From an uncultured Acidobacteriota bacterium (lineage in GTDB: Bacteria; Acidobacteriota; UBA6911; CAINFC01), in NCBI GenBank assembly GCA_903847975.1, contig CAINFC010000208.1:1-64000 (forward strand): a DNA stretch of 64,000 nt, written 5' to 3'. This document shows, piece after piece, positions 1-64,000 of this stretch. The position numbers were made by a program, and so were the translations under genes. The notes below the pieces were generated by a model. The model was not told the origin of the DNA. It did not search any database and saw nothing but the letters and a program-made list of their open reading frames with translations. How positions within the stretch are numbered: the first letter of the stretch is position 1; each line of letters starts with the position of its first letter.

Positions 1-1
1 G

Positions 2-328
2 GAACTCTTCGGGCCGGTGCTGGGAATTCTGCCGGTCCCCACGCTGGAATCAGCCATTGCCCTGATCAACGGGGCGGCTTACGGCAATGCGGCCTCCCTG
101 TTCACCCGGAGCGGAAGCGCCGCCCGGATGTTTCGACATCTGGCCCAGGCCGGCAATATCGGTATCAATATCGGCATTGCCGCACCGATCGCCTACTTCC
201 CTTTCAGCGGGTGGAAAGAAAGTTTCTTCGGGGACCTCCACGCCCAGTCGCGTCATTCGGTGGAGTTCTTCACCCAAACCAAAATTGTGATGGAACGGTG
301 GCATGAGGAATGGACCCGGAAATTCTGA
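2..328 (+). CDS. mmsA: Methylmalonate-semialdehyde dehydrogenase (CoA-acylating), C-terminal part
   Basis: This is the last 108 codons of an aldehyde dehydrogenase; the gene runs off the left edge, so its start is not visible. The segment begins [19 protein letters not shown] and continues to [17 protein letters not shown]. The GWKESFFGD block and the closing [12 protein letters not shown] segment are characteristic of the CoA-dependent methylmalonate/malonate-semialdehyde dehydrogenase family (MmsA/IolA). That family turns the semialdehyde into propionyl-CoA or acetyl-CoA in valine or myo-inositol breakdown. The catalytic cysteine lies outside the window. The following IolG-like dehydrogenase and sugar isomerase favour an inositol or related polyol pathway, which is an inference from context. 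Confidence 0.9.
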
Positions 329-357
329 GCCCGGGATTTCCGCAAAGTCCTTGCTGC

Positions 358-386
358 TTGACAGCAAAATTCCCTCTGCCTATAAT
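358..386 (+). promoter_or_regulatory. Perfect-consensus sigma70-type promoter
   Basis: TTGACA at 358-363, a 17-nt spacer, then TATAAT at 381-386. Both hexamers match the consensus exactly at the optimal spacing. The predicted start is near 393, leaving a leader of about 20 nt before the ATG at 413. It gives the IolG-like gene its own promoter, separate from the dehydrogenase gene ending at 328. Confidence 0.8.
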
Positions 387-412
387 GCAACCAATCGTGA
401 AAGGCGGAGATC

Positions 413-1432
413 ATGCCACGTAACAATCAAGTCAATGTGGGACTCATCGGAACCGGAAGGCTGGGGCGGAGCTACGCCGATTTCCTGGCGCACCGCGTCC
501 CCGGGGCGCGTCTGGTCGCCGTTGCCGACCTGATTCCGGAGCGAGCTCGAACCTGCGCGGAAGCCAACGACGTTCCGAAATGGTACGACGGCCACCGGGA
601 GCTCATTGCCGACCCGGCGGTGGAGGCCCTGGTCATCACCGCCACCACTACCAACCACTTTGAAATTGTCATCGATGCCGCGCCATCCCGAAAGCCCATC
701 TTTTGCGAGAAGCCTCTGACCCTTTCCATTTCCGACGCCCGGGCCATGAAAGCGGCCATCGAGCGCTCCGGGGTTTTCTTTCAGATGGGATTCATGCGCC
801 GCTTCGACAGTGCATTTTCCGCTTTGAAGAGCAAGATCGACCAGGGAGTCATCGGCACACCGGTCCTTTTCCGCGGCTCCTCACGGGATCCCTACCGTCC
901 GAGCCTGGAGTATCTGGCTCCGGAAAACAGCGGCGGCCAGATCATCGACATGGCGATTCACGATATCGATATCGCCCGATGGTGCATGGGGGAATTCAGG
1001 ACGGTCTACGCCATTGGAGGCGTTCTGGCTTACCCCGAGATGGGTCCGGTCGGGGACACGGACAACGCCATCCTCTCTTTCACCCTGGAAAGCGGCGCGC
1101 TGGGCGAAATCGACATCAGCCGGAATGGAATCTACGGATATGACATCCGCGCCGAGGTGCAGGGAACCAAAGGCTCGATACAGGCCGGCTACCTGCGTGA
1201 AACCCCGATTCTGGTAATGACCGAGGCGGGGGTTATGCATGACGTCGTACCATACTTCCCCCAGCGCTTCCGGGAGGCCTATGTAGCCCAGCTGGACGAC
1301 TTCATCCGGAACGTTCAGAGCCAGAGCCCGTCCCGCATTACCATCGAGGACGGCATCGCCGCCCTGCAGGTCGCCGTGGCCGGCACCCATTCCTTAAAAG
1401 AAAATCGTATCGTGGCGGTGAAGGATTTTTAG
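413..1432 (+). CDS. iolG: Gfo/Idh/MocA oxidoreductase, probable inositol 2-dehydrogenase
   Basis: A 339-residue NAD(P)-dependent dehydrogenase of normal family length. The Rossmann motif GLIGTGRLG is at residues 10-18, the EKP catalytic motif at about 99-101 (Lys100), and the second catalytic set DMAIHDIDIARW at about 179-190 supplies the Asp and His. This Lys/Asp/His arrangement is that of inositol 2-dehydrogenase (IolG), which oxidises myo-inositol to scyllo-inosose; related polyols are possible substrates. The ATG follows an aaggcggag ribosome-binding site. It sits between an MmsA-type dehydrogenase and a TIM-barrel isomerase, consistent with inositol or polyol catabolism. The superfamily assignment is sure; the exact substrate is inferred. 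Confidence 0.8.
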   Translation: MPRNNQVNVGLIGTGRLGRSYADFLAHRVPGARLVAVADLIPERARTCAEANDVPKWYDGHRELIADPAVEALVITATTTNHFEIVIDAAPSRKPIFCEKPLTLSISDARAMKAAIERSGVFFQMGFMRRFDSAFSALKSKIDQGVIGTPVLFRGSSRDPYRPSLEYLAPENSGGQIIDMAIHDIDIARWCMGEFRTVYAIGGVLAYPEMGPVGDTDNAILSFTLESGALGEIDISRNGIYGYDIRAEVQGTKGSIQAGYLRETPILVMTEAGVMHDVVPYFPQRFREAYVAQLDDFIRNVQSQSPSRITIEDGIAALQVAVAGTHSLKENRIVAVKDF

Positions 1433-1611
1433 CCACGTTCCCTCCGCTCCGGAAAATATTCCCATGTCGAAATGGCCGGCTACGGAACGAAACGATCTGT
1501 GCATATAAAAACGACCCTGCGCACCTCGGAAGAGACGGCGCCCTGCCGGAAGGAGCCTTTCGCTCCGGGGTATAAACCCGTTTACGCGATTCCAAAGATG
1601 GGGCTGAAACC

Positions 1612-2415
1612 ATGAAACTGAGCATCGTACTTTCAACCCAGCCGGCCTCTTTTGCAGCGCTTGCCTATAAAGGCCGGCTGCAGGAAAACCTGGCAAAGAT
1701 TCAGGCACTGGGATACGACGGGGTGGAGCTGGCCGTTCGTGACCCCGATCTCCTGGATAGGGCGGAACTGGACCGGCTGATATCCGAGGCAGGCCTTGCG
1801 GTTCCCGCCATCGGCACCGGCCAGGCTTTCGGCGAGGAGGGCATTTCGCTGACCGATTCCCGGCCCGAAATCCGGTGCAGGGCGATCGACCGCATCCGCT
1901 CGCAGATCCGCCTCGCCGCGCACTGGGATGCGGCAGTGATTATCGGCCTGATACGGGGGAAAAGCGAGCCCGGCTTTCCGGCAGACACAAAAGAATCCAT
2001 GCTGCGGGAGGCACTGCGGGAATGTGCCGCCGAGAATCGCGGCATTCGGCTGGCCATCGAACCCATCAACCGTTATGAGACCGATTTGCTGAATACGGTC
2101 GGCTCCTCCCTGCACTTTCTGGACCGCCTGGCGGAGGAAAATGTAGGACTGCTGCTGGATACTTTCCATATGAATATCGAGGAAAGCTCCATTTACCGGA
2201 GCATCTGCCAGGCAAAGGATCGAATATTTCATTTTCATCTGGCGGATTCCAACCGGTGGCACCCGGGTGCCGGACATCTCGATTTCCGGAGCATCGTCGA
2301 AACCCTGGGTGAAGTCGGATATCGCGGGTGGCTCTCCGCCGAAATTCTTCCGCTGCCGGACCCCGACACCGCCGCGGAATCAACCATGCAGCACATGCGA
2401 AGCTTGTGCCGGTAA
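1612..2415 (+). CDS. Sugar isomerase/epimerase, hydroxypyruvate-isomerase-like TIM barrel
   Basis: A 267-residue AP-endonuclease-2-type TIM barrel. Likely metal ligands are Glu150 (AIEPINRYE), Asp183 (LLLDTFHMNIEE), His209 (FHFHLADSNR) and Glu244 (LSAEILP), the usual Glu/Asp/His/Glu set of sugar isomerases such as hydroxypyruvate isomerase, IolE/IolI-type enzymes and ketose 3-epimerases. The PGAGHLDF segment is typical of the hydroxypyruvate-isomerase/epimerase branch. It lies 179 nt downstream of the IolG-like gene on the same strand; that gap shows only a small hairpin near 1552-1566. Cytoplasmic. The substrate cannot be fixed from sequence; a role in the same polyol pathway is inferred. 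Confidence 0.75.
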   Translation: MKLSIVLSTQPASFAALAYKGRLQENLAKIQALGYDGVELAVRDPDLLDRAELDRLISEAGLAVPAIGTGQAFGEEGISLTDSRPEIRCRAIDRIRSQIRLAAHWDAAVIIGLIRGKSEPGFPADTKESMLREALRECAAENRGIRLAIEPINRYETDLLNTVGSSLHFLDRLAEENVGLLLDTFHMNIEESSIYRSICQAKDRIFHFHLADSNRWHPGAGHLDFRSIVETLGEVGYRGWLSAEILPLPDPDTAAESTMQHMRSLCR

Positions 2416-2685
2416 CCTGGCGAAAGCGGATGTCTTAGCCCATTTAGCCCAGGATTTCCCGGACCGGAGACAGGAAGGCTCGACATGTCCCTGCTTTTTT
2501 GCCGAAGTGACTCCTCAGCAAGAGGGGATCGCCGCTTCCCCGCAGCCTAAAACGGACCCAGCGCCCCCGGGGCACGCGCCTAAAAAGCCGATGCAACCGG
2601 TCCTGCTCGGGGTAAGTCCCTGTCGGGACGGCAGAATCGGACTCATCCACTGTTTTTGGCAGCGTCCTCTCCTCGGTCGAGTTCG
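2416..2685. other. Intergenic stretch between convergent genes, no gene recognised
   Basis: Open frames exist on both strands here, but none resembles a protein family or has a ribosome-binding site. A small hairpin, GTCCC-TGTC-GGGAC, lies at 2616-2629. The right part runs into a dispersed repeat. Confidence 0.5.
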
Positions 2686-2770
2686 TCAAAAAGTCCCTTT
2701 TCCCTTCCCAAATACACGGGATGCCTCTTTCTTCCTTCCTGATCTTCCCGTCTTCCTGTGAAAAAAGAGC
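2686..2770 (+). repeat. Dispersed intergenic repeat R3, copy a
   Basis: The module reads caaaaagtccc, then a CGGGATG-type core, then ctttcttccttcctgatctt, and ends cttcctgtgaaaaaagagct. Closely similar copies lie at 14974-15050 and 49094-49168 (same strand) and 26931-27011 (opposite strand), with partial copies near 48886 and 63390. This copy fills the gap between the convergent isomerase and glycosyltransferase genes. Confidence 0.75.
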
Positions 2771-3757
2771 TCACTTTTCCCGGACGGCAATCCCGGGCTC
2801 CCTCCGGTCCCCCGGCAAGGACGAGTTCTGCAGGGAGCGTATTCCATAAAGCGCCTCCTCGATCATCTTGCGATTGAGGCGAACCAGGTCCGCGATCAGA
2901 CCGATCAGGCTGGTCTGAAAACCGATAATAATCAGGATGGCTGCCAGGATGAGGGACTGCACGTGACCGGCAGAGGAGCCGATCATCCAGAAGTATAAAA
3001 AGCGAAAACCTATAAGGCTGCCCAACAGGGTGAAAGCAGCACCCAGGCCCATAAACACCCGCAGCGGGCGGTACATGACATAGAAGCGCAGGATGGTAAT
3101 ACCCGACAGCGAAATGAAGGAGGGAACATTACGCATCAGCCTCGAGCGCCGCAGCTGGGGATTGGTGCGGATGGGGACATAGCAGACGGCCATTTTCCGG
3201 GCGCCCGCCTGAATGAGAGTTTCGAGCGTGTAGGTAAAATCGCTGAGCACCGTCAGCCGCAGGGCCGCCTCCCGGCTGAGAGCCCGGAATCCGCTGGTGG
3301 CATCCGGAATGGGAAAACCGGAGGCGGTTTCCACTACTTTGCTGCCCACAGTCTGCAGCCGCCGCTTCCACCAGGGGAAGTGCTGCTGGGCGGCGACACC
3401 GCGGTCGCCGACTACCATGTCGGCTTTCTTCTCCAGGATGGGCTGAACCAGCCGGCCGACATCGCCCCCGCAGTACTGATTGTCGGCATCCGTATTGACG
3501 ATGATATCCGCGCCGGCGGTCAGCGCGGCCTCCAGGCCGGCACAAAAAGCCGCGGCCAGCCCCCGGTTGGACCGGAAGCGAACCACATGATGAACTCCGC
3601 TGCGCCGTGCCACTTCGGCAGTGCGGTCCGTGGACCCATCGTCGACCACCAGGATCTCCAGCCGGTCCACCCCGGGTAGGGATGCGGGCAGGTCCTGAAG
3701 AGTCTTCTCCAGCGTTGTTTCTTCGTTGTAGCAGGGGATCTGAATAACGAGCTTCAT
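2771..3757 (-). CDS. Membrane-anchored family 2 glycosyltransferase (polyprenyl-phosphate type)
   Basis: A 328-residue GT2 enzyme. The GT-A domain opens MKLVIQIPCYNEE, has VVDDGST near residues 38-43 and the NTDADNQY metal/nucleotide-binding motif near 88-95. Two strong hydrophobic segments lie near residues 235-260 and 265-295, as in dolichyl- or undecaprenyl-phosphate sugar transferases such as DPM1/GtrB/ArnC relatives. It probably moves a sugar from a nucleotide donor to a lipid carrier at the inner membrane. It is the last gene of a minus-strand polysaccharide operon, 11 nt after the GspC-like gene. The donor sugar is unknown. Confidence 0.85.
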   Translation of the reverse strand: MKLVIQIPCYNEETTLEKTLQDLPASLPGVDRLEILVVDDGSTDRTAEVARRSGVHHVVRFRSNRGLAAAFCAGLEAALTAGADIIVNTDADNQYCGGDVGRLVQPILEKKADMVVGDRGVAAQQHFPWWKRRLQTVGSKVVETASGFPIPDATSGFRALSREAALRLTVLSDFTYTLETLIQAGARKMAVCYVPIRTNPQLRRSRLMRNVPSFISLSGITILRFYVMYRPLRVFMGLGAAFTLLGSLIGFRFLYFWMIGSSAGHVQSLILAAILIIIGFQTSLIGLIADLVRLNRKMIEEALYGIRSLQNSSLPGDRREPGIAVREK

Positions 3758-3768
3758 GCCGATCCGGC

Positions 3769-4629
3769 TCAGGGGTAGGGTCTGCCGGGAACCCTCTGCG
3801 GCTGAATCGGCGAAGCCGTCTGGCTGCTGGCGCGATTGCCGCCCGACCCGCTCACAGCTCCGGCGGAAGATCCGCCCACCACGCCACCTGCCCCCGCTTC
3901 GGGCCCGGATATCACCTTATCGCCAAAAGGGGTTCGGGCGATCCGCCGGCCCTGGTCGTCGATGAATTCGTTGCGCCGCAGAGGGGTGTTGGCCGCCGGA
4001 TTATTCATGGTCGGATTGACCGGAATCTGCGGGCGAGCCCCGATATTGATCACCTGGTTCTCGGCAATGGGCGTTTTGACCGGGCTCCGCATCATCCGCG
4101 TGGAGGGATCGCTGAGATCCAGGACCTGCGTGGAGACGGTCCCCGAAGGAGCGGTGAATGCCAGTTCCACTTTGTTGGCAGTGATCTGCGAAACGCGGTA
4201 GCCGAGGACATCATCCCCCAACCGAACCATCCGGGAAGCCTTCTGGCCCTGGGCCGATTTTGGCTGAAACAGGAACGCGCGGGAATCGTTGCCCACCTTG
4301 GTAACTCCCAGGAGAACAGGCCGGGGCTCGAGTGGGGGCGGCGCTTCGGAGGCCGGCGTGGATGCATCTTTGGTCAAATTACGGCTTTCCAGGAAAAGGT
4401 TTTTTTCGGAAACCGTCAGAAAATTGACCTGGTTGAGGGGTATCACTGATTTGGGGTCATAAAGCGGAACGCGGGGAAGCAGGTCGCGCAGCTTTTCGTC
4501 ACCCGGTACGGCGGCCGCCTGATCCTGGTGAACGCTTTCAAAAAGCATGTAGTCCCGGTATACGGTTTTGCCTATATAAAAACAGGCTCCCATCAGGATC
4601 AGGTTAAATAAAATCAATCGCTTGCTCAT
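3769..4629 (-). CDS. Single-pass membrane protein with a GspC/PilP-like domain
   Basis: A 286-residue protein with an N-terminal signal anchor (residues 5-22). A compact domain near 100-170 holds PVLLGVTKVGNDSRAFLF and VRLGDDVLGYRVSQI followed by LAFTAPSG. This pattern resembles the homology region of type II secretion GspC and related PilP proteins. The C-terminal third is Pro/Gly/Asn-rich and probably disordered, with a GGVVGGSSAGAVSGSGG run. No other secretion gene is nearby; it sits inside a polysaccharide export cluster between Wzt and a glycosyltransferase. It may be a periplasmic adaptor; that role is inferred and the similarity is weak. Confidence 0.5.
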   Translation of the reverse strand: MSKRLILFNLILMGACFYIGKTVYRDYMLFESVHQDQAAAVPGDEKLRDLLPRVPLYDPKSVIPLNQVNFLTVSEKNLFLESRNLTKDASTPASEAPPPLEPRPVLLGVTKVGNDSRAFLFQPKSAQGQKASRMVRLGDDVLGYRVSQITANKVELAFTAPSGTVSTQVLDLSDPSTRMMRSPVKTPIAENQVINIGARPQIPVNPTMNNPAANTPLRRNEFIDDQGRRIARTPFGDKVISGPEAGAGGVVGGSSAGAVSGSGGNRASSQTASPIQPQRVPGRPYP

Positions 4630-4671
4630 ACCTGTATTTTACCTGAGAAGGGAAAAAAACGGAATCCGTAC

Positions 4672-5442
4672 TCACTCGGCGGGAACATCCGGCTGGTTCA
4701 CGAAACGCTCCAGGTAATAGCGCACCACTTCCGACGGATTGCCGTCCGCGGCCATGCGACCCCGGTGAAGGAGGAGCAGCCGCTCGCACCAGGATTCGGC
4801 GGAAGCCAGGTCGTGGGTAACCAGCAGGATGGTTTTGCCGGCGCGCTGAAATTCCTCCATCCGCTGCCGGCATTTTTTCTGGAAATCGGCATCGCCCACG
4901 GCCAGCACTTCATCCAGGAGCATGATATCCGGAGAGAGGCTGACGGCAATGGAAAACGCCAGCCGGACGTGCATCCCGGAGGAATAGGTGCGCACCGGGG
5001 CATCGATGAACTCATGCAGGCCGGAAAATTCGACGATGGACGGGTAGACCGACTGCAGCTCCCGGCGGGTCAGGCCCAGGATCATGCCGTTTACGAATAT
5101 GTTTTCACGACCGGTAAGCTCCGGGTGAAATCCGACTCCCAGCCCCAGCAGACTGGAGAGTTTTCCGAATACCTGCAGCCGCCCGGAGTCCGCGCGGTAA
5201 ATGCCGCTGATCAGCTTGAGCAGGGTGGTTTTACCCGAGCCGTTGGGACCAATGATGCCAACCGTAACCCCCTTGGGAATCCGGAAGGAAATGTCGTGCA
5301 AAGCAGTCAGCTGCAGGGCGGGATCCGCGGCGGCTCGCCTCAGCCGCCCAGGATGCAGAATGGCCTCCTTCAGCGCAACCCGCTGCCGGGTACTGTATTT
5401 TCTAAAACGCTTGCTGACATGCTCGGCAATAATGGCATCCAT
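4672..5442 (-). CDS. wzt: Polysaccharide ABC exporter ATP-binding subunit (Wzt/TagH-like)
   Basis: A 256-residue ATPase of the polysaccharide/polyol-phosphate export family. Walker A is GIIGPNGSGKTTLL, the Q-loop region is GLGVGFHPELTGRENI, the signature is YSSGMHVRLAFSIA and Walker B is IMLLDEVLAVGD. The H-loop is VTHDLAS. The SSGM signature and HPELTGREN segment are typical of Wzt, KpsT and TagH. It lacks the C-terminal O-antigen-binding domain of long Wzt proteins, so it is the short type. The ATG at 5442 is preferred over an upstream TTG because it follows ggagaaaagg. The partner permease ends 18 nt upstream. Confidence 0.92.
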   Translation of the reverse strand: MDAIIAEHVSKRFRKYSTRQRVALKEAILHPGRLRRAAADPALQLTALHDISFRIPKGVTVGIIGPNGSGKTTLLKLISGIYRADSGRLQVFGKLSSLLGLGVGFHPELTGRENIFVNGMILGLTRRELQSVYPSIVEFSGLHEFIDAPVRTYSSGMHVRLAFSIAVSLSPDIMLLDEVLAVGDADFQKKCRQRMEEFQRAGKTILLVTHDLASAESWCERLLLLHRGRMAADGNPSEVVRYYLERFVNQPDVPAE

Positions 5443-5460
5443 TTTCCTTTTCTCCAAGGC

Positions 5461-6279
5461 TTACAGGTACTCGGCAAAAACATCCTTGTGGCGCTGAAAG
5501 ACGCAATTACCCAGGAGAATCAATACCACGGCCAGCAGGGCCACCCAGCCGAGAGAGGTCCAGTCCGGACTTCTCCGGAAATAAAAAATATCCTGGTAGG
5601 AAATGATCAATCGGGCGATGGGATTCCACTTCACTGTAAATCGCAAACCGGCGGGGATCACGCCCTGGGGATAGATAATCGGCAGAGCGAAAAAGACCAG
5701 AGAAAGCACATGGGTCACCAGGTAGGCGATATCCCGGAAAAAGACGTTGTAGGTCGCCAGTACCAGAACCGCTCCGCTGATCAGCAGGAAATGGACCGCC
5801 AGAATCAGGGGAAGGGCCAACAGGGCGGCAGAGGGGTAAACCTTCAGCAGGGACAGGAACAGAAGTAAAATCGGCACGGTCAAGACAAAATTGGTGACAT
5901 CCGAAAGGATGGTCACAATCGGCAGTATTTCACTTTTAAAAACCGTTTGGGTGATATATCCGGCCCCTTCGACGATCGAGTTGGTTCCGGATTGTACGGA
6001 CAGCGAAATACAGATCCAGGGGAATAATCCGCTGATCAGAAACGCAGGATAATTGCCGACTTCGTTCCCCAGGCGCAGGTAATAGGAAAATACCAAAACG
6101 TAAATCCCCAGCAGCAGCAGCGGATTGGCAAACGACCAAAAAAACCCGAGAATCGAGCCCTTATACCGCGTTTTCAGATTTCTTTCCACGAGCGTCCAGA
6201 CCAGAGCTTTGTGCCGCCAGATCACTGCCGGCAGGTATCCCAACCAGTAAGGACTCTGTGGTTGCAGTAGCTTTATCAT
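5461..6279 (-). CDS. wzm: Polysaccharide ABC exporter permease (Wzm/KpsM-like, ABC-2)
   Basis: A 272-residue ABC-2-type permease with about six hydrophobic segments. The N-terminal amphipathic stretch WTLVERNLKTRYKGSILGF precedes the first membrane helix and is the hallmark of O-antigen and capsule exporters. The C-terminal half carries NVFFRDIAYLVTHVLSL and a proline-containing FALPIIYPQGVIP loop, also typical. With Wzt it should move an undecaprenyl-linked glycan across the inner membrane. It lies between a GT2 gene and wzt in one minus-strand operon. The exported glycan is unknown. Confidence 0.92.
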   Translation of the reverse strand: MIKLLQPQSPYWLGYLPAVIWRHKALVWTLVERNLKTRYKGSILGFFWSFANPLLLLGIYVLVFSYYLRLGNEVGNYPAFLISGLFPWICISLSVQSGTNSIVEGAGYITQTVFKSEILPIVTILSDVTNFVLTVPILLLFLSLLKVYPSAALLALPLILAVHFLLISGAVLVLATYNVFFRDIAYLVTHVLSLVFFALPIIYPQGVIPAGLRFTVKWNPIARLIISYQDIFYFRRSPDWTSLGWVALLAVVLILLGNCVFQRHKDVFAEYL

Positions 6280-6318
6280 ACGACCATCACTTTATGAAAC
6301 AAAAAGGGAACACGACTT

Positions 6319-7464
6319 TTACGGATGTACATCCGGCTCCAGATCCGGAATTCGTTGCGCCAGAGCGGTATTAAAATCGGGCGCCTGAGGAAATTCATGA
6401 TCCAAATACCTGTCGTCGATCGGCAAAACGATCGATTTTTTCAATTGTTTCCGCCCTTGATGAATTCGCCACGGAGTCGTAAACCAGTCTGCATCCAGAA
6501 GAAGCAACTGGTTTTCCGCCGGAATTCTACACCGCAGCATGATTTCCCGGCGGGACCGCAGATAGCGGGGCAGTTCCCGGAGATAAGCACCCAGCGCACG
6601 GAAATAAGCCACCCTTGGGCCGAACAGCAGGAAGCGAAAGAACACCAGGATCTGATGCACCAGGAAAAAGGGAAAATTTCGAAGAATCAGGCGGCCGGGC
6701 ATGTTTTTGGTCCAGGCAGCCAGGAAATTCCGGTAGCTGTAAAAAATAGTAAATGCCGTATTTTCGATCGCCGTGGCCCGAACGGAATGGTAGGCGAAAG
6801 CCGTAGGTACGTAAAGGCAGCGATGCCCCAGCAGCCGGGCTCGGAAGCAGAGGTCCACATCCTCACAAAAACAGAAGAAATGGTCGTCGAAAAGGCCGAC
6901 ATCCTGAAAGAATTCCCGGGTATAGAGGGCCGCCGCTGCACTGGCTCCGAATACTTCCTCCGCAGGAGCCGGCTGGCAGGAGAGGGAACTTCCCCAGTTC
7001 CGCTTGTACCCGAAGCCGGAAGCCATGTAGCCGTCGCCCTGACAGTCGACCAGATAGCTGACCGAACGCTTCTCGAAGTCCACCAGCAGCCGGTCCAGGT
7101 AGATAAGATTGGAAGCGCAGGAGGAGATCCCCGGGTTCGATTCCATGCTCTGAAGCATGCGATCGAGCCAGGCCGGGTGCAAGCGGACGTCGTCGTTGAC
7201 CAGGGCGATAAATTTCCCCCGGGCTTCCCGGATGCCATGGTTGCACCCTGCGGCAAAGCCCACATTCTTCCCCATCTCCAGGATTCTCAGGCCGGCAAAC
7301 TTTGGCAATAAATAGTTTATTCTTCCGGTCGAACCGTTGTTGACCACCAGGACCTCAAAATCCCCGGCATTCTGGCGGTAGATGGAAACCAGACAGCGCT
7401 CCAATCGGGCCAGCTGATTCAAAGTCGGGATAATGAAGGAAACCTTGGGCACTTCGCAACTCAC
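6319..7464 (-). CDS. Family 2 glycosyltransferase (rhamnosyltransferase-like)
   Basis: A cytoplasmic GT2 enzyme. The domain opens PKVSFIIPTLNQLARLERCL, followed by VVNNGSTG, NVGFAAGCNHGIREA and LVNDDVRLHPAWLDRML, where the NDDV motif binds the metal-nucleotide. FCEDVDLCFRARLLGHR is the acceptor/catalytic ED motif. This pattern is common in rhamnosyl- and other deoxysugar transferases. I place the start at a GTG at 7464, which follows gggag; the frame also opens at a TTG at 7542 that would add 26 unconserved residues. It is the first gene of the polysaccharide operon and divergent from terC. The sugar is unknown. Confidence 0.85.
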   Translation of the reverse strand: MSCEVPKVSFIIPTLNQLARLERCLVSIYRQNAGDFEVLVVNNGSTGRINYLLPKFAGLRILEMGKNVGFAAGCNHGIREARGKFIALVNDDVRLHPAWLDRMLQSMESNPGISSCASNLIYLDRLLVDFEKRSVSYLVDCQGDGYMASGFGYKRNWGSSLSCQPAPAEEVFGASAAAALYTREFFQDVGLFDDHFFCFCEDVDLCFRARLLGHRCLYVPTAFAYHSVRATAIENTAFTIFYSYRNFLAAWTKNMPGRLILRNFPFFLVHQILVFFRFLLFGPRVAYFRALGAYLRELPRYLRSRREIMLRCRIPAENQLLLLDADWFTTPWRIHQGRKQLKKSIVLPIDDRYLDHEFPQAPDFNTALAQRIPDLEPDVHP

Positions 7465-7575
7465 CTGCCCGGCTCCCTTTGCACCATTACCTTTTCGTGT
7501 TTCATGCAGCTCAATAATGGCAGATTTTGCCCAACCGGGCAAGATCGTATTTGAAAAAATAGGTTACAATCCCGT

Positions 7576-8598
7576 ATGGCAAGCACTACTCTTTTCCCTT
7601 TTTCCGACTACTGGTGGTTTTATACCCTGTTTACTTTTTTCGTCGTTTCCCTGCTGGCTCTGGATCTGGGTCTGGCTCACCGCAAATCGCATTCCATCTC
7701 CTTTCGCGAAGCGGCCGCCTGGAGCCTCTTTTGGGTTTCCCTGGCCTTGGTTTTCAATCTTTTTCTTTATTTCTATGCCAGCTGGACATTTCAGAAGGAT
7801 CCCCGCCTCCTGGCCATCACCGGATTTCAGGCTTCCCGGTCGGCGGCATCCGTGGCCCTGGAATTCCTGGCCGGGTATCTCACCGAGTATTCCCTCTCTG
7901 TGGATAATATCTTTGTGTTCGTCGTGGTCCTCCGGTACTTCGGCATCCCCTCCATGCACCAGCACCGGGTTCTTTTTTTCGGCATTCTGGGTGCCCTGAT
8001 CTTCCGGGGCATTTTCATTGCCGCCGGCTCGCTGGTCATCGACCTGCCCGGGGTCAAAGAGCTGCTGGGGCTGTTTCTGGTTTTTACCGGAATAAAAATG
8101 GTAAAGGAGTCGGAGGTCCATGTGGAGCCGGAGAAAAATCCGGTTCTCCGGCTGATACGACGCTTTTTCCCTGTTTCCAACCATCTGCACGGCCGCCATT
8201 TCCTGATCCGGCAGGACGGCCGGACGCACATCACCCCTCTCCTGGTAGCTCTGATTTTCCTGGAAATGACGGACGTCCTTTTTGCCATGGATTCCGTTCC
8301 TGCCATTTTCGGCCTTACCCGGGAGCCGCTGATTGTCTATACCTCCAATGTCTTTGCCATCCTGGGTCTCCGCTCCATGTACTTCATGCTCACCGGCGCC
8401 ATGGATAAATTCCATCTGCTCAACTACGGGCTCTCTGTGGTGCTGGCCTTTGTGGGTCTCAAAATGGCGATTCTCGACCGGTTCTTCGGCGGGCATTTTC
8501 CGATCGGCATTTCGCTGGGAATCATCACCGTATCGATTGGCGCGGCGGCAATTCTCTCCTTCGTCTTTCCCAAAAAAGAAAAAAAGGGGGAGAGTTAG
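7576..8598 (+). CDS. terC: TerC/Alx family integral membrane protein
   Basis: A 340-residue multi-pass protein. The family motifs are LDLGLAHRKSHSISFREA near the first loop, EYSLSVDNIFVFVVVLRYF with its conserved Asp, and EMTDVLFAMDSVPAIFGLT followed by YTSNVFAILGLRSMYF. These acidic residues in helices are the probable cation sites; family members (Alx, MeeF-type) export manganese or support metalation of exported proteins, while tellurite resistance is the historic name. The ATG lies 12 nt after a short agg and has no clear ribosome-binding site. I see no yybP-ykoY-type riboswitch; the upstream gap is too short unless it lies in the divergent gene. Confidence 0.92.
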   Translation: MASTTLFPFSDYWWFYTLFTFFVVSLLALDLGLAHRKSHSISFREAAAWSLFWVSLALVFNLFLYFYASWTFQKDPRLLAITGFQASRSAASVALEFLAGYLTEYSLSVDNIFVFVVVLRYFGIPSMHQHRVLFFGILGALIFRGIFIAAGSLVIDLPGVKELLGLFLVFTGIKMVKESEVHVEPEKNPVLRLIRRFFPVSNHLHGRHFLIRQDGRTHITPLLVALIFLEMTDVLFAMDSVPAIFGLTREPLIVYTSNVFAILGLRSMYFMLTGAMDKFHLLNYGLSVVLAFVGLKMAILDRFFGGHFPIGISLGIITVSIGAAAILSFVFPKKEKKGES

Positions 8599-8615
8599 AT
8601 CATGCGGCGGCGGAT

Positions 8616-9617
8616 TCAGCGGGGCAGAAGATCGCGTATGTTGCCGCGATAGAGTCTTTTCATCTGCCGGTAGCCGGTCCCGTAAGGGGAATCCCCGCGG
8701 CGCTCCAGCCGCTCCAGGGCGGCCGTAAAGCCCTTTTGTCGCAGCACTTCGGCTGCCGCCCACTGGGCAAATCCTTCCACCCATTCGGGGTGGGCATCCA
8801 GGAGATTATGGTCGGCCTGCCAGGCGTGCGCATACTCATGGCCGGCCGCTTCATAAAGGAGCTCGGGAATCAGGCCAAAAAGCAGATAAATTTCCGAAAG
8901 GGTTCCAACCCGGCGATAAAGCCCCAGCTCCTTTCCAAAGAGCGGGCTCCGGTCGGAAAAAATCCGGTCACGCAGCTCCCGGGTTGTGGCAGAGGCGCTG
9001 TTGAGCTTCTCCACGCGTAAAACATAGGCAGTCGATAAGGCCAGCCCGTAGGAGGACTGCACAATGGCGCCGGCCTCTTCCATGATCCGGGCGATGTCGT
9101 CGATGTCGAATATGGCCCTCTCTCCGCAGGCCCCGCATACCACCCGGTCGTCCGGATAACGCCACAGGTCGTCTCCGACCGGCGCCCCGCACAGGAAACA
9201 AGCCGGCCTGTTCCGCTTGCAGGCCGGGCAGAAAAATCCTTCCCGCAGCGCGAAAGAATAGCGGATTCCCAGGATGGCTCGGCCGCAGGCCTGGCAGTGT
9301 ATCAGCTGCGCTTCGCAGGACGGGCAGGCCCCCGAATAGGGATGGATTGCCTGGGCAGCGGTCGGAAGCTTGCAGAAGCGGCAGCGGGGAGCCGCCTGGT
9401 TGCAGCGGGCGCAAATGGCCTCGGTGCGGTCCGGCACGGCAAAGAAGGGTTCGCCGGCTTCTATGCGCCTCCCGCATACCCGGCAGTATTTCTCATCTTG
9501 GGCATGGGAGAATGCGGTGCCGGAAAAAAAGAGCAGAAGCACGGAGCGTCGTGACCACACCGCGGATTCCTTCCATGGCGCCAGGGATATCCGTGCCGGA
9601 ACGTTTTTCTCGATCAT
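8616..9617 (-). CDS. Secreted DA1-like metallopeptidase with LIM/zinc-ribbon repeats
   Basis: A 333-residue exported protein with an N-terminal signal (RRSVLLLFFSGTAFSHA). Residues about 45-166 hold seven to eight CxxC pairs in tandem (CRVC, CARC, CRFC, CPSC, CQAC, CPAC, CFLC, CGAC), a LIM-like or double zinc-ribbon array. The C-terminal half contains GHEYAHAWQADHN (HExxH at about 260-264) and WVEGFAQWAAAEVL about 15 residues later, which supplies the third ligand Glu of a gluzincin. This order, LIM followed by HExxHAW and VEG, matches the plant ubiquitin-activated peptidase DA1. Substrate unknown. It converges with terC, 17 nt apart. Confidence 0.72.
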   Translation of the reverse strand: MIEKNVPARISLAPWKESAVWSRRSVLLLFFSGTAFSHAQDEKYCRVCGRRIEAGEPFFAVPDRTEAICARCNQAAPRCRFCKLPTAAQAIHPYSGACPSCEAQLIHCQACGRAILGIRYSFALREGFFCPACKRNRPACFLCGAPVGDDLWRYPDDRVVCGACGERAIFDIDDIARIMEEAGAIVQSSYGLALSTAYVLRVEKLNSASATTRELRDRIFSDRSPLFGKELGLYRRVGTLSEIYLLFGLIPELLYEAAGHEYAHAWQADHNLLDAHPEWVEGFAQWAAAEVLRQKGFTAALERLERRGDSPYGTGYRQMKRLYRGNIRDLLPR

Positions 9618-9651
9618 GCCCAACCTTTTCTTTTTTTCTCCTGAATCGGTC

Positions 9652-10413
9652 TCAGAAAAGCCCGGGAGTCAGGAAGGCTTTCCCTTGAAAGGGTACTACT
9701 TCCAGGGGCACGCCGTAAAGACCGGAAATGAATCCGCCATCCCACGGGCGGTCCGGATGCGGCGGCTGCTGCAGAGTGCCGTTTTTCAGAAAGAAAAAAT
9801 GATTTCCATACAGAAAGGCGCTGTTGGGTTCATGAAGGACTGCCAGGACGGTGCGCCCTGCTTGGGTCAGCCTCCGGACCATGGCCAGGAGTCGCGCCGT
9901 GTTGGCCAGATCCAGGTGGGACACCGGCTCATCCAGCAGCAGGACCGGCGAATCCTGTGCCAGCAGGCGGGCCAGCAGCACCAGCTGGCGCTCTCCCCCG
10001 GACAGCTCCGTGTAGGGCCGCCGGCGAAGGTCCGTCAGGCCGGCGGTTTCCATGGCTTCCTCCGCTTTGCGGCGGTCGGCCTGTCCGGGCTGGGAGAACA
10101 CATACGAGGCCCGGCCGGTAAGCACAATTTCTTCGACGGTGAAAGGGAAAACGGGATGATGGCTTTGCGGCAGGTATCCGACCAGGCGGGCCCGTTCCCG
10201 GACGGGCACCTCGCTGAGGTTTCGTCCGAACAGGCGCACCGCTCCGGCGGGGGACGGCAGTTGCCCCGCCATTGCCTTAAGCAGCGTCGACTTGCCGGAG
10301 CCATTGGGCCCCAGGAGAACGCTGAACCGGCCCTCCGGGATTTTCAGAAAGATGCGGTGCAATACCGGCCGCTCCCGGTAGGAAAGGGAGAGATCGCAAA
10401 TCTCGATCGGCAC
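9652..10413 (-). CDS. Cobalamin/Fe3+-siderophore ABC importer ATP-binding protein
   Basis: A 253-residue ATPase of the FecE/BtuD/FhuC family. Walker A is GPNGSGKST, the Q-loop YLPQSHHPVFPFTVEEIVL, the signature ELSGGERQLVLLARLLA, Walker B VLLLDEPVSHLDL and the H-loop VLHEPN, where the usual histidine-aspartate is His-Glu. The GTG start follows ggaggggtag and nearly abuts the permease gene. It powers uptake of the substrate delivered by the lipoprotein encoded at 11416-12477. Whether the substrate is cobalamin, a siderophore or another chelate cannot be told; no B12 riboswitch was seen upstream of the operon. Confidence 0.9.
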   Translation of the reverse strand: MPIEICDLSLSYRERPVLHRIFLKIPEGRFSVLLGPNGSGKSTLLKAMAGQLPSPAGAVRLFGRNLSEVPVRERARLVGYLPQSHHPVFPFTVEEIVLTGRASYVFSQPGQADRRKAEEAMETAGLTDLRRRPYTELSGGERQLVLLARLLAQDSPVLLLDEPVSHLDLANTARLLAMVRRLTQAGRTVLAVLHEPNSAFLYGNHFFFLKNGTLQQPPHPDRPWDGGFISGLYGVPLEVVPFQGKAFLTPGLF

Positions 10414-10414
10414 G

Positions 10415-11419
10415 CTACCCCTCCCCGAAGGCCGCGGTGGCTCTTTTCAGCAGCACAATGAAAAACGGAGCGCAGACCAGAGTGGTGAATACCCCGACGG
10501 GAATCTCGAAAAGCGCCACGGAGCGGGCGAAAGTGTCCACCACCACCAGAAAAACGCCTCCCAGCAGGAAGGAAACAGGCATAAGCCGCTGATGCCCCGG
10601 CCCGACCAGCATCCGGCCCATATGCGGAACGGCCAGCCCCACCAGCCCGATGATGCCTGCCACGGCCGCGGCGGCGGCCGAAGACAGAATGGCCGCCAGC
10701 AGGAAAAGAATCTTTTCCCGCTCCGGGTGCAATCCGACCGCGCGGCACTCTTCCTCCCCCAGCACCAGGACATCCAGCCGCCAGCGGAACAAAAAGAGAA
10801 TGACGCTTCCGGCAAGCACCGGCAGCGCCACAGACTGCAGCTTGCCCCAGCCGGCATTGTGAAGATTGCCCATCGTCCAGTGAACAATGGTCTGCAGCTT
10901 GAAGGGATCGTTGGCAACCTGGATCAGGGTCAGGGCGGCGGTGAAAATACCATTGACGATGATCCCGGCCAGCACCAGGGACAGCGCCGATACGCTCCGC
11001 CTCCGCATGGCCATGAAATAGCAGAGAGCCGCCGCCAAAACAGCAGTCAGAAAGGCCGCGGGCTGCAGCGGAATCCAGGAAACCGTCATGGCCAGGGCCG
11101 CCCCGCAGGCCGCTCCGGCGCTCAGGCCGAGGATATCGGGGGAAACCAGCGGGTTGCGGACCAGGGCCTGCAGGGCCGTGCCCGAGGAAGCCAGGGCGGA
11201 ACCTACCAGGAAAGCCAGAAGGACGCGCGGCAGTCGGACTTCCAGCAGAATGGTCCGGATCAGCAGGTCGTCGGGGGCGGGCCAGCGGCCGGATGCAAAG
11301 GTTGCGTCCCAGGCCCAGCGCAGGATGCGAAGAGCCCCAGGACCTCCCGGGGGGCCCAGGAGCATCGCGGCCCCGAGAACCAGCAGGGGAAAAACCAGAA
11401 AGAAAAGCAGCCGCTTCAT
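10415..11419 (-). CDS. FecCD-family ABC importer permease (BtuC-like)
   Basis: A 334-residue permease with nine to ten hydrophobic segments. LRLPRVLLAFLVGSALASSG-type N-terminal sequence (here EVRLPRVLLAFLVGSALASS), NPLVSPDILGLSAGAACG, and the cytoplasmic coupling loop GLVGLAVPHMGRMLVGPGHQ are diagnostic of the FecCD/BtuC family. It forms the inner-membrane channel with the ATPase and lipoprotein encoded on either side. Its start overlaps the end of the binding-protein gene by 4 nt, and its stop is 1 nt from the ATPase start, so the three are one transcription unit. Confidence 0.93.
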   Translation of the reverse strand: MKRLLFFLVFPLLVLGAAMLLGPPGGPGALRILRWAWDATFASGRWPAPDDLLIRTILLEVRLPRVLLAFLVGSALASSGTALQALVRNPLVSPDILGLSAGAACGAALAMTVSWIPLQPAAFLTAVLAAALCYFMAMRRRSVSALSLVLAGIIVNGIFTAALTLIQVANDPFKLQTIVHWTMGNLHNAGWGKLQSVALPVLAGSVILFLFRWRLDVLVLGEEECRAVGLHPEREKILFLLAAILSSAAAAAVAGIIGLVGLAVPHMGRMLVGPGHQRLMPVSFLLGGVFLVVVDTFARSVALFEIPVGVFTTLVCAPFFIVLLKRATAAFGEG

Positions 11420-12477
11420 AGTTTCCCCTCATAAAGCCATGCCAGCACCCGTCTCTGCTCCTCTTCCAGGTCGAGCGAGGCGAGCGCTTCCGGATGGATC
11501 CACCGGGCGGAGATCTTCATGGCCAGGGGAAATTTCAGGGTCCACTGGTCGCACAGGAACATATCGGAAAACTCGTGTACCCGCCCTTTCCGGACGGCAT
11601 CGACCGTCTGCCATTGCGGATCGCTGCGAATGTCCGCCGGGTCCATCCGGTCATTGGGCCACATCAGAATCACCTCCGGGTTCCAGGCGATGATTTTTTC
11701 CATGGAGACCTGCGCATGCTCCCGGTCGATTTCCGCGGCCACGTTGCGGCCGCCCGCCAGGCGGATCAGCTCATCGACCAGGCTGCCGCGCCCGGAGGTC
11801 TCCCGGCTCCCCTGAGCCCAGATGAAGTAGACCCTCGGTCCGACCGCCTCCTGGGCCTTCCCGGCAAGGCTTTCCTGGAACTGGAGGAGTTCCTGCCGGG
11901 TCCATTGGACGAGCTCCCGGGCACGATCCACCCTGCCGGTCAGCCGGCCCAGGGCCAGCATCTCCCGGTACACCTCTTCCCTGCTTTTCAGAAAAACTCC
12001 GAATACCGGTATGCCATGCTCCTCCAGGGCGGCGATGGCCTCGCTCTGGTGCGCCCATAGAATCACCAGGTCCGGGCGCAGGGCCAGAACGCTTTCCAGG
12101 TGAACAAAGTCCCAGTTCCCGGGAGCCGGAAGCTCACGGCTGCGGATGCGGGGGTCCAGGGCCGCATACCAGCGAAACAGGCCGCTCTGGTAGATGTTGG
12201 TGGAAATACCCACCAGGCGGGATTCGGCTCCCAGCATGTACAGGCCGCTCAGGGCGCTTTCGATCAGGCAAACGATTCTCCGGGCGGGCTCCCGGAGGGC
12301 CACCGTTTTCCCCCGGAAGTCCGTCTCTTCTATGGCGGCCGGCGAAGGGGAATCCCTCGTCTCCATCCTCCGGCATCCGGAGCTCGCCGACAAAAACAGG
12401 AAGAGGGCCGCCCCCAGTCCGGCAGGCAGCCGCCACCGGAGCCGAAGACCGCCCCCTTTTCCTGACGGTGTTCTCAT
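11416..12477 (-). CDS. Periplasmic-binding lipoprotein of the BtuF/FepB family
   Basis: A 353-residue substrate-binding protein. The signal ends in a lipobox, SASSGC, with Cys35 as the probable lipidated residue. The helical-backbone binding fold is seen in REPARRIVCLIESALSGLYM, the inter-lobe segment DLVILWAHQSEAIAALEEHG and WNPEVILMWPNDR. It hands substrate from the TonB receptor encoded downstream to the FecCD permease. ATG at 12477 was chosen over a GTG three codons earlier; neither has a strong ribosome-binding site. Substrate unknown: cobalamin, siderophore or haem-like chelate are the family options. Confidence 0.88.
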   Translation of the reverse strand: MRTPSGKGGGLRLRWRLPAGLGAALFLFLSASSGCRRMETRDSPSPAAIEETDFRGKTVALREPARRIVCLIESALSGLYMLGAESRLVGISTNIYQSGLFRWYAALDPRIRSRELPAPGNWDFVHLESVLALRPDLVILWAHQSEAIAALEEHGIPVFGVFLKSREEVYREMLALGRLTGRVDRARELVQWTRQELLQFQESLAGKAQEAVGPRVYFIWAQGSRETSGRGSLVDELIRLAGGRNVAAEIDREHAQVSMEKIIAWNPEVILMWPNDRMDPADIRSDPQWQTVDAVRKGRVHEFSDMFLCDQWTLKFPLAMKISARWIHPEALASLDLEEEQRRVLAWLYEGKL

Positions 12478-12488
12478 GCCGCTCACGG

Positions 12489-14543
12489 CTAAAGCTTCAG
12501 CTGGAGGCCGGCGAAAAAGTTGAATCCGGGATCCCGAAACTGCCAGGGCATTTCATAGCGGCGGTTGGTCAGGTTGTTCAGATCCAGGAAAAGTTCGACG
12601 CCATATTCCGGGGAGCGGAAAAGTTCCCGGGTCAGTTTCAAATTCACCGTCCGGTAGGAGCCGAAACTCCGACGCCCGCTCCAGGAGGTGCTGTCGTAAT
12701 ATTTCCCTGTGGCCTGGAAATAGGGCGAGAGGCTGAAGCGCGTCTGCAGCTGGAAGGTACACCCGGCGTTCAGGACGTAATCGGGAACGAAGGAAATATC
12801 CGCACCGTCCTGATCCCGGTCCAGCGGGTTTTCGATGCGGGTGGAGGTATAGGTCAGGTTGGCGAACCACCGGAAAAAGGGGCTGGGAGCCTGTTCGAAG
12901 GGGATCTGGAAACCGAGAGAGCGGGCTTCCCCGGCGTTCACCGACTGGCTCTGGGAGGGATTGCGGCTGACGGTATTCTCCACGATGGCATCCTGAATCC
13001 GGTTGTAAAAAAGCCGCAGGCCGGTGGTGATGAAATGCGGAAGGCGCAGGTCGGCCCCTGCGTCGTAGCCCAGCCCTTTCTCCGGCCGCAGATCCGGATT
13101 GGGAAGCTGCCCGTTCCGCCCGGGAACGCCCCGGTCTTCCAGGCGCAGCGTCCCTCCCACCGATTTGGCCGCCGGGGCGGTAAAGCTGGTGCCCACATTG
13201 CTGTAAAGCGAGGCCGTATCGGAAAGCTCGTACCGTACTCCGGCGCTCCACAAGCCCCGGTCCCAGCTTTTCTCGCGCACTCCCGGCTTCGAGCCGCTCA
13301 GCAGGTCGAAGGTATTGCCGGTGTGCTGGAAGCGCCCTCCGGCACGAAGCGTCCAGCGGCCGCGGACATATTTTTCCTGCAGAAAAAGGCCGGTGGCCAG
13401 GGCGCGGGCATCGTTGCCGATCCGCTGCACTCCGTCGATTTCCGCGTAGGTTTCGTACCGCGCGGCCTGCCCGTCGGCGCCGAAGGTCAGGATGCTGTTG
13501 CCGCCGTGCCGGCGTGTCAAGGTAAGGTCGACCGGCACGATGTCCTGCACCACGCCGTCATGCTCCCGCAGCGCCAGGCTGGCCGGGTATTGGTCTTCCC
13601 CCCAGCGCCGGTCATAGCGCCGGTATCCGGTCCGGAACTGCAGGTTCCATCCGGAGGACCAGGGATGGTCGTACCGAAGGTTGACGGTGTCATAGTTGTG
13701 GGAGTAGTCGCGGTTGGGGCGCCCCGCGGCCCCGTCGTGGAGGGTGTGCTGGGCGAAAATAGAAAGCTTGTGCCCCGGCTTTCCCAGGTGCCAGGTGGCC
13801 TTGGCATACAATTTCGTTTTCTGGTAAGCCGGATCCTCCAGGATGTTGAGCCAGGAGCCCGGGGTGCCGTAGTCTGTGTAATCGGACTGCTCGTAGCCGG
13901 CGCCAAAAAAGTAGTGCAGCCGCCCTTTGCGGTTCTGGTGGTAAAGCCGGCCGTTGAAGGTGGCCCAGGAACCTCCGCCCAGCAGGATGCGCGAAGCCTG
14001 CCCTTCCACCTCGTCTTTCAGAATCAGATTGGTGGTTCCCGAAAGCGGAGTCTGGTTCCCGGCAAAATCCATGCTGAGGTAGTTGGAATAAAGAACCGAC
14101 GCCGGCCCCTGGTGCGCTTCGACCCGCTCGAAAACCCAGGGATCCAGGCTCATGGTGTCCATGAAGGAATCGACCGGCAGGCCGTCCAGCAGGTAGCTGT
14201 TATACTTCGGCCCCAGCCCGCCATAGGATCCCCAGTTGGCGTCGTTGCGGGAGAGCACGCTGACGAATAATCCGGGCTGGTATTGCAGCAGTTCGGCGGC
14301 ATTGCGGCGGCTGTCCGAAGACCGCTCGATGTCGGTGGAATCGAGCACCAGGACCTTCTGGGTAACCTGCTTCTGGGCTTGTTCCACCTTGGAGTCGGTA
14401 ACCACCACCTGGATGCGCAGGGGATCCGGCCGCTTTTCCGGGGATTCCGCCGAAGAGGAAGTGGCGGGGGCTGTCCCTTGTCCCATGGCAACAGGCATCG
14501 CTGCGATCCAGATGGCTACGATAGAAAGGTAATTTTTTTTCAT
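12489..14543 (-). CDS. TonB-dependent outer-membrane receptor
   Basis: A 684-residue receptor with a signal peptide (MKKNYLSIVAIWIAAMPVAMG). A TonB-box-like IQVVVTDS is followed by the plug domain (QKVLVLDSTDIERSSDS, NSYLLDGLPVD, VERVEAHQGPASVLY-like sequence near residue 170) and a long beta-barrel with alternating aromatic strands ending FFAGLQLKL. The ATG at 14543 begins the signal peptide; an upstream in-frame extension is not conserved and starts inside a repeat. It is the first gene of the operon with the BtuFCD-like importer (11 nt to the lipoprotein gene), so it should bring the same chelate across the outer membrane. Length is normal for the family. Confidence 0.92.
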   Translation of the reverse strand: MKKNYLSIVAIWIAAMPVAMGQGTAPATSSSAESPEKRPDPLRIQVVVTDSKVEQAQKQVTQKVLVLDSTDIERSSDSRRNAAELLQYQPGLFVSVLSRNDANWGSYGGLGPKYNSYLLDGLPVDSFMDTMSLDPWVFERVEAHQGPASVLYSNYLSMDFAGNQTPLSGTTNLILKDEVEGQASRILLGGGSWATFNGRLYHQNRKGRLHYFFGAGYEQSDYTDYGTPGSWLNILEDPAYQKTKLYAKATWHLGKPGHKLSIFAQHTLHDGAAGRPNRDYSHNYDTVNLRYDHPWSSGWNLQFRTGYRRYDRRWGEDQYPASLALREHDGVVQDIVPVDLTLTRRHGGNSILTFGADGQAARYETYAEIDGVQRIGNDARALATGLFLQEKYVRGRWTLRAGGRFQHTGNTFDLLSGSKPGVREKSWDRGLWSAGVRYELSDTASLYSNVGTSFTAPAAKSVGGTLRLEDRGVPGRNGQLPNPDLRPEKGLGYDAGADLRLPHFITTGLRLFYNRIQDAIVENTVSRNPSQSQSVNAGEARSLGFQIPFEQAPSPFFRWFANLTYTSTRIENPLDRDQDGADISFVPDYVLNAGCTFQLQTRFSLSPYFQATGKYYDSTSWSGRRSFGSYRTVNLKLTRELFRSPEYGVELFLDLNNLTNRRYEMPWQFRDPGFNFFAGLQLKL

Positions 14544-14636
14544 AGTAGTTGGATTGCTTTCTGTGAATGCCAAGTATTTCGTTTCCATGATCCGGTCAGA
14601 ATCAGTTTGTAACACGACTGCTTGGAGCCTGTCAAA

Positions 14637-14790
14637 AATGAAACCTTCGAAAAAAGACCCAAAACACCCCAGAACAAACTCACAAACGAAAACCGTTTAG
14701 AGTACAGCCTTAAGGCTGCGTGCTGCAAGCAGGTTTCCGCTTGTGCTCCGCAAGCCTGGACTCTGCGCAAAGACTTTTTGCGAGATCATC
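14637..14790 (+). repeat. Structured intergenic repeat R1, copy 1
   Basis: Core at 14661-14790: aaaacacccc, then acaaactcacaaacgaaaac, then the perfect palindrome CAGCCTTAAGGCTG at 14705-14718, then caagcaggtttccgcttg, and an agactttttgcgagatcatc end. Copies 2 and 3 are at 40894-41051 and 56850-56960. The terminal inverted repeats clear in copy 2 are decayed here. It lies upstream of the TonB-receptor gene. Confidence 0.8.
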
Positions 14791-14841
14791 ATTTTTTATA
14801 GCTTCATAAAAAGTCCCGCAAAAAACAGGAAGGCAGAATGC

Positions 14842-14935
14842 AGTAGCCAGAATCCAGAATCCAGAATATAATATACTTATTTTCAACAGGTTACCCCTAT
14901 TCTGGAATCTATCTTCTGGATTCTGAATTCCAAAA
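14842..14935 (+). repeat. AT-rich repeat R4, copy 1
   Basis: Short reiterated units (agaatcc, ccagaat) flank a central segment, ttttcaacaggttacccc. An inverted copy with the same order of blocks lies at 48955-49050, where the centre reads ggttaacctgttgaaaatat. It is less GC-rich than the surrounding genes. Confidence 0.7.
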
Positions 14936-14973
14936 CGGACTTTTTTCGAAGCCATCAAAAATGATAATCCGGT

Positions 14974-15050
14974 AACAAGTCCCTCTCCCCATCCGAAATA
15001 CCCTGATTGCTTCTTCCTTCCTTCCTGATCTTCCCCTATTCCTTTGAAAT
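14974..15050 (+). repeat. Dispersed intergenic repeat R3, copy b
   Basis: It carries the R3 order: aacaagtccc, ccatccgaaataccctgatt, ttccttccttcctgatcttc, then cctttg. The last part has diverged from copies a and d. The stretch 14791-15175 holds only repeats R4 and R3 and linking sequence; I see no gene in it. Confidence 0.7.
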
Positions 15051-15175
15051 GATTTGGCTTACAGGAAGAAAGGAATGCGGTGACTTTTTACCGGTTTGTC
15101 CCCGTCCCGTGCCTCCGCCGGACAGGAGCCACGAAAGGCTCGCCACGCCAAGACCACGGCAAACGCACTCGCCCG

Positions 15176-15973
15176 CTACCCCGTCCGGCAGCGCATCTCG
15201 AGGTGGGCGCGGGCGCCCTCGAACGTGCCGGCGATCTCCGCGGTGTCCGGAAGCGAATCCCTTAACCGTTCCAGGACCCGGCGCTCCCCAACGCGACGGC
15301 AGGAGGGCCGATAGTGCAGATCGAAGACCCAGCTGACCTGCAGCAGCTTCCAGTCACACAGGGAGCGGATCATGCGGTAGCTGGGAATCCGGCCGGCCCG
15401 GACCTCCGCCGCCAGCTCCGGCGATACCGGCCCCTCCAGGTCAACATGGTGGGCAATCTCCGGATAGTCGTGGATCCGATTATTCCGGAAGGCATCCAGG
15501 AAGATTTCGAAGATGTCCAGCTTGTCGGCGTCGCGTATCAGGTGAAGAAACGGTACGCTTCCGGCGCTCAATCCCGCCGGGACCCGCAACCCGTTGTGCA
15601 GCCGGATACCGTCCAGAATCTGCTCCCGGCGCCCGCCGCGGCAGCGGTCCAGGACTTTTGACTCCTGGACCACCTGGACCCCCCGCAGGGCATGATTTAC
15701 GGATTCGACATCCCGAAAGGTTCCAAACTCGGCCATCTGGCTGAACCGCCCGGCGTCATGCAGCAGCCCCAGCGCTTCCGAGGTAATTTGATCGGAGCGA
15801 TTCCATCCCAGATCGGAAGCCAGGGTGGCGGCTTCCTGCGAAACCCGCCGGCTGTGCTCCCTTTTCAGCACCATCATGGCGCGCACCGATTCGCGGCAGC
15901 CGTTTTCGCGGCAGTATCGATCCGCGTACAGCTCAAACCAGTCCCGGATTCCTTTTAATTCCGCCTCGTTCAT
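15176..15973 (-). CDS. HD-domain phosphohydrolase
   Basis: A 265-residue cytoplasmic protein. An HD metal-binding site is visible as His40 (LKREHSRRV), His72-Asp73 (GLLHDAGRFSQM), His94 (SVNHALRG) and a later Asp in LIRDADKLDIFEIF. The HD superfamily hydrolyses nucleotides and cyclic nucleotides. Its start overlaps the end of the cyclase gene by 4 nt (ATGA), so the two are translationally coupled. This suggests, as an inference, that it breaks down or responds to the cyclic nucleotide made upstream. No HD-GYP motif is seen. Confidence 0.85.
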   Translation of the reverse strand: MNEAELKGIRDWFELYADRYCRENGCRESVRAMMVLKREHSRRVSQEAATLASDLGWNRSDQITSEALGLLHDAGRFSQMAEFGTFRDVESVNHALRGVQVVQESKVLDRCRGGRREQILDGIRLHNGLRVPAGLSAGSVPFLHLIRDADKLDIFEIFLDAFRNNRIHDYPEIAHHVDLEGPVSPELAAEVRAGRIPSYRMIRSLCDWKLLQVSWVFDLHYRPSCRRVGERRVLERLRDSLPDTAEIAGTFEGARAHLEMRCRTG

Positions 15974-17586
15974 TTTTCTTTCCGCCCATGAGCACTCCCC
16001 CCGGGACGCGGAGCGTCCTGCAGGATCCGGTAGAGCCGCAGCGGCTGCTCGATTCCCTTCAGGGGCATACTGCCCAGCGAAACGGTCGGGAAAAGATCCC
16101 CGATCTTTTCTTTGGTGCTTTCGCCGATAATGATTTCATCCGCCTGGGCGATCTGGTTTTCGATGCGAAAGGCAATGTTGACCGAGTTGCCCATGACCGT
16201 ATATTCCAGGCGCTTTTCCGAACCCACATCGCCGGCGATCACCCGCCCGCTGTTGATGCCGATGCGCATCCGTAAAGGATCCGGGAAGCTGTGAATCCGA
16301 TTGATCTCCTCCAGCGCCCGGAACATTTCCAGGGCGGTGCGCACGGCCCGCCGGGCGTGATCCTCCTGGGAAAAAGGAGCACCGAAGACCGCCATGACCG
16401 CATCCCCGATATATTTATCCAGTGTCCCTTCGTTCTGAAAAATGACATCGGTCATGGCCGACAGGAAGGTATTGACGCGGTTCATGGCCTCCTGCGGCTC
16501 CAGCTTCTCGGTCAGCGAAGTAAACGCTGTCAGGTCGGCAAAAAGGACGCTGATCTCCTTTTCCTCGCTGACCCGGAAGCCCTGCTTGCCCGATCGCAGA
16601 ATGCGGTTGACCACCGCCGGGGAGTGATAGCGCTCCAGCTGCTCGCGAAGGTGCCTCTCCCGCTCGACGGCTTCCCGAAGCTGCGACTGGTCGATGGCGA
16701 TGGCGGAGATAATGGCAATGGTCGACAGCAGATCGAGATCCTTTTCCTGGAACACGTTTTCCCGGAAGCGGCTGTCCACGTAAACGATCCCTTTGACCTT
16801 TTTTTCATCCCAGAGAGGCACGCACATGCAGGAATGGATCTGCTGCAGAACCACGCTCCCCTTGGCATCGAAGCGCTCGTCGCACATGGCATTGGCCGTC
16901 AGAACCGCCATCCCTTCCCGGAATACTTTGTTGACGATCGTCCGGGAAAAGCTGATCCCTTCCTTCCCCGAGGCGGATTCCGGGGAGGAACGCACCTTGA
17001 TTACGCAGGGCACCAGGTCCTGGGTTTCGGGATTGTACAGCATCAGAAAGCCGCGGTCGGCGTGCAGGTATTCAAAAACCAGGTCCATCACTCCGGAAAG
17101 TACCGTGTTCAGGTCATGGGATGACAGCAGCGATTTGGCGGCATTCAATATGATGGCCGCCATCTCATTGGCCTGCCGGCCGTCCGGACCGGCCTTTCCT
17201 CGTGCCTCGATTCCCCTCTCGGCCACCGGGAAGGAAATGGTCATGTTGGGATCGGTCAGGTACTCGTCGCTCAGCCGGATCGGAGTCTGCCGGGAATTGA
17301 AGAACAGCAGGCGGAACGCCCCCAGGGAGATTTCATCCCCGTGCTGCAGCACTTTCCGGCGGACCGGCACCTGGTTGACCGTTACCCCGTTGGCGCTTCC
17401 CAGGTCTTCCACGACAAACTGGTCTCCTTCGCTGAATACCCGCGCGTGCCGTCGTGATACTTGCGGGAAAGGCAGAACGATGTCGCTTTCCACCGAACGC
17501 CCGATGACCATCGAGGGCCTGTTCAGGGCAAAGCGCCGGCCATGTTTGGCGTGCAGCAGTTCCAGGTAGGGCAGGCCGTTGGACAT
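15970..17586 (-). CDS. FHA-GAF-class III adenylate/guanylate cyclase
   Basis: A 538-residue three-domain signalling protein. The FHA domain (about 5-98) has VIGRSVESDIVL and SRRHARV, the phosphothreonine-binding residues. A GAF domain spans about 155-305. The catalytic domain (about 340-520) keeps both metal aspartates (Asp351 in VLFADLTAF, Asp395 in KYIGDAVMAVFGAP), Lys391 for base recognition, and YTVMGNSVNIAFRIE with the transition-state Asn and Arg, so it looks active; Lys plus Thr favours ATP over GTP. No membrane segment. It should make a cyclic nucleotide in response to a phosphoprotein and a GAF ligand. Confidence 0.9.
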   Translation of the reverse strand: MSNGLPYLELLHAKHGRRFALNRPSMVIGRSVESDIVLPFPQVSRRHARVFSEGDQFVVEDLGSANGVTVNQVPVRRKVLQHGDEISLGAFRLLFFNSRQTPIRLSDEYLTDPNMTISFPVAERGIEARGKAGPDGRQANEMAAIILNAAKSLLSSHDLNTVLSGVMDLVFEYLHADRGFLMLYNPETQDLVPCVIKVRSSPESASGKEGISFSRTIVNKVFREGMAVLTANAMCDERFDAKGSVVLQQIHSCMCVPLWDEKKVKGIVYVDSRFRENVFQEKDLDLLSTIAIISAIAIDQSQLREAVERERHLREQLERYHSPAVVNRILRSGKQGFRVSEEKEISVLFADLTAFTSLTEKLEPQEAMNRVNTFLSAMTDVIFQNEGTLDKYIGDAVMAVFGAPFSQEDHARRAVRTALEMFRALEEINRIHSFPDPLRMRIGINSGRVIAGDVGSEKRLEYTVMGNSVNIAFRIENQIAQADEIIIGESTKEKIGDLFPTVSLGSMPLKGIEQPLRLYRILQDAPRPGGSAHGRKEK

Positions 17587-17798
17587 CCGTCAGCATCCCC
17601 TGCCAAGTCTACAAATCCGTGAAGGCACCCGTGGCGCCGCTTGCTCCCAACCGGAGAATAAAACCATGCGGAAAGAATAACCTGAATTGAACCGCCCGCA
17701 AAGGTCGGCCGGCGACTCTCCGCGGATTGACTTCGCTGAGGGGCTGAAGCAAAATCCAGTGCAGGCAGGTAGGATTTTTCATCGATACAGGAGAAGCC

Positions 17799-18095
17799 AT
17801 GCATTATCTTCTTTTTTACGAGTATGTCCCGGATTACCTGGAGCGGAGGATTCCCCTGCGTTCCGCTCACCTGTCTCTGGCCTGGCAGGCGGTGGAACGT
17901 GGAGAACTGCTCCTGGGAGGCGTCATGGAGGGCACCCCGGAAGGAGCCCTGCTCCTGTTTCGGGCAGAGTCCGCGGCGGCGGTGGAGGCTTTCGTAGCGC
18001 AGGATCCCTATGTTCTGCACGGCCTGGTGCGAAGCTGGCGGATCCGCACCTGGAACACGGTGGTCGGGGAAGCCGCGGCCAACCCGGTGCGCTGA
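17799..18095 (+). CDS. YCII-related small protein
   Basis: A 98-residue protein of the YciI/YCII ferredoxin-like fold. The pattern MHYLLFYEYVPDYLERR, then RSAHLSLAWQAVERGELLLGG, then AQDPYVLHGLVRSWRIRTW is typical; the His and Asp of the family active site are at AHL and QDPY. The ATG has a loosely placed ggagaagcc upstream. Its reaction is unknown: family members range from chlorocatechol-like lyases to proteins of no known role. It is monocistronic, divergent from the cyclase gene and followed by a likely terminator. Confidence 0.85.
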   Translation: MHYLLFYEYVPDYLERRIPLRSAHLSLAWQAVERGELLLGGVMEGTPEGALLLFRAESAAAVEAFVAQDPYVLHGLVRSWRIRTWNTVVGEAAANPVR

Positions 18096-18168
18096 CCCGG
18101 ACATCTCGCCCGGCCTTATTTTTCCCGTTCTGGCCTTTCCCGAAAAAAGAGCAGGAACCAGGCAAGAG

Positions 18169-18188
18169 GGGCGCGGCCGCCTTTTTTT
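18169..18188 (+). terminator. Candidate intrinsic terminator after the YCII gene
   Basis: A short GC-only hairpin (GGCG-CGGC-CGCC) is followed at once by seven T residues at 18182-18188, 74 nt after the YCII stop codon. The stem is only four base pairs, so it is a moderate call. Confidence 0.45.
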
Positions 18189-18205
18189 ACGGCGCCATCA
18201 GAAAA

Positions 18206-19207
18206 TCACCGGGATGAGGCCCGGCTGCCGCCCGGGAAAACCGGCTGGGTCCAGGCCAGTTCGCGGTTGGAAGATTCCACCCGGGCGCGCACGTAGCGTT
18301 CCGTCCCCTGCAGGCGGTACGAGGGCGTCAGGCTGAAATCCTGCTTCAGGACCTTTCCTTCGGCCCCAATGAATTGGGTGGTGTAGGCGGTATCTCCCAG
18401 GGGCTCAATGGCCAGGGCATATTCCTGCGGGGTTATGCGAACGTCCTTCAGGACCACGCCGGTACTGGCGTAAAAGTCGCCGCGATCCATGGCCGCGACA
18501 ATGGCCGCGGCGGAAAGCTCCCGGGCGCGCACCATGACCCAGCCTCTGCCAGGGCCGGGCTGCATCGGCAGGAACTCCGCCAGGTACTCATGCGTGTCGT
18601 CGGAAGCGACCCCGAAGATCGACAGGCCGCCCGACAGCACCCGGTCCCATATTTCTTCCATTCCCGGCCGGCCGCCCGCTCCGAAATTGTTGCAGTCCGC
18701 GCCGGCATTGTAAACTTCAAAAAGCCGGTAGTTTTGGAGGGCGCCCAGGGTCCGGTGGTCAAAGGCCCATTTCCAGTTGGGATGGTTGATCTGGGCAATG
18801 CCTCCCGCCTGTCGGATTCCATCGATATGGCTCTGCAGCGTTTCCACCAGGGAGCCTTTCTCCTGCGGCCTGGTTTCGCTCTTCATTCCCAGGCCGCAGA
18901 CGTGGGCCGGCGTCTTTTGAAAGGAATTGGTCACCTCTTCCCCGGGAATCAGGATGAAATCGTCGTTCGGATCGCTGTCCAGATATCGGGTAGCGGTTAG
19001 TTTGTTGTGATCCGTCAGCACCAGGAAATTATAGTTGTGGTCCAGGTACCAGCGGACCACCCGCCTCGGATACTCGTTTCCATCCGAATAGTTGGTATGG
19101 GTGTGGGTATTGCCTTTGTACCATTGCTCTTCCTGGGCCGAAACCGGAGTGCTCCAGAAAAACACGAATCCCAGCACGGCCAGCCAGATCTTTCTCTCGG
19201 TTTGCAT
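18206..19207 (-). CDS. Exported PHP-domain (CehA/McbA-like) metallohydrolase
   Basis: A 333-residue protein with a signal peptide (KIWLAVLGFVFFWSTPVSAQ). The PHP motifs are WYKGNTHTHTNYSDGNEYP, FLVLTDHN, and later GIAQINHPNWKWAFDH and FGVASDDTHEY, which supply the metal-binding His and Asp residues. The family cleaves phosphoesters or carbamate-type bonds; its natural role in the periplasm is unclear. A C-terminal beta domain (AIEPLGDTAYTTQFIGAEG) follows. It converges with the YCII gene and lies divergent from the VOC gene. Confidence 0.85.
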   Translation of the reverse strand: MQTERKIWLAVLGFVFFWSTPVSAQEEQWYKGNTHTHTNYSDGNEYPRRVVRWYLDHNYNFLVLTDHNKLTATRYLDSDPNDDFILIPGEEVTNSFQKTPAHVCGLGMKSETRPQEKGSLVETLQSHIDGIRQAGGIAQINHPNWKWAFDHRTLGALQNYRLFEVYNAGADCNNFGAGGRPGMEEIWDRVLSGGLSIFGVASDDTHEYLAEFLPMQPGPGRGWVMVRARELSAAAIVAAMDRGDFYASTGVVLKDVRITPQEYALAIEPLGDTAYTTQFIGAEGKVLKQDFSLTPSYRLQGTERYVRARVESSNRELAWTQPVFPGGSRASSR

Positions 19208-19356
19208 CGAATCCTCCTTTTTCTTCCCTCGTCAAAATGATTACGGATGCTCTAATTATATCGGAGCCGGCGCATCGCTTGCGGGAACTCACCGTCTCGG
19301 TTACCATACCCGGAAAGCATGTTCAGGAAGTATACGTGAAACAAGAGAGGTACCCT

Positions 19357-20148
19357 ATGAAAGAGCGAGTCTACACACACGGAGAGTTCTGCTGGTACGA
19401 ACTGGGCACGCGGGACATAGCCGCAGCGGTCCGGTTCTACACGGAGCTGATGGACTGGCAGATCCATAAGCACGAAATGGGAGAAGCCGGCACCTACTAT
19501 ATTTTTCAAAAAGAGGGCGGCGAGGTTGCCGCCGGCTATCAGATGAGCGGACCCCAGTTCGAAGGAATACCGCCCTACTGGATGCCCTACCTCTGGGTGG
19601 ATGATGTGGATACCACCGCCGCGCGATGGGTGGAAAAAGGAGGCAAAGTTATTGCTCCGCCCATGGATATTCCCGGTGATATCGGCCGGATGGCCTTCGT
19701 CCAGGATCCGCAGGGGGCGCCCTGCGCCCTGTTCCGGGGCCAAGCGCATACCGGAGCGGTAGATCTGGCCCCCGCGCCGGGTGCCTTTTCCTGGACCGAG
19801 CTGTTGACCGTGGATGCCGCCGCGGCCCGGGACTTCTATTCGGAGCTGATGGGCTGGACCTATGCCGAAGTGCCGATGGGGGCCCAGGGCATTTACACGG
19901 TTTTTCAGTGCCAGGGGAAGCCGGCCGCGGGAATGATGCAGATGCAGGGGCCGCAGTTTCAGGGCGTTCCGCCCCACTGGGCCTCCTATCTTTCGGTGGC
20001 CGACTGCGATGCCAGCGTGCAAAAGGCTCTCGAGCTGGGGGCCAGGGTTCTGGTGCCGCCGCAGGATGTGCCGGGTACGGGACGCTTTTCCGTCCTTCAG
20101 GATCCGACCGAGGCCGTTTTCAGCGTCATCGCCTTCTTCCCCATGTAG
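19357..20148 (+). CDS. Two-domain VOC (glyoxalase/bleomycin-resistance) family protein
   Basis: A 263-residue cytoplasmic protein with two similar VOC modules, about residues 5-125 and 130-263. Each repeats the pattern FxWxEL-FYxELMxW (FCWYELGTRDIAAAVRFY; FSWTELLTVDAAAARDFY), GP-QF-G-PPxW-YL and a closing QDPxGAxxxL block. The order is that of the hydroxylase-like VOC proteins such as 27 kDa antigen CFP30B. No substrate can be named. ATG at 19357 is chosen because it follows gagagg; the frame is open for 40 unconserved codons upstream. Confidence 0.85.
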   Translation: MKERVYTHGEFCWYELGTRDIAAAVRFYTELMDWQIHKHEMGEAGTYYIFQKEGGEVAAGYQMSGPQFEGIPPYWMPYLWVDDVDTTAARWVEKGGKVIAPPMDIPGDIGRMAFVQDPQGAPCALFRGQAHTGAVDLAPAPGAFSWTELLTVDAAAARDFYSELMGWTYAEVPMGAQGIYTVFQCQGKPAAGMMQMQGPQFQGVPPHWASYLSVADCDASVQKALELGARVLVPPQDVPGTGRFSVLQDPTEAVFSVIAFFPM

Positions 20149-20224
20149 GGTGCGCCCTGCGTTCGGTTCCTCCGGATCTTCCCGCCTTCGCCCGAAAAAA
20201 GGAAGGTCAGGAGGAGCCTCGGTT

Positions 20225-21475
20225 TTACCGAGGGGTTCCGGCGAGCGGCGGCCGGCCTGAAACCGGGGCCAGCAGTTGTTCCATGAATTCCGCGCCCTGC
20301 ATGAACCCCAGGGCGCCCGAGCGGGCGCTGCTCTCGTCGTAGCAGGAAACCGGATCGGGCTCCTCCCCCGGCTTCCAGATAGCCACGGGAACGCGGTCGC
20401 GGGTGTGGGCGCCGTGGGCGATCGGGGTCGGGTGGTCGGGCAGCAGCGCCACTGCCGCCTCGATGTGCCGGGCTTCCAGTCCGTCGAGCAGCCTCTGGAT
20501 CAGGCGCCGGTCCAGATCTTCAATGCAGCGGATTTTCAGATCCAGGTTGCGCTCATGGCCGGCTTCATCCGGAGCCTCGACGTGAATGTAGGCAAAATCG
20601 CAGCTGGAAAGAGCATCCAGGGCGGCATCCGCTTTCCCCTCGTAGTTGGTGTCCCAGTTGCCGGTGGCGCCCTCCACCGGAATGACTTTCATGCCCGCAT
20701 AGAGGGCCAGGCCCTTGATCAGGTCCACGGCGGTAATGGCCGCACCGGTGATCCCGAAGCGCTCCTGCAGGGTGCGCATCCGGGGGCGCCTTCCGGGAGC
20801 CCAGGGCCAGAGGGAATTGGCCGGCAGCTTCCCCTGGCGCACGCGCTCCGTGTTGATCGGATGACTGGCCAGAAACTCCTGGGAGCGCAGGACCAACCGG
20901 TTGAGCAACTCGGCCGTAGGCCGGGCCTCCTCGCGAACCGGCTTGACCAGCAAAGGGGCCCAGGGCTCTTCCAGGTGGTCGTGAGGCGGGACGCAGTCCA
21001 GGGCCTCCTCCCCCTCGGGAAGGACCAGCAGATGCCGATAGCTGAGTCCGGGAACCAGCCGGATGCCCTCCTCCCCGAAGTGCCGCTGCAGGTCCCGAAT
21101 CAGCTGCCTCGACTCCTCGCTGCGGATCTGACCGGCGCTATGGCTGATCATGAGGCCATCCCGCAGGGTGACCAGGTTGACCCGCAGGGCCAGATCCCGC
21201 TCCTGCAGGTCCACGCCCAGGCTGGCCGCCTCCAGAACTCCGCGTCCCTCTCCTCCATGGAAAAGCTCGTAGGAGTCGTATCCCAGAACCGAAAGGTTGG
21301 CCACCGCGGATCCGGTGGGACTGTTTTCCGGGATGGTCAGGAAACAACCGTTGCGGCCCGACCGGGCAATCCGGTCCATGGCCGGTTTGCGGGCTGCCAT
21401 GAGCGGAGTTCTCCCGCCCAGAGAGTCGATCGGATAATCCGCCATGCCGTCGCCGACGATCACTACATATTTCAT
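20225..21475 (-). CDS. apgM: Cofactor-independent phosphoglycerate mutase, archaeal type
   Basis: A 416-residue enzyme interconverting 3- and 2-phosphoglycerate in glycolysis. It starts MKYVVIVGDGMADYPIDSLG with the metal Asp, contains NSPTGSAVANLSVLGYD carrying the catalytic Ser, and has HVEAPDEAGHERNL, LLPDHPTPIAHGAHTRDRVP as further metal ligands, all typical of ApgM-type enzymes of the alkaline phosphatase superfamily. It lies 28 nt after serA on the same strand; its substrate, 3-phosphoglycerate, is also the SerA substrate. Confidence 0.93.
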   Translation of the reverse strand: MKYVVIVGDGMADYPIDSLGGRTPLMAARKPAMDRIARSGRNGCFLTIPENSPTGSAVANLSVLGYDSYELFHGGEGRGVLEAASLGVDLQERDLALRVNLVTLRDGLMISHSAGQIRSEESRQLIRDLQRHFGEEGIRLVPGLSYRHLLVLPEGEEALDCVPPHDHLEEPWAPLLVKPVREEARPTAELLNRLVLRSQEFLASHPINTERVRQGKLPANSLWPWAPGRRPRMRTLQERFGITGAAITAVDLIKGLALYAGMKVIPVEGATGNWDTNYEGKADAALDALSSCDFAYIHVEAPDEAGHERNLDLKIRCIEDLDRRLIQRLLDGLEARHIEAAVALLPDHPTPIAHGAHTRDRVPVAIWKPGEEPDPVSCYDESSARSGALGFMQGAEFMEQLLAPVSGRPPLAGTPR

Positions 21476-21503
21476 GTTCGCTCCCGGACGGAACCCGACC
21501 GCC

Positions 21504-22742
21504 CTAATAGAGAATACGCGTGCGAATGGTGCCGGCCACTTTTTCGATGCCCCGCTTGATCCGCAGGGTGGCCGCTTTTTCCGTGGTTTCCATGTCGATC
21601 ACCACGTAGCCGATTCGGGCATTGGTCTGCAGATACTGACCGGCAATATTGACCCTCTGCTCCGAAAAAACCGCATTGATCTCCGAAAGCACCCCCGGCT
21701 GGTTCCGGTGCACGTGCAGCAGGCGGTGCTTGCCCGGATGGGAAGCCAGCGAAACTTCGGGAAAGTTGACCGCGGTCAGGGTCGACCCGTTGTTGCTGTA
21801 TTTGATCAGCTTCTCCGCCACTTCCCGTCCGATATTTTCCTGGGCCTCTTCGGTGCTGCCGCCGATGTGAGGAGTGAGCAGCACGTTGTCCATCCCCCGC
21901 AGGGGGCTCAGAAATTCCTCATCCGCGGTGCGCGGCTCCAGGGGAAAAACGTCGATGGCCGCGCCCCCCAGATGGTTCGACTGCAGGGCCTGAACCAGGG
22001 CGTCCACATCGACCACCGTTCCCCGGGAGGCGTTGATCAGGTGGGCGCCGGGCTTCATCTGAGCCAGCTGCTGCGCCCCGATCATGCGGAAGGTCTGCGG
22101 CGTCTGGGGAACATGGAGGGTGACCACATCCGACATGCCCAGCAGGGCCTCCAGCGAGGGAACCGGCCGGGCGTTGCCCAGGGCCAGCTTCATTTGAATG
22201 TCGTAAAAGACCACCCGCATCCCCATGGACTCGGCCAGCAGCCCCACCTGGGTTCCGATGTGGCCGTAGCCGACAATGCCGAGGCATTTGCCGCGCACCT
22301 CGTTGCAGCCCGCGGCACTCTTGATCCAATGTCCGCGGTGCGCCATGGCGTTGCGATAGGGGATGCCGCGCATCAGCAGGATGATTTCCGCCACGGCCAG
22401 CTCCGCCACGCTGCGGGTGTTCGAGAAAGGGGCATTGAATACCGGGATGCCCCGCTCCTGGGCGGCGTCCGTGTCGACCTGGTCGGTGCCGATGCAGAAG
22501 CAGCCCACTCCGATCAGCCTGGGAGCATGCGCCAGGATCCCGGCGGTCAAACGGGTGGCAGACCGTATCCCCACAAAATGAACGTTGCGGATGGCGGCCA
22601 GCAGCTGGGGTTCAGGAAGCGACTTGGAATGAGCCTCGACGCTGCTGTACCCGTCCTCGCGGAACAGTTCTGCCGCACAGGGATGAATCCCCTCCAGCAG
22701 CAAAATCCGGATCTGGCTTTTATCCAGAGACGTGCCTGCCAT
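21504..22742 (-). CDS. serA: D-3-phosphoglycerate dehydrogenase
   Basis: A 412-residue enzyme of the E. coli SerA type (D-isomer 2-hydroxyacid dehydrogenase plus one ACT domain). It has GIRSATRLTAGIL, the NAD-binding GIVGYGHIGTQVG, the catalytic Arg in LINASRGTVVDVDAL, a Glu, and the His in LLTPHIGGSTEEAQ. The ACT domain (about 338-412, HRNQPGVLSEINAVF) is where serine gives feedback inhibition in the E. coli enzyme. First step of serine synthesis. I start at 22742, the first Met before the conserved region; an upstream 27-codon extension is not family-like. Confidence 0.93.
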   Translation of the reverse strand: MAGTSLDKSQIRILLLEGIHPCAAELFREDGYSSVEAHSKSLPEPQLLAAIRNVHFVGIRSATRLTAGILAHAPRLIGVGCFCIGTDQVDTDAAQERGIPVFNAPFSNTRSVAELAVAEIILLMRGIPYRNAMAHRGHWIKSAAGCNEVRGKCLGIVGYGHIGTQVGLLAESMGMRVVFYDIQMKLALGNARPVPSLEALLGMSDVVTLHVPQTPQTFRMIGAQQLAQMKPGAHLINASRGTVVDVDALVQALQSNHLGGAAIDVFPLEPRTADEEFLSPLRGMDNVLLTPHIGGSTEEAQENIGREVAEKLIKYSNNGSTLTAVNFPEVSLASHPGKHRLLHVHRNQPGVLSEINAVFSEQRVNIAGQYLQTNARIGYVVIDMETTEKAATLRIKRGIEKVAGTIRTRILY

Positions 22743-22857
22743 AAATGCGAATCCCTTTCCCCCCTTCTTTTGCGGATATCTTGGCCCCCGGCTGCCCTCC
22801 GGCAGCCGGAAGTTTAATACCACATTTCCGGGGCGGAGAAAAGAAAGGAATTCCGAT

Positions 22858-24225
22858 TTACAGGTCGCCCCGGGCCATTCCGTATTCCTTCAGCTTGTAC
22901 TGCAGGGTGCGCAGGCTGATTCCCAGCGCTTCCGCGGTCTTGCCCCGGTGCTGCTGGTTGTTTTTCAATGCTTCCAGGATGGTATCTTTTTCCACTTCGG
23001 CCAGCGTTTTAGCCCGGACATCCGGCTCTTCGGCAATCCCCGGGGATCCCGTCCTGGTCCGCAGGGCCAGATCTTCCGGCTGGATGGCTTCTGCCCGGGA
23101 CAGGATCAGGGCTCTTTCCATCATGTTGGCCAGTTCGCGCACGTTTCCCGGCCAGGAATACTCCAGCAGCATTTTGCGGGCCTGCGCGGAAAGGGGCTTG
23201 GTTCCCTTGCCTACCCGGGGAGCCAGCTTCCGGAGAAAATGTTCCGCCAGCGGCAGGATGTCCTGCGGCCGGTTCCGAAGGGCGGGAATCCGGATGGGAA
23301 ACACATTGAGGCGATAGAAAAGGTCTTCCCGGAAGGTTCGCGCCCTCACCTCCTCCTCCAGGTTGCGGTTGGTGGCGGCGATGAGCCGGACGTCGGCTTC
23401 CAGGGTGCGCGTGCCGCCCAGCCGCTCGAACTTCATTTCCTGCAGTACCCGCAGCAGCTTGGACTGCAGAAGCATGGGCATTTCCCCGATTTCATCCAGG
23501 AACAGAGTCCCCCCGGAGGCCAGCTCAAACCGGCCGGCCCGTTGCTGGGCGGCGCCGGTGAAGGCCCCCTTCTCGTGCCCGAACAGCTCGCTTTCCAGCA
23601 GGGTGTCCGGCAGGGCAGCGCAATTGACAGCCACGAACACCTTCTCCGAGCGCGGGCTGCGGTGGTGGATAAGCCGGGCGATCAGCTCCTTGCCCGTACC
23701 GCTGTCCCCCAGAAGCAGCACGGTGCTCTGCCCTCCGGCCACGCTGGCGGCCATCTCCACCACTTCGCGCATCGCCGGGTCGGCCACCACCATATCTTCA
23801 AAGGGAAAGCTGCTTTCCTCCTCCCGCCGGCGGATTTCCTTCTGCTGCAGCAGCTCGCGATGGGACAGGGCTTTGGCGGCCAGGGCGCGCAGCTCGTCCG
23901 GACTGCTCAGGGGCTTGAGCAGATACTGGAATGCACCTCTCTTCACTGCTTCGACCGCCCGCTCGATGGTGCCGAAGGCGGTGATCACAATGCATGGGGT
24001 ATCCGGGCTCACTTCGCGCAGCACCTGCAGAAGCTGCAGCCCGTCCATGCGTGGCATGCGCTCGTCGGTGAGCAGCAGGTCGAAGTGCCGGGTGCGGATC
24101 AGATCGGCCGCTTCCTGCCCGTCGGCGGCCCGCGTGACCTCGAATCCCTCCTCCTCCATGATGGCCCCGAGCAGCTGTCTCATGGCCGGCTCATCGTCGG
24201 CAATCAATACTTTCTTTTTTGCCAT
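22858..24225 (-). CDS. NtrC-family sigma54-dependent response regulator
   Basis: A 455-residue regulator with three parts. The receiver (1-120) has Asp10/Asp11 and phospho-acceptor Asp54 in LLLTDERMP. The AAA+ domain (about 145-380) has Walker A GDSGTGKE, the sigma54-contacting loop GAFTGA, Walker B GGTLFLDEIGEMP and the arginine finger region FREDLFYRLNVF. The C-terminus is a Fis-like HTH (KTAEALGISLRTLQYKL). It should activate sigma54 promoters when phosphorylated by the kinase encoded 20 nt upstream. A matching promoter and candidate enhancer sites lie at 26768-26783 and 26882-26925. Confidence 0.95.
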   Translation of the reverse strand: MAKKKVLIADDEPAMRQLLGAIMEEEGFEVTRAADGQEAADLIRTRHFDLLLTDERMPRMDGLQLLQVLREVSPDTPCIVITAFGTIERAVEAVKRGAFQYLLKPLSSPDELRALAAKALSHRELLQQKEIRRREEESSFPFEDMVVADPAMREVVEMAASVAGGQSTVLLLGDSGTGKELIARLIHHRSPRSEKVFVAVNCAALPDTLLESELFGHEKGAFTGAAQQRAGRFELASGGTLFLDEIGEMPMLLQSKLLRVLQEMKFERLGGTRTLEADVRLIAATNRNLEEEVRARTFREDLFYRLNVFPIRIPALRNRPQDILPLAEHFLRKLAPRVGKGTKPLSAQARKMLLEYSWPGNVRELANMMERALILSRAEAIQPEDLALRTRTGSPGIAEEPDVRAKTLAEVEKDTILEALKNNQQHRGKTAEALGISLRTLQYKLKEYGMARGDL

Positions 24226-24245
24226 TGTTTCCTCGGTTGTCGTTG

Positions 24246-25667
24246 CTATTTTTTGGATTCGGAGGCCCCTCGGGGCAGGTAAATGGTACAGAGCGCTCCG
24301 CCTTGGGGGACGTTCTCGATGGAAATGGTGCCCCCGTGGCGCTGGATGATCTGCTGCGAGATGGCATGCCCCAAACCATTGCCCTGCGCCTTGGTGGTGA
24401 AAAAGGGTTCAAACAGGTGAGCCAGGGCCTCGGCGGAAAATCCCGAGCCCGAATCCTGAACGCGCAGAGTAACGCCGTCTTTCCCCCGCAAAGGCTGCAG
24501 GGAAACTTCGAGATTGCCCCCGGAGGACATGGCATCGCGGGCATTCAGGAACAGATTCCACAGAACCTGTCGGATCTGGTTGGAATCCACCAGGGCCCAT
24601 TCCTGGGGCTGAGCGCTCTGGAAGCCGGATCGGATGCCGGACTTCTCCAGCTCGATGCGGATATCCTCCAGAACCTGCCGCACCAGGGCGACCAGGTCCG
24701 TCTTTTCTTTCCGGGGCTCCGGCAATCGCGCAAAGGAAAGCAGGGAGTGAACCAGGTCTTCCAGACGCCGGGTCTCGCTGACGATGGTATCGGCAAATTC
24801 CCTTTCCTGGCTCGCCGGCTTCATGCGGCCCATCAGCAGCTGGCTCAGACCCTTGATGGCCCCCAGCGGGTTGCGTATCTCGTGGGCCAGCGCGGCGGAA
24901 AGGCGGCCCATATGGGCCCAATGCCGGTGCTGCTCCTGTTCGGACTGCATCTCCAGGAAGCGGCGGGCCGCTACCGGCAGAAAGAAGGAAAAACCGACCA
25001 GCAGAAAGAAAGCCATAACCGAAAAAAGGATCTGCCACCGGGCCTGGATGAGGATAAAATCGGCGATTTCCGTGGGAATAGCCACATCCAGAATGCGGGT
25101 GGAGGATCCCCCCATCCCGAATCCCCGGCCCATGCCGCCCACTCCGGGAATCATGAGCGAGGTGCTCACTAAAAATACTTTCTTCTGGCTGTCTTCCGAG
25201 GAGTAGAGAAAGGATGCGCGGGACGGTGCACTGCCGGCGGGCATCGCAAAAGACTGGTGAGCGGAAGGCCGTCCGACCTGATTTGAGTCGGTGTGGTGGG
25301 TGTAGTTTCCGCCGCGGTCAAAGATCCCCAGAAAAAGAACCTGGCTCTGGTAGCGCTGGTTCACTTCCGAAAGAAGACTCGGCAGGCTTTCCAGGGATCT
25401 TCGCTGCGGACCCTGGAGCTGCGATTCCACGTATCCGGCAACAATCTGCGCCTTGTTGAACAGGTACTCCTGGCGCAGCCGTATATCGAGCGGATAATGG
25501 AAGGAAGAAAGCAGGACGACCAGCAAGCCCACCAGAAAGGATACCAGGGAGAAAATCCAGACAAACAGGGGGAGCGGCTCCCGCGTACGGGTTTGATTTT
25601 TCTCCCCTGCCGTGCCGAAAAGGCGGGCCGGAATCAGCTTTTTATTCTTCAAAGCGCGTAGTTCCAT
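24246..25667 (-). CDS. Membrane sensor histidine kinase, ZraS/AtoS-like
   Basis: A 473-residue kinase. Two membrane helices (about 33-54 and 212-233) flank a 155-residue periplasmic sensor region that carries a Met/Gly-rich stretch, GVGGMGRGFGMGG at about 175-187. The DHp helix holds the phospho-acceptor His262 (LAHEIRNPLGAIKGL). The ATPase has NLFLNARDAM, VQDSGSGFSAEAL, FEPFFTTKAQGNGLGH. The kinase and the NtrC-type regulator form a pair. The Met/Gly-rich stretch resembles ones in the secreted protein encoded just upstream (25813-26691), suggesting they sense or bind the same ligand, perhaps a metal; this is inference. Confidence 0.92.
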   Translation of the reverse strand: MELRALKNKKLIPARLFGTAGEKNQTRTREPLPLFVWIFSLVSFLVGLLVVLLSSFHYPLDIRLRQEYLFNKAQIVAGYVESQLQGPQRRSLESLPSLLSEVNQRYQSQVLFLGIFDRGGNYTHHTDSNQVGRPSAHQSFAMPAGSAPSRASFLYSSEDSQKKVFLVSTSLMIPGVGGMGRGFGMGGSSTRILDVAIPTEIADFILIQARWQILFSVMAFFLLVGFSFFLPVAARRFLEMQSEQEQHRHWAHMGRLSAALAHEIRNPLGAIKGLSQLLMGRMKPASQEREFADTIVSETRRLEDLVHSLLSFARLPEPRKEKTDLVALVRQVLEDIRIELEKSGIRSGFQSAQPQEWALVDSNQIRQVLWNLFLNARDAMSSGGNLEVSLQPLRGKDGVTLRVQDSGSGFSAEALAHLFEPFFTTKAQGNGLGHAISQQIIQRHGGTISIENVPQGGALCTIYLPRGASESKK

Positions 25668-25812
25668 TTTAGTTCTGCTGCCATGTCCGGTGTTTAATGT
25701 ACCATGGAATCGGGAAAGGAGAGGGGAACGAGGAGGTTGGCCGCGATCGGCTCCCGAAAGAAGCCGGAGAGCCGATCAGAGCAAGGGCACAGCGGAAGGG
25801 AAAGAATTTTTT

Positions 25813-26691
25813 CTACCAGACCGGCAGTCCGGTCTTGACGTCGCGGATGACCCAGACGGTATTGCCGATCCCGACCTCAAACACCACCAGGTAGTCGGTG
25901 GAACTGGTGCCGGGAGCGGCCTTTATGGTCACGGCATCGCCGGCCTTGGCCTGAAACTTCTTCTCTTCCAGCAACCGGTAGGGTCCCAGGCGGAAGGCCA
26001 TGGAAGCTGGGGTCACCAGCGCTTTTCCGTTCACCATGGCGACCTTGACGGTTAGAGTCGGGGCTCCCGTTCCATAACCGTAAGCGGTATTCTCAACGGT
26101 TCCTCCATACTCCTTGATGGCCGTCAAATCCACAGCGGGCGTGCCGTTGCAGGATCCCGGCTGTCCCTGGCACGAACCCTGGCGGCGCATTCCGCGACCG
26201 CCGCGCATTCCCATACCATACGCCCCCACCCACAGGGGAACACCGTCCTCATCGCGCAAGGTAATGGCCTGGCCGGTGGTCTTGTTGGTGATCACCTTGG
26301 CGGCCCAAAGATTGCTGTCCCGGAAACCGGGGAAAACAACGGCCACCAGGCTGTCCTGGAGCGAAAGGGTAAATTTTTTCTCGTCCAGATAGCGCAAGGG
26401 ACCCACCTGGATGTTGTAGACCTTTCCGTCTTTATCTTTCAGGCTGATGCTGGAAACCGGACGATCCTGGCTGGTGTTCACAGCCGTCACGGTTCCCGAT
26501 ACCGTGGTGTAAACCGGAGCCGCATGGGGAACCGGAGTCTGGTTTCCACCCCCCCCCAATCCCATCTGACATCCACCCATTCCAGCCGGGTTTCCATACC
26601 CGCCTCGCATCCCCTGGGCAGCGACAGCAAGAACCAGAACTCCACAAAGAGCCAGAACCAATAAGACTGATCGCAGCAATTTAAACTTCAT
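25813..26691 (-). CDS. Secreted Gly/Met-rich protein with a duplicated beta domain
   Basis: A 292-residue protein with a signal peptide ending near AVAAQ. Two copies of one domain lie at about 64-154 and 196-292: each has (V/Y)xGTV, then VGPLRYLDEKKF or LGPYRLLEEKKF, an internal beta run, a (VITNK/VGIGN) turn and a closing GVPLW or GLPVW. Between and before them are Met/Gly/Cys-rich linkers (MGGCQMGLGGGG; YGMGMRGGRGMRRQGSCQG). I do not recognise a family. The ATG follows ggag. It is the first gene before the sensor kinase and regulator on the same strand and sits behind a sigma54 promoter, so it is probably the main product of that system. Confidence 0.7.
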   Translation of the reverse strand: MKFKLLRSVLLVLALCGVLVLAVAAQGMRGGYGNPAGMGGCQMGLGGGGNQTPVPHAAPVYTTVSGTVTAVNTSQDRPVSSISLKDKDGKVYNIQVGPLRYLDEKKFTLSLQDSLVAVVFPGFRDSNLWAAKVITNKTTGQAITLRDEDGVPLWVGAYGMGMRGGRGMRRQGSCQGQPGSCNGTPAVDLTAIKEYGGTVENTAYGYGTGAPTLTVKVAMVNGKALVTPASMAFRLGPYRLLEEKKFQAKAGDAVTIKAAPGTSSTDYLVVFEVGIGNTVWVIRDVKTGLPVW

Positions 26692-26767
26692 GACAACTCC
26701 GTTTTACATTCCATTTCAGGTTTATTCAGGTTTACTCTCAAAGGTTCAAATATTTCGTAAAATTGTT

Positions 26768-26783
26768 TGCATTCCATGTGCCA
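26768..26783 (-). promoter_or_regulatory. sigma54 (-24/-12) promoter
   Basis: On the minus strand the sequence reads TGGCACATGGAATGCA: a -24 TGGCAC and a -12 TGC, with GG and GC exactly 10 nt apart, as sigma54 requires. The predicted start is near 26757, about 66 nt before the ATG of the secreted-protein gene. A sigma54 activator is encoded two genes downstream. Confidence 0.75.
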
Positions 26784-26881
26784 GAAAACGGCAGCCGGCA
26801 ATTGACAGATTATTTAGCTTGTTATCATGTATTTAGTCGAGTTACCCCGTCTGGTTCCATGGTTTGCCCGGGTATCCGCTG

Positions 26882-26925
26882 TGCAAAGATTGCAGATACC
26901 ATTCCACGGCTGTGCAAAAAATGCG
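26882..26925. promoter_or_regulatory. Candidate enhancer sites for the NtrC-type regulator
   Basis: TGCAA-AGA-TTGCA at 26882-26894 is a perfect inverted repeat. A second, degenerate copy (TGCAA-AAA-ATGCG) lies at 26913-26925, 31 bp centre to centre, about three helical turns. Each is preceded by GCTG. They lie about 131 and 162 bp upstream of the predicted sigma54 start, the usual place for activator sites. Confidence 0.5.
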
Positions 26926-26930
26926 GAGCG

Positions 26931-27011
26931 GAAAAAGAGCTCACAGGAAGCCGGGAAGATCAGGTAAGGAAGAAAGAAGCCATCCGTATATTTTGGAAAT
27001 GAAAAGGGACC
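26931..27011 (-). repeat. Dispersed intergenic repeat R3, copy c (inverted)
   Basis: The reverse complement of the R3 module: gagctcacaggaagccggga, then gatcaggtaaggaagaaag, then gccatccgtatattttgg. It ends at the start of the composite hairpin element. Confidence 0.7.
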
Positions 27012-27350
27012 TTTTACGAGATTGTCTCTTCTGACAACCCGGCAAAAAGTCGCAGGAACCCCAAAGGGGTTCCGGAACACAGCCCGGGGTTGCGCCGCAG
27101 GCGCTACCCCGGGTAATCGGATTTTTTTGGTAATCAGCCCTGTAAGGGCTGCGCTAACACCTGGTATTGCTGGATTTTGCCCAACCCTTTCCGGGTTGTC
27201 GCCTGCGGGTGTCTCTACACGGGGTAGGCTCGAAGCGCGCCTGCCCCGGGCTGTGTACCCAAGCCCTTGCAGGGCTTTCCCCAGCGGAAATCCGAAGATG
27301 TGGGACCTTTTACGAGATTGTCTCTTCTGACAACCCGGCAAAAAGTCGCA
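27006..27350. repeat. Composite hairpin element flanked by 49-bp perfect direct repeats
   Basis: Identical 49-bp copies lie at 27006-27054 and 27302-27350 (start gggaccttttacgagattgt). Between them, a 13-bp inverted repeat, ACACAGCCCGGGG at 27078-27090 and CCCCGGGCTGTGT at 27244-27256, frames a series of hairpins: 27083-27113 (8+5 bp), CAGCCCT-GTA-AGGGCTG at 27135-27151, CAACCC-TTTCC-GGGTTG at 27182-27198, and AAGCCCT-TGC-AGGGCTT at 27261-27277. No protein-coding signal. The repeats are related to the right end of R1. Confidence 0.8.
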
Positions 27351-27511
27351 CAGTTTAATTTCCGGAAAAAGCCAAAGGCCAAAGTCCCGCCCTGCATTTA
27401 CGAATCCGTTATTTTTTAGCCCTTTCCCCTGCCGGTAAAGGGAAGGCTTATTCCGATTCCTGTACAAAATGTTTTTAAGGAAGAAGCGAAAATATTTTTG
27501 ATGCCACGCCG

Positions 27512-27542
27512 TTGAATATCTCCGGAGCGGGAAGAGTATAAT
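27512..27542 (+). promoter_or_regulatory. Candidate sigma70 promoter for the NatAB-like operon
   Basis: A perfect TATAAT at 27537-27542 is preceded by TTGAAT at 27512-27517 with a long 19-nt spacer. It lies about 87 nt before the ATG at 27629. The -10 is strong; the -35 and the spacing are weaker. Confidence 0.5.
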
Positions 27543-27628
27543 CATAGGAATTCCCGAATTGGAATGGACACCGAAAAAGCAAACCAGAATACCTCGGAAA
27601 CGGAGCGTAATACGATGGGAGTGAAGCA

Positions 27629-28543
27629 ATGACACCCGCGGTGGAGTTGTGCGGCGTAACCAAGAGTTTTCAGCAGCTCAAGGCGGTGAACGATCTTTCC
27701 CTGACCGTGCCGGAAGGCAGCATTTACGGATTTATCGGCCCGAACGGTTCCGGCAAAACCACCACCCTGCGCATGATCATGAATATTTTCTACCCGGACA
27801 GCGGGAGCATCCGCGTCCTCGGCCGGGAAAACGGAGGCCCGTGCATGGAGCAGGTCGGCTATCTGCCGGAGGAGCGCGGGCTCTATAAGAAAATGAAAGT
27901 GGGCGAAATCCTGGAGTTTTATGGAAATCTGAAGCGGGCACAGAATGTGCGCGCGGAAATGAAAAGCTGGCTCAAGCGGTTCGAACTTAGCAGTTGGGCC
28001 GACAAAAAAGTGGAAACCCTCAGCAAGGGGATGAGCCAGAAGGTGCAGTTCATTTCCGCAGTCATCTTCCGGCCGAGACTGCTGATCCTGGACGAACCTT
28101 TCAGCGGCCTGGACCCGGTGAATGCCGAAGGTATCAAATCGGCCATCCTCGACCTTCGCTCCCAGGGAGTCACGGTGATTCTCAGCACCCACGACATGTC
28201 GGTGGCCGAAACTCTCTGCGACTATATCTTCATGATCTTCCGGGGCCGGAAAGTGCTGGACGGGACATTGCATTCCATCCAGGACCAGTATGGCGACGAT
28301 ACCGTCCGCGTGCAGGTGGATGGCGGCAAGGCGGCGATCCCGGACCTTGACGTAATCGAGGGCATCAATGATTACGGGCAGGTGCAGGAAATCCACCTGA
28401 AGCGGGGGGGGGACCCGCAGATCATTCTGAAGGCGCTGCTGGACCGGACCCGGGTGCGCAGCTTCGAACTTACCCGGCCCTCATTACACGACATTTTTTT
28501 AAGGATTGCCGGACCCCAGGCCAAGGAGAACCACCATGCGTAA
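27629..28543 (+). CDS. ABC exporter ATP-binding protein (NatA-like)
   Basis: A 304-residue ATPase. Walker A GPNGSGKTTTLRM, Q-loop region QVGYLPEERGLYKKMKVGE, signature TLSKGMSQKVQFISA, Walker B LLILDEPFSGLDPVN and H-loop STHDM. The LPEERGLY segment and the C-terminal extension of about 80 residues are typical of the NatA/DUF4162 subgroup of ABC-2 exporters. Its end overlaps the permease start by 8 nt, so the two are coupled. The substrate is unknown; NatAB in Bacillus exports sodium, but that role is not established here. Confidence 0.92.
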   Translation: MTPAVELCGVTKSFQQLKAVNDLSLTVPEGSIYGFIGPNGSGKTTTLRMIMNIFYPDSGSIRVLGRENGGPCMEQVGYLPEERGLYKKMKVGEILEFYGNLKRAQNVRAEMKSWLKRFELSSWADKKVETLSKGMSQKVQFISAVIFRPRLLILDEPFSGLDPVNAEGIKSAILDLRSQGVTVILSTHDMSVAETLCDYIFMIFRGRKVLDGTLHSIQDQYGDDTVRVQVDGGKAAIPDLDVIEGINDYGQVQEIHLKRGGDPQIILKALLDRTRVRSFELTRPSLHDIFLRIAGPQAKENHHA

Positions 28544-29855
28544 AATCTGGATTGTCGCCCGCCGGGAATATTTAGCCGCCGTCAAGACCAAGGGATTCCT
28601 GATCGGTCTGATCATCGCTCCGCTGATGATGAGTGGCGGGATCATCGCCATCGCCACCCTGCGCGACCAGGTGGACACCAAAGACAAAAAAATCGCCATC
28701 GTCGATCATACCGGCAAGGTGGCCGACGCGCTGCTGGCCGGCGCCGCAGAGCGCAACGCGCGGGAGGTATACGACGAGACGAACAAGAAGAAGAAAATCA
28801 ATCCGGCCTACCTGCTGGAAAAAATAAACCCGGAAACCGGATCCGCGGACCGGCAGTATCTGGCCCTCTCGGACCGCGTGCGGCAGGGAGACCTGCATGC
28901 CTTCCTGGTGATCGGCCCGGAAGTATTTCATCCGGTCAAGGACAAGCCGGAAGGAAACGTCTCCTACCATGCCAAGAATCCGGGCCTCGACGACATTCGA
29001 CGATGGCTGGGAAACCCGGTCAACGACCAGATCCGCCGGGTACGCCTGGCAGAGGTGGGGATCGACGCCACGCAGGTCAAAGATCTGTTTCAATGGCGGC
29101 CGATCGATGGCATGGGCCTGGTGGAGCTGAACCCCAAGGACGGGACCATCCGCAAGGCGGAGCCGCGCGGCGAGCTGACTGCCATCGGACTTCCCATGGC
29201 GGTCATGTTCCTCTCCTTCCTTTTGCTGATGATGGGTGCCTCCCCGCTGCTCAATGCGGTCATGGAAGAAAAAAACCAGAGGATTGCCGAGGTGGTTCTG
29301 GGCTCCCTGCGGCCTTTTGAATGGATGATGGGCAAGGTAGCCGGGGCGATCGGGGTCTCCCTCACAGGAATGGCCGTTTACCTTTCTCTCGGTTTTTCCG
29401 CGCTGTCGAACATGGGAACCGCCCTGGATGTCCCCACCTTCCTGGTTCCCTGGATTCTGGTCTATCTGGTGCTGAATATCTGCATGTTCGGCTCGATCAT
29501 GGCGTCGCTGGGCTCGCTCTGCAACGACATCAAGGACGCCCAGAACCTCACTCTGCCGGGCATATTGCCGGCCATCATCCCGATGTTCATTTGGCTGCCG
29601 GTCGTCAAGCAGCCGCTCAGTACGTTTGCCACCGTCGCCTCTCTGATCCCGTTTTTCACCCCGATCCTGATGCCGCTGCGGATGTCAACCATGGAGTCCA
29701 TTCCGGCCTGGCAGCCCTGGGTCGGACTGGCCGGGGTCATCGCCGCCACGCTCGGTGTGGTCTGGGTGGGGGCGCGTATTTTCCGGATCGGAATCCTGGC
29801 GCAGGGGAAAATTCCGAGTTTCCCGGAACTGGTGCGCTGGATCGCCCGGGGCTGA
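28536..29855 (+). CDS. ABC-2 exporter permease (NatB-like)
   Basis: A 439-residue permease. An N-terminal helix with IVARREYLAAVKTKGF is followed by a large extracytoplasmic region (about 45-210), then five to six membrane helices with VMEEKNQRIAEVVLGSLRPF, the NatB family motif. The ATG at 28536 follows aaggag and overlaps the end of the ATPase gene. Two-gene exporter of unknown substrate. Confidence 0.9.
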   Translation: MRKIWIVARREYLAAVKTKGFLIGLIIAPLMMSGGIIAIATLRDQVDTKDKKIAIVDHTGKVADALLAGAAERNAREVYDETNKKKKINPAYLLEKINPETGSADRQYLALSDRVRQGDLHAFLVIGPEVFHPVKDKPEGNVSYHAKNPGLDDIRRWLGNPVNDQIRRVRLAEVGIDATQVKDLFQWRPIDGMGLVELNPKDGTIRKAEPRGELTAIGLPMAVMFLSFLLLMMGASPLLNAVMEEKNQRIAEVVLGSLRPFEWMMGKVAGAIGVSLTGMAVYLSLGFSALSNMGTALDVPTFLVPWILVYLVLNICMFGSIMASLGSLCNDIKDAQNLTLPGILPAIIPMFIWLPVVKQPLSTFATVASLIPFFTPILMPLRMSTMESIPAWQPWVGLAGVIAATLGVVWVGARIFRIGILAQGKIPSFPELVRWIARG

Positions 29856-29957
29856 AGAGAAGCTGCGCCAGGAAAGCATCGAAAAGCCATCCAACCGACC
29901 TCCCTTCCGGGTTAGAATCTCCGCAGCAGGATGTGCGGAAGACAGGAAAGGAGCGAA

Positions 29958-29999
29958 ATGGCCAGGTACAGAACGGACCGCGGTCCGGCACGGGCGTAG
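29958..29999 (+). CDS. Candidate 13-codon leader peptide before pxpB
   Basis: ATG at 29958 after a strong aaaggagcgaa site encodes MARYRTDRGPARA and stops at TAG (29997-29999). It is in the same frame as pxpB, whose GTG start is only 3 nt after the TAG. Either a leader peptide that couples translation by reinitiation, or an N-terminal extension broken by a stop. The peptide is not conserved-looking. Confidence 0.35.
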   Translation: MARYRTDRGPARA

Positions 30000-30002
30000 A
30001 GG

Positions 30003-30695
30003 GTGGTCACCGTCCGCTTTGCCAGCGACCACTCCATCCGGGTGGCATTCGGCGAGGGAATTTCCCCCGACTGCCACCGGGAGGTGCGCCGCTTCTGGGC
30101 CCTGCTTTCCGCCGAAAATATAGGCGGGGTTCTTTCCCTGCACCCCGCCTACAACTCCCTTCTGGTCTCCTTCGATCCCCGTGTAACGCGCGGGCCGGAG
30201 CTTCTGGAAACGCTGCAGGCGCTGGTTCGCCTCCCGGACCGCTTTCCGCTGCCGGAGAGCCGGCTGGTGGAAATTCCAGTCTGCTACGGGAACCCGATGG
30301 GACCCGACCTGGAGCAGGTCGCCGAACTGGCAGGGTTGACGGCCGAAAAAGTGGTCGCGCTTCATTCCGGGGCTGAATACCTCGTCTACTTTCTCGGTTT
30401 CTCACCGGGATTCCCTTACCTGGGCGGGATGCCGGAGGAAATTTCCGCGCCTCGCCTGGCCGCCCCCCGGCGCCAGGTTCCTGCGGGAAGCGTGGCCATC
30501 GGCGGGAAACAGACCGGCATTTACCCGGTGTCGTCTCCCGGTGGATGGCAGCTGATCGGACGGACCCCGCGAACGCTTTTCTTTCCCGGGCAGCGCCCTC
30601 CCACGCTGCTGCAGATGGGCGACCGGGTCCGGTTCGTGCCGATTTCCCCCGGCGATTATGAGCGGTTGAAAAGCCGGGAGGAAGCAATTGGCTAG
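30003..30695 (+). CDS. pxpB: 5-oxoprolinase subunit PxpB
   Basis: A 230-residue protein of the KipI/PxpB family. It shows VTVRFASDHSIRVAFGEGIS, then IPVCYGNPMGPDLEQVAELAG, YLVYFLGFSPGFPYLGGM, PRRQVPAGSVAIGGKQTGIYP and the closing SPGGWQLIGRTP. The GFSPGFPYLGG and GIYP blocks are diagnostic. With PxpA and PxpC it opens 5-oxoproline (pyroglutamate) to glutamate using ATP. The GTG start lacks its own good ribosome-binding site and follows a stop codon by 3 nt. It overlaps pxpC by 8 nt. Confidence 0.93.
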   Translation: MVTVRFASDHSIRVAFGEGISPDCHREVRRFWALLSAENIGGVLSLHPAYNSLLVSFDPRVTRGPELLETLQALVRLPDRFPLPESRLVEIPVCYGNPMGPDLEQVAELAGLTAEKVVALHSGAEYLVYFLGFSPGFPYLGGMPEEISAPRLAAPRRQVPAGSVAIGGKQTGIYPVSSPGGWQLIGRTPRTLFFPGQRPPTLLQMGDRVRFVPISPGDYERLKSREEAIG

Positions 30696-31632
30696 GCTCC
30701 GGGTAGTCCGCCCCGGATTGCAGACCACGGTCCAGGACCTGGGCCGGTACGGCTTTGCCCACTTCGGCATCTCCGCCAGCGGCGCGGCGGACCCGGTCTC
30801 TTTCCGGCTGGGCAACCGGCTGGCAGGAAACCCGGAGGGATCGCCCGCCCTGGAAATGACACTGGTAGGGGGAGAATTCGAATTTGAGGAACCGGCCGTG
30901 GTGGCGGCGGCCGGCGCCGACTTTGCCGCCACCATGGACAGATCGCCTTTTCCGCCATGGACCTCCGTCCAGGTGGAAAAAGGTCAGACCCTCTGCTTTT
31001 CGGCATGCCGCCGGGGAGCCCGCGGCTACTTATGCATCCGCGGCGGCCTGCGGATTCCGCCGGTCCTGGGCAGCGCTTCCACCCACCTGTTTTCCGCCAT
31101 GGGAGGCTATCAGGGCCGCGCTCTGAAAAAAGGGGACCTGCTCGAATATGCACCCGTCCGGACCGGGGCGCCCCCGCAGCCGGCCCGCCCTCCGGAAAGC
31201 ATGATATTCGGAGGGAACCCGGTCCGGCTCCGGGTCACGGCAGGGCCGCAGCTGGATTTCTTTCCCCCGGAGGCCCGGGCGCTGTTCTCCGCTTCGCTCT
31301 ACCAGGTCAGTGAGGAGTTCAGCCGGATGGGACTGCGGCTCGGCGGCCCGGCTGTTACAGCCCGGGAGCGCTCCGAGATGGTAACCGAAGGAGTATCTCT
31401 GGGAGCCGTTCAGATTGCCGGGAATGGCCGGCCGATTCTACTCTTCGTGGAGCACCAGACCACCGGCGGATATCCCAAGATCGCCAACGTTATTTCCGCC
31501 GATCTGCACCGGATCGGCCAACTCCGACCCGGCGACCAGGTCCGGTTTGAATTCGCGACCCTGGAAGATGCCTGGTCTCTGCTGCAGGAGCAGGAAGCGC
31601 TGCTCCGGTCTCTTGGGCAGGAGGACGCATGA
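30688..31632 (+). CDS. pxpC: 5-oxoprolinase subunit PxpC
   Basis: A 314-residue protein of the KipA/PxpC biotin-dependent-carboxylase-like family. It starts LRVVRPGLQTTVQDLGRYG, has the family blocks HFGISASGAADPVSFRLGN and NPEGSPALEMTLVGGEFEF, and ends with GVSLGAVQIAGNGRPI and EHQTTGGYPKIANVISADL. The start is a TTG preceded by gggagg, 8 nt inside pxpB. Subunit of ATP-dependent 5-oxoprolinase. It overlaps the MFS gene by 4 nt. Confidence 0.93.
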   Translation: MARLRVVRPGLQTTVQDLGRYGFAHFGISASGAADPVSFRLGNRLAGNPEGSPALEMTLVGGEFEFEEPAVVAAAGADFAATMDRSPFPPWTSVQVEKGQTLCFSACRRGARGYLCIRGGLRIPPVLGSASTHLFSAMGGYQGRALKKGDLLEYAPVRTGAPPQPARPPESMIFGGNPVRLRVTAGPQLDFFPPEARALFSASLYQVSEEFSRMGLRLGGPAVTARERSEMVTEGVSLGAVQIAGNGRPILLFVEHQTTGGYPKIANVISADLHRIGQLRPGDQVRFEFATLEDAWSLLQEQEALLRSLGQEDA

Positions 31633-32870
31633 AATCCGACGAACTTCCCTGGTACCGCCAGGTCGGCCGGCCCCAGTGGCAGGCGCTCTTTGCCGCGCAG
31701 GTCGGCTGGATGCTCGACGCCATGGATGTTATGTTTTATGCCTTTGCACTGGGCGCCATCCAGGCGGAATTCCATCTCTCTTCGGCCCAGGCCGGCGGCC
31801 TGGCGGCGGTCACCCTGCTGACTTCCGCGCTGGGAGGAATCTGCTTCGGTTTTCTGGCCGACCGCCAGGGAAGAGCCAGGGCGCTGATGCTGTCCATCCT
31901 TCTTTACTCCGGATTCACGGCCCTGACCGCCAGCGCCCATTCCCTGGCCGCCCTCCTGCTGTGGCGCTCGATGGTGGGATTCGGCATGGGCGGAGAATGG
32001 TCCGCCGGCTCGGTGCTGGTCTCGGAAACCTGGCCGGCGGAGCACCGCGGAAAGGCCGTCGGCATCATGCAGTCGGGCTGGGCCATCGGCTACATCCTGG
32101 CCGCCCTCCTGGCGGCTTTGATATTGCCCGTCTACGGGTGGCGGGTGCTGTTTCTGGTGGGCATTCTGCCGGCCTTCTTCACCCTTTGGATCCGGCGGAA
32201 CGTCGCCGAGCCCGCCCTTTGGGCGGCCAGCCGGGACCGGCGTCATGGCAGCGCTTTCGATTCTCTTTTCTCCTGCCTGCGAAAGCCTCACCGCAAAACC
32301 GTTCTGACCGCTTCGCTGCTCACCACCAGCGTGCTTTTCGCCTATTGGGGCCTCTTTACCTGGCTGCCCTCCTTTCTGGCCCGGCCGCTGGAGCAGGGCG
32401 GCGCCGGACTGGGCATCCTGAAAAGCTCCACCTGGATTGTCCCGATGCAGATCGGCGCCTTTTTCGGCTACTTCTGCTTCGGCTTCCTGGCGGACCGCTT
32501 CGGGAGAAGGCCGGTCTTCCAGCTTTTCCTGCTGGGCGCCGCCCTGGTTGTGCCGGTCTACGGGCAGATCGCCCGGTACGAGCTGTGGCTTCTGCTGCTC
32601 GGCCCGCTGGTCGGGTTCCTGGGACACGGCTATTTCAGCGTCTTCGGAGCCCTGCTGGCCGAGCTGTTTCCGACCGCCATCCGCGGCACGGCCCAGGGGC
32701 TGGTTTACAATGTCGGCCGGGCTTTCAGCGCCCTGGCCCCTTACACCGTCGGAGCCCTGGCAGACCTGTTCGGACTGGGCAGCGCCCTGGCCGTCACCGC
32801 CGGCTTTTTCCTTTCGGGAGCCCTGCTGATGTTCCTGCTGCCGGAAACCAGGGGCGCGCGGCTGACCTGA
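31629..32870 (+). CDS. MFS transporter in the 5-oxoprolinase operon
   Basis: A 413-residue transporter with 12 predicted membrane helices. MFS motifs appear as FLADRQGRARALMLS (loop 2-3) and FGFLADRFGRRPVF (loop 8-9), with WRSMVGFGMGGEWSAGSVLV as in the aromatic-acid/metabolite:H+ symporter subfamily. It lies between pxpC and pxpA with a 4-nt ATGA overlap to pxpC, so uptake of 5-oxoproline or a related pyroglutamyl compound is the natural guess; that is inferred from position only. Confidence 0.9.
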   Translation: MKSDELPWYRQVGRPQWQALFAAQVGWMLDAMDVMFYAFALGAIQAEFHLSSAQAGGLAAVTLLTSALGGICFGFLADRQGRARALMLSILLYSGFTALTASAHSLAALLLWRSMVGFGMGGEWSAGSVLVSETWPAEHRGKAVGIMQSGWAIGYILAALLAALILPVYGWRVLFLVGILPAFFTLWIRRNVAEPALWAASRDRRHGSAFDSLFSCLRKPHRKTVLTASLLTTSVLFAYWGLFTWLPSFLARPLEQGGAGLGILKSSTWIVPMQIGAFFGYFCFGFLADRFGRRPVFQLFLLGAALVVPVYGQIARYELWLLLLGPLVGFLGHGYFSVFGALLAELFPTAIRGTAQGLVYNVGRAFSALAPYTVGALADLFGLGSALAVTAGFFLSGALLMFLLPETRGARLT

Positions 32871-32881
32871 GGAAAGAGACG

Positions 32882-33631
32882 ATGGACATTAATTGCGACA
32901 TGGGCGAAGTCCCGGAAGCGCTCGCCGACGGATCCGCGGAACGGTTGATGCGCTGGATCTCCTCGGCCAGTATCGCCTGCGGCGCTCATGCCGGGGACAG
33001 GGAATGCATGCTCCGCACCATGGAGCTCTGCGGGCAGTACGGAGTGTCGATCGGCGCCCACCCGGGATACCCGGACCGGCTTTCCATGGGGCGCAGGGAG
33101 ATACTCCTGCCTCCCGCGGAAATCACGGAAACGGTCTACCGGCAGGTTGCCACCCTGCTCGAGCTGGCGGAAAAAGACGGGCGAAGCGTCGGCCATGTCA
33201 AGCCGCACGGAGCTCTTTATAACCGTGCTGCCGTGGATGAATCAGCCGCCGCGGCCATCGCCGAAGGAATCCGCAGGACCGGCCGGGATTTTTGGCTGGT
33301 CGGTCTGGCCGGTTCGCGCATGCTCGAGGTCTGGAAAACCGGCGGATGGCGAACCGCCGCCGAAGCCTTTGCCGATCGGCGGTATGAGGCCAACGGCACG
33401 CTCCGCTCCCGGCAATTCAACGATGCCCTGATCCTGGATCCCCTGGAAGCCGCCCGGCAGGCGCTGTCGGTCGCCTGCCGGCACAAAGTGACCGCCTCGA
33501 GCGGGGTAGAGGTTCCGGTGGATGCCCGGACCCTCTGCATACACGGCGACACGCCCCATGCCGATGCCGTGGCGCGGGCCGTGCGCGAGGCGCTGGAAGA
33601 GGCCGGGCAGCGCGTGGGCCCGCTGCATTAG
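32882..33631 (+). CDS. pxpA: 5-oxoprolinase subunit PxpA (LamB/YcsF family)
   Basis: A 249-residue protein. It starts MDINCDMGEVPEALADG, with CGAHAGDRECM, SIGAHPGYPDRLSMGRRE, VGHVKPHGALYN, and ends LCIHGDTPHADAVARAV, all signature blocks of the LamB/YcsF family. The frame is open far upstream across the MFS gene, but only the part from 32882 is family-like; that ATG follows ggaaagag, 11 nt after the MFS stop. Forms the 5-oxoprolinase complex with PxpB and PxpC. Confidence 0.93.
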   Translation: MDINCDMGEVPEALADGSAERLMRWISSASIACGAHAGDRECMLRTMELCGQYGVSIGAHPGYPDRLSMGRREILLPPAEITETVYRQVATLLELAEKDGRSVGHVKPHGALYNRAAVDESAAAAIAEGIRRTGRDFWLVGLAGSRMLEVWKTGGWRTAAEAFADRRYEANGTLRSRQFNDALILDPLEAARQALSVACRHKVTASSGVEVPVDARTLCIHGDTPHADAVARAVREALEEAGQRVGPLH

Positions 33632-33672
33632 TGCCGTCGAACCCGCAAAGGAGCAGCCCGGCCTGATGCCGC

Positions 33673-33909
33673 TTATCCTCCCGCTTTAGCGATCAGAGCG
33701 CGGATTTCCCCTTCACGGGGAAAGCGGTCGCCGCCGATGGTGTACTTGGAGTAGATCAGCTTTCCGTCCCGCTTTACATCGAAAATGCCTCCGCTTCCCC
33801 GAATCAGCTGCACCTGGGCATCGGGAAAGCCTGCCTTGATTTCCGCTTCCACCCGGGAAGCGTGAGGGAGGTAGTTTCAAACGCCGCAGTATTCGATAGT
33901 AATTTTCAT
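33673..33909 (-). CDS. SelW/Rdx-family selenoprotein with in-frame UGA (Sec)
   Basis: A 78-residue protein if UGA at 33877-33879 (codon 11) is read as selenocysteine. It opens MKITIEYCGVUNYLPHA, with the CxxU redox motif at 8-11, and continues in the same frame with FPDAQVQLIRGSGGIFDVK, KLIYSK and RFPREGEI before TAA at 33673. This is the thioredoxin-fold SelW/SelT/SelH (Rdx) pattern, where cysteine versions have CxxC. The ATG follows ggagacaaaca. A 7-bp hairpin just after the UGA fits a bacterial SECIS element. Expression needs SelA/B/C/D elsewhere in the genome. It is a single gene between pxpA and a secreted-protein gene. If the genome lacks Sec machinery it would be a pseudogene. Confidence 0.88.
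33844..33862 (-). promoter_or_regulatory. Candidate bacterial SECIS element
   Basis: On the minus strand CGCTTCC-CGGGT-GGAAGCG forms a perfect 7-bp stem with a 5-nt loop. The loop begins 21 nt after the UGA and has G at its second position, both within the reported limits for bacterial SECIS hairpins (16-37 nt; G among the first two loop positions). Confidence 0.75.
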
Positions 33910-33935
33910 TGTTTGTCTCCGTTCACAGCATATAT

Positions 33936-35783
33936 TCAGGAACCCGATGCCTGCCCGAGCCGCTCTTCCAGCTGACGGGGCAGGTTCTCCAGGCCCCTGG
34001 GGGTCAAATCCAGTATATCCTGCATGATTTCTTCCAGGGTATAGGCCACGAACCACCGCAAGCCCGGATCCGAAACTTTCGCGGCCCGCAGCAGGCTCAG
34101 GGCCAGCTGCATCTGCGCCGGCTTGTTCAGGTAGGGGCTATGGGCGCGAAGCGCCTGGCACAGGGGAATCAGCGTTTCACCCCAGGTTGCCTGCCTGTCG
34201 AGCAGGTCGAGCAGCAGGTCCAGGTGGCGCAGCCGCACCATCTGGTTCTGGTCGGCCAGTCCGGTTCCCAAGGACAGAATCTGGTAGTGGGCCAGTCCGG
34301 AAATCCAGGGCTTCTGCGGCTCCCGCGGACCCGGCATCGCCAGGCCGGCGCGGGCGTTGGCCTGCAGGAGGAGCAGTCCTTTGGAAGATCCTCCCCCCAG
34401 AAGAGCCTGGGCGGCGCGCTCCTTCTGCCCGTCGGTTCCACGGGAAAGAAGCTCCGACCACATCAGGTCCAGCTCCGGGCCGGCCGGAGCGTACATCAGC
34501 AGCTTGTTGAGTTCCTGCTCCGCGTCCGCCTTGGCGAACTCGTTCAGGAAAACGACGGCGGCTTCGGCTCGGGCGCTGGTGCGGTACACGGCCTGCGCCG
34601 CCAGCAGACGGGTGTCCGGGTTGGCATCGTGCAGGTACCGGCGGAAGACCGTCAGGCGCATGTTTTCCGCCGCCCCGCTTTTTTCGATCAGGTCCATCAG
34701 GCCGTACGGGTTGTTGTAGTCGTCGGCGCGCTCCATGATCTGCTTGAGCCCTTCCTCGGTGGCCACTTTCTGCATGGCGCAGGTAACCTGGCGCATCCAG
34801 GGTGCCTGGTCCAGAACCAGGTTGACCACCTCCTCGGGCCGGCCGCCCGTCTGGTTCAGCAGCAGGGCGCAGGGGTCACCGGGGGCAACCGGGAGCCAGC
34901 TGGAAACCGATTCTTTTTCCGGGTCCGCCGCGGACTTGATTCCGGTGGCGCGGGGACTGGCCGGATCGTCGTACGGCATGCAGTGCCAGCCGTAAGCCCA
35001 GGCAAAGCCCTTCTGGTTCTGTTCCTTGGCAAGATAAGCGCCGGCGTCGAAGCTGACGTTTTCCAGCCTGGCTTTGACAAGGGCCGCCCGCCAGGCGGCC
35101 AGGCGCTCCACCATCTCTTTGTCGTAATCTCCGGCGCTCTTGGGCCGGGCGGCGATCAGCGGCTTGATTACCGCCTGCACCGCTTCCCACTGATCCGCCG
35201 GCAGATCGCCTCCGGAGTAGGCCTGTCGGAACTGGCGCATAAAATCATAGAGCGCCCTGGCGGTTTCGATGGTTTTGGTCCGGTTGTTTTCGTTCAGGTA
35301 AATCCGGTCCGGGTCGTGCCCGTCCAGCATGTGGCCGATCGCCATGCCGTAGCCTTCGTGCGCCCAGGTGTCGGCCAGCACGTGCATTTCCATCCCCAGG
35401 CGATACAGGCTGTTGGCCCGGATGGTCTTGTCGGCCGATCCGGCGTCGGCAATGGCCCGCAGCATATTGAATCGCCCGAAGAAATTGTTCCGCTTGGCCT
35501 GATGGCCGATATCCACCGCATCCATGACCCAGTTGACCGGATACCACTTCGGAAAGTGGTACATGCGCCGCGTGGAGGGCCGGACGTAAACCGGCTCGGT
35601 GTTTTCGTTCCAGTCGGTGTACTCCGCCGTCTGGGCCACCAGCAGCGCTTCATCGGCGTTGAAGCCGGACATGCGCGCCAGGTAGTAGGTCAGGTAGAAA
35701 TGAATATCGGTATCGTAGGCCGGCGCCGGCGCCACTGAAGCGAGTAACAGGCCCACCACCAGAAAAAAGAATTTGGTCTTCAT
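33936..35783 (-). CDS. Secreted zinc-phospholipase-C-like protein (DUF6765-type)
   Basis: A 615-residue protein with a signal peptide (FFFLVVGLLLASVAPAPA). The N-terminal half begins YDTDIHFYLTYYLARMSGF, has AQTAEYTDWNENTEP and the metal-site segment MEMHVLADTWAHEGYGMAIGH, the pattern of all-alpha zinc-dependent phospholipase C/P1-nuclease relatives of the DUF6765 kind. The C-terminal 250 residues look like helical HEAT-type repeats (RRYLHDANPDTRLLAAQAV). No enzymatic role is proved. ATG at 35783 starts the signal peptide. It is followed on the same strand by the selenoprotein gene. Confidence 0.7.
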   Translation of the reverse strand: MKTKFFFLVVGLLLASVAPAPAYDTDIHFYLTYYLARMSGFNADEALLVAQTAEYTDWNENTEPVYVRPSTRRMYHFPKWYPVNWVMDAVDIGHQAKRNNFFGRFNMLRAIADAGSADKTIRANSLYRLGMEMHVLADTWAHEGYGMAIGHMLDGHDPDRIYLNENNRTKTIETARALYDFMRQFRQAYSGGDLPADQWEAVQAVIKPLIAARPKSAGDYDKEMVERLAAWRAALVKARLENVSFDAGAYLAKEQNQKGFAWAYGWHCMPYDDPASPRATGIKSAADPEKESVSSWLPVAPGDPCALLLNQTGGRPEEVVNLVLDQAPWMRQVTCAMQKVATEEGLKQIMERADDYNNPYGLMDLIEKSGAAENMRLTVFRRYLHDANPDTRLLAAQAVYRTSARAEAAVVFLNEFAKADAEQELNKLLMYAPAGPELDLMWSELLSRGTDGQKERAAQALLGGGSSKGLLLLQANARAGLAMPGPREPQKPWISGLAHYQILSLGTGLADQNQMVRLRHLDLLLDLLDRQATWGETLIPLCQALRAHSPYLNKPAQMQLALSLLRAAKVSDPGLRWFVAYTLEEIMQDILDLTPRGLENLPRQLEERLGQASGS

Positions 35784-35802
35784 AATAGCCTCCTGCCCGG
35801 GA

Positions 35803-36888
35803 TTAATAGGAATAGGTGTGAAGAATCTGTTTGATCGCCGGTTTGGCGCTGTCGTAGAACAGCTGGTGCTGGCCGAAATCGTCGGTGGTAAAATGCATCC
35901 GGTAGCTTTGCCCGGCCTCGTCCACAAAGGTCACACTATGGCTCTGGCTCTGCTGCCGGCCCACGTACCACACCTGGATGGAGTAGGGCGTATTCCAGAT
36001 CCCGTCCCGGTTCACCGACACTTCCAGACAGCCGCTCGGACAGGGGCTGCCGGTACTGATAACCGACTGCCCCAGCACCTTGGTGAAGGTCCCTTTGCCG
36101 CAGCCCTGCAGCAGGTAGCGGGTGGTCCCGTCCTGGCTGACCGGGATGGATCGTTCCAGGGCCACATCGCACTGCTGGGTCGCGGAGGGCAGCTCCACCG
36201 CCGACTCCTTCATACCGACGAAAACCGGATGAGGCACGCCTCCGAGGGTCAGCTGGACATGCGCCGGCTCCTTGGTTTTCACCAGGTCAAACCGCTCGTC
36301 CTCCATACCGGTCCGCGAAAAGACCAGATCCTGAAATCCTTCCTGCACGCCGTCCAGCTGGAATTTTCCCTCGGCATCGGTGATGGCCACCGGAAGCTTG
36401 GCGTAGCGCGCCATCCCCTGGTTCGCCCGCAGGGTAACCGTCACCCGGGCGGCCGGCACGAGGCCCCAGAGGGTTTCCCGCCGGACCTCCCCGGTGATCG
36501 TCCCGGCGGCCACCTGCTTGGACAGGGAGGCATTCAGGGTCTGGCTGCCGCGGCTGAGCAGGGTCAGGGGCCCGTAATAGAGCGTGTTGTACCCGCTGAT
36601 AAAAAAACCGAGATCGAAGCTTTCGCAAGGCACGGAAAGCTTGTAGCTGCCGTTCGAATCGGAGCGGCTTTCATAACGGCCGTGATCCGCGCGGCTCATA
36701 GCCACAACCTGCACTCCCGCCAGGCCGGCCGGGCCCGAGGCCGTCACCTTGCCGGCAATGCTGCAGGCCCTCGGCATGGCTTCCGCAGGCGGGGGGTCCG
36801 AGGCGGGCTGCGCCTGCAATCCGGCGGAAAGAAAGAATCCAATTGCGCCGAGAAGCGGCACGATCCCTGTCCGAAAACAACCTTTCAT
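35803..36888 (-). CDS. Secreted protein with carboxypeptidase-regulatory-like beta-sandwich domains
   Basis: A 361-residue protein with a signal peptide (LLGAIGFFLSAGLQAQ). Two CarboxypepD-regulatory-like repeats are visible: CSIAGKVTASGPAGLAGVQV through SNGSYKLSVPCESF, and GTITGEVRRETLWGLVPAARVTV through AEGKFQLDGVQEGF. The last 150 residues are not recognised. Such repeats are common in Acidobacteriota secreted proteins. ATG follows ggaggtgcacc. It precedes the phospholipase-C-like gene by 19 nt, so the pair may be cotranscribed. Confidence 0.75.
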   Translation of the reverse strand: MKGCFRTGIVPLLGAIGFFLSAGLQAQPASDPPPAEAMPRACSIAGKVTASGPAGLAGVQVVAMSRADHGRYESRSDSNGSYKLSVPCESFDLGFFISGYNTLYYGPLTLLSRGSQTLNASLSKQVAAGTITGEVRRETLWGLVPAARVTVTLRANQGMARYAKLPVAITDAEGKFQLDGVQEGFQDLVFSRTGMEDERFDLVKTKEPAHVQLTLGGVPHPVFVGMKESAVELPSATQQCDVALERSIPVSQDGTTRYLLQGCGKGTFTKVLGQSVISTGSPCPSGCLEVSVNRDGIWNTPYSIQVWYVGRQQSQSHSVTFVDEAGQSYRMHFTTDDFGQHQLFYDSAKPAIKQILHTYSY

Positions 36889-37075
36889 GGTGCACCTCCA
36901 CTGTCCTTCCTGGAAAAATGAGTCGATTCGTTTTTTTCCTGCAGCCGAAAGCATATAGGAAACAGGAACGGGAAAGCAAGGATTGTAACGATTCATTTCC
37001 CATATGCGCGGCGGTGTGTTATTGTAATGATCACCGTGTCCTGATGTAAAGCAATTTATTATTAGAGAAAATCGT

Positions 37076-37405
37076 ATGGACCTAGCATCGAAACAGCGCG
37101 GCAAATGGACCCTCGTATACCCCAAAGACCGGCTCAGTGAGGACTACTCCAGCCGGGAGCTGGAAAAAGCCTGCATGGAGTTGATCGACAGCGGCAGGAA
37201 ATGGCTGGCCTTCGACCTGGGCGACGTCAACTACGTCAACAGCTCGGTGCTGCGGGTTTTCATCTTCTGCCAGAAGCTGCTCCTGGAGCAGAACGGCGGC
37301 ATCGCCCTCCTGTCTGCCCGGCAGAGCGTCCGCGAGGTGATCGAGGTCAGCGGCCTGCACAAGATTCTTCCGGTTTTAAGTTCCGAATCCGAATTGCCGG
37401 TCTGA
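37076..37405 (+). CDS. Stand-alone STAS-domain protein
   Basis: A 109-residue single STAS domain. The core reads LAFDLGDVNYVNSSVLRVFIF with the SS pair at residues 56-57 in the place where SpoIIAA-type anti-anti-sigma factors are phosphorylated, followed by RQSVREVIEVSGLHKILPV. It lies 14 nt upstream of an NCS2 permease gene, an uncommon neighbour: STAS domains usually join SulP transporters. It may act as an anti-anti-sigma factor or a partner of the permease; neither is shown. Confidence 0.8.
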   Translation: MDLASKQRGKWTLVYPKDRLSEDYSSRELEKACMELIDSGRKWLAFDLGDVNYVNSSVLRVFIFCQKLLLEQNGGIALLSARQSVREVIEVSGLHKILPVLSSESELPV

Positions 37406-37419
37406 CGGAAGGAAAAGGT

Positions 37420-38730
37420 ATGACTCGCTGGCTGCAGAATTATTTCCAGCTGGAAATGCTGGGAACCACGGTGCAGAAGGAACTGGTCGCCGGACTCACC
37501 ACCTTTGTAACCATGGCGTATATCATTGTGGTGAATCCGAAGATCCTGGAAGCGGCCGGGATGCCTTTCGGCCCCTCCATGGTGGCCACCATTCTGAGCG
37601 CGGTCTTTGGAACCCTGCTGATGGGAATGTATGCCCGGAGGCCTTTTGCCATCGCGCCCTACATGGGGGAAAACGCCTTCATGGCTTTTACCGTCGTGAA
37701 GGTCATGGGCTATTCCTGGCAGACGGCACTGGGAGCTATTTTCATCAGCGGGGTTCTTTTTACCCTGCTTACCCTGCTGGGAATACGCAGCCGGCTGGCG
37801 GAGGCCATCCCCGAGCCGCTGAAGATCAGCTTCGCCGTCGGCATCGGGCTGTTCCTGGCTTTTATCGGCATGAACGAGATCGGATGGGTGCAGGTGGGGG
37901 TAGCCGGCGCTCCGGTTCACGTCGGGCGGCTGCTGCAGCCGACGGTTCTGCTGGGAATTTTCGGTTTCGTACTGATCGGCTTCCTGATGATTCGAAAGGT
38001 CCCGGCCGCAATGCTCCTGGGCATCCTGATCGTCACCATCCTCGGATTCGTCTTTCGGCTGACCCCTGTTCCCGAGCGGCTGGTCAGCCTTCCGCCCGAC
38101 CTCAGCCCGGTCCTCCTGCAGCTGGATATTCGCGGCGCGCTCACCTGGGGAATGTTTTCGGTGGTGCTGACCGTTTTCGTGCTGGCCTTTCTGGACACCA
38201 TCGGAACGCTGATCGCCCTGGGGTCCAAAGCCGGTCTGCTGGACAAGGAAGGCAACCTGCCGGAGAGCGAAAAGCCGATGCTCTGCGATGCCCTGGCTAC
38301 CACCCTGGCCGCCCTCCTGGGCACCTCGACCACCGGGGCCTACATCGAATCGGCCACCGGCATCGCCGCCGGGGGCAAGTCCGGACTGACCGCGGTGGTC
38401 ACGGCGCTGCTGTTTCTCTCCTCGCTTTTCTTCGCTCCCTTTTTCACCGCCGTTCCGGCTTTTGCCTTCGGACCCTCGCTCGTTGTAGTGGGTGTCCTGA
38501 TGATCGGCTCCGTGGTCCGCATCCGGTTCGATGATCTCAGCGAGTCGATCCCCGTCTTCCTGGTCATCACCCTGATGAGCTTCACTTATAATATCGGCAT
38601 TGGCATGACCGCCGGATTCGTCGCCTATCCGCTGTTCCAGGTTCTGGCAGGCCGAACCCGGGAAATCAAGCCGGGACTGTGGGTCCTGGCCGCCCTGTCA
38701 CTGCTTTTTTTCATTTTTTATCCGTATTGA
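37420..38730 (+). CDS. NCS2 family purine permease (AzgA/GhxP-like)
   Basis: A 436-residue inner-membrane transporter with about 12 to 14 hydrophobic segments. AGLTTFVTMAYIIVVNPKIL near the N-terminus, GENAFMAFTVVKVMGYSWQ and GTSTTGAYIESATGIAAGGK are the family blocks; TTGAYIESA carries the acidic residue of the binding site. These belong to the AzgA/GhxP adenine/hypoxanthine/guanine uptake branch. ATG after ggaaaagg, 14 nt after the STAS gene. Substrate within purines not fixed. Confidence 0.9.
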   Translation: MTRWLQNYFQLEMLGTTVQKELVAGLTTFVTMAYIIVVNPKILEAAGMPFGPSMVATILSAVFGTLLMGMYARRPFAIAPYMGENAFMAFTVVKVMGYSWQTALGAIFISGVLFTLLTLLGIRSRLAEAIPEPLKISFAVGIGLFLAFIGMNEIGWVQVGVAGAPVHVGRLLQPTVLLGIFGFVLIGFLMIRKVPAAMLLGILIVTILGFVFRLTPVPERLVSLPPDLSPVLLQLDIRGALTWGMFSVVLTVFVLAFLDTIGTLIALGSKAGLLDKEGNLPESEKPMLCDALATTLAALLGTSTTGAYIESATGIAAGGKSGLTAVVTALLFLSSLFFAPFFTAVPAFAFGPSLVVVGVLMIGSVVRIRFDDLSESIPVFLVITLMSFTYNIGIGMTAGFVAYPLFQVLAGRTREIKPGLWVLAALSLLFFIFYPY

Positions 38731-38763
38731 ATTCAACTTCTTTCACTCCAGGAAAGGACCGCT

Positions 38764-40134
38764 ATGAAAGATAAAAATGGAACCATCTCCCGGCGCACCT
38801 TCGGCCGACGAGGAGCCGGGGCGGTGATCGCCGCTCCGATGATCGTGGCCAGTTCCGTGCTGGGCCGGGCCAAAAGCCAGGCCGTCGGCCAGGCCGCGGG
38901 CTCCGCCGCTCCCGCCGCCCAGCCGCTGGGCCGGCCCGGGACTGTGGCCCCCAGCGACCGGATCATCCTCGGCGGGATCGGGTTGCGGAGCCGCGGCTTG
39001 GGCAACCTGAAGTCCACCCTGCCCGACCCGCGGGTCAAGTTCGTAGCCATCGCCGACATTCGGCAGTCCGCGCGGGAGGCGGTCAAATCTGTGGTCGACC
39101 AGCATTACGGGAACGGCGATTGCGTCATGTACCAGGACGCCGGCCAATTGCTGGCCCGCGAGGATATCGAGGGCGTGCACATCGCCACCAGCGACCGGTG
39201 GCACGCCTGCATGGCCGTTTGGGCTGCGCAGTCAGGGAAAGACATCTACTGCGAAAAGCCCGCCGCCGTTTCCATTGCCGAAAGCTTCGCCCTGGCGGAA
39301 AACGTCCGCCGCTACGGGGTCATTTACCAGGCGGGCTGCCAGCGGCGCAACGTTCCCAATTTCGAGCTGGCGGTGGGGCTGGCCCGCCGCGGCATCCTCG
39401 GCAAGCTGCACACGGTCCACGCCGACGACTGGGGGCGAACGGAAACGGCCCTGGGACACAGCTGGTGGCCGGAGGAGAAACCGGAGCCGGACCCCCAGGT
39501 TCTGAACTGGGACGGCTGGCTGGGCCCCTGCCCCTGGCGCCCTTACCACTCCGCCTATCCGGACCGCGGCCGCGGGCAGTTCTGGGATTTCCATGCCGGT
39601 ATCCTGGAATGGGCTTCGCACACCGCGGATCTGTGCCAGTGGGCCGCCGACTGCGACCACACCCACGCCATACGCTATGAACCCAAGCCGGGCACCAGCC
39701 ACGTCTATTGCGCCTACGCGAACGGGGTCAAGCTGGTCCTCCGCGGGGACGGCTGGCTGGACCTGGGAACCTGCCGGGTCCGGTTCGAAGGCTCCGAGGG
39801 GTGGATCGAAACCGGCGACACCGGCAAGATGGAAATGTCGGACAATCTCCGGAAATACTGGCAGCCGGTGAACATGCGCGGGACCGACCCGGTCCTGCAC
39901 ATCCAGGACTGGCTGGACTGCATCCGCTCCCGCATGCAGCCCCGGGCCAACGCCGAATCGACCTGCAATGCCCACGTCACTTCGCACTGCGCCTACATTG
40001 CCTGCCAGCTGGGGCGCAAGGTCACATGGGATCCCGCCCGGCGGGCTTTCCCCGGTGACGAGGAAGCCAACCGCATGCGCAGCCGCGCCTACCGCGAGCC
40101 GTGGCGCCTGGATGCCCTGGCCACCAGCATGTAG
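38764..40134 (+). CDS. Tat-exported Gfo/Idh/MocA family oxidoreductase
   Basis: A 456-residue protein with a twin-arginine signal, ISRRTFGRRGAGAVIAAP, followed by an Ala-rich stretch. The Rossmann part begins IILGGIGLRSRGLGNL; the EKP motif is DIYCEKPAA; the second-domain block is GQFWDFHAGILEWASHTADLC with the catalytic-site His. Related exported oxidoreductases in Planctomycetes and Acidobacteria act on sugars or glycosides (for example Gfo-type). The substrate is unknown. Followed 33 nt downstream by a HEAT protein gene; cofactor must be bound before export. Confidence 0.85.
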   Translation: MKDKNGTISRRTFGRRGAGAVIAAPMIVASSVLGRAKSQAVGQAAGSAAPAAQPLGRPGTVAPSDRIILGGIGLRSRGLGNLKSTLPDPRVKFVAIADIRQSAREAVKSVVDQHYGNGDCVMYQDAGQLLAREDIEGVHIATSDRWHACMAVWAAQSGKDIYCEKPAAVSIAESFALAENVRRYGVIYQAGCQRRNVPNFELAVGLARRGILGKLHTVHADDWGRTETALGHSWWPEEKPEPDPQVLNWDGWLGPCPWRPYHSAYPDRGRGQFWDFHAGILEWASHTADLCQWAADCDHTHAIRYEPKPGTSHVYCAYANGVKLVLRGDGWLDLGTCRVRFEGSEGWIETGDTGKMEMSDNLRKYWQPVNMRGTDPVLHIQDWLDCIRSRMQPRANAESTCNAHVTSHCAYIACQLGRKVTWDPARRAFPGDEEANRMRSRAYREPWRLDALATSM

Positions 40135-40167
40135 CCCTTGAGATTCCAAAGAACAGGAGTTAAGAAA

Positions 40168-40878
40168 ATGCAGTCGACCACAACACAGAAGCCGGCCGGA
40201 GCCGTCGCGGCCGGAACCACCCCACAGGCACAAAGCCCGCGCCCCGCCAATCCGAATCCGCCGATTCCCCCGGAGTTCGAAGCCGGCCCGATCATGAAGC
40301 TGGACGAGAGCGGAGCCCTGGCCCTGCTTAAGAATCCCCAATCGACCTACTTTCAGAAGGCCATCGCCTGCAAGCGCCTGGCGGTCATCGGCAGGAAAGC
40401 CTCTATCGAACCCCTGGCCGCGCTGCTCGGCGACCCGCAGCTGGCCCATTACGGCCGCTTCGGGCTGGAGCCCAACCCTGACGCGGCGGCCGGCAAGGCG
40501 CTGCGCGCCGCCCTGCCCGGCCTGAAGGGCAGGCTGCTGGTGGGCGTGATTCACACCCTGGGAGTCCGCAAGGATCTCAAGGCGGTGGAAGCGCTCGGCA
40601 AGCTGATGTATGACGCCGATCCCGAAGTGGCCCAGGCGGCTTCCGCCTCCCTGGGCAGCATCGGCGGACCTCAGGCGGCCCGGATGTTACAGGAGGGGCT
40701 GACCAGAACGAGCGTCCCGGTCCTGCCGGTGGTGGCCCGCGCCGCCCTGCTCTGCGCCGAAACCCTTCCCGACCGGAAGCAGTCACGGGAGCTGTACGAG
40801 CAGCTGACCGGCAACGGCATGCCCAGGGTAGTCCGACAGGCCGCCTTCCGGGTCCTCAATAATGCGGCCAGAGCCTGA
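40168..40878 (+). CDS. HEAT-repeat protein
   Basis: A 236-residue protein. After a Pro/Ala-rich N-terminus come three to four helical HEAT-like units, such as SIEPLAALLGDPQLAHYGRF and KAVEALGKLMYDADPEVAQA followed by SASLGSIGGPQAARM. No catalytic motif. ATG at 40168 follows aggagttaag. It probably works with the exported oxidoreductase encoded upstream; the partner role is inferred. No signal peptide is seen. Confidence 0.7.
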   Translation: MQSTTTQKPAGAVAAGTTPQAQSPRPANPNPPIPPEFEAGPIMKLDESGALALLKNPQSTYFQKAIACKRLAVIGRKASIEPLAALLGDPQLAHYGRFGLEPNPDAAAGKALRAALPGLKGRLLVGVIHTLGVRKDLKAVEALGKLMYDADPEVAQAASASLGSIGGPQAARMLQEGLTRTSVPVLPVVARAALLCAETLPDRKQSRELYEQLTGNGMPRVVRQAAFRVLNNAARA

Positions 40879-40893
40879 CGCCCGCGCATTGTT

Positions 40894-41051
40894 GACAATC
40901 CCGTAAAAAGTCTCAAAAACACCCCAAAACAAACTCACAAACGAAAACCGTTCAGAGTACAGCCTTCAGGCTGCGTGGTGCAAGCAGGTTTCCGCTTGTG
41001 CTCCGCAAGCTAAAGCTTGTACTCTGAACAAAGACTTTTTACGAGATTGTC
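40894..41051 (+). repeat. Structured intergenic repeat R1, copy 2, MITE-like with terminal inverted repeats
   Basis: A 158-bp element with 20-bp terminal inverted repeats matching at 19 of 20 positions (GACAATCCCGTAAAAAGTCT at 40894-40913 and its complement at 41032-41051). Inside, an 11-bp stem (TTCAGAGTACA at 40951-40961, TGTACTCTGAA at 41018-41028) encloses the hairpin CAGCCT-TC-AGGCTG and the overlapping CAAGC/GCTTG hairpins. It fills the gap between the convergent HEAT and acs genes. No open frame of note; no clear target-site duplication. Confidence 0.85.
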
Positions 41052-41129
41052 AGGGTTGACAGCTTCGCCAAAAGTCATGGGTTCTCAAGGAACCCCAAAG
41101 GGCTTCCGCGAAAACTCGTGATGACCGGG

Positions 41130-43466
41130 TTACGATTCGCTGCCGGCGGAGGGCCCGCCGCCCTGCGCCAGCTTCTCGAGTACGGCAAAATCCTCGAGAG
41201 TGGTTACATCCCCGGAAACCATGGTCCCCGAGGCGATCTGGCGGAGCAGCCGGCGCATGATTTTTCCGGACCGGGTCTTGGGAAGGGATTCCGAAAAGCG
41301 TATCTCTTCCGGCTTGGCCAGTGGCCCGAGGAGCTCCACCACCTTCTGCCGGAGCTCGCCCACCAGACGGTCCGAAGGAGGAACCCCGCTCTTCAGCACC
41401 ACAAAGGCGACAATGACCGTGGTTTTCAGATCGTCCGGCCGGCCGACTACCGCCGATTCCGCCACGGAGTGATGGGCCACCAGGGCGCTTTCGACTTCCG
41501 CGGTGCCGATGTTGTGCCCGCTGACCACTATTACGTCATCGGTACGGCCCACAATCCAGTAAAAACCGTCGGCATCCCGCCGGGCGCAATCCCCGGTGAA
41601 ATAGGATCCCGGGAAATCGCTCCAGTAGACTTTGCGGAACCTTTCGGCGGAAGCCCAGATCCCGCGGGTCATGCTGGGCCACGGCCGGCGGATGATCAGG
41701 TTGCCGATGGAATTGACCGGCTGCGGATTTCCCTGGTCGTCGACGATGTCCGGCTCGATACCCCAGAAGGGAATCCCTACCGAGCCCGGCTTCATGCAGG
41801 TGGCCCCGGGCAGCGGGCTGATCATGATGCTCCCGGTTTCCGTCTGCCACCAGGTATCGACGATCGGGCAATTCGATTTCCCGATATTCTCATAGTACCA
41901 GAGCCAGGCTTCCGGATTGATCGGCTCGCCCACGGTTCCCAGCAACCGCAAGCTGCCGAGGTCCCGGCCCTGCAGCCAGCTCTCTCCCCACTTCATAAAA
42001 GCCCGGATGGCCGTCGGCGCCGTGTAAAAAATGGTGATCCGGTTGGACTCGATGATTTTCCAGAAGCGGTCGCATTCCGGAAAGTCGGGCGCCCCCTCGT
42101 ACAGGAAAATCGTGGCCCCGTTGGAAAGCGGGCCGTACACGACATAGGAGTGCCCCGTAATCCAGCCGATATCGGCGGTGCACCAGAAAATATCCTGCTC
42201 CTTCTGGTCCATGATGTTCCGGAAGGTCAGGTGGGCGCCCAGCAGGTATCCGGCCGAGGAGTGGTAAATTCCCTTGGGTTTCCCGGTCGATCCGCTGGTG
42301 TAGAGAATGAACAGGTTGTCTTCGCTGTCCACCGCCTCCGGCGGACAGGAATCGATCCCCTTGCGGCGCTCGCGGCTGTAAAGAAAATCCCTTCCCTCCG
42401 TCCAGGGAACCGCGCGGCCGGTCCGCTCGATCATCAGCACCCGGCTGACCGCCAGGCGGGAATCAGCGCTCCCCGAACCCAGCTCGAGAGCCTTGTCCAC
42501 ATTGACTTTCAGAGGAACGGGCTTCCCCCGGCGAAAGCTTTCGTCGGCGGTGATGATCAGGCAGGCCTGGCAGTCCTCCGCTCTCTCGGCGATGGCCTGC
42601 GAGGAAAATCCGGCAAAGACCACGGAATGGATAGCACCGATGCGGGCGCAGGCCAGCATGGCGATCACCGCCTCGGGGATCATGGGAAGGTACAGGAGAA
42701 CCCGGTCTCCCTTGCCGATTCCCAGGTTCCTCAGGACGTTGGCAAAGGCACACACTTCGGAGTGCAGCTGGCGGTAGGTCAGCTCCCTTTTCTCCAGGGG
42801 CCGGCCGTCGGCCCACGGTTCGCCCTCCCACATCAGGGCCGTCCGGTCGGCGACCGGCGTGGGCAGGTGCTTGTCCAGGCAGTTGTAACAGACATTGAGC
42901 TTCCCGTTGCGGAACCACCGGGCCACGGGCAGCTCCCATTTCAGGACCTCGTCAAACGGCTGGAACCACTCGATATGCGCCAGAGCTTTCTCCCGCCAGA
43001 AGCCCTCGGGATCCTCCAGGGACCGACGGTAGGACCTTTGAAACTCCTCCAGGGAGCGGACGTTGGCCTGCCGGGCGAATTCTTCCGTGGCACGGAAAAC
43101 GCGGACGTCTTCGTCCTTGTTCAGGATCCGGGTGACCTTTTCCAGCCCGGACATTTTCAGGATGGAATTCACCTGCTGGGAGGCGTGGACAATGGAAAAA
43201 TTGCCCTTCTCCGCATTTTTGACCGCGATGAAGCAGACTCGCAGAAAAAGCGAGGACACAAAAACCACTTCGTCCAGGTCGAAGACGATTTTCCATTGCC
43301 TCCTTTCCTCGCCCGCCGGCATCTCGCGATCGAGCACCGAGAGAACCCGGGAGGAGAGTTCCGTGCTGACTTCGGTATCCAGGCGGCCGCGGAAATGAAA
43401 AGAAACGACTTGCCCCTCGGGATCGACGCTCACCTGCAAATATCGATTGAAATCAAAATCCGGCAT
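41130..43466 (-). CDS. acs: Acetyl-CoA synthetase with an N-terminal STAS domain
   Basis: A 778-residue fusion. Residues 1-125 are a STAS domain: WKIVFDLDEVVFVSSLFLRV with the SS pair at 71-72, then NSILKMSGLEKVTRIL. Residues about 140-778 are a full AMP-forming acetyl-CoA synthetase: YTSGSTGKPKG, VDTWWQTETGS, the hinge region and PKTRSGKIMRR, whose Lys is the conserved acetylation site of Acs. Ordinary Acs is about 650 residues. It makes acetyl-CoA from acetate, CoA and ATP; the STAS part suggests control by phosphorylation or partner binding. The ATG at 43466 follows ggagggcaatc. Confidence 0.92.
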   Translation of the reverse strand: MPDFDFNRYLQVSVDPEGQVVSFHFRGRLDTEVSTELSSRVLSVLDREMPAGEERRQWKIVFDLDEVVFVSSLFLRVCFIAVKNAEKGNFSIVHASQQVNSILKMSGLEKVTRILNKDEDVRVFRATEEFARQANVRSLEEFQRSYRRSLEDPEGFWREKALAHIEWFQPFDEVLKWELPVARWFRNGKLNVCYNCLDKHLPTPVADRTALMWEGEPWADGRPLEKRELTYRQLHSEVCAFANVLRNLGIGKGDRVLLYLPMIPEAVIAMLACARIGAIHSVVFAGFSSQAIAERAEDCQACLIITADESFRRGKPVPLKVNVDKALELGSGSADSRLAVSRVLMIERTGRAVPWTEGRDFLYSRERRKGIDSCPPEAVDSEDNLFILYTSGSTGKPKGIYHSSAGYLLGAHLTFRNIMDQKEQDIFWCTADIGWITGHSYVVYGPLSNGATIFLYEGAPDFPECDRFWKIIESNRITIFYTAPTAIRAFMKWGESWLQGRDLGSLRLLGTVGEPINPEAWLWYYENIGKSNCPIVDTWWQTETGSIMISPLPGATCMKPGSVGIPFWGIEPDIVDDQGNPQPVNSIGNLIIRRPWPSMTRGIWASAERFRKVYWSDFPGSYFTGDCARRDADGFYWIVGRTDDVIVVSGHNIGTAEVESALVAHHSVAESAVVGRPDDLKTTVIVAFVVLKSGVPPSDRLVGELRQKVVELLGPLAKPEEIRFSESLPKTRSGKIMRRLLRQIASGTMVSGDVTTLEDFAVLEKLAQGGGPSAGSES

Positions 43467-43564
43467 GATTGCCCTCCGGCTAAGAAAAGTTGCTGCCACG
43501 CTTTCAGGGATAGCCCCGAAGGGTGATTTTACAGTGCGGCTCGAGACTCGGCAAGCAGAAAAGC

Positions 43565-43593
43565 TTGCAGTCCGATGAAAAACCGTTTAGGAT
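43565..43593 (+). promoter_or_regulatory. Candidate sigma70 promoter for the exported propeller gene
   Basis: TTGCAG at 43565-43570, a 17-nt spacer, and TAGGAT at 43588-43593, 93 nt upstream of the ATG at 43687. Four to five matches per hexamer at ideal spacing. Confidence 0.45.
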
Positions 43594-43686
43594 TCTAACT
43601 TTGATCCAGGAGCGGCCGGCCTCTCAAAACCCTCTCCGGCCGACTGCGGTCGCAAAGCAATTTGGACGATCTTCGGAGGCATAACC

Positions 43687-45195
43687 ATGAAACGCCTGTC
43701 GTTTAGCGCCCTGCTGGCCGGCTGTTTGCTGTCTGGCGGGAATCTCGCTTTTTCCCAAGGGAACGCTCCCGGCTACCGATACGGACTGTTTGAAACATCC
43801 GCCGACGTCGGCGCAGTCAAGCACCCCGGGGCGGTCCTCCATGACACCGCCGCTTCGACTTACACCATTACCGGCAGCGGGGAAAACATGTGGGCGTCGG
43901 CGGACGGCTTCCACTTCGTCTACCGACGGATCAGCGGCGACCTGGCCCTGTCGGCCGACATCCGCTTCCTGGAGTCCGGCGGCAACGCCCACCGCAAGGC
44001 GGTCCTGATCCTGCGGCAGTCCCTGGATGCCGATTCGCCTTATGCCGATGCCGCCCTGCACGGCGACGGGCTCACCTCCCTGCAATACCGGGAAGCCAAA
44101 GGCGGCCCGACGCGCGAGATCCAGTCCGCCGTCCAGGGACCCCGCCGGCTGCAGATCGAGAAACGCGGGGATTATGTCTGGATGTCCGTCGCCCGCGAGG
44201 GCGAGCCGCTGCAGTCGGCAGGCGGCTCCTTCCGCATCCGTTTCTCCGATCCCTTTTACATCGGGCTGGGAGTCTGCGCCCACGACAACCGCGTGACGGA
44301 AAAGGCCGTCTTCTCCCGCGTGGAGCTGCGGCAGCCCCCGGCACCCGTCGTGGAAAGCACCCTGGAAACCGTCTCCATCGCCTCCAGGGACCGTCGGGTG
44401 GTGCATACCAGGCGCGCCCATTTCGAGGCGCCCAACTGGTCGCGGGACGGAAAGGACCTGTACTTCAACCAGGGCGGGAGAATCATGCGGATACCGGTCG
44501 CGGGCGGCGAGCCCCAGGCCATCGACACCGGCTTTGCCATCCGCTGCAACAACGATCACGGCCTATCGCCGGACGGGACGCAGATGGCCATCAGCGACCA
44601 GTCTCAGGAGCCGCGTCGCTCCCTGATTTACATCGTTCCCATCGGCGGGGGTACGCCGCGCCGGATTACCCCGCTGGGGCCTTCCTACTGGCACGGCTGG
44701 TCGCCGGACGGAAAAACCCTGACCTACTGTGCGGAAAGGAACGGCAACTACGATGTCTACACCATACCGGCGGAAGGCGGCACCGAGACCCGGCTGACCA
44801 ACGCCGAGGGGCTGGACGACGGTCCGGAATACTCGCCGGATGGCCGGTTCATCTACTTCAATTCGGTGCGCACCGGCCTGATGCAGATCTGGCGGATGAA
44901 GACCGACGGCAGCGAACAGACCCGGATCACCCGGGACGAGTACAACAACTGGTTCGCCCACCCTTCCCCCGACGGCAAATGGCTGGTCCTGATTTCCTAC
45001 GAAAAGGAGGTGACCGGGCATCCGGCCAATAAGGATGTGATGCTCCGGCTGATTCCGGTAACCCCCGACGGGTACGGGGAAGCGCAGGTTCTGGCCAGGC
45101 TCTTCGGCGGCCAGGGAACCATCAACGTTCCCTCCTGGTCGCCGGACAGCCGGCAGCTGGCCTTTGTCAGCTACCGCCTGGCGCCGCCAGAGTAA
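43687..45195 (+). CDS. Secreted TolB-like propeller protein with a laminin/concanavalin-like N-domain
   Basis: A 502-residue exported protein with a signal ([17 protein letters not shown]). Residues about 30-215 form a DUF1349/concanavalin-like sandwich ([35 protein letters not shown]-like segment). Residues about 225-500 are PD40/WD40-like beta-propeller repeats, each with an SPDG or SRDG turn ([68 protein letters not shown]). Family members bind saccharides or act with lipoprotein partners; the function here is unknown. ATG after ggaggc. Confidence 0.85.
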
Positions 45196-45321
45196 GGGGA
45201 GTAGGGCCGACTCCGGAATATCCCCGTACTTCGCAACCGTTCCCGCTCCCGGGTCATCCAAGATATGGGGGGCCTGTCGATCGATATGGAGTATGATTAA
45301 TCAGGAACGGACGGTGTGAAC

Positions 45322-46380
45322 ATGTTAAATAGAAAGACAATCGTTTTCCTTGTTTTCCTGGTCGGCTCCGGGGCCTGGTCGGCTTTTTCGGGTGGACAGG
45401 ATTCCAAATCCAAAAAGCAGGCGGAGGAACCCCGGCCCACTATCCGGGCGCAGGTAAACATGGTTTCCCTGCCGGTGGTGGTCACCACCCGGGAGGGACG
45501 GCGCATCACCGACTTGAAGCAGGAGGACTTCCGGGTTTTTGAAGACGGTGTAGAGCAGTCCATTGCCGGTTTTCGCGGTACGGACGAACCGGTTTCCATC
45601 GCCCTGGCCATCGATACCAGCGGCAGCACGGAAGAACAGCTGGGGCGCATGCAGAATGCCGCCATTGAGTTCTGTACCAGCCTCCACCCGGACGATTCCG
45701 TCGCCGTTCTTTCCTTCGCCGAGGACGTGCGGCTGCAGGGCGGCTTCAGCATCGACCCCAACCGCAATGCATACGCCATCAAGAAAACCCGGCCCGGAGG
45801 CTGCACGGTTATTTACGAGGCGGTCTACCTGGCTATGGAGGAGGTCCTCAAGCCGGTCCAGGAGCGAAAATCGCTGGTGCTGTTCAGCGACGGAGTGGAT
45901 ACCTGCAGCCGCAAGGCTTCCGAAAAGGAAACCCTGGAACAGGCCAAGGAGGCCGACACCACCATTTATTGCGTCTACTACAACACCGAGGAGGACAACT
46001 TTTACCGTCCGCGCCGCTCCACCGCCGGCGGGGTGGGCGGAGTCGGCGGAATCGGCTATCCGCCGATGGGCGGACCGCCGATGGGCGGTCCGGGCGGCTA
46101 CGGGTCTTACGGCGACGACTATCGCCGGGGGCACAATTACCTGACCCGCCTGGCGGAATACAGCGGCGGTCTGGTCCTCGATGCCCTGTCGATGCAGGAC
46201 CTGGGCCCGGCATTCGACCAGATTGCCCGCGAGCTTTCGAGCCAGTACAGCATCGGCTATTACTCCACCAATACCAAAGAGGACGGCAAGTTCCGCAAGG
46301 TCCAGGTAAAGCTCAAAAAGCCGGATCTGGTGGCCCGGACCCGGATGGGCTATTACGCCCCCAAAGCAAAAAAATCCTAA
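45322..46380 (+). CDS. Secreted VWA-domain protein of the acidobacterial family
   Basis: A 352-residue protein with a signal peptide (TIVFLVFLVGSGAWSAFSG). IRAQVNMVSLPVVVTTREGR and DLKQEDFRVFEDGVEQSI precede the VWA fold, a pattern common in the VWFA-related family of Acidobacteriota. The MIDAS site DTSGSTEEQL is intact. Inside the fold is a Gly/Pro-rich insert (GGVGGVGGIGYPPMGGPPMGG) before NYLTRLAEYSGG. The function is not known; metal-dependent ligand binding is expected. ATG at 45322 is three codons after an alternative GTG. Confidence 0.88.
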   Translation: MLNRKTIVFLVFLVGSGAWSAFSGGQDSKSKKQAEEPRPTIRAQVNMVSLPVVVTTREGRRITDLKQEDFRVFEDGVEQSIAGFRGTDEPVSIALAIDTSGSTEEQLGRMQNAAIEFCTSLHPDDSVAVLSFAEDVRLQGGFSIDPNRNAYAIKKTRPGGCTVIYEAVYLAMEEVLKPVQERKSLVLFSDGVDTCSRKASEKETLEQAKEADTTIYCVYYNTEEDNFYRPRRSTAGGVGGVGGIGYPPMGGPPMGGPGGYGSYGDDYRRGHNYLTRLAEYSGGLVLDALSMQDLGPAFDQIARELSSQYSIGYYSTNTKEDGKFRKVQVKLKKPDLVARTRMGYYAPKAKKS

Positions 46381-46483
46381 GATCGGCGGAATGTTTGTTT
46401 CTTTTCGAATCCTGCCGCAGAGGGCAGGTGTGCCTCACGTCACAGCAGCTTTTCCACCCCTGTCCTATACTTCCTGATTTTTC

Positions 46484-48835
46484 ATGCACCTGAATTCTCT
46501 TTTTATTCGCCCGCGTCTTCTTTGTCTCGGCTTGTGCGGCTGCCTGTTCTTTCCGGACCTTTTCTGTGCCGTCGAAATCCCGGCGGGCACCCCGATGGAG
46601 CTGAGGCTGCTGGCCCCGGTCAGCTCCTTTTCCGCCAGGGAAGGCGATCCGGTTTCCGCCCTGCTGATTGCCCCGGTCCGAATCCAGGACCGGCTGGTCC
46701 TTCCGCTGAATCTTGCCGTGGAAGGAAAGGTATCGCACGTCCATCCGGTGCGCTGGGGAACCTGGCACGAGACCGCCTACCTGCAGCTGGCCTTCGGGCG
46801 GATCCGGCTGCCGGACGGCCGGGTCTTATCCTTTGAAAGCCGGGTAGCCGAAGTGGAAAATGCCCGTGAGAAGGTCGACACCGCCGGCGGCATCCGGGGC
46901 ATACGGTCCACGGCCACTCCCGGATACCGTTTTCTGAATTTTATCGGCAGCCTGGCGATGCTGGACCCGATCGCCTACCTTTACACCAACGTCGCCGGCC
47001 GGTCCCTAATCCCTTTTTCCCAGCCGGATATTATTCTGCCGGCGGGCACGGAGCTCTGGATCAAAACCGTTTCCCCGGTTTCCGTGGATCCGCCGGCCGA
47101 GGCGACCCGGCCGCCCGTCGCGGCGAGCCCGGAAGAGCAAAGGGAGTTGGCCCGGATCGTCGCCGCCCTGCCTTTCCGCACCGCCACGCAGGGGAAAGAA
47201 ATCCCTTCGGATCTGACCAGCCTTCTTATTATCGCTTCCCGCCCGGCCCTGACCGCGGCACTCGCCGCTGCCGGCTGGCTGGAGGCCGACCGGCTCTCCT
47301 CCCGGACGGAGTTCCGCGTGATTCAGTCCATGGCGGAGGACCAGGGATACCGGCAGGCACCCATGTCCGTGCTGCTGCTGGGCGGAAAGCCGCCGGATCT
47401 GGCCTATTCCAAGACGCTGAATACATTCGCCAGGAGGCACCACATGCGCCTCTGGGAACAGCCCGTTCCCTGGAGGAGCCAGCCGGTTTTCACCGCCTCC
47501 GCCACACAGGATATCGGCGTGGCCGTTTCCCGGGAGAAAAAAAACTTCATCCACCTGATCGATGAAAACATCGACAACGAAAGAGCCAAGGTGGTGAACG
47601 ACCTGCAGCTCACCGGCTGCGTGGATGCGCTGCAGATGGTGGATCGGCCCTGGATTCCGAAGGCCGCGAAGAACGCAACCGGGGACCGGCTGCTTACCGA
47701 CGGCGCGATCGCCGTCATCCGCTTGAACGATTGCCTGTCTCCCCGGAAACCGGGCACTCCGATTCCCAAAACAGCCCCGGTCGAACCCGCCGCGGTGCAG
47801 CGCGGCTTCCGGCAGGGCATCCTCATCCTCCGCAACGACCTTCTGCGCAGCAACATCGTCTGGCAGGGAGCCATGGGAGTCCGCTTCCTGGCGCGAAAAA
47901 TTTCCCCGCCGCCCCGGACCGGCAAAGAGCCCAGGACCATTGCGATGGAGGGCGCCCTTTACCTGCCCCCCTCCGAGGAGATCGCCTCCATTTTTCACAC
48001 CGCCACACCCGCCGTTGCCAATTCCCGGGATACAGGGATCGCACCGGCGCCGCTGTCCGGCCGGGAAAAAGGGCGTATCTGGGACGCTCCTTATTACGAA
48101 CTGGAACTCCTTGGCGGCCGATCCCGCTACGGCAAAAACATCCTGGACATCATGCAGCTGGATTACAGGCCCGGCGATCCAGCCGTACAAGGCTTCACCA
48201 TCGATACGACCAGCCGGCTTCAGGAAAGCTGGGCGGCAGGCCTCTCTTTGACCATCAGCCGCAGCCGTTTTATTTCCCATGAGATCAGCTACACCCTGCA
48301 GCACGGCCGGTATTCGATGGCTTTTTCCTCTCCCGGGGATCCGGGCGGGGAGCCTCTGGCGGTTACCCAGTCCACCGGCCTGGTAACCCGTCAGTTTCAA
48401 TACGATCTGCAGCTCCGCCTTCGATCCCGGGAAAAAAGAGTCCAGCCTTACGTTGCCGCCGGACCGGTGGTGCAGCTGATCCACCTGACCGATCATCCTT
48501 TTCAGAAAGCAAGAGGCATTTTCCGGTACGGGCTGCATTACATCGGATGGCTGGAGGCCGCCTACAATTTCCACAACGAGCCCCCTCTGAACGGGGGCGG
48601 GATTTATCAGCTGGCCGCGCAATACGGAGGAGGCATCAAGCTCCGGCTGCATCCGCACTGGACGCTGCGCTTCGATTTCCGGGAAACCGTCGGGCCGCAT
48701 CCCAACCTCTTCGAGGGATCCCTGGAACCCGGCCACAGTGCTACGGATGTGGGAACGTTCGACGTCAGGAGGCTGACGGACCCGGGCCTCTTCCGCCAGC
48801 AGCGGTTCACGGTGGGAACGGCCTTCACTTTCTAG
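46484..48835 (+). CDS. Exported protein with LssY C-terminal-like domain and C-terminal barrel-like region
   Basis: A 783-residue protein with an N-terminal signal (LLCLGLCGCLFFPDLFCA). Residues about 215-390 match the LssY_C pattern: SDLTSLLIIASRPALTAAL, GYRQAPMSVLLLGG, RRHHMRLWEQPV, FTASATQDIGVAVS, FIHLIDENIDNER and the closing VNDLQLTGCVDALQ. The last 270 residues alternate hydrophobic and polar residues with aromatic girdles (YELELLGGRSRYG; TWTLRFDFRE-like sequence near the end) and finish FTVGTAFTF, resembling an outer-membrane beta-barrel. The start has no strong ribosome-binding site. Function unknown. Confidence 0.65.
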   Translation: MHLNSLFIRPRLLCLGLCGCLFFPDLFCAVEIPAGTPMELRLLAPVSSFSAREGDPVSALLIAPVRIQDRLVLPLNLAVEGKVSHVHPVRWGTWHETAYLQLAFGRIRLPDGRVLSFESRVAEVENAREKVDTAGGIRGIRSTATPGYRFLNFIGSLAMLDPIAYLYTNVAGRSLIPFSQPDIILPAGTELWIKTVSPVSVDPPAEATRPPVAASPEEQRELARIVAALPFRTATQGKEIPSDLTSLLIIASRPALTAALAAAGWLEADRLSSRTEFRVIQSMAEDQGYRQAPMSVLLLGGKPPDLAYSKTLNTFARRHHMRLWEQPVPWRSQPVFTASATQDIGVAVSREKKNFIHLIDENIDNERAKVVNDLQLTGCVDALQMVDRPWIPKAAKNATGDRLLTDGAIAVIRLNDCLSPRKPGTPIPKTAPVEPAAVQRGFRQGILILRNDLLRSNIVWQGAMGVRFLARKISPPPRTGKEPRTIAMEGALYLPPSEEIASIFHTATPAVANSRDTGIAPAPLSGREKGRIWDAPYYELELLGGRSRYGKNILDIMQLDYRPGDPAVQGFTIDTTSRLQESWAAGLSLTISRSRFISHEISYTLQHGRYSMAFSSPGDPGGEPLAVTQSTGLVTRQFQYDLQLRLRSREKRVQPYVAAGPVVQLIHLTDHPFQKARGIFRYGLHYIGWLEAAYNFHNEPPLNGGGIYQLAAQYGGGIKLRLHPHWTLRFDFRETVGPHPNLFEGSLEPGHSATDVGTFDVRRLTDPGLFRQQRFTVGTAFTF

Positions 48836-48954
48836 ACGCGCCGCGCGCCCCCCTGGCAAATGCGTTCGGTCGCCCTGGTTTTTCACAGGAAGACGCGAAG
48901 ATCAGGAAGGCCGTAGGCGCGAAAAGTCCTCAGGACCCATTAGTTTCATTTACA

Positions 48955-49050
48955 AGCAGAAGATAGAATTCAGAAGATAGAATTCAGAATAGGGTTAACC
49001 TGTTGAAAATATGTCTTTTATATTCTGTATTCTGACTACTGTATTCTGAC
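48955..49050 (-). repeat. AT-rich repeat R4, copy 2 (inverted)
   Basis: Inverted relative to 14842-14935: agataga/attcagaa units, then ggttaacctgttgaaaatat, then tattctg units. The wider gap 48836-49178 also holds a partial inverted R3 at 48886-48915 (cacaggaagacgcgaagatc) and R3 copy d; no gene seen. Confidence 0.7.
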
Positions 49051-49093
49051 TTCCTGTTTTTCTTTTTGCGAAGCTCTCTTTTTTGACGGTACC

Positions 49094-49168
49094 GCAAAAA
49101 GTCCCGCTCCCTATCCGGAATACCCGGATGGCTTCTTTCTTCCTTCCTGATCTTCCCGTCTTCCTGTG
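49094..49168 (+). repeat. Dispersed intergenic repeat R3, copy d
   Basis: It reads gcaaaaagtcccgct, then ccggaatacccggatggctt, then tttcttccttcctgatcttc and ccgtcttcctgtgg. It is the copy closest to copy a, with the same strand, in the gap between the convergent LssY and APC genes. Confidence 0.75.
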
Positions 49169-49178
49169 GTGCCTTGTC

Positions 49179-50993
49179 CTATTTTTTCCCGTGGTGGTGC
49201 CCGTGATGGTGATGCCCGTGGTGGTGGTGCCCGTGGGCATGAGCGGGCGCCTGCCGGTGACGGTTGAGGCGGCTGTGGGAAATCGAATAGGTAAAATAGA
49301 CCACCAGGCCGATGGCCAGCCAGACCAGAAAGCGGATCCAGTTGGTGATGTGCAGCTCGGTCATCAGGTAAAGGCTGCTGAGCAGGCCGAGCGCCGGGAT
49401 CAGCGAAAGGCGGCGGAAAAAGGACAGAAAGGTCAGGTCTATGCAGACCGCCAGAAACAGAAGCATGGGACCGCGGTTCATCAGCTTCTGCCAGTAGCTC
49501 AGACTGGCGTCCTCGAACCGGACGCGAAACAGCAGCTGCCAGGTATCCGGAAAGAAGTAATACAGAATCAGCGCCGATCCGCCCAGCAGCCAGGGGAGCA
49601 CATATTTGCTGTCCACGAAGGGAATCTGGAATTTGGCGGCTTTCAACTGCGGATCGCCCTCCAGAACCAGCAGGCCGCCGCATACCAGGATAAACGCGAA
49701 CAGGGTGCCGATGCTGGTCAGATCGGTCACCTCGGTCAGATTCAGGAAAAGGGCGGGAATGGCCACCATCACACCGGTCATGATTGTCGAAAAAGAAGGG
49801 GTCTTGAAGCGCGGATGGATGCGCGAAAAAGCGCGGGGCAGCAGTCCGTCGCGGCTCATGCTCATCCAGATGCGCGGCTGCCCCATCTGAAAGACCAGCA
49901 GAACTCCCGACATGGCAATGACGGCGCTGACGGCGATGATCCCGCTCAGCCCCGGCATGCCGATCTTTTTGAAGGCATAGGCCAGCGGATCGCCCACGCC
50001 CAGTTCCGAATAGTGGATCATGCCGGTGAGGGTCAGAGAAATCAGCACGTACAGGACCGTACAGATCAGCAGCGAGTAGATGATTCCCCGGGGCAGATCG
50101 CGCTGCGGATTCTTGCATTCCTCCGCGGTGGTCGAGATGGCGTCAAAGCCGATATAAGCAAAGAAAACGGCGGAAACCCCTTGCAGCACCCCGACGATTC
50201 CGTTGGGCATGAACGGGTTCCAGTTGGAGGGCTGCACGTAAAAGGAGCCGACGGCAATCACCAGGGCAATCACCACCAGCTTCAGGGCCACCAGGCAGTT
50301 GCTGACGTTGCGCGACTCCCGTATGCCGACGTAGACCAGGGCGGTAATCGCCGCGGTGATCAGCAGCGCCGGGAAGTCGGCGATCAGCGGAACGGAAGCG
50401 ATGCGCGGAGCGTTTTGCCAGGCCAGGTGGGCGGAGGCGACCAGGGGGTCGATCTGCTCCAGCGATTTCCCTTCTGCCAGAAGTCGGGCGGCGGCCTCAT
50501 GGCCGCGCATGGCGCTGAGAAAATCCATGGTGAGATACTGGGGAATCGTCAAGCCCAGACCCTCCATCAGCCCGGTGAAATAATCGGACCAGGAGATGGC
50601 AACGGCAATATTGCCGATCGCGTATTCCAGGAGCAGGTCCCAGCCGATGATCCAGGCCACCAGCTCTCCGAACGACGTGTAGGCGTAAGTATAGGCACTT
50701 CCGGACACCGGAATCATCGAAGCGAACTGCGCGTAGCAAAGGGCGGAAAAGCTGCAGGCGATCGCCGTGAACACAAACAGCAGCGAAACCGCCGGACCGC
50801 CGCTGGCGGCGGCATTGCCGATGGTGCTGAAGATGCCGGCCCCTACAATGGCCGCGATTCCGAAACTGGTCAGGTCCACGACCCGCAGGGCCCGCTTCAA
50901 GCCATGGGTTTTGCTTTCGGCGTATTCCGCCTTGTGCATCTCGGTCAGGATGTCTTCCAGCTTCTTCTTGCGAGTCAGTTTTTGCCAGTTCAC
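49179..50993 (-). CDS. APC family amino-acid permease with histidine-rich C-terminal tail
   Basis: A 604-residue inner-membrane transporter with about 14 hydrophobic segments. The N-terminal helix motif is FGIAAIVGAGIFSTIGNAA, followed by CYAQFASMIPVSGSAYTYAY and DLLLEYAIGNIAVAISWSDY, as in cationic-amino-acid (CAT/YfnA) carriers. The helix 5-6 region FFAYIGFDAISTTAEECKNP is typical. The last 25 residues are RLNRHRQAPAHAHGHHHHGH then HHHGHHHGKK, an unusual His tail that may bind a metal. Substrate probably a basic or neutral amino acid. Confidence 0.88.
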   Translation of the reverse strand: MNWQKLTRKKKLEDILTEMHKAEYAESKTHGLKRALRVVDLTSFGIAAIVGAGIFSTIGNAAASGGPAVSLLFVFTAIACSFSALCYAQFASMIPVSGSAYTYAYTSFGELVAWIIGWDLLLEYAIGNIAVAISWSDYFTGLMEGLGLTIPQYLTMDFLSAMRGHEAAARLLAEGKSLEQIDPLVASAHLAWQNAPRIASVPLIADFPALLITAAITALVYVGIRESRNVSNCLVALKLVVIALVIAVGSFYVQPSNWNPFMPNGIVGVLQGVSAVFFAYIGFDAISTTAEECKNPQRDLPRGIIYSLLICTVLYVLISLTLTGMIHYSELGVGDPLAYAFKKIGMPGLSGIIAVSAVIAMSGVLLVFQMGQPRIWMSMSRDGLLPRAFSRIHPRFKTPSFSTIMTGVMVAIPALFLNLTEVTDLTSIGTLFAFILVCGGLLVLEGDPQLKAAKFQIPFVDSKYVLPWLLGGSALILYYFFPDTWQLLFRVRFEDASLSYWQKLMNRGPMLLFLAVCIDLTFLSFFRRLSLIPALGLLSSLYLMTELHITNWIRFLVWLAIGLVVYFTYSISHSRLNRHRQAPAHAHGHHHHGHHHHGHHHGKK

Positions 50994-51022
50994 GTTACTT
51001 GCTGTCCTCCAGGTCCAGGAGT

Positions 51023-53302
51023 TTAAACCCTCGTCAGCTTGGAAAAGCTCTGCAGCAGCTTCTTCCTGCCGTACAGGTCAAACTGGACGGTGAGCTTGAC
51101 ATCTTCTCCCTGCTTTTCCGCGGTCACAATCCGGCCGGTGCCGAACTGCGGATGGCGGACACGCATTCCCGGCGCCAGGTTCCCATCCCGGGCAGAATGG
51201 GCCGAATAGCTTTCCGCCTTGTGCAAAGCCTGCTTTTCGGCCAGCCCTTCCAGGAACTGGGCCACGCTGGCCTTGCTGTTGTATGTCTTGCCGGCGAAGG
51301 GAACCGCGGAGCGCCTGGGCGCAGAGGCGGAATCCCCATCGTCCCAGGGCTGTTCCCGGAACCCGGCGGCCGGTCTTCCGTCCCGGCGGACGAGATGGTC
51401 CGGAATTTCCTTCAGAAACCGGGAAGGCACATTCATTTCCTGCCCCTCGCCGCCGCTGCTGAAGGTGCGCCGGTAAAGGGCCCAGCTTAAGAAGAGCTGC
51501 TTCCTGGCGCGGGTCATCCCGACGTAGCAGAGCCGCCGCTCCTCCTCCTCCATGGCGGTCTGGTTCAGGGACTGCATGTGTGGAAAAAGCCCTTCCTCCA
51601 TCCCCGCCAGAAAGACGGCGTCGAATTCCAGCCCCTTGGCCGCATGCAGGGTCATCAGGGTCACCTGGCAGCGTTCGTCGAAGCTGTCCGTGTCGCTGGA
51701 AAGGCTGGCCCGGTCCAGAAATTCGGCCGCGGAAAAGCCCTGGGCTTCCCACTCCTGGGCGGCGGCCGCCAGTTCCTCGATGTTCCCCAGCCGCGACTGG
51801 GCCTCCGGGGTCTTTTCCTCCTGCAGCATCTGGCGGTATCCGCTGCATTCGGCCACCCGCCGGATCAGAAGAGATAGAGGTATGGATTCCATTTCCTCCC
51901 GGAGCCCCTTCATCATTCCGGCAAATTCCTTCAGGCGCTTATGGGTGCGGCCGCCCAGCTCGAAATCCTCGGCAAAGGCCTGCAGCGAGAGCCAGAAGCT
52001 CTGCTTTTCCCGATTGGCGTGAGATTTCATCTTCTCGATGGTCTGCTCTCCGATCCCCCGCGAAGGGGTGTTGATGATCCGTTCCAGCGCCAGGGAATCG
52101 TCCGGGTTGCGCAGGAAGCGCAGGTAGGCCAGAAGATCTTTGACTTCCGCCCGGGCATAGAAGCTCAGGGCTCCGACCAGCCGGAAGGGGATGCGCAGCC
52201 TCCGCAGTTCCTCTTCGAAGTAGCGGGACTGGAAATTGGTCCGGTACAGGACGGCAAAGCTCCAGCGCGGGTGCTGAGCACGCAGATCTGTCAGCTTGCG
52301 GGCTACGCGCTGGGCCTCCTCGCTGCCGCTGGAGCACGAAAAACAGTGCAGAAGCTCGCCCGGCTTGTTTTCGGTCCACAGCACTTTGCCCCGCCGCTGC
52401 AGGTTTTTGCTGACCACCGCGGAAGCAGCCTCCAGGATATGACCGGTGGAGCGGTAGTTCTGCTCCAGCTTCAGGATCCGGGCCCCTGGAAAATCCTTCT
52501 CGAACGACAGGATGTTTCCGATCCGGGCTCCCCGGAAAGAGTAGATGGACTGGTCCTCATCGCCCACCGCACATATGTTCCAGGGCTCGCCTACCAGCAG
52601 CTGCATCAACCGGTGCTGCAGCATGTTGGTATCCTGGTATTCATCCACCAGAAGCTGGCGCACCCGATTCTGGTAGCTCAGCCGGACCGACTCGTTCTCT
52701 TGCAGAAGCTCCAGGGATTTGCAGAGCAGATCGTCAAAGTCCATGGCGTTGGACAGCCGCAACCGTCGCTCGTACTCGTTGCGGATGCGAGCCAGAGCCT
52801 CCCCTTCCAGCCGCCCCCCGGAATAGGCCTGGGTAGTCTTCCGTTCCTCCCCGGAGTTCTTGGCCAGGCTGATCATCGACAGGGCTTTCCGGGGCGTGAA
52901 CAGGCCCTCCGGCATGTCCAGGTCTTTCAGGCAGGCTTTGACCAGGCGCATCTGGTCATCGGTATCAAAAATGGTGAAATCCCGGGTATAGCCAAGCAAA
53001 CCGGCATGCAGGCGGAGAATCCGTACACAAAGGGAATGGAAGGTGGAAACCCATGGGCCCGAACGGCCCTCACCCGGAAGGACGGACTGAACCCGGGCTT
53101 TCATCTCCTCGGCAGCCTTGTTGGTGAAGGTCACCGCATAAATATGCTCCGGGAAGGCGGTCCGCGACTGGACCAGGTGTACGATGCGGCAGGTGATCAC
53201 CCGCGTCTTTCCGCTTCCGGCACCGGCCAGAACCAGCACAGGGCCTTCTCCGTGGAGCACCGCCTCCCTCTGTGCCGAGTTCAGACCGGATAATAAATCC
53301 AT
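51023..53302 (-). CDS. pcrA: PcrA/UvrD-type DNA helicase
   Basis: A 759-residue superfamily 1A helicase. Motif I VLAGAGSGKTRVI, Ia FTNKAAEEMKARV, II LLVDEYQDTN, III GDEDQSIYSFRGA, IV LEQNYRST, V TLMTLHAAKGLEFDAVFL and VI EEERRLCYVGMTRAR are all present. The C-terminus is the PcrA type (GMRVRHPQFGTGRIV, a UvrD-like tail). It unwinds DNA in repair and replication restart. It lies 30 nt upstream of the APC gene on the same strand. Confidence 0.95.
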   Translation of the reverse strand: MDLLSGLNSAQREAVLHGEGPVLVLAGAGSGKTRVITCRIVHLVQSRTAFPEHIYAVTFTNKAAEEMKARVQSVLPGEGRSGPWVSTFHSLCVRILRLHAGLLGYTRDFTIFDTDDQMRLVKACLKDLDMPEGLFTPRKALSMISLAKNSGEERKTTQAYSGGRLEGEALARIRNEYERRLRLSNAMDFDDLLCKSLELLQENESVRLSYQNRVRQLLVDEYQDTNMLQHRLMQLLVGEPWNICAVGDEDQSIYSFRGARIGNILSFEKDFPGARILKLEQNYRSTGHILEAASAVVSKNLQRRGKVLWTENKPGELLHCFSCSSGSEEAQRVARKLTDLRAQHPRWSFAVLYRTNFQSRYFEEELRRLRIPFRLVGALSFYARAEVKDLLAYLRFLRNPDDSLALERIINTPSRGIGEQTIEKMKSHANREKQSFWLSLQAFAEDFELGGRTHKRLKEFAGMMKGLREEMESIPLSLLIRRVAECSGYRQMLQEEKTPEAQSRLGNIEELAAAAQEWEAQGFSAAEFLDRASLSSDTDSFDERCQVTLMTLHAAKGLEFDAVFLAGMEEGLFPHMQSLNQTAMEEEERRLCYVGMTRARKQLFLSWALYRRTFSSGGEGQEMNVPSRFLKEIPDHLVRRDGRPAAGFREQPWDDGDSASAPRRSAVPFAGKTYNSKASVAQFLEGLAEKQALHKAESYSAHSARDGNLAPGMRVRHPQFGTGRIVTAEKQGEDVKLTVQFDLYGRKKLLQSFSKLTRV

Positions 53303-53386
53303 AGTGGAAATTCGCTGCTCATCCTCCGGAAAGGTCTGCTTTGTTTCGCTGGCCAGGGGCAGGAGTAAGCCGACCGCGGAATGCTC

Positions 53387-54469
53387 TTACTTGACTCCCA
53401 GCTCTTTTTTGGCCTCGTCGAGAACCTTGTTGATACCGACCGTACTCTGGTTGTGAATCGACTTATACAGCTTCTCCAGATACTCGTAGGAGGACTTGGC
53501 GACTTCCCCGTTGATCACATAGGCACGGGCAAAATTTTCGATGGCGCTGTCCGGATCATTCAACCTCCAGTGGCAGGTACCGATCCGGAAATAGGCAAAA
53601 TCGTTTTTCTTGATAAACGTGGCTGCCTTGGTATAGGCATTGATGGATTCCTGCCATTTGTCCTTCTGGAAAAGATTTTCACCGATCACCTGCCAGGCTC
53701 TCCCCTTCTCCCGGCTCAGGTAATCCTTCCATTCGGCGTCGCTGGTGGTCGCCGGCTTGGTCGCCTTGTCCAGGGCAACCAGCATTTTCTGCTGCAGGAC
53801 CGCCGCCTTGTCCAGCTGTTTCTGGTCGGTATGGATCTTGGACAGCTTGGGAATGAACTCCAGCTGGTAGGCAATGTTATCCGGGGACAGGCTCATGGTC
53901 TTCAGGGCCCATTCCATGTACTTGACGTTGTCCTTGGTCGCTTCGTAAGCCATGGTCAGGTAGTAAGCGATGGCCGGGTCCGGCTTGGCGGTGAAAACCT
54001 TCTGACCGTAGTCAATGAACTTGGGGTAGTTCTTCAGCTCGCGGTAGGCTTCCGCTGCCATGGCGGTGCCGAGAAGATCGTTGGGATAGGCTTTGAGGTA
54101 CTCTTCGGAAAGATCCGCCAGTTCCTGGAACTTCTTGCCGTCCAGGGCGTTTTTCAGGAGCTGCTGCATCAACTGCAGGTAGACGGGGGTCACATAGGAG
54201 AGCAGCGCCGATTTGGGATTGGCTGCCGTAAAAGCGGCGATCGCCTGCTTCCGCTTCATCAGGTCCGGTTCGTTCACCGCTTTTTCATAGGCGGCATATT
54301 CTTCTTCCGTGTAGGGAGTGTCGACTTCATCCTTTTTCTGCTGCTGGGAAGCAGGAGGCTGGGACTGTACCAGGGAAGGCCCGGCAAAAAGAGCGGGAAG
54401 ATTGAGCGCGGTGCACAGGAACAGGATGCTTAAAAGCAAAAGAAAAGATGTTTTGCCTCGAAGTTGCAT
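53387..54469 (-). CDS. Exported TPR-repeat protein
   Basis: A 360-residue protein with a signal peptide (LLLLSILFLCTALNLPALFA). Tetratricopeptide-like helical units follow, such as GTAMAAEAYRELKNYPKFI, IAYYLTMAYEATKDNVKYM, and FAYFRIGTCHWRLNDPDSAI then ENFARAYVINGEVAKSSYEYL. ATG at 54469 follows ggaggctatc. No catalytic motif is seen; a periplasmic scaffold is likely. The upstream region is AT-rich and has a TATAAT on the minus strand at 54529-54534. Confidence 0.8.
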   Translation of the reverse strand: MQLRGKTSFLLLLSILFLCTALNLPALFAGPSLVQSQPPASQQQKKDEVDTPYTEEEYAAYEKAVNEPDLMKRKQAIAAFTAANPKSALLSYVTPVYLQLMQQLLKNALDGKKFQELADLSEEYLKAYPNDLLGTAMAAEAYRELKNYPKFIDYGQKVFTAKPDPAIAYYLTMAYEATKDNVKYMEWALKTMSLSPDNIAYQLEFIPKLSKIHTDQKQLDKAAVLQQKMLVALDKATKPATTSDAEWKDYLSREKGRAWQVIGENLFQKDKWQESINAYTKAATFIKKNDFAYFRIGTCHWRLNDPDSAIENFARAYVINGEVAKSSYEYLEKLYKSIHNQSTVGINKVLDEAKKELGVK

Positions 54470-54727
54470 GATAGCCTCCAAAACGGAATCAATAAAAGTT
54501 TTTCAAACCTATAGTTGCCCCGGTCATGATTATATGCGCCACCCAGGTACGGTTCGTGATATTAATATAGCCTAAAAAAATGTGCAATAATGAAAACCAG
54601 GAAATTATGGAATTCATGTCATTTTTACCATTCAATGAAATAAGATGCAAACGGAATCATATTTTTTCAGAACAGGACCGTTTTTCCTCATTTCCCGGTT
54701 CTGATTCCCTTCCTGCCGCGGGTTTTT

Positions 54728-55690
54728 ATGCAGTGGATCACGGTTTCTAGCAGGGATCTGGACTGGAGCGACCGGCGCTTCTGCCTCAGCCTGAATCTCC
54801 CCCGGCCGGAAGTGCTTTTCGGGGAAGAGGATGTTCCTTTCCCGGCAATTCTGCGCCCGGGACTCCGGCCCGGCAGCTGGACAATGGTTTTCGGTCACAG
54901 CCATTGGAGCCATCCTGAAAACCATAGCAGAGAATGGATTTCGGCACTCTGCCTGATGCCCGAGGAAGCGGATGAAAGAAAATGTCTCTATCTGGCTTAC
55001 GGCTTCCGCCGCCGATTCGGCCCCCTGGCTCTGATGGAAAAGGCGTTTCTGGTCCGCAGGCTCTGTGAGACGGGCGGGTATCGGCCGGAGGAACTGGCCG
55101 GTACGTGGCTCAAAGCCCTGGAACTCCCGCCCGGACCGACAACCGTGGAAAAGATGATGCGCCTGGCATCCTGGCCCGAACCCCTGGTCCCGATCGCCGA
55201 GCAGGCAGAAATCAATCCGGCCGTGCTGCTGCAACTTGCGGAGCTGCCCTGCAGCGATGCGGAAGCCATCGTTCCTTTTCTCCAGCGGCACCGCTGGTCT
55301 CACAGCCGCCAGAAGGAAGTGGTGCGGATCTGCCTCGACCTGGCGAAAATCCAGGGGACATGCCTGGCTGACATCGTGGCCGACTGCCGGCAGGTGGAAT
55401 CCGCTCTTCCCGGGGAGACGGCAGGACCGGAGAGGGCGGAGGCTGTACGGATTCATCTCCTGCGGCTAAGGTATCCGCGGCGGAGGGAGGCGGAGGAGCA
55501 GTATGAGGCCTGCCGCCGCAAGCTGCGCCTGCCCCCGGAGATCCGCCTGGCCGAGCCGCCGGACTTCGACGGGGAGAAGTACCGGATCCAGTTTTCTTTT
55601 CGCAGCCGCCGGGAATTGGACCGTGCCGTCGAAAGTCTCGCGCGTCTGGCCCGACAGGAAGAGCTCGACAACCTTTTTCGATTGGTATGA
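54728..55690 (+). CDS. ParB-like helix-turn-helix protein paired with a radical SAM enzyme
   Basis: A 320-residue cytoplasmic protein not clearly assigned to a known family. A degenerate ParB-type pattern is visible: LYLAYGFRRRFGPLALMEKA, then ELAGTWLKALELPPGPTTVE and RLASWPEPLVPIAEQAEIN followed by PAVLLQLAELPCSDAEAI, the order of the ParB/KorB HTH region. The N-terminal part lacks clear ParB boxes. Its end overlaps the downstream SPL-like gene by 4 nt (ATGA), so the two are coupled. A DNA-binding partner for a DNA-repair enzyme is a reasonable inference. Confidence 0.6.
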   Translation: MQWITVSSRDLDWSDRRFCLSLNLPRPEVLFGEEDVPFPAILRPGLRPGSWTMVFGHSHWSHPENHSREWISALCLMPEEADERKCLYLAYGFRRRFGPLALMEKAFLVRRLCETGGYRPEELAGTWLKALELPPGPTTVEKMMRLASWPEPLVPIAEQAEINPAVLLQLAELPCSDAEAIVPFLQRHRWSHSRQKEVVRICLDLAKIQGTCLADIVADCRQVESALPGETAGPERAEAVRIHLLRLRYPRRREAEEQYEACRRKLRLPPEIRLAEPPDFDGEKYRIQFSFRSRRELDRAVESLARLARQEELDNLFRLV

Positions 55691-56817
55691 CCCGCACCGG
55701 CGCCTCGACACAAACCGACGGTTCCGCCTACCGCCCCGAATTCATTCTGGTGGAGCGGGAGGTGGAATCTCTGCCCATGTCGGTCCGGATCCGGGAGCGC
55801 CTTCCGGAGGTTCCGTTTCTGCCGGTGGACAGGGTCGATTCCTGGCTGTCGGAGGTGGGAAACAGCCGCGACCCCCTGCGGGCAGGGAAAAAAATCCTTT
55901 ACCTGACGCGGCACCAGGGACAGGTGCTGAAAACCTGCCAGGGAATGTGCGCTCATGTTTCCTGCTGCCTCTACCATGTGGTGGACTTCGCCTGCAACTG
56001 CCCCCTGGACTGCTCCTATTGCCTTTTGCAGAACTACCTGAACCATCCGCTGATCCGGGTTTATGTCAATACGGAAGAAATGCTGCAGGAGCTGGAGGGC
56101 CGGCTGCAGCGGCTCGGTTCAACCGTTCTCCGGGTGGGGACCGGGGAGCTGACGGACAGCCTGGCACTGGACCGCTACACGCTGCTTTCGGGCGAACTGG
56201 TCCCGCTGTTTGCCCGGTATCCGACCGCAGCCCTGGAGCTCAAAACCAAGACCGCGGAAATCGACAGCCTGGGTCGTCTGGAGCACCGCGGAAGAACGGT
56301 GATCAGCTGGTCGCTGAACACTCCGCGGATGATCGCCGGCGAGGAGTGGGGAGCCTCCCGGCTGGAAGAGCGCCTGCTTGCCGCGCGTCGGTGTTCGGAC
56401 TGGGGCTACCCGGTCGGCTTCCACTTTGATCCTCTGGTCTGGTATGCCGGATGGGAATCGGAGTACCGGGAAACGGTGCAGCAGATGTTCGACATTGTGG
56501 GCCCGGGAAGAATCGCCTGGATCAGCCTGGGGGCGTTCCGGGGGCCGGCCGGGCTGCTGGACACGGTCCGGGAACGGTTCCCCGACAGCACGCTGCCTCT
56601 CGGAGAGCTGCTTCCCGGCGTGGACGGAAAACTGCGGTACTTCCGTCCGCTGCGCGTGGAGATGTTCCGGAAGATGGTCGGGTGGATCCGGGCCGTCCGA
56701 CCGGCCCAGACCGTCTATCTGTGCATGGAGAGCCCGCGGGTCTGGGAGCAGGTATTCGGCTTCCGGGCCACAACGGCCGACGTGGGACGGCTTCTGGACG
56801 CTGCCGTCCTGCCCTGA
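55687..56817 (+). CDS. Spore-photoproduct-lyase-like radical SAM protein
   Basis: A 376-residue radical SAM protein. The cluster motif CPLDCSYC (Cys105, Cys109, Cys112) is followed by LLQNYLNHP, matching the SplB/SPL family CxxxCxxC and YLQ block. LRVGTGELTDSLALD and the SAM-binding region LKTKTAEID follow, then WSLNTPRMI. SPL repairs a thymine dimer of spores with an SAM radical; homologues in non-spore-formers have unknown substrates. A second Cys-rich segment (CQGMCAHVSCCLYH) just before the motif is unusual and may bind another cluster. Confidence 0.82.
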   Translation: MTRTGASTQTDGSAYRPEFILVEREVESLPMSVRIRERLPEVPFLPVDRVDSWLSEVGNSRDPLRAGKKILYLTRHQGQVLKTCQGMCAHVSCCLYHVVDFACNCPLDCSYCLLQNYLNHPLIRVYVNTEEMLQELEGRLQRLGSTVLRVGTGELTDSLALDRYTLLSGELVPLFARYPTAALELKTKTAEIDSLGRLEHRGRTVISWSLNTPRMIAGEEWGASRLEERLLAARRCSDWGYPVGFHFDPLVWYAGWESEYRETVQQMFDIVGPGRIAWISLGAFRGPAGLLDTVRERFPDSTLPLGELLPGVDGKLRYFRPLRVEMFRKMVGWIRAVRPAQTVYLCMESPRVWEQVFGFRATTADVGRLLDAAVLP

Positions 56818-56849
56818 CCGCCGCCTCCAGGGAATGAGCCAGACAGCCG

Positions 56850-56960
56850 CGAAAAGCCCCCGAAAACAGACTTACAAACCAAAGCCGTTTTGAGTACAGT
56901 CTTTAGACTGCGCGCTGCAAGCAGGTTTCCGCTTGTGCCACGCAAGCTTAAAGGTGGAAC
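56850..56960 (+). repeat. Structured intergenic repeat R1, copy 3
   Basis: It carries gaaaacagacttacaaacc, the hairpin CAGTCT-TT-AGACTG, and caagcaggtttccgcttgtg. Compared with CAGCCT/AGGCTG in copies 1 and 2, both strands of the stem have changed so that pairing is kept. It lies between the convergent SPL-like and pcm genes; the rest of 56818-57035 holds no gene. Confidence 0.75.
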
Positions 56961-57035
56961 TCCATACGGATTTAATTTGCGAACCGGATCCGGATCGTCT
57001 CGCAAAAGCCCTTTAGGCTGCGGATGCGGGAGCCA

Positions 57036-57818
57036 TTATCTCGGCGGGGCGGCGATCTGGGCTTTTCCGGTCATGGGAACAAAACGGACCGGGAGGATCG
57101 CTTTCTTCCGCAGGCCCTCCGGGGTCTTCTGCAGAAGAATCAGGTCCTGGGTGAAAACTCCGACCGGAATGATCATGGATCCGCCCTCGGCCAGCTGATC
57201 GATGAGCGGCTGGGGAATTCGCTCGGGGGCTGCGGTGACAATGACCGCGTCGAAGGGTGCCTCCTCCGGCCATCCCTGGTATCCGTCTCCGCAGCGAACC
57301 TGAATGGAGGCGTACCCCAGCGATTTCAGGCGGGCGTCCGCCTCCCGAGCCAGCGGCTCGATGATTTCGATGGTATATACCCGGGCGCCCACTTCCGCCA
57401 GAACCGCAGCCTGGTAACCCGAGCCGGTGCCGATTTCCAGGATCTTTTCTCCGCCCTTGAGCCGCAGCGCCTGGGTCATGAAGCCGACGATATAGGGCTG
57501 GGATATGGTTTGGCCGAAGCCGATCGGCACCGGGTTGTCCTCATAGGCATCCGGGCGGTTTTCCGCCGGGATAAAAAGGTGCCGTGGCACCCGCCGCATG
57601 GCCTCCAGGACCTGGCGGTTATGGATATCGCGGCCGGCCAGCTGCTGCTCCACCATGTGGAGCCGTTCCGACAGACGATCCTCGGCGGCCGCCGGGCGCG
57701 CCGGCCTCTCGGGGGCCGAGGGTACCGGGGACCGGCAGTTGGTAAGAAATCCCCAATTCATGAGCAGAACCGAAAAAAAAACCTTTTTCCATTTTATCCT
57801 GGAAACGGCGCGGAGCAT
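57036..57818 (-). CDS. pcm: Exported protein-L-isoaspartate O-methyltransferase
   Basis: A 260-residue enzyme with an N-terminal signal (FFSVLLMNWGFLTNC, where the last Cys, residue 28, has Asn before it, so a lipobox is doubtful). The catalytic part begins LEAMRRVPRHLFIP, has PIGFGQTISQPYIVGFMTQA and the SAM-binding ILEIGTGSGYQAAVLAEVGA. It methylates isoaspartyl groups in damaged proteins. An exported version suggests repair of envelope proteins, though SAM in the periplasm is a problem. ATG after ggagggcatt. Confidence 0.88.
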   Translation of the reverse strand: MLRAVSRIKWKKVFFSVLLMNWGFLTNCRSPVPSAPERPARPAAAEDRLSERLHMVEQQLAGRDIHNRQVLEAMRRVPRHLFIPAENRPDAYEDNPVPIGFGQTISQPYIVGFMTQALRLKGGEKILEIGTGSGYQAAVLAEVGARVYTIEIIEPLAREADARLKSLGYASIQVRCGDGYQGWPEEAPFDAVIVTAAPERIPQPLIDQLAEGGSMIIPVGVFTQDLILLQKTPEGLRKKAILPVRFVPMTGKAQIAAPPR

Positions 57819-57839
57819 AATGCCCTCCGATATCGGTTC

Positions 57840-58964
57840 TTACACGGGATGAACTCCAAGCCCGGATGAATCGGGCAGAATCCAGCGCCCCTGGCGCAGC
57901 GTCAGGCCGGTAAAAAGATCCCGGGCGATGAGCAGATTGCCGTCCAGGTCGAGCCAGTCGACCAGCGGGGCCATGTGCACCGCGGCGGCAATCGCCACGG
58001 AGGTTTCCACCATGCAGCCCAGCATGATCTTCATTCCCAGGGCCCGGGCCATCTGCACCATCCGCAGGGCTTCCTGCGGTCCGCCGGCCTTCATCAGCTT
58101 GATATTGATCCCGTGAAAGGCTGCCGCCAGCTGCGGAATATCCGCGGCTTTCCTGACGCTTTCATCGGCCACCAGCGGCAGCCTGGAGCGCTCCTTGAGC
58201 CAGCGGATGTCCTCCAGCATGGAAGAGGGCATGGGCTGCTCCACGAACTCCACCCCCTGTCCGGCGAGCCAGTCGATATTCTCCAGGGCCTGCTCCCGGG
58301 TTTTCCATCCCTCGTTGGCATCCACCCGCAGCGGCTTGCGGGTTACGCGCCGGATGGCTTCCATGTTGCGCCGGTCGTCGGGGGTCCCCAGCTTGATCTT
58401 CAGGACCGGAAAGGCCTCCGCTTCCGCCACCTTCTGCTGCATGATCTCCGGCGTATCGATGCCGATGCTCATGGTGGTGACCGGTACCTTGGCCGGATCC
58501 AGCCCCCAGAAGCGGTAGAGCGGAATCCCCAGCTTTTTTCCCACCCAGTCCAGGAGGGCGATGTCGATGGCCGCCTTGGCCGCGGTTTGCCCCTCCTCCA
58601 GGGCATGGACCCGCAGCATAAGATCCTGGAACTGCCACCAGTCGGATTGCTCTACAAGGGGTCTGGCTTTTTCGAGGAAGGCGGTCGTGGAGGCCGGAGT
58701 TTCCTGGTAGCGGACATTCGGGGCGGCCTCTCCGACTCCCTCCGTTCCGCCGGAGGAAAGAGACACGAATACGTTTTCCTTGAAGGTGCTGGAATTGCGG
58801 GATATTGTCCAGGCGTGCTTCAGGTCCAGCCGCCGGACCTCCCATTTCATCCGGCCGCCCTTGCGGGCCGACCCTTTCGGCTCCGCCTGGCGCCCCGCTC
58901 CGGCCGCCATGCTGCCGGCCGAAGCCAGTGCCGTTCCCAGGAACTCCTTTCGACTGATGTGCAT
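57840..58964 (-). CDS. Dipeptide epimerase (enolase superfamily, YkfB-like)
   Basis: A 374-residue enolase-superfamily enzyme with a Tat-like signal (ISRKEFLGTALASAGS, Arg-Lys instead of Arg-Arg). Catalytic blocks: VLKIKLGTPD (Lys), RVDANEGW (metal Asp), FVEQPMPS (metal Glu), LVADESV (metal Asp) and GINIKLMKAGG (second Lys), as in L-Ala-D/L-Glu epimerases. It inverts the Glu of muropeptide-derived dipeptides. The start at 58964 follows ggagcagt; the frame continues upstream inside the NlpC/P60 gene but is not real there. It lies 50 nt after the NlpC/P60 lipoprotein gene. Confidence 0.85.
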   Translation of the reverse strand: MHISRKEFLGTALASAGSMAAGAGRQAEPKGSARKGGRMKWEVRRLDLKHAWTISRNSSTFKENVFVSLSSGGTEGVGEAAPNVRYQETPASTTAFLEKARPLVEQSDWWQFQDLMLRVHALEEGQTAAKAAIDIALLDWVGKKLGIPLYRFWGLDPAKVPVTTMSIGIDTPEIMQQKVAEAEAFPVLKIKLGTPDDRRNMEAIRRVTRKPLRVDANEGWKTREQALENIDWLAGQGVEFVEQPMPSSMLEDIRWLKERSRLPLVADESVRKAADIPQLAAAFHGINIKLMKAGGPQEALRMVQMARALGMKIMLGCMVETSVAIAAAVHMAPLVDWLDLDGNLLIARDLFTGLTLRQGRWILPDSSGLGVHPV

Positions 58965-59014
58965 ACTGCTCCTTCCGCGGCCCGGGTTTTTCCCGAAAGC
59001 CTTGCCCGCGCCTC

Positions 59015-60211
59015 TTAGAGGTATCGCCGTGCCTTGCGCAGGGTGCTGCGCCGCTCGGCGTTGAAATCGGGATCCCCCTCCTTCAGGCTGTTGATTTTCA
59101 CGAACCCGGAAGAGTGGATATACCGCCCCTCCCCGAGGTAGAGCCCCACATGGGTGATTTTGATGCCATCCGCGGAGTCCGAACCGAAAAACAGCAGATC
59201 CCCCTTCTTCAGGAGGTCGATTCCGGACTGGATGTCCACCTTCTGCCCGACCTGGGACTGCATGTCCGCATCCCTTGGCAGAACCAGGTTGTTGAAGCGG
59301 AAAACGGAGAAAGTGAATCCGGAACAATCCACTCCCTTGGTGGAGGTTCCTCCCCAGAGGTAGGGGAATCCGAGCATGGTCCGGGCTGTTTCTTCCAGGT
59401 CCTGCGCCGTCGGCTTTTTGGCCGCCAGTGCGGTTTCGTCTAAAATTGCTTTGCTTTCCAGGAATCCGCGCTGCCCGTCCGGGGTTTCAACCTCCACCCA
59501 GCCGTTTTTCTCGCCGATCCGGACCAGCCGGCAGCCCCGAACCACATCTCCCAGGGACGGGGCATCGGCAGCGGGCCGGGTGCGTATCAGATCGAACAGC
59601 CGATCCACGAGAACCTTGGGCCTGGACTTCCAGTTCCGGATCCACTCTTCGTCCCCCGACACGAAGTACCCGCCGGGCATCCAGCCGAGGTAGCCGTCCG
59701 GCATCTTCACCTGGTACCACCCCTCCCACTTCTTCAGCAGCCGCAGCTCCATTCCCATGAGCCCCTGGTTCACCAGGGTGGAGGTGTAGCGGTTCTCCTG
59801 ATACTGGCCGGCCACGCTGTTACGTACAACTCCCCACACGGCCCCCTTCAGGTCGGGATGAGGCAGAACGACGATTTCGTCCTTGAAGCGCCGCTGCGGA
59901 AAGGCTTTCTTCAGCTCGACGAGAAGCTCTTCCTTGGCCTGAGGGTTGTCGACTTCCCCTTTCAGGTCGTACTCTTCGCCGTGGCCGCCCCAACGCACCT
60001 GGAAAACCGAGAGACGCTTGTCCGGCTGGTATTTTTGGCGCACTTCGGAAATCACCGAGGGGATATGAATCGGACGGTATTCCTGGTTCAGCTCGCAGGC
60101 GCAGAGCATCCAGCCGCAGAGCAGCAGCGCGCACATACCGGCCGCTTTCCCCGGGACGCAGAATCGACCCGCGGCAGCGGGCGTTCTCCAAAATTTGCCG
60201 GTCCGGTTCAT
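59015..60211 (-). CDS. NlpC/P60 lipoprotein with SH3 domains (YkfC-like)
   Basis: A 398-residue secreted protein. The N-terminal signal ends MLCACELN, so Cys39 may be lipidated. Two SH3-like regions (about 170-270) precede the NlpC/P60 domain. The catalytic Cys is in GVDCSGFTF, the His in ITHVGLYLG, and a second His in RYIHSSGF. Homologues such as YkfC cut gamma-D-Glu-meso-diaminopimelate bonds. With the epimerase encoded downstream it forms a cell-wall peptide recycling pair, as in Bacillus ykf operons. Order and spacing support cotranscription. Confidence 0.9.
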   Translation of the reverse strand: MNRTGKFWRTPAAAGRFCVPGKAAGMCALLLCGWMLCACELNQEYRPIHIPSVISEVRQKYQPDKRLSVFQVRWGGHGEEYDLKGEVDNPQAKEELLVELKKAFPQRRFKDEIVVLPHPDLKGAVWGVVRNSVAGQYQENRYTSTLVNQGLMGMELRLLKKWEGWYQVKMPDGYLGWMPGGYFVSGDEEWIRNWKSRPKVLVDRLFDLIRTRPAADAPSLGDVVRGCRLVRIGEKNGWVEVETPDGQRGFLESKAILDETALAAKKPTAQDLEETARTMLGFPYLWGGTSTKGVDCSGFTFSVFRFNNLVLPRDADMQSQVGQKVDIQSGIDLLKKGDLLFFGSDSADGIKITHVGLYLGEGRYIHSSGFVKINSLKEGDPDFNAERRSTLRKARRYL

Positions 60212-60223
60212 AGCCAGAAAGAA

Positions 60224-60856
60224 CTACTCTTCGCTCTGATGCAATTCCAGGTCTTCGCAGCCGCTGTCCAGCACGTCTTCGGCGAAGCGCCGCGGATGGA
60301 GATCCTCCTGCCTCTTTTCCAGCATGTACTGCCGGCCGGCCAGAAAGGCCTGCCGGTTGGCGGCTTCAAAGCTGCGCGGAAACCGTCGCACCATCACCCG
60401 CTCCAGGGCGCTGGCATCCACGAAATCCAGCATTTCGGCGAGCACTCCCAGGGCCACGGCATTCACCGCCGTCTGCCGCCCGGAAAGCTTCATGATGATC
60501 TCCACCATGGGCACGCAGTAAATACGGTCGGTCTGCAGCGCGTACCCCCCCTGGTAGGCGGTGCTTTCCACCAGGACCAGGGCGTCCGGTTTGGTATCGT
60601 TGCCGAACTTGCGGAAGGATTCGGGATTCAGGGCCAGCAGGAAATCGGGAGAGATGGCCTTCGGATAATGGATGTCGACCTGGCTCACGACGACTTCGGA
60701 TTTGCTGGCGCCGCCGCGGGCTTCCGGGCCGTAAGCCTGGGTCATTACCGCCTGCATGTTCTGCTCCAGCGCCAGGGCTTCGGCGAGAACCAGCCCGGCC
60801 ATTCCAAGCCCCTGTCCGCCGCTTCCGGATAAACGGATTTCATATCTCTCGATCAT
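60224..60856 (-). CDS. korC: 2-oxoacid:ferredoxin oxidoreductase gamma subunit
   Basis: A 210-residue subunit. It starts YEIRLSGSGGQGLGMAGLVL, then MQAVMTQAYGPEARGGASKS and DFLLALNPESF, the KorC/PorG blocks. The partner beta gene overlaps it by 4 nt. Together KorDABC oxidises a 2-oxoacid, most likely 2-oxoglutarate, to an acyl-CoA while reducing ferredoxin. Confidence 0.93.
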   Translation of the reverse strand: MIERYEIRLSGSGGQGLGMAGLVLAEALALEQNMQAVMTQAYGPEARGGASKSEVVVSQVDIHYPKAISPDFLLALNPESFRKFGNDTKPDALVLVESTAYQGGYALQTDRIYCVPMVEIIMKLSGRQTAVNAVALGVLAEMLDFVDASALERVMVRRFPRSFEAANRQAFLAGRQYMLEKRQEDLHPRRFAEDVLDSGCEDLELHQSEE

Positions 60857-61713
60857 GACGCTCTCCCTGAAACTCGATCCACCAGCTTCTGATATTCCTC
60901 ATTATATTCCGGCCGCGGCTGATTGTGTAAGACGCCGATGGCAAACTTGCCCTCCTGCTCCTCGGGGGTCATTTTCCGGAAGCGGTCGACGGCCACGGCG
61001 TGGTCCCGCTGCCACATCAGCGCGGCGGCCGGCGATTTCTGGTTATTCTTCCGCCCGTAGTACACCGGGCACTGGGTAACCACCTCGATGATGGAAAAGC
61101 CCTTGTTGTGAATTCCGCCGAGGATCAGCTTGTCCAGCGCCAGGGCGTGGTAGGTCGTTCCCCGGGCCACGTAGGTGGCGCCGGCCCCGATGGCCAGCTG
61201 GCAGATGTCGAAAGCCGGCTCGATATTTCCGAAGGGAGACGTCGAAGCGAAGGACTTGCGGGGCGTCGTCGGGGAGAACTGCCCGCCGGTCATGCCGTAA
61301 ATGTGATTGTTGAAGAGCACCAGGGTCAGGTCGATGTTCCGGCGGCAGGAGTGGATGAAATGGTTGCCGCCGATAGCCAGGGCATCTCCGTCCCCGGAAA
61401 CTACCAGGACCGGCAGCTCCGGCCGGGCGAACTTCAACCCGGTGGCGAACGCCAGGGCCCGTCCGTGGGTAGTGTGCAGGGTGTTGAAGTCCATGTAGCC
61501 GGTGGTCCGGCTCGAGCAGCCGATTCCGGACACCAGGCAGACTTTTTCCAGGTCCAGCCCGGAGCTGGCGATGGCCCGGATCAGGGATTTCAGGACGATG
61601 CCGTTGCCGCAGCCCGGGCACCAAATGTGCGGGATATACCTTCCGCGTATGTATTTGGAGAAGTCGTAGGACGCCATCTCCACTTCGGCGATATTCGTTG
61701 CGTTGACTGTCAT
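60853..61713 (-). CDS. korB: 2-oxoacid:ferredoxin oxidoreductase beta subunit
   Basis: A 286-residue TPP-binding subunit. HIWCPGCGNGIVLKSL gives the Cys pair, GIGCSSRTTGYMDFNTLHTT the third Cys and HGRALAFATGLKFARPEL the turn into the TPP-binding block SGDGDALAIGGNHFIHSCRR, followed by NHIYGMTGGQFSPTT. Overlaps korC by 4 nt and is 6 nt from korA. Cytoplasmic, with a [4Fe-4S] cluster expected. Confidence 0.95.
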   Translation of the reverse strand: MTVNATNIAEVEMASYDFSKYIRGRYIPHIWCPGCGNGIVLKSLIRAIASSGLDLEKVCLVSGIGCSSRTTGYMDFNTLHTTHGRALAFATGLKFARPELPVLVVSGDGDALAIGGNHFIHSCRRNIDLTLVLFNNHIYGMTGGQFSPTTPRKSFASTSPFGNIEPAFDICQLAIGAGATYVARGTTYHALALDKLILGGIHNKGFSIIEVVTQCPVYYGRKNNQKSPAAALMWQRDHAVAVDRFRKMTPEEQEGKFAIGVLHNQPRPEYNEEYQKLVDRVSGRAS

Positions 61714-61719
61714 AGCTGC

Positions 61720-62895
61720 TCACAACCTTTCCAGGATCTGCAAGGGGTTGATCGGTTCGCCGTCCGAGCGCTGCACGCCGGAAACTTCCTGGCCGGGTGC
61801 GGTCAGGCGCTCGATTTCCAGGATCAGCTGACCCAGATTCATCTCGGCAACCAGGATCCGTTTGGCCCGGGAGGCAGCCTGCCGGAAGGCCTTTTCGGGG
61901 AAAGGCCACAGGGTGATGGGCCGGAAGAGCCCCACCCTCTTTCCCTGGCTCCGCGCAGTCCGCAGGGCCCCCATGGCCGAGCGGGCGGTGGAGCCGAAGG
62001 CCACCAGAAGAGTATCGGCATCCTCGACGTCCACCCGTTCGTAGTCTTCGAGCTCCTCTTCGAATTTGGAAATCTTGTCCATCAGGCGCTTGTGCAGCCG
62101 GGCGCGCTCCTTGGGATCATTGGTAGGGAAGCCGTCCTCGCCGTGATCCAGGCCGGTGACGTGGTAGCGGTAGCCCGTACCGAAGGGGGCCAGCTGGGGA
62201 ACCAGCTTGTTGTCCAGCCGGTACGGCAGGTAGCCTGGCGAGGGCGGGGGAGGAGCGGTGCGGTTTACAATTTCGATATCCTCGGCGGCCGGCACCCAGA
62301 CTTTTTCGCGCATGTGACCGTTGATTTCGTCCAGCAGCAGCTGCACCGGGGTGCGGAACCGCTCGGCCAGGTTGAAGGCCCGGATGGTCTTGCGGTAGAT
62401 CTCATCCACGGAGCCGGGAGTCAGAGCGATGGTCGGGTGATCGCCGTGGGTTCCCCAGCGGGCCTGCATGATGTCCCCCTGCGCCGGGGAGGTGGGCGCC
62501 CCGGTGGAGGGACCGCCGCGCATGACGTTGATGATCACGCAGGGAACCTCCGCCATGCAGGCATAGCCCAGGTTTTCCTGCTTTAAGGACAGGCCCGGGC
62601 CGCTGGTGGCGGTCATGGCCTTGAGCCCGGCCAGCGAGCCGCCGATGATGGCGCCCATGGCGGCGATTTCATCTTCCATCTGGATAAACCGCCCGCCGCA
62701 TCTGGGCAGCAGAGAGGAAAGGTACTCGGCCACCTCGGAAGAAGGAGAAATCGGATAGCCGGCATAGAATCGACAGCCGGCCGCGACGGCGGCCAGAGCG
62801 CAGGCTTCGTTACCTTGGAGAAACTGCCACTCGCCGCGAGGCGACGGGGCGGAACCGCCTTTCGCTGCGGCAGCAGCCGATTGAGGTGCAACCAT
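61720..62895 (-). CDS. korA: 2-oxoacid:ferredoxin oxidoreductase alpha subunit
   Basis: A 391-residue subunit. It carries FLQGNEACALAAVAAGCRFY, AGYPISPSSEVAEYL, MEDEIAAMGAIIGGSLAGLK, ATSGPGLSLKQENLGYA and APTSPAQGDIMQARWGTHGD, the KorA signature; the C-terminus is ERVDVEDADTLLVAFGSTAR. The TPP pyrimidine-contacting Glu lies in the MEDE block. The alpha-beta split and the associated ferredoxin fit the KorABCD type used in anaerobic and some reductive-cycle metabolism. Confidence 0.95.
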   Translation of the reverse strand: MVAPQSAAAAAKGGSAPSPRGEWQFLQGNEACALAAVAAGCRFYAGYPISPSSEVAEYLSSLLPRCGGRFIQMEDEIAAMGAIIGGSLAGLKAMTATSGPGLSLKQENLGYACMAEVPCVIINVMRGGPSTGAPTSPAQGDIMQARWGTHGDHPTIALTPGSVDEIYRKTIRAFNLAERFRTPVQLLLDEINGHMREKVWVPAAEDIEIVNRTAPPPPSPGYLPYRLDNKLVPQLAPFGTGYRYHVTGLDHGEDGFPTNDPKERARLHKRLMDKISKFEEELEDYERVDVEDADTLLVAFGSTARSAMGALRTARSQGKRVGLFRPITLWPFPEKAFRQAASRAKRILVAEMNLGQLILEIERLTAPGQEVSGVQRSDGEPINPLQILERL

Positions 62896-62954
62896 AGAAT
62901 TAATGACCTCCTTAGCTATTCAGCAGAGTGAAGGATGAATTTTAATGGGAACCG

Positions 62955-63233
62955 TCAGGCCGGCGATCCTGGTGGGGCCTCGTCGGTCTCCTTGGCGGGA
63001 ATGCGCTCGATCTGGATGGCAAAATCGGGGCATCGCAGGTCACAAAGCATGCATCCGGTGCACTTGGCGTCCGGGATTACCTTTACGATTCCCTTGGACT
63101 CGTCGATCGCCAGGATCTTGGCAGCGCAGAACTCGACGCATATTCCGCATCCCTTGCAGTTTTTGGGAATAAGGTGAACCTTGTATGAATACTTTTTCTT
63201 TTTCTTTCCAACCGTATCCTGTTCTGTGGGCAT
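62955..63233 (-). CDS. korD: Ferredoxin-like delta subunit, 2x[4Fe-4S]
   Basis: A 92-residue protein with two CxxCxxCxxxC motifs: CKGCGICVEFC and CTGCMLCDLRC, binding two [4Fe-4S] clusters. The N-terminus is Lys-rich (GKKKKKYSYKV). It carries electrons from the KorAB catalytic core to free ferredoxin. ATG at 63233 follows aggagcgatt; an upstream in-frame extension is not real. First gene of the korDABC operon, 59 nt before korA. Confidence 0.93.
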   Translation of the reverse strand: MPTEQDTVGKKKKKYSYKVHLIPKNCKGCGICVEFCAAKILAIDESKGIVKVIPDAKCTGCMLCDLRCPDFAIQIERIPAKETDEAPPGSPA

Positions 63234-63389
63234 AATCGCTCCTGTGATTGCCAAGGATAATACCTTAAAGGGCGGAATGGGGACAATTTTAATTTTACAT
63301 TTGCCGGACGAAAAGCGGGTTGCCCGGGAAGGAGAAAGCATTCACGGGAAGAGGAGGAAGAGGAGGAAAACAGGCCAAAGGACGAGCGC

Positions 63390-63434
63390 TTCGCTTCGAC
63401 CTCCTTCCCGGTCTTCCCGCCTTCCTGTGAAAAA
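63390..63434 (+). repeat. Partial copy of repeat R3
   Basis: cctccttcccggtcttcccg then ccttcctgtgaaaaag resembles the right half of R3. It lies in the gap between korD and the small membrane-protein gene; nothing else is seen between 63234 and 63455. Confidence 0.45.
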
Positions 63435-63455
63435 GAAAACGCGCGGGCGCCGGGC

Positions 63456-63611
63456 TCAGCTCCAGTCGTCCTTGGACGCCTTGCGCTTGCGCCGCACCAG
63501 AATAATCACCACCAGAGCCAGGGCCAGCACGCCGGCCACAATCTGAACCGTCATGGTGGAATCGGAGCCGGTCTCCGGCGCCGCCTGCATCAGCCAATAA
63601 GAAAAAGACAT
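63456..63611 (-). CDS. Small single-pass membrane protein
   Basis: A 51-residue peptide, MSFSYWLMQAAPETG, then a helix (VQIVAGVLALALVVIILV) and a basic tail RRKRKASKDDWS. ATG follows aggagg, 13 nt after the TadC-like gene on the same strand. No family is recognised; the position suggests a partner of the Tad/type II pilus system. Confidence 0.6.
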   Translation of the reverse strand: MSFSYWLMQAAPETGSDSTMTVQIVAGVLALALVVIILVRRKRKASKDDWS

Positions 63612-63624
63612 ACCTTCCTCCTGA

Positions 63625-64000
63625 TCATTGCAATAGTTGTAGATCACGCAGAATCGAAATTATACCCGGCGCCAAAATGACGATAAACAGCGCCGGAAGA
63701 ATAAACAGCACGATGGGAAAAACCATTTTGACCGCGGCCTTGTTGATGGTGGCTTCGATGTCCAGGCGTCGCTTGCTGCGCACCGAATCCGCATAGATGC
63801 GCAGGGCCTGCGACAGACTGGTGCCGAAACGCTCCGTCTGGGCCACCATCCCGGCCAGAGAACGGATGTCCAGCAGGCCGGTCCGCTGGGCCATGTGCTG
63901 GAAAGCCACCGCCCTCTCCTGGCCGGCCTGCACTTCCAGGGTCATCCAGTAAAATTCATCCGCCAGTTCGGGGTACACGAAGCGGATTTCCTCGCTGACC
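63625..64000 (-). CDS. TadC-like type II/IV secretion F-domain protein, C-terminal part
   Basis: The gene is cut by the right edge; 124 C-terminal codons are visible. It begins VSEEIRFVYPELADEFYWMT and contains VQAGQERAVAFQHMAQRTG then LAGMVAQTERFGTSLSQAL and IYADSVRSKRRLDIEATINK, typical of T2SSF/TadC inner-membrane platform proteins, with a closing helix FPIVLFILPALFIVILAPGI. Part of a pilus/secretion (Tad) system whose other genes are outside the window. Confidence 0.9.
   Translation of the reverse strand, partial: VSEEIRFVYPELADEFYWMTLEVQAGQERAVAFQHMAQRTGLLDIRSLAGMVAQTERFGTSLSQALRIYADSVRSKRRLDIEATINKAAVKMVFPIVLFILPALFIVILAPGIISILRDLQLLQ

Follow-up and report, generated by a model that had tools for sequence, protein, structure and literature searches.

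A SelW-like gene with an in-frame UGA in an acidobacterial genome, probably encoding a selenoprotein

The locus described here raises a question about a single codon. A short minus-strand reading frame is interrupted at codon 11 by a UGA, which may end translation, may be a damaged or misread cysteine codon, or may be decoded as selenocysteine (Sec). The features of the window, by which is meant the whole stretch of 64,000 nucleotides that was analysed, are collected in Table 1.

Table 1. Features of the selW-like locus and its surroundings in the window.
Feature	Position	Strand	Remarks
SelW-like (Rdx family) selenoprotein gene	33673..33909	minus	78 codons including Sec; stop TAA (33675-33673)
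Sec-UGA	33877..33879	minus	codon 11; second position of CxxC (CGVU)
bSECIS hairpin core	33844..33862	minus	7-bp stem, 5-nt loop CGGGU, G at loop position 2
Probable ribosome-binding site	33915..33920	minus	GGAG within GGAGAC, ~8 nt 5′ of the selW-like ATG; inferred from sequence
DUF6765 gene	33936..35927	minus	co-directional, upstream of selW-like gene; Pfam PF20551, E 8e-23; stop TGA at 33938-33936
CT_C_D	30003-30695	plus	probable 5-oxoprolinase (Pxp) cluster, 30003-33631
CT_A_B	30688-31632	plus	probable Pxp cluster
MFS transporter	31629-32870	plus	probable Pxp cluster
LamB/YcsF	about 32876-33631	plus	probable Pxp cluster

When TGA is read as U, the frame translates to MKITIEYCGVUNYLPHASRVEAEIKAGFPDAQVQLIRGSGGIFDVKRDGKLIYSKYTIGGDRFPREGEIRALIAKAGG, and the UGA is its only interruption. 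In a profile search, residues 2–74 of this protein match positions 1–73 of the 74 in the Pfam Rdx model (PF10262; E 6e-18, 65.2 bits against a cut-off of 22.6), which amounts to a full-length Rdx/SelW domain. The protein also scores above the cut-offs of NCBIfam NF041051 (SelTWH; 91.2 versus 88) and of TIGR02174 (SelT/SelW/SelH; 49.9 versus 34.2). The initial annotation had proposed a frame that stays open past the UGA with SelW/Rdx-like sequence, and the translation and the Pfam and NCBIfam matches bear this out.

The UGA occupies the same place in nearly all relatives. One genome per species was scanned with a query in which Cys replaced the UGA-encoded residue, and codon 11 was part of none of the query patterns, which yielded 57 relatives. 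Because the query held Cys, relatives carrying UGA were not selected for it. TGA is found at exactly codon 11 in 56 of these relatives, which are spread over many phyla, and TGC is found in the remaining one, a Thermodesulfovibrio metagenome-assembled genome (MAG; L071). This means that every relative has either Sec or Cys at position 11 of the family alignment, as expected if the UGA takes the place of the second cysteine of the CxxC motif, the usual Sec position. When 59 genomes belonging to the host's class and phylum were scanned, 15 further genomes gave matches, at 16 places in all, with one in-frame TGA at 15 of the places and a Cys form at the other (L086). A second, divergent SelW-like frame with an in-frame TGA (YCDTU) and an altered downstream motif occurs in one genome of the same phylum (L090, G068:C1:149588-149755), which also carries an ordinary SelW-like copy.

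In every bacterial selenoprotein gene some ribosomes can be expected to terminate at the UGA, which never wholly loses its function as a stop. It could thus be argued that the product is a 10-residue peptide ending at the UGA, and that the remainder is left untranslated or depends on re-initiation. However, no part of the family is more conserved than the first ten residues, which include the redox Cys, and conservation runs across the UGA, so that we regard a terminated peptide as extremely unlikely.

The sequence directly after the UGA forms a hairpin, CGCUUCC-CGGGU-GGAAGCG, which begins 14 nt past the UGA and has its loop at 21 nt. The bacterial Sec insertion sequence (bSECIS) model quoted in PMC13188914 has a loop of 3–9 nt, an upper stem of 4–16 bp, a G as first or second loop nucleotide, a spacing of 16–37 nt and a minimum free energy of −7.5 kcal/mol or lower. 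The element in the window lies within all of these bounds: its stem has 7 bp, its 5-nt loop carries G at position 2, the spacing is 21 nt and the energy is −11.8 kcal/mol. This energy was obtained for the 25-nt hairpin element alone (z −2.5, with 5 of 200 shuffles as good), while the folding energy of the 56-nt context is no better than that of shuffled sequences (z 0.32). Because the context energy is unremarkable, the single-sequence fold is by itself weak evidence. A comparable hairpin, with at least 7 perfect pairs and a G in loop positions 1–2, follows at a suitable distance only 7 (0.5%) of the 1420 TGA triplets present in the window on both strands and in all frames. An Rfam scan of the hairpin region returned no family matching the hairpin.

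Conservation of the hairpin across relatives is more telling. In an ungapped, codon-anchored alignment of 57 genes, the 7 hairpin pairs are formed in 83.6% of alignment cells, compared to 29.6–53.0% when the pairing is slid by 1–3 columns. The stem contains 69 double-changed cells compared to 26.5 ± 4.0 after shuffling, and the covariation score is 0.388 compared to 0.123 ± 0.016, with compensatory changes at 5 of the 7 pairs. An independent RNAalifold prediction also recovers the inner part of the conserved stem. Constraint on the RNA was separated from constraint on the protein by resampling synonymous codons 200 times in 63 UGA-bearing genes, a set that leaves out some same-phylum loci, since one strand only was scanned. 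The real genes have a mean of 5.83 of 7 pairs versus 4.31 ± 0.13 and a mean energy of −10.15 versus −6.68 ± 0.30 kcal/mol, both beyond all 200 resamples. Covariation and the synonymous-codon null thus both indicate that the hairpin is conserved among homologues beyond coding needs. The hairpin described in the initial annotation, with its stem, loop and distance from the UGA, is present in the sequence as stated, and folding and comparison show it to be real, conserved and within the bSECIS model.

All 57 genes have the loop G, which falls in alignment column 26. Residue 19 (33853-33855, minus strand; alignment columns 25–27) is R, S or G, and the second base of every codon at this position is G. 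The RNA signal, in the form of the SECIS loop G, therefore restricts the choice of amino acid at residue 19.

The same comparisons bear on the possibility that the gene is a pseudogene or contains a sequencing error, in which a Cys codon was mutated or misread to TGA. A single base change turns TGC into TGA, and the sequence comes from a single-genome draft of 326 contigs. However, it is difficult to reconcile such an accident with the same TGA in 56 of 57 relatives, with a remaining frame that is intact and 39–68% identical to those relatives, or with a hairpin after the TGA that is under selection beyond the protein, as judged by covariation and the synonymous-codon null. We consider this explanation highly improbable. 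The decisive support for the selenoprotein reading is comparative, and consists of the UGA shared by relatives together with the compensatory changes in the stem.

Decoding of UGA as Sec requires a dedicated set of genes, the absence of which would have contradicted the initial annotation; the host genome (G000; 8.13 Mb, 99% complete, 1.8% contamination) contains the whole set. A single strong match was found for selA (544 bits), and selB (343.7 bits) and selD (357.7 bits) are likewise present in one copy each, all three scoring above curated cut-offs. The selB product has the SelB-specific beta-barrel and winged-helix domains, and that of selD has AIRS domains. The tRNA-Sec, encoded by selC, scores 77.1 bits and has the anticodon TCA according to ARAGORN, that is, UCA. 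A second above-threshold match to RF01852 in this genome is a tRNA-Ser. When 31 genomes, with the host as one of them, were tested, 27 gave a SelB match above cut-off. Within the phylum, selA is present in 49 of 60 relatives, so its co-occurrence with the gene is by itself uninformative. No selA was found in G044, a fragmented, 91%-complete MAG of the same class that has a UGA-containing SelW. A search of the host genome for formate dehydrogenase alpha, a usual co-selenoprotein, gave none above cut-off and no in-frame stop.

The UGA might also be read as Trp or Cys through reassignment of the code, or be passed by unspecific read-through. No specific point speaks for this, and several speak against it. 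The DUF6765 gene directly upstream ends in TGA, and therefore TGA is an ordinary stop here and the code is not reassigned as a whole. Moreover, the UGA aligns with Cys, in the Thermodesulfovibrio relative and in one member of the phylum, and not with Trp, and the genome encodes tRNA-Sec, SelA, SelB and SelD. Reassignment or read-through is thus highly unlikely. A gap of 26 nt separates the DUF6765 gene, whose protein has an apparent signal peptide, from the selW-like ATG, and it is possible that the two genes share one transcript. On the other side, the probable Pxp cluster is convergent with the selW-like gene and ends 41 nt from its stop. DUF6765 and LamB/YcsF were sought beside selW in relatives, and neither was found in flanks of at most 1.5 kb.

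Taken together, the open frame, the family membership, the complete set of Sec genes and the conservation of both UGA and hairpin make it almost certain, as far as sequence can tell, that this gene is functional and encodes a bacterial SelW-like selenoprotein. All checks suggested in the initial annotation gave results in its favour. The gene is presumably expressed. In E. coli, SelB with GTP and Sec-tRNA binds the hairpin and UGA is decoded as Sec (summarised in PMC1794560), and because this biology is established, we infer Sec insertion at codon 11 here. The ribosome would arrive at the UGA in codon 11 of the selW-like mRNA, and SelB carrying GTP and Sec-tRNA-Sec (anticodon UCA) would dock on the hairpin directly downstream. 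Sec would then be inserted, and the product, a small protein with a thioredoxin-like Rdx fold, would carry the redox motif C-G-V-U. Judging from the CxxU motif, the protein is most likely a selenol-thiol oxidoreductase involved in peroxide or thiol-redox handling.

The host and the gene appear to have different affinities. In an rpoB tree, the host groups with a Thermoanaerobaculales record (L046; Acidobacteriota) with support of 99/98, which places it in the Acidobacteriota on the basis of this gene. Four rows of that tree that are probably in the wrong frame (G081, G069, L069 and L064) were disregarded, and the grouping lies between other rows. No close sister of the host is present in the set searched. 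In a SelW protein tree of 75 columns, the protein groups not with acidobacterial members but with those of a Desulfamplus MAG (L017) and a Deltaproteobacteria MAG (L018), with support of 98/83. The nearest proteins are ~65–68% identical and come from deltaproteobacterial or myxococcotal records. The CGGGU loop is common to the window hairpin and L018, and that of L017 is CGUGU. This grouping is a hint of horizontal transfer, and only a hint because the tree has 75 columns and includes MAG-derived sequences; alternatively, L017 or L018 may be mis-binned. We put forward tentatively, and with more doubt than belief, that selW and its SECIS were acquired together from a deltaproteobacterial or myxococcotal lineage, and that the recipient SelB reads a CGGGU-loop variant unlike the (A/G)GU loops that most of the family has. 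If this is true, bSECIS elements can move between phyla as working cassettes.

SelW-like selenoproteins of bacteria were described by Zhang and Gladyshev in 2005 (PMC1088965) and 2006 (PMC1794560), and the novelty and surprise of the present gene are therefore low. It is biologically ordinary and adds an acidobacterial member to the family. It also illustrates clearly how standard gene callers truncate or miss such a gene at the UGA, and the alignment makes visible the constraint that a SECIS places on a protein. Like the described proteins, it is a small Rdx-family protein with an N-terminal CxxU and a UGA followed by a bSECIS with a loop G. Cys homologues are very few or absent in Sec-using organisms (PMC1794560), and Cys forms are likewise rare among the relatives found here. 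The function of SelW-like proteins has been stated as unclear (PMC1088965). The present gene differs from those described in its loop, CGGGU compared to their common (A/G)GU(C/U)U, and in its acidobacterial host. NF041051, which the protein matches above cut-off, is named as a SelT/SelW/SelH family (seleno)protein; its short name points to Campylobacterota, whereas the present member is from Acidobacteriota. Finally, eight Rdx-family sequences of known structure, one of them Selenoprotein W, are matched by the family profile. The matches to 2FA8, 2OKA, 2OBK, 2P0G and Selenoprotein W (2NPB) extend over nearly the whole length (E 9e-17 to 9e-7), although in the alignment 2FA8, the best bacterial chain, has Cys in place of Sec.
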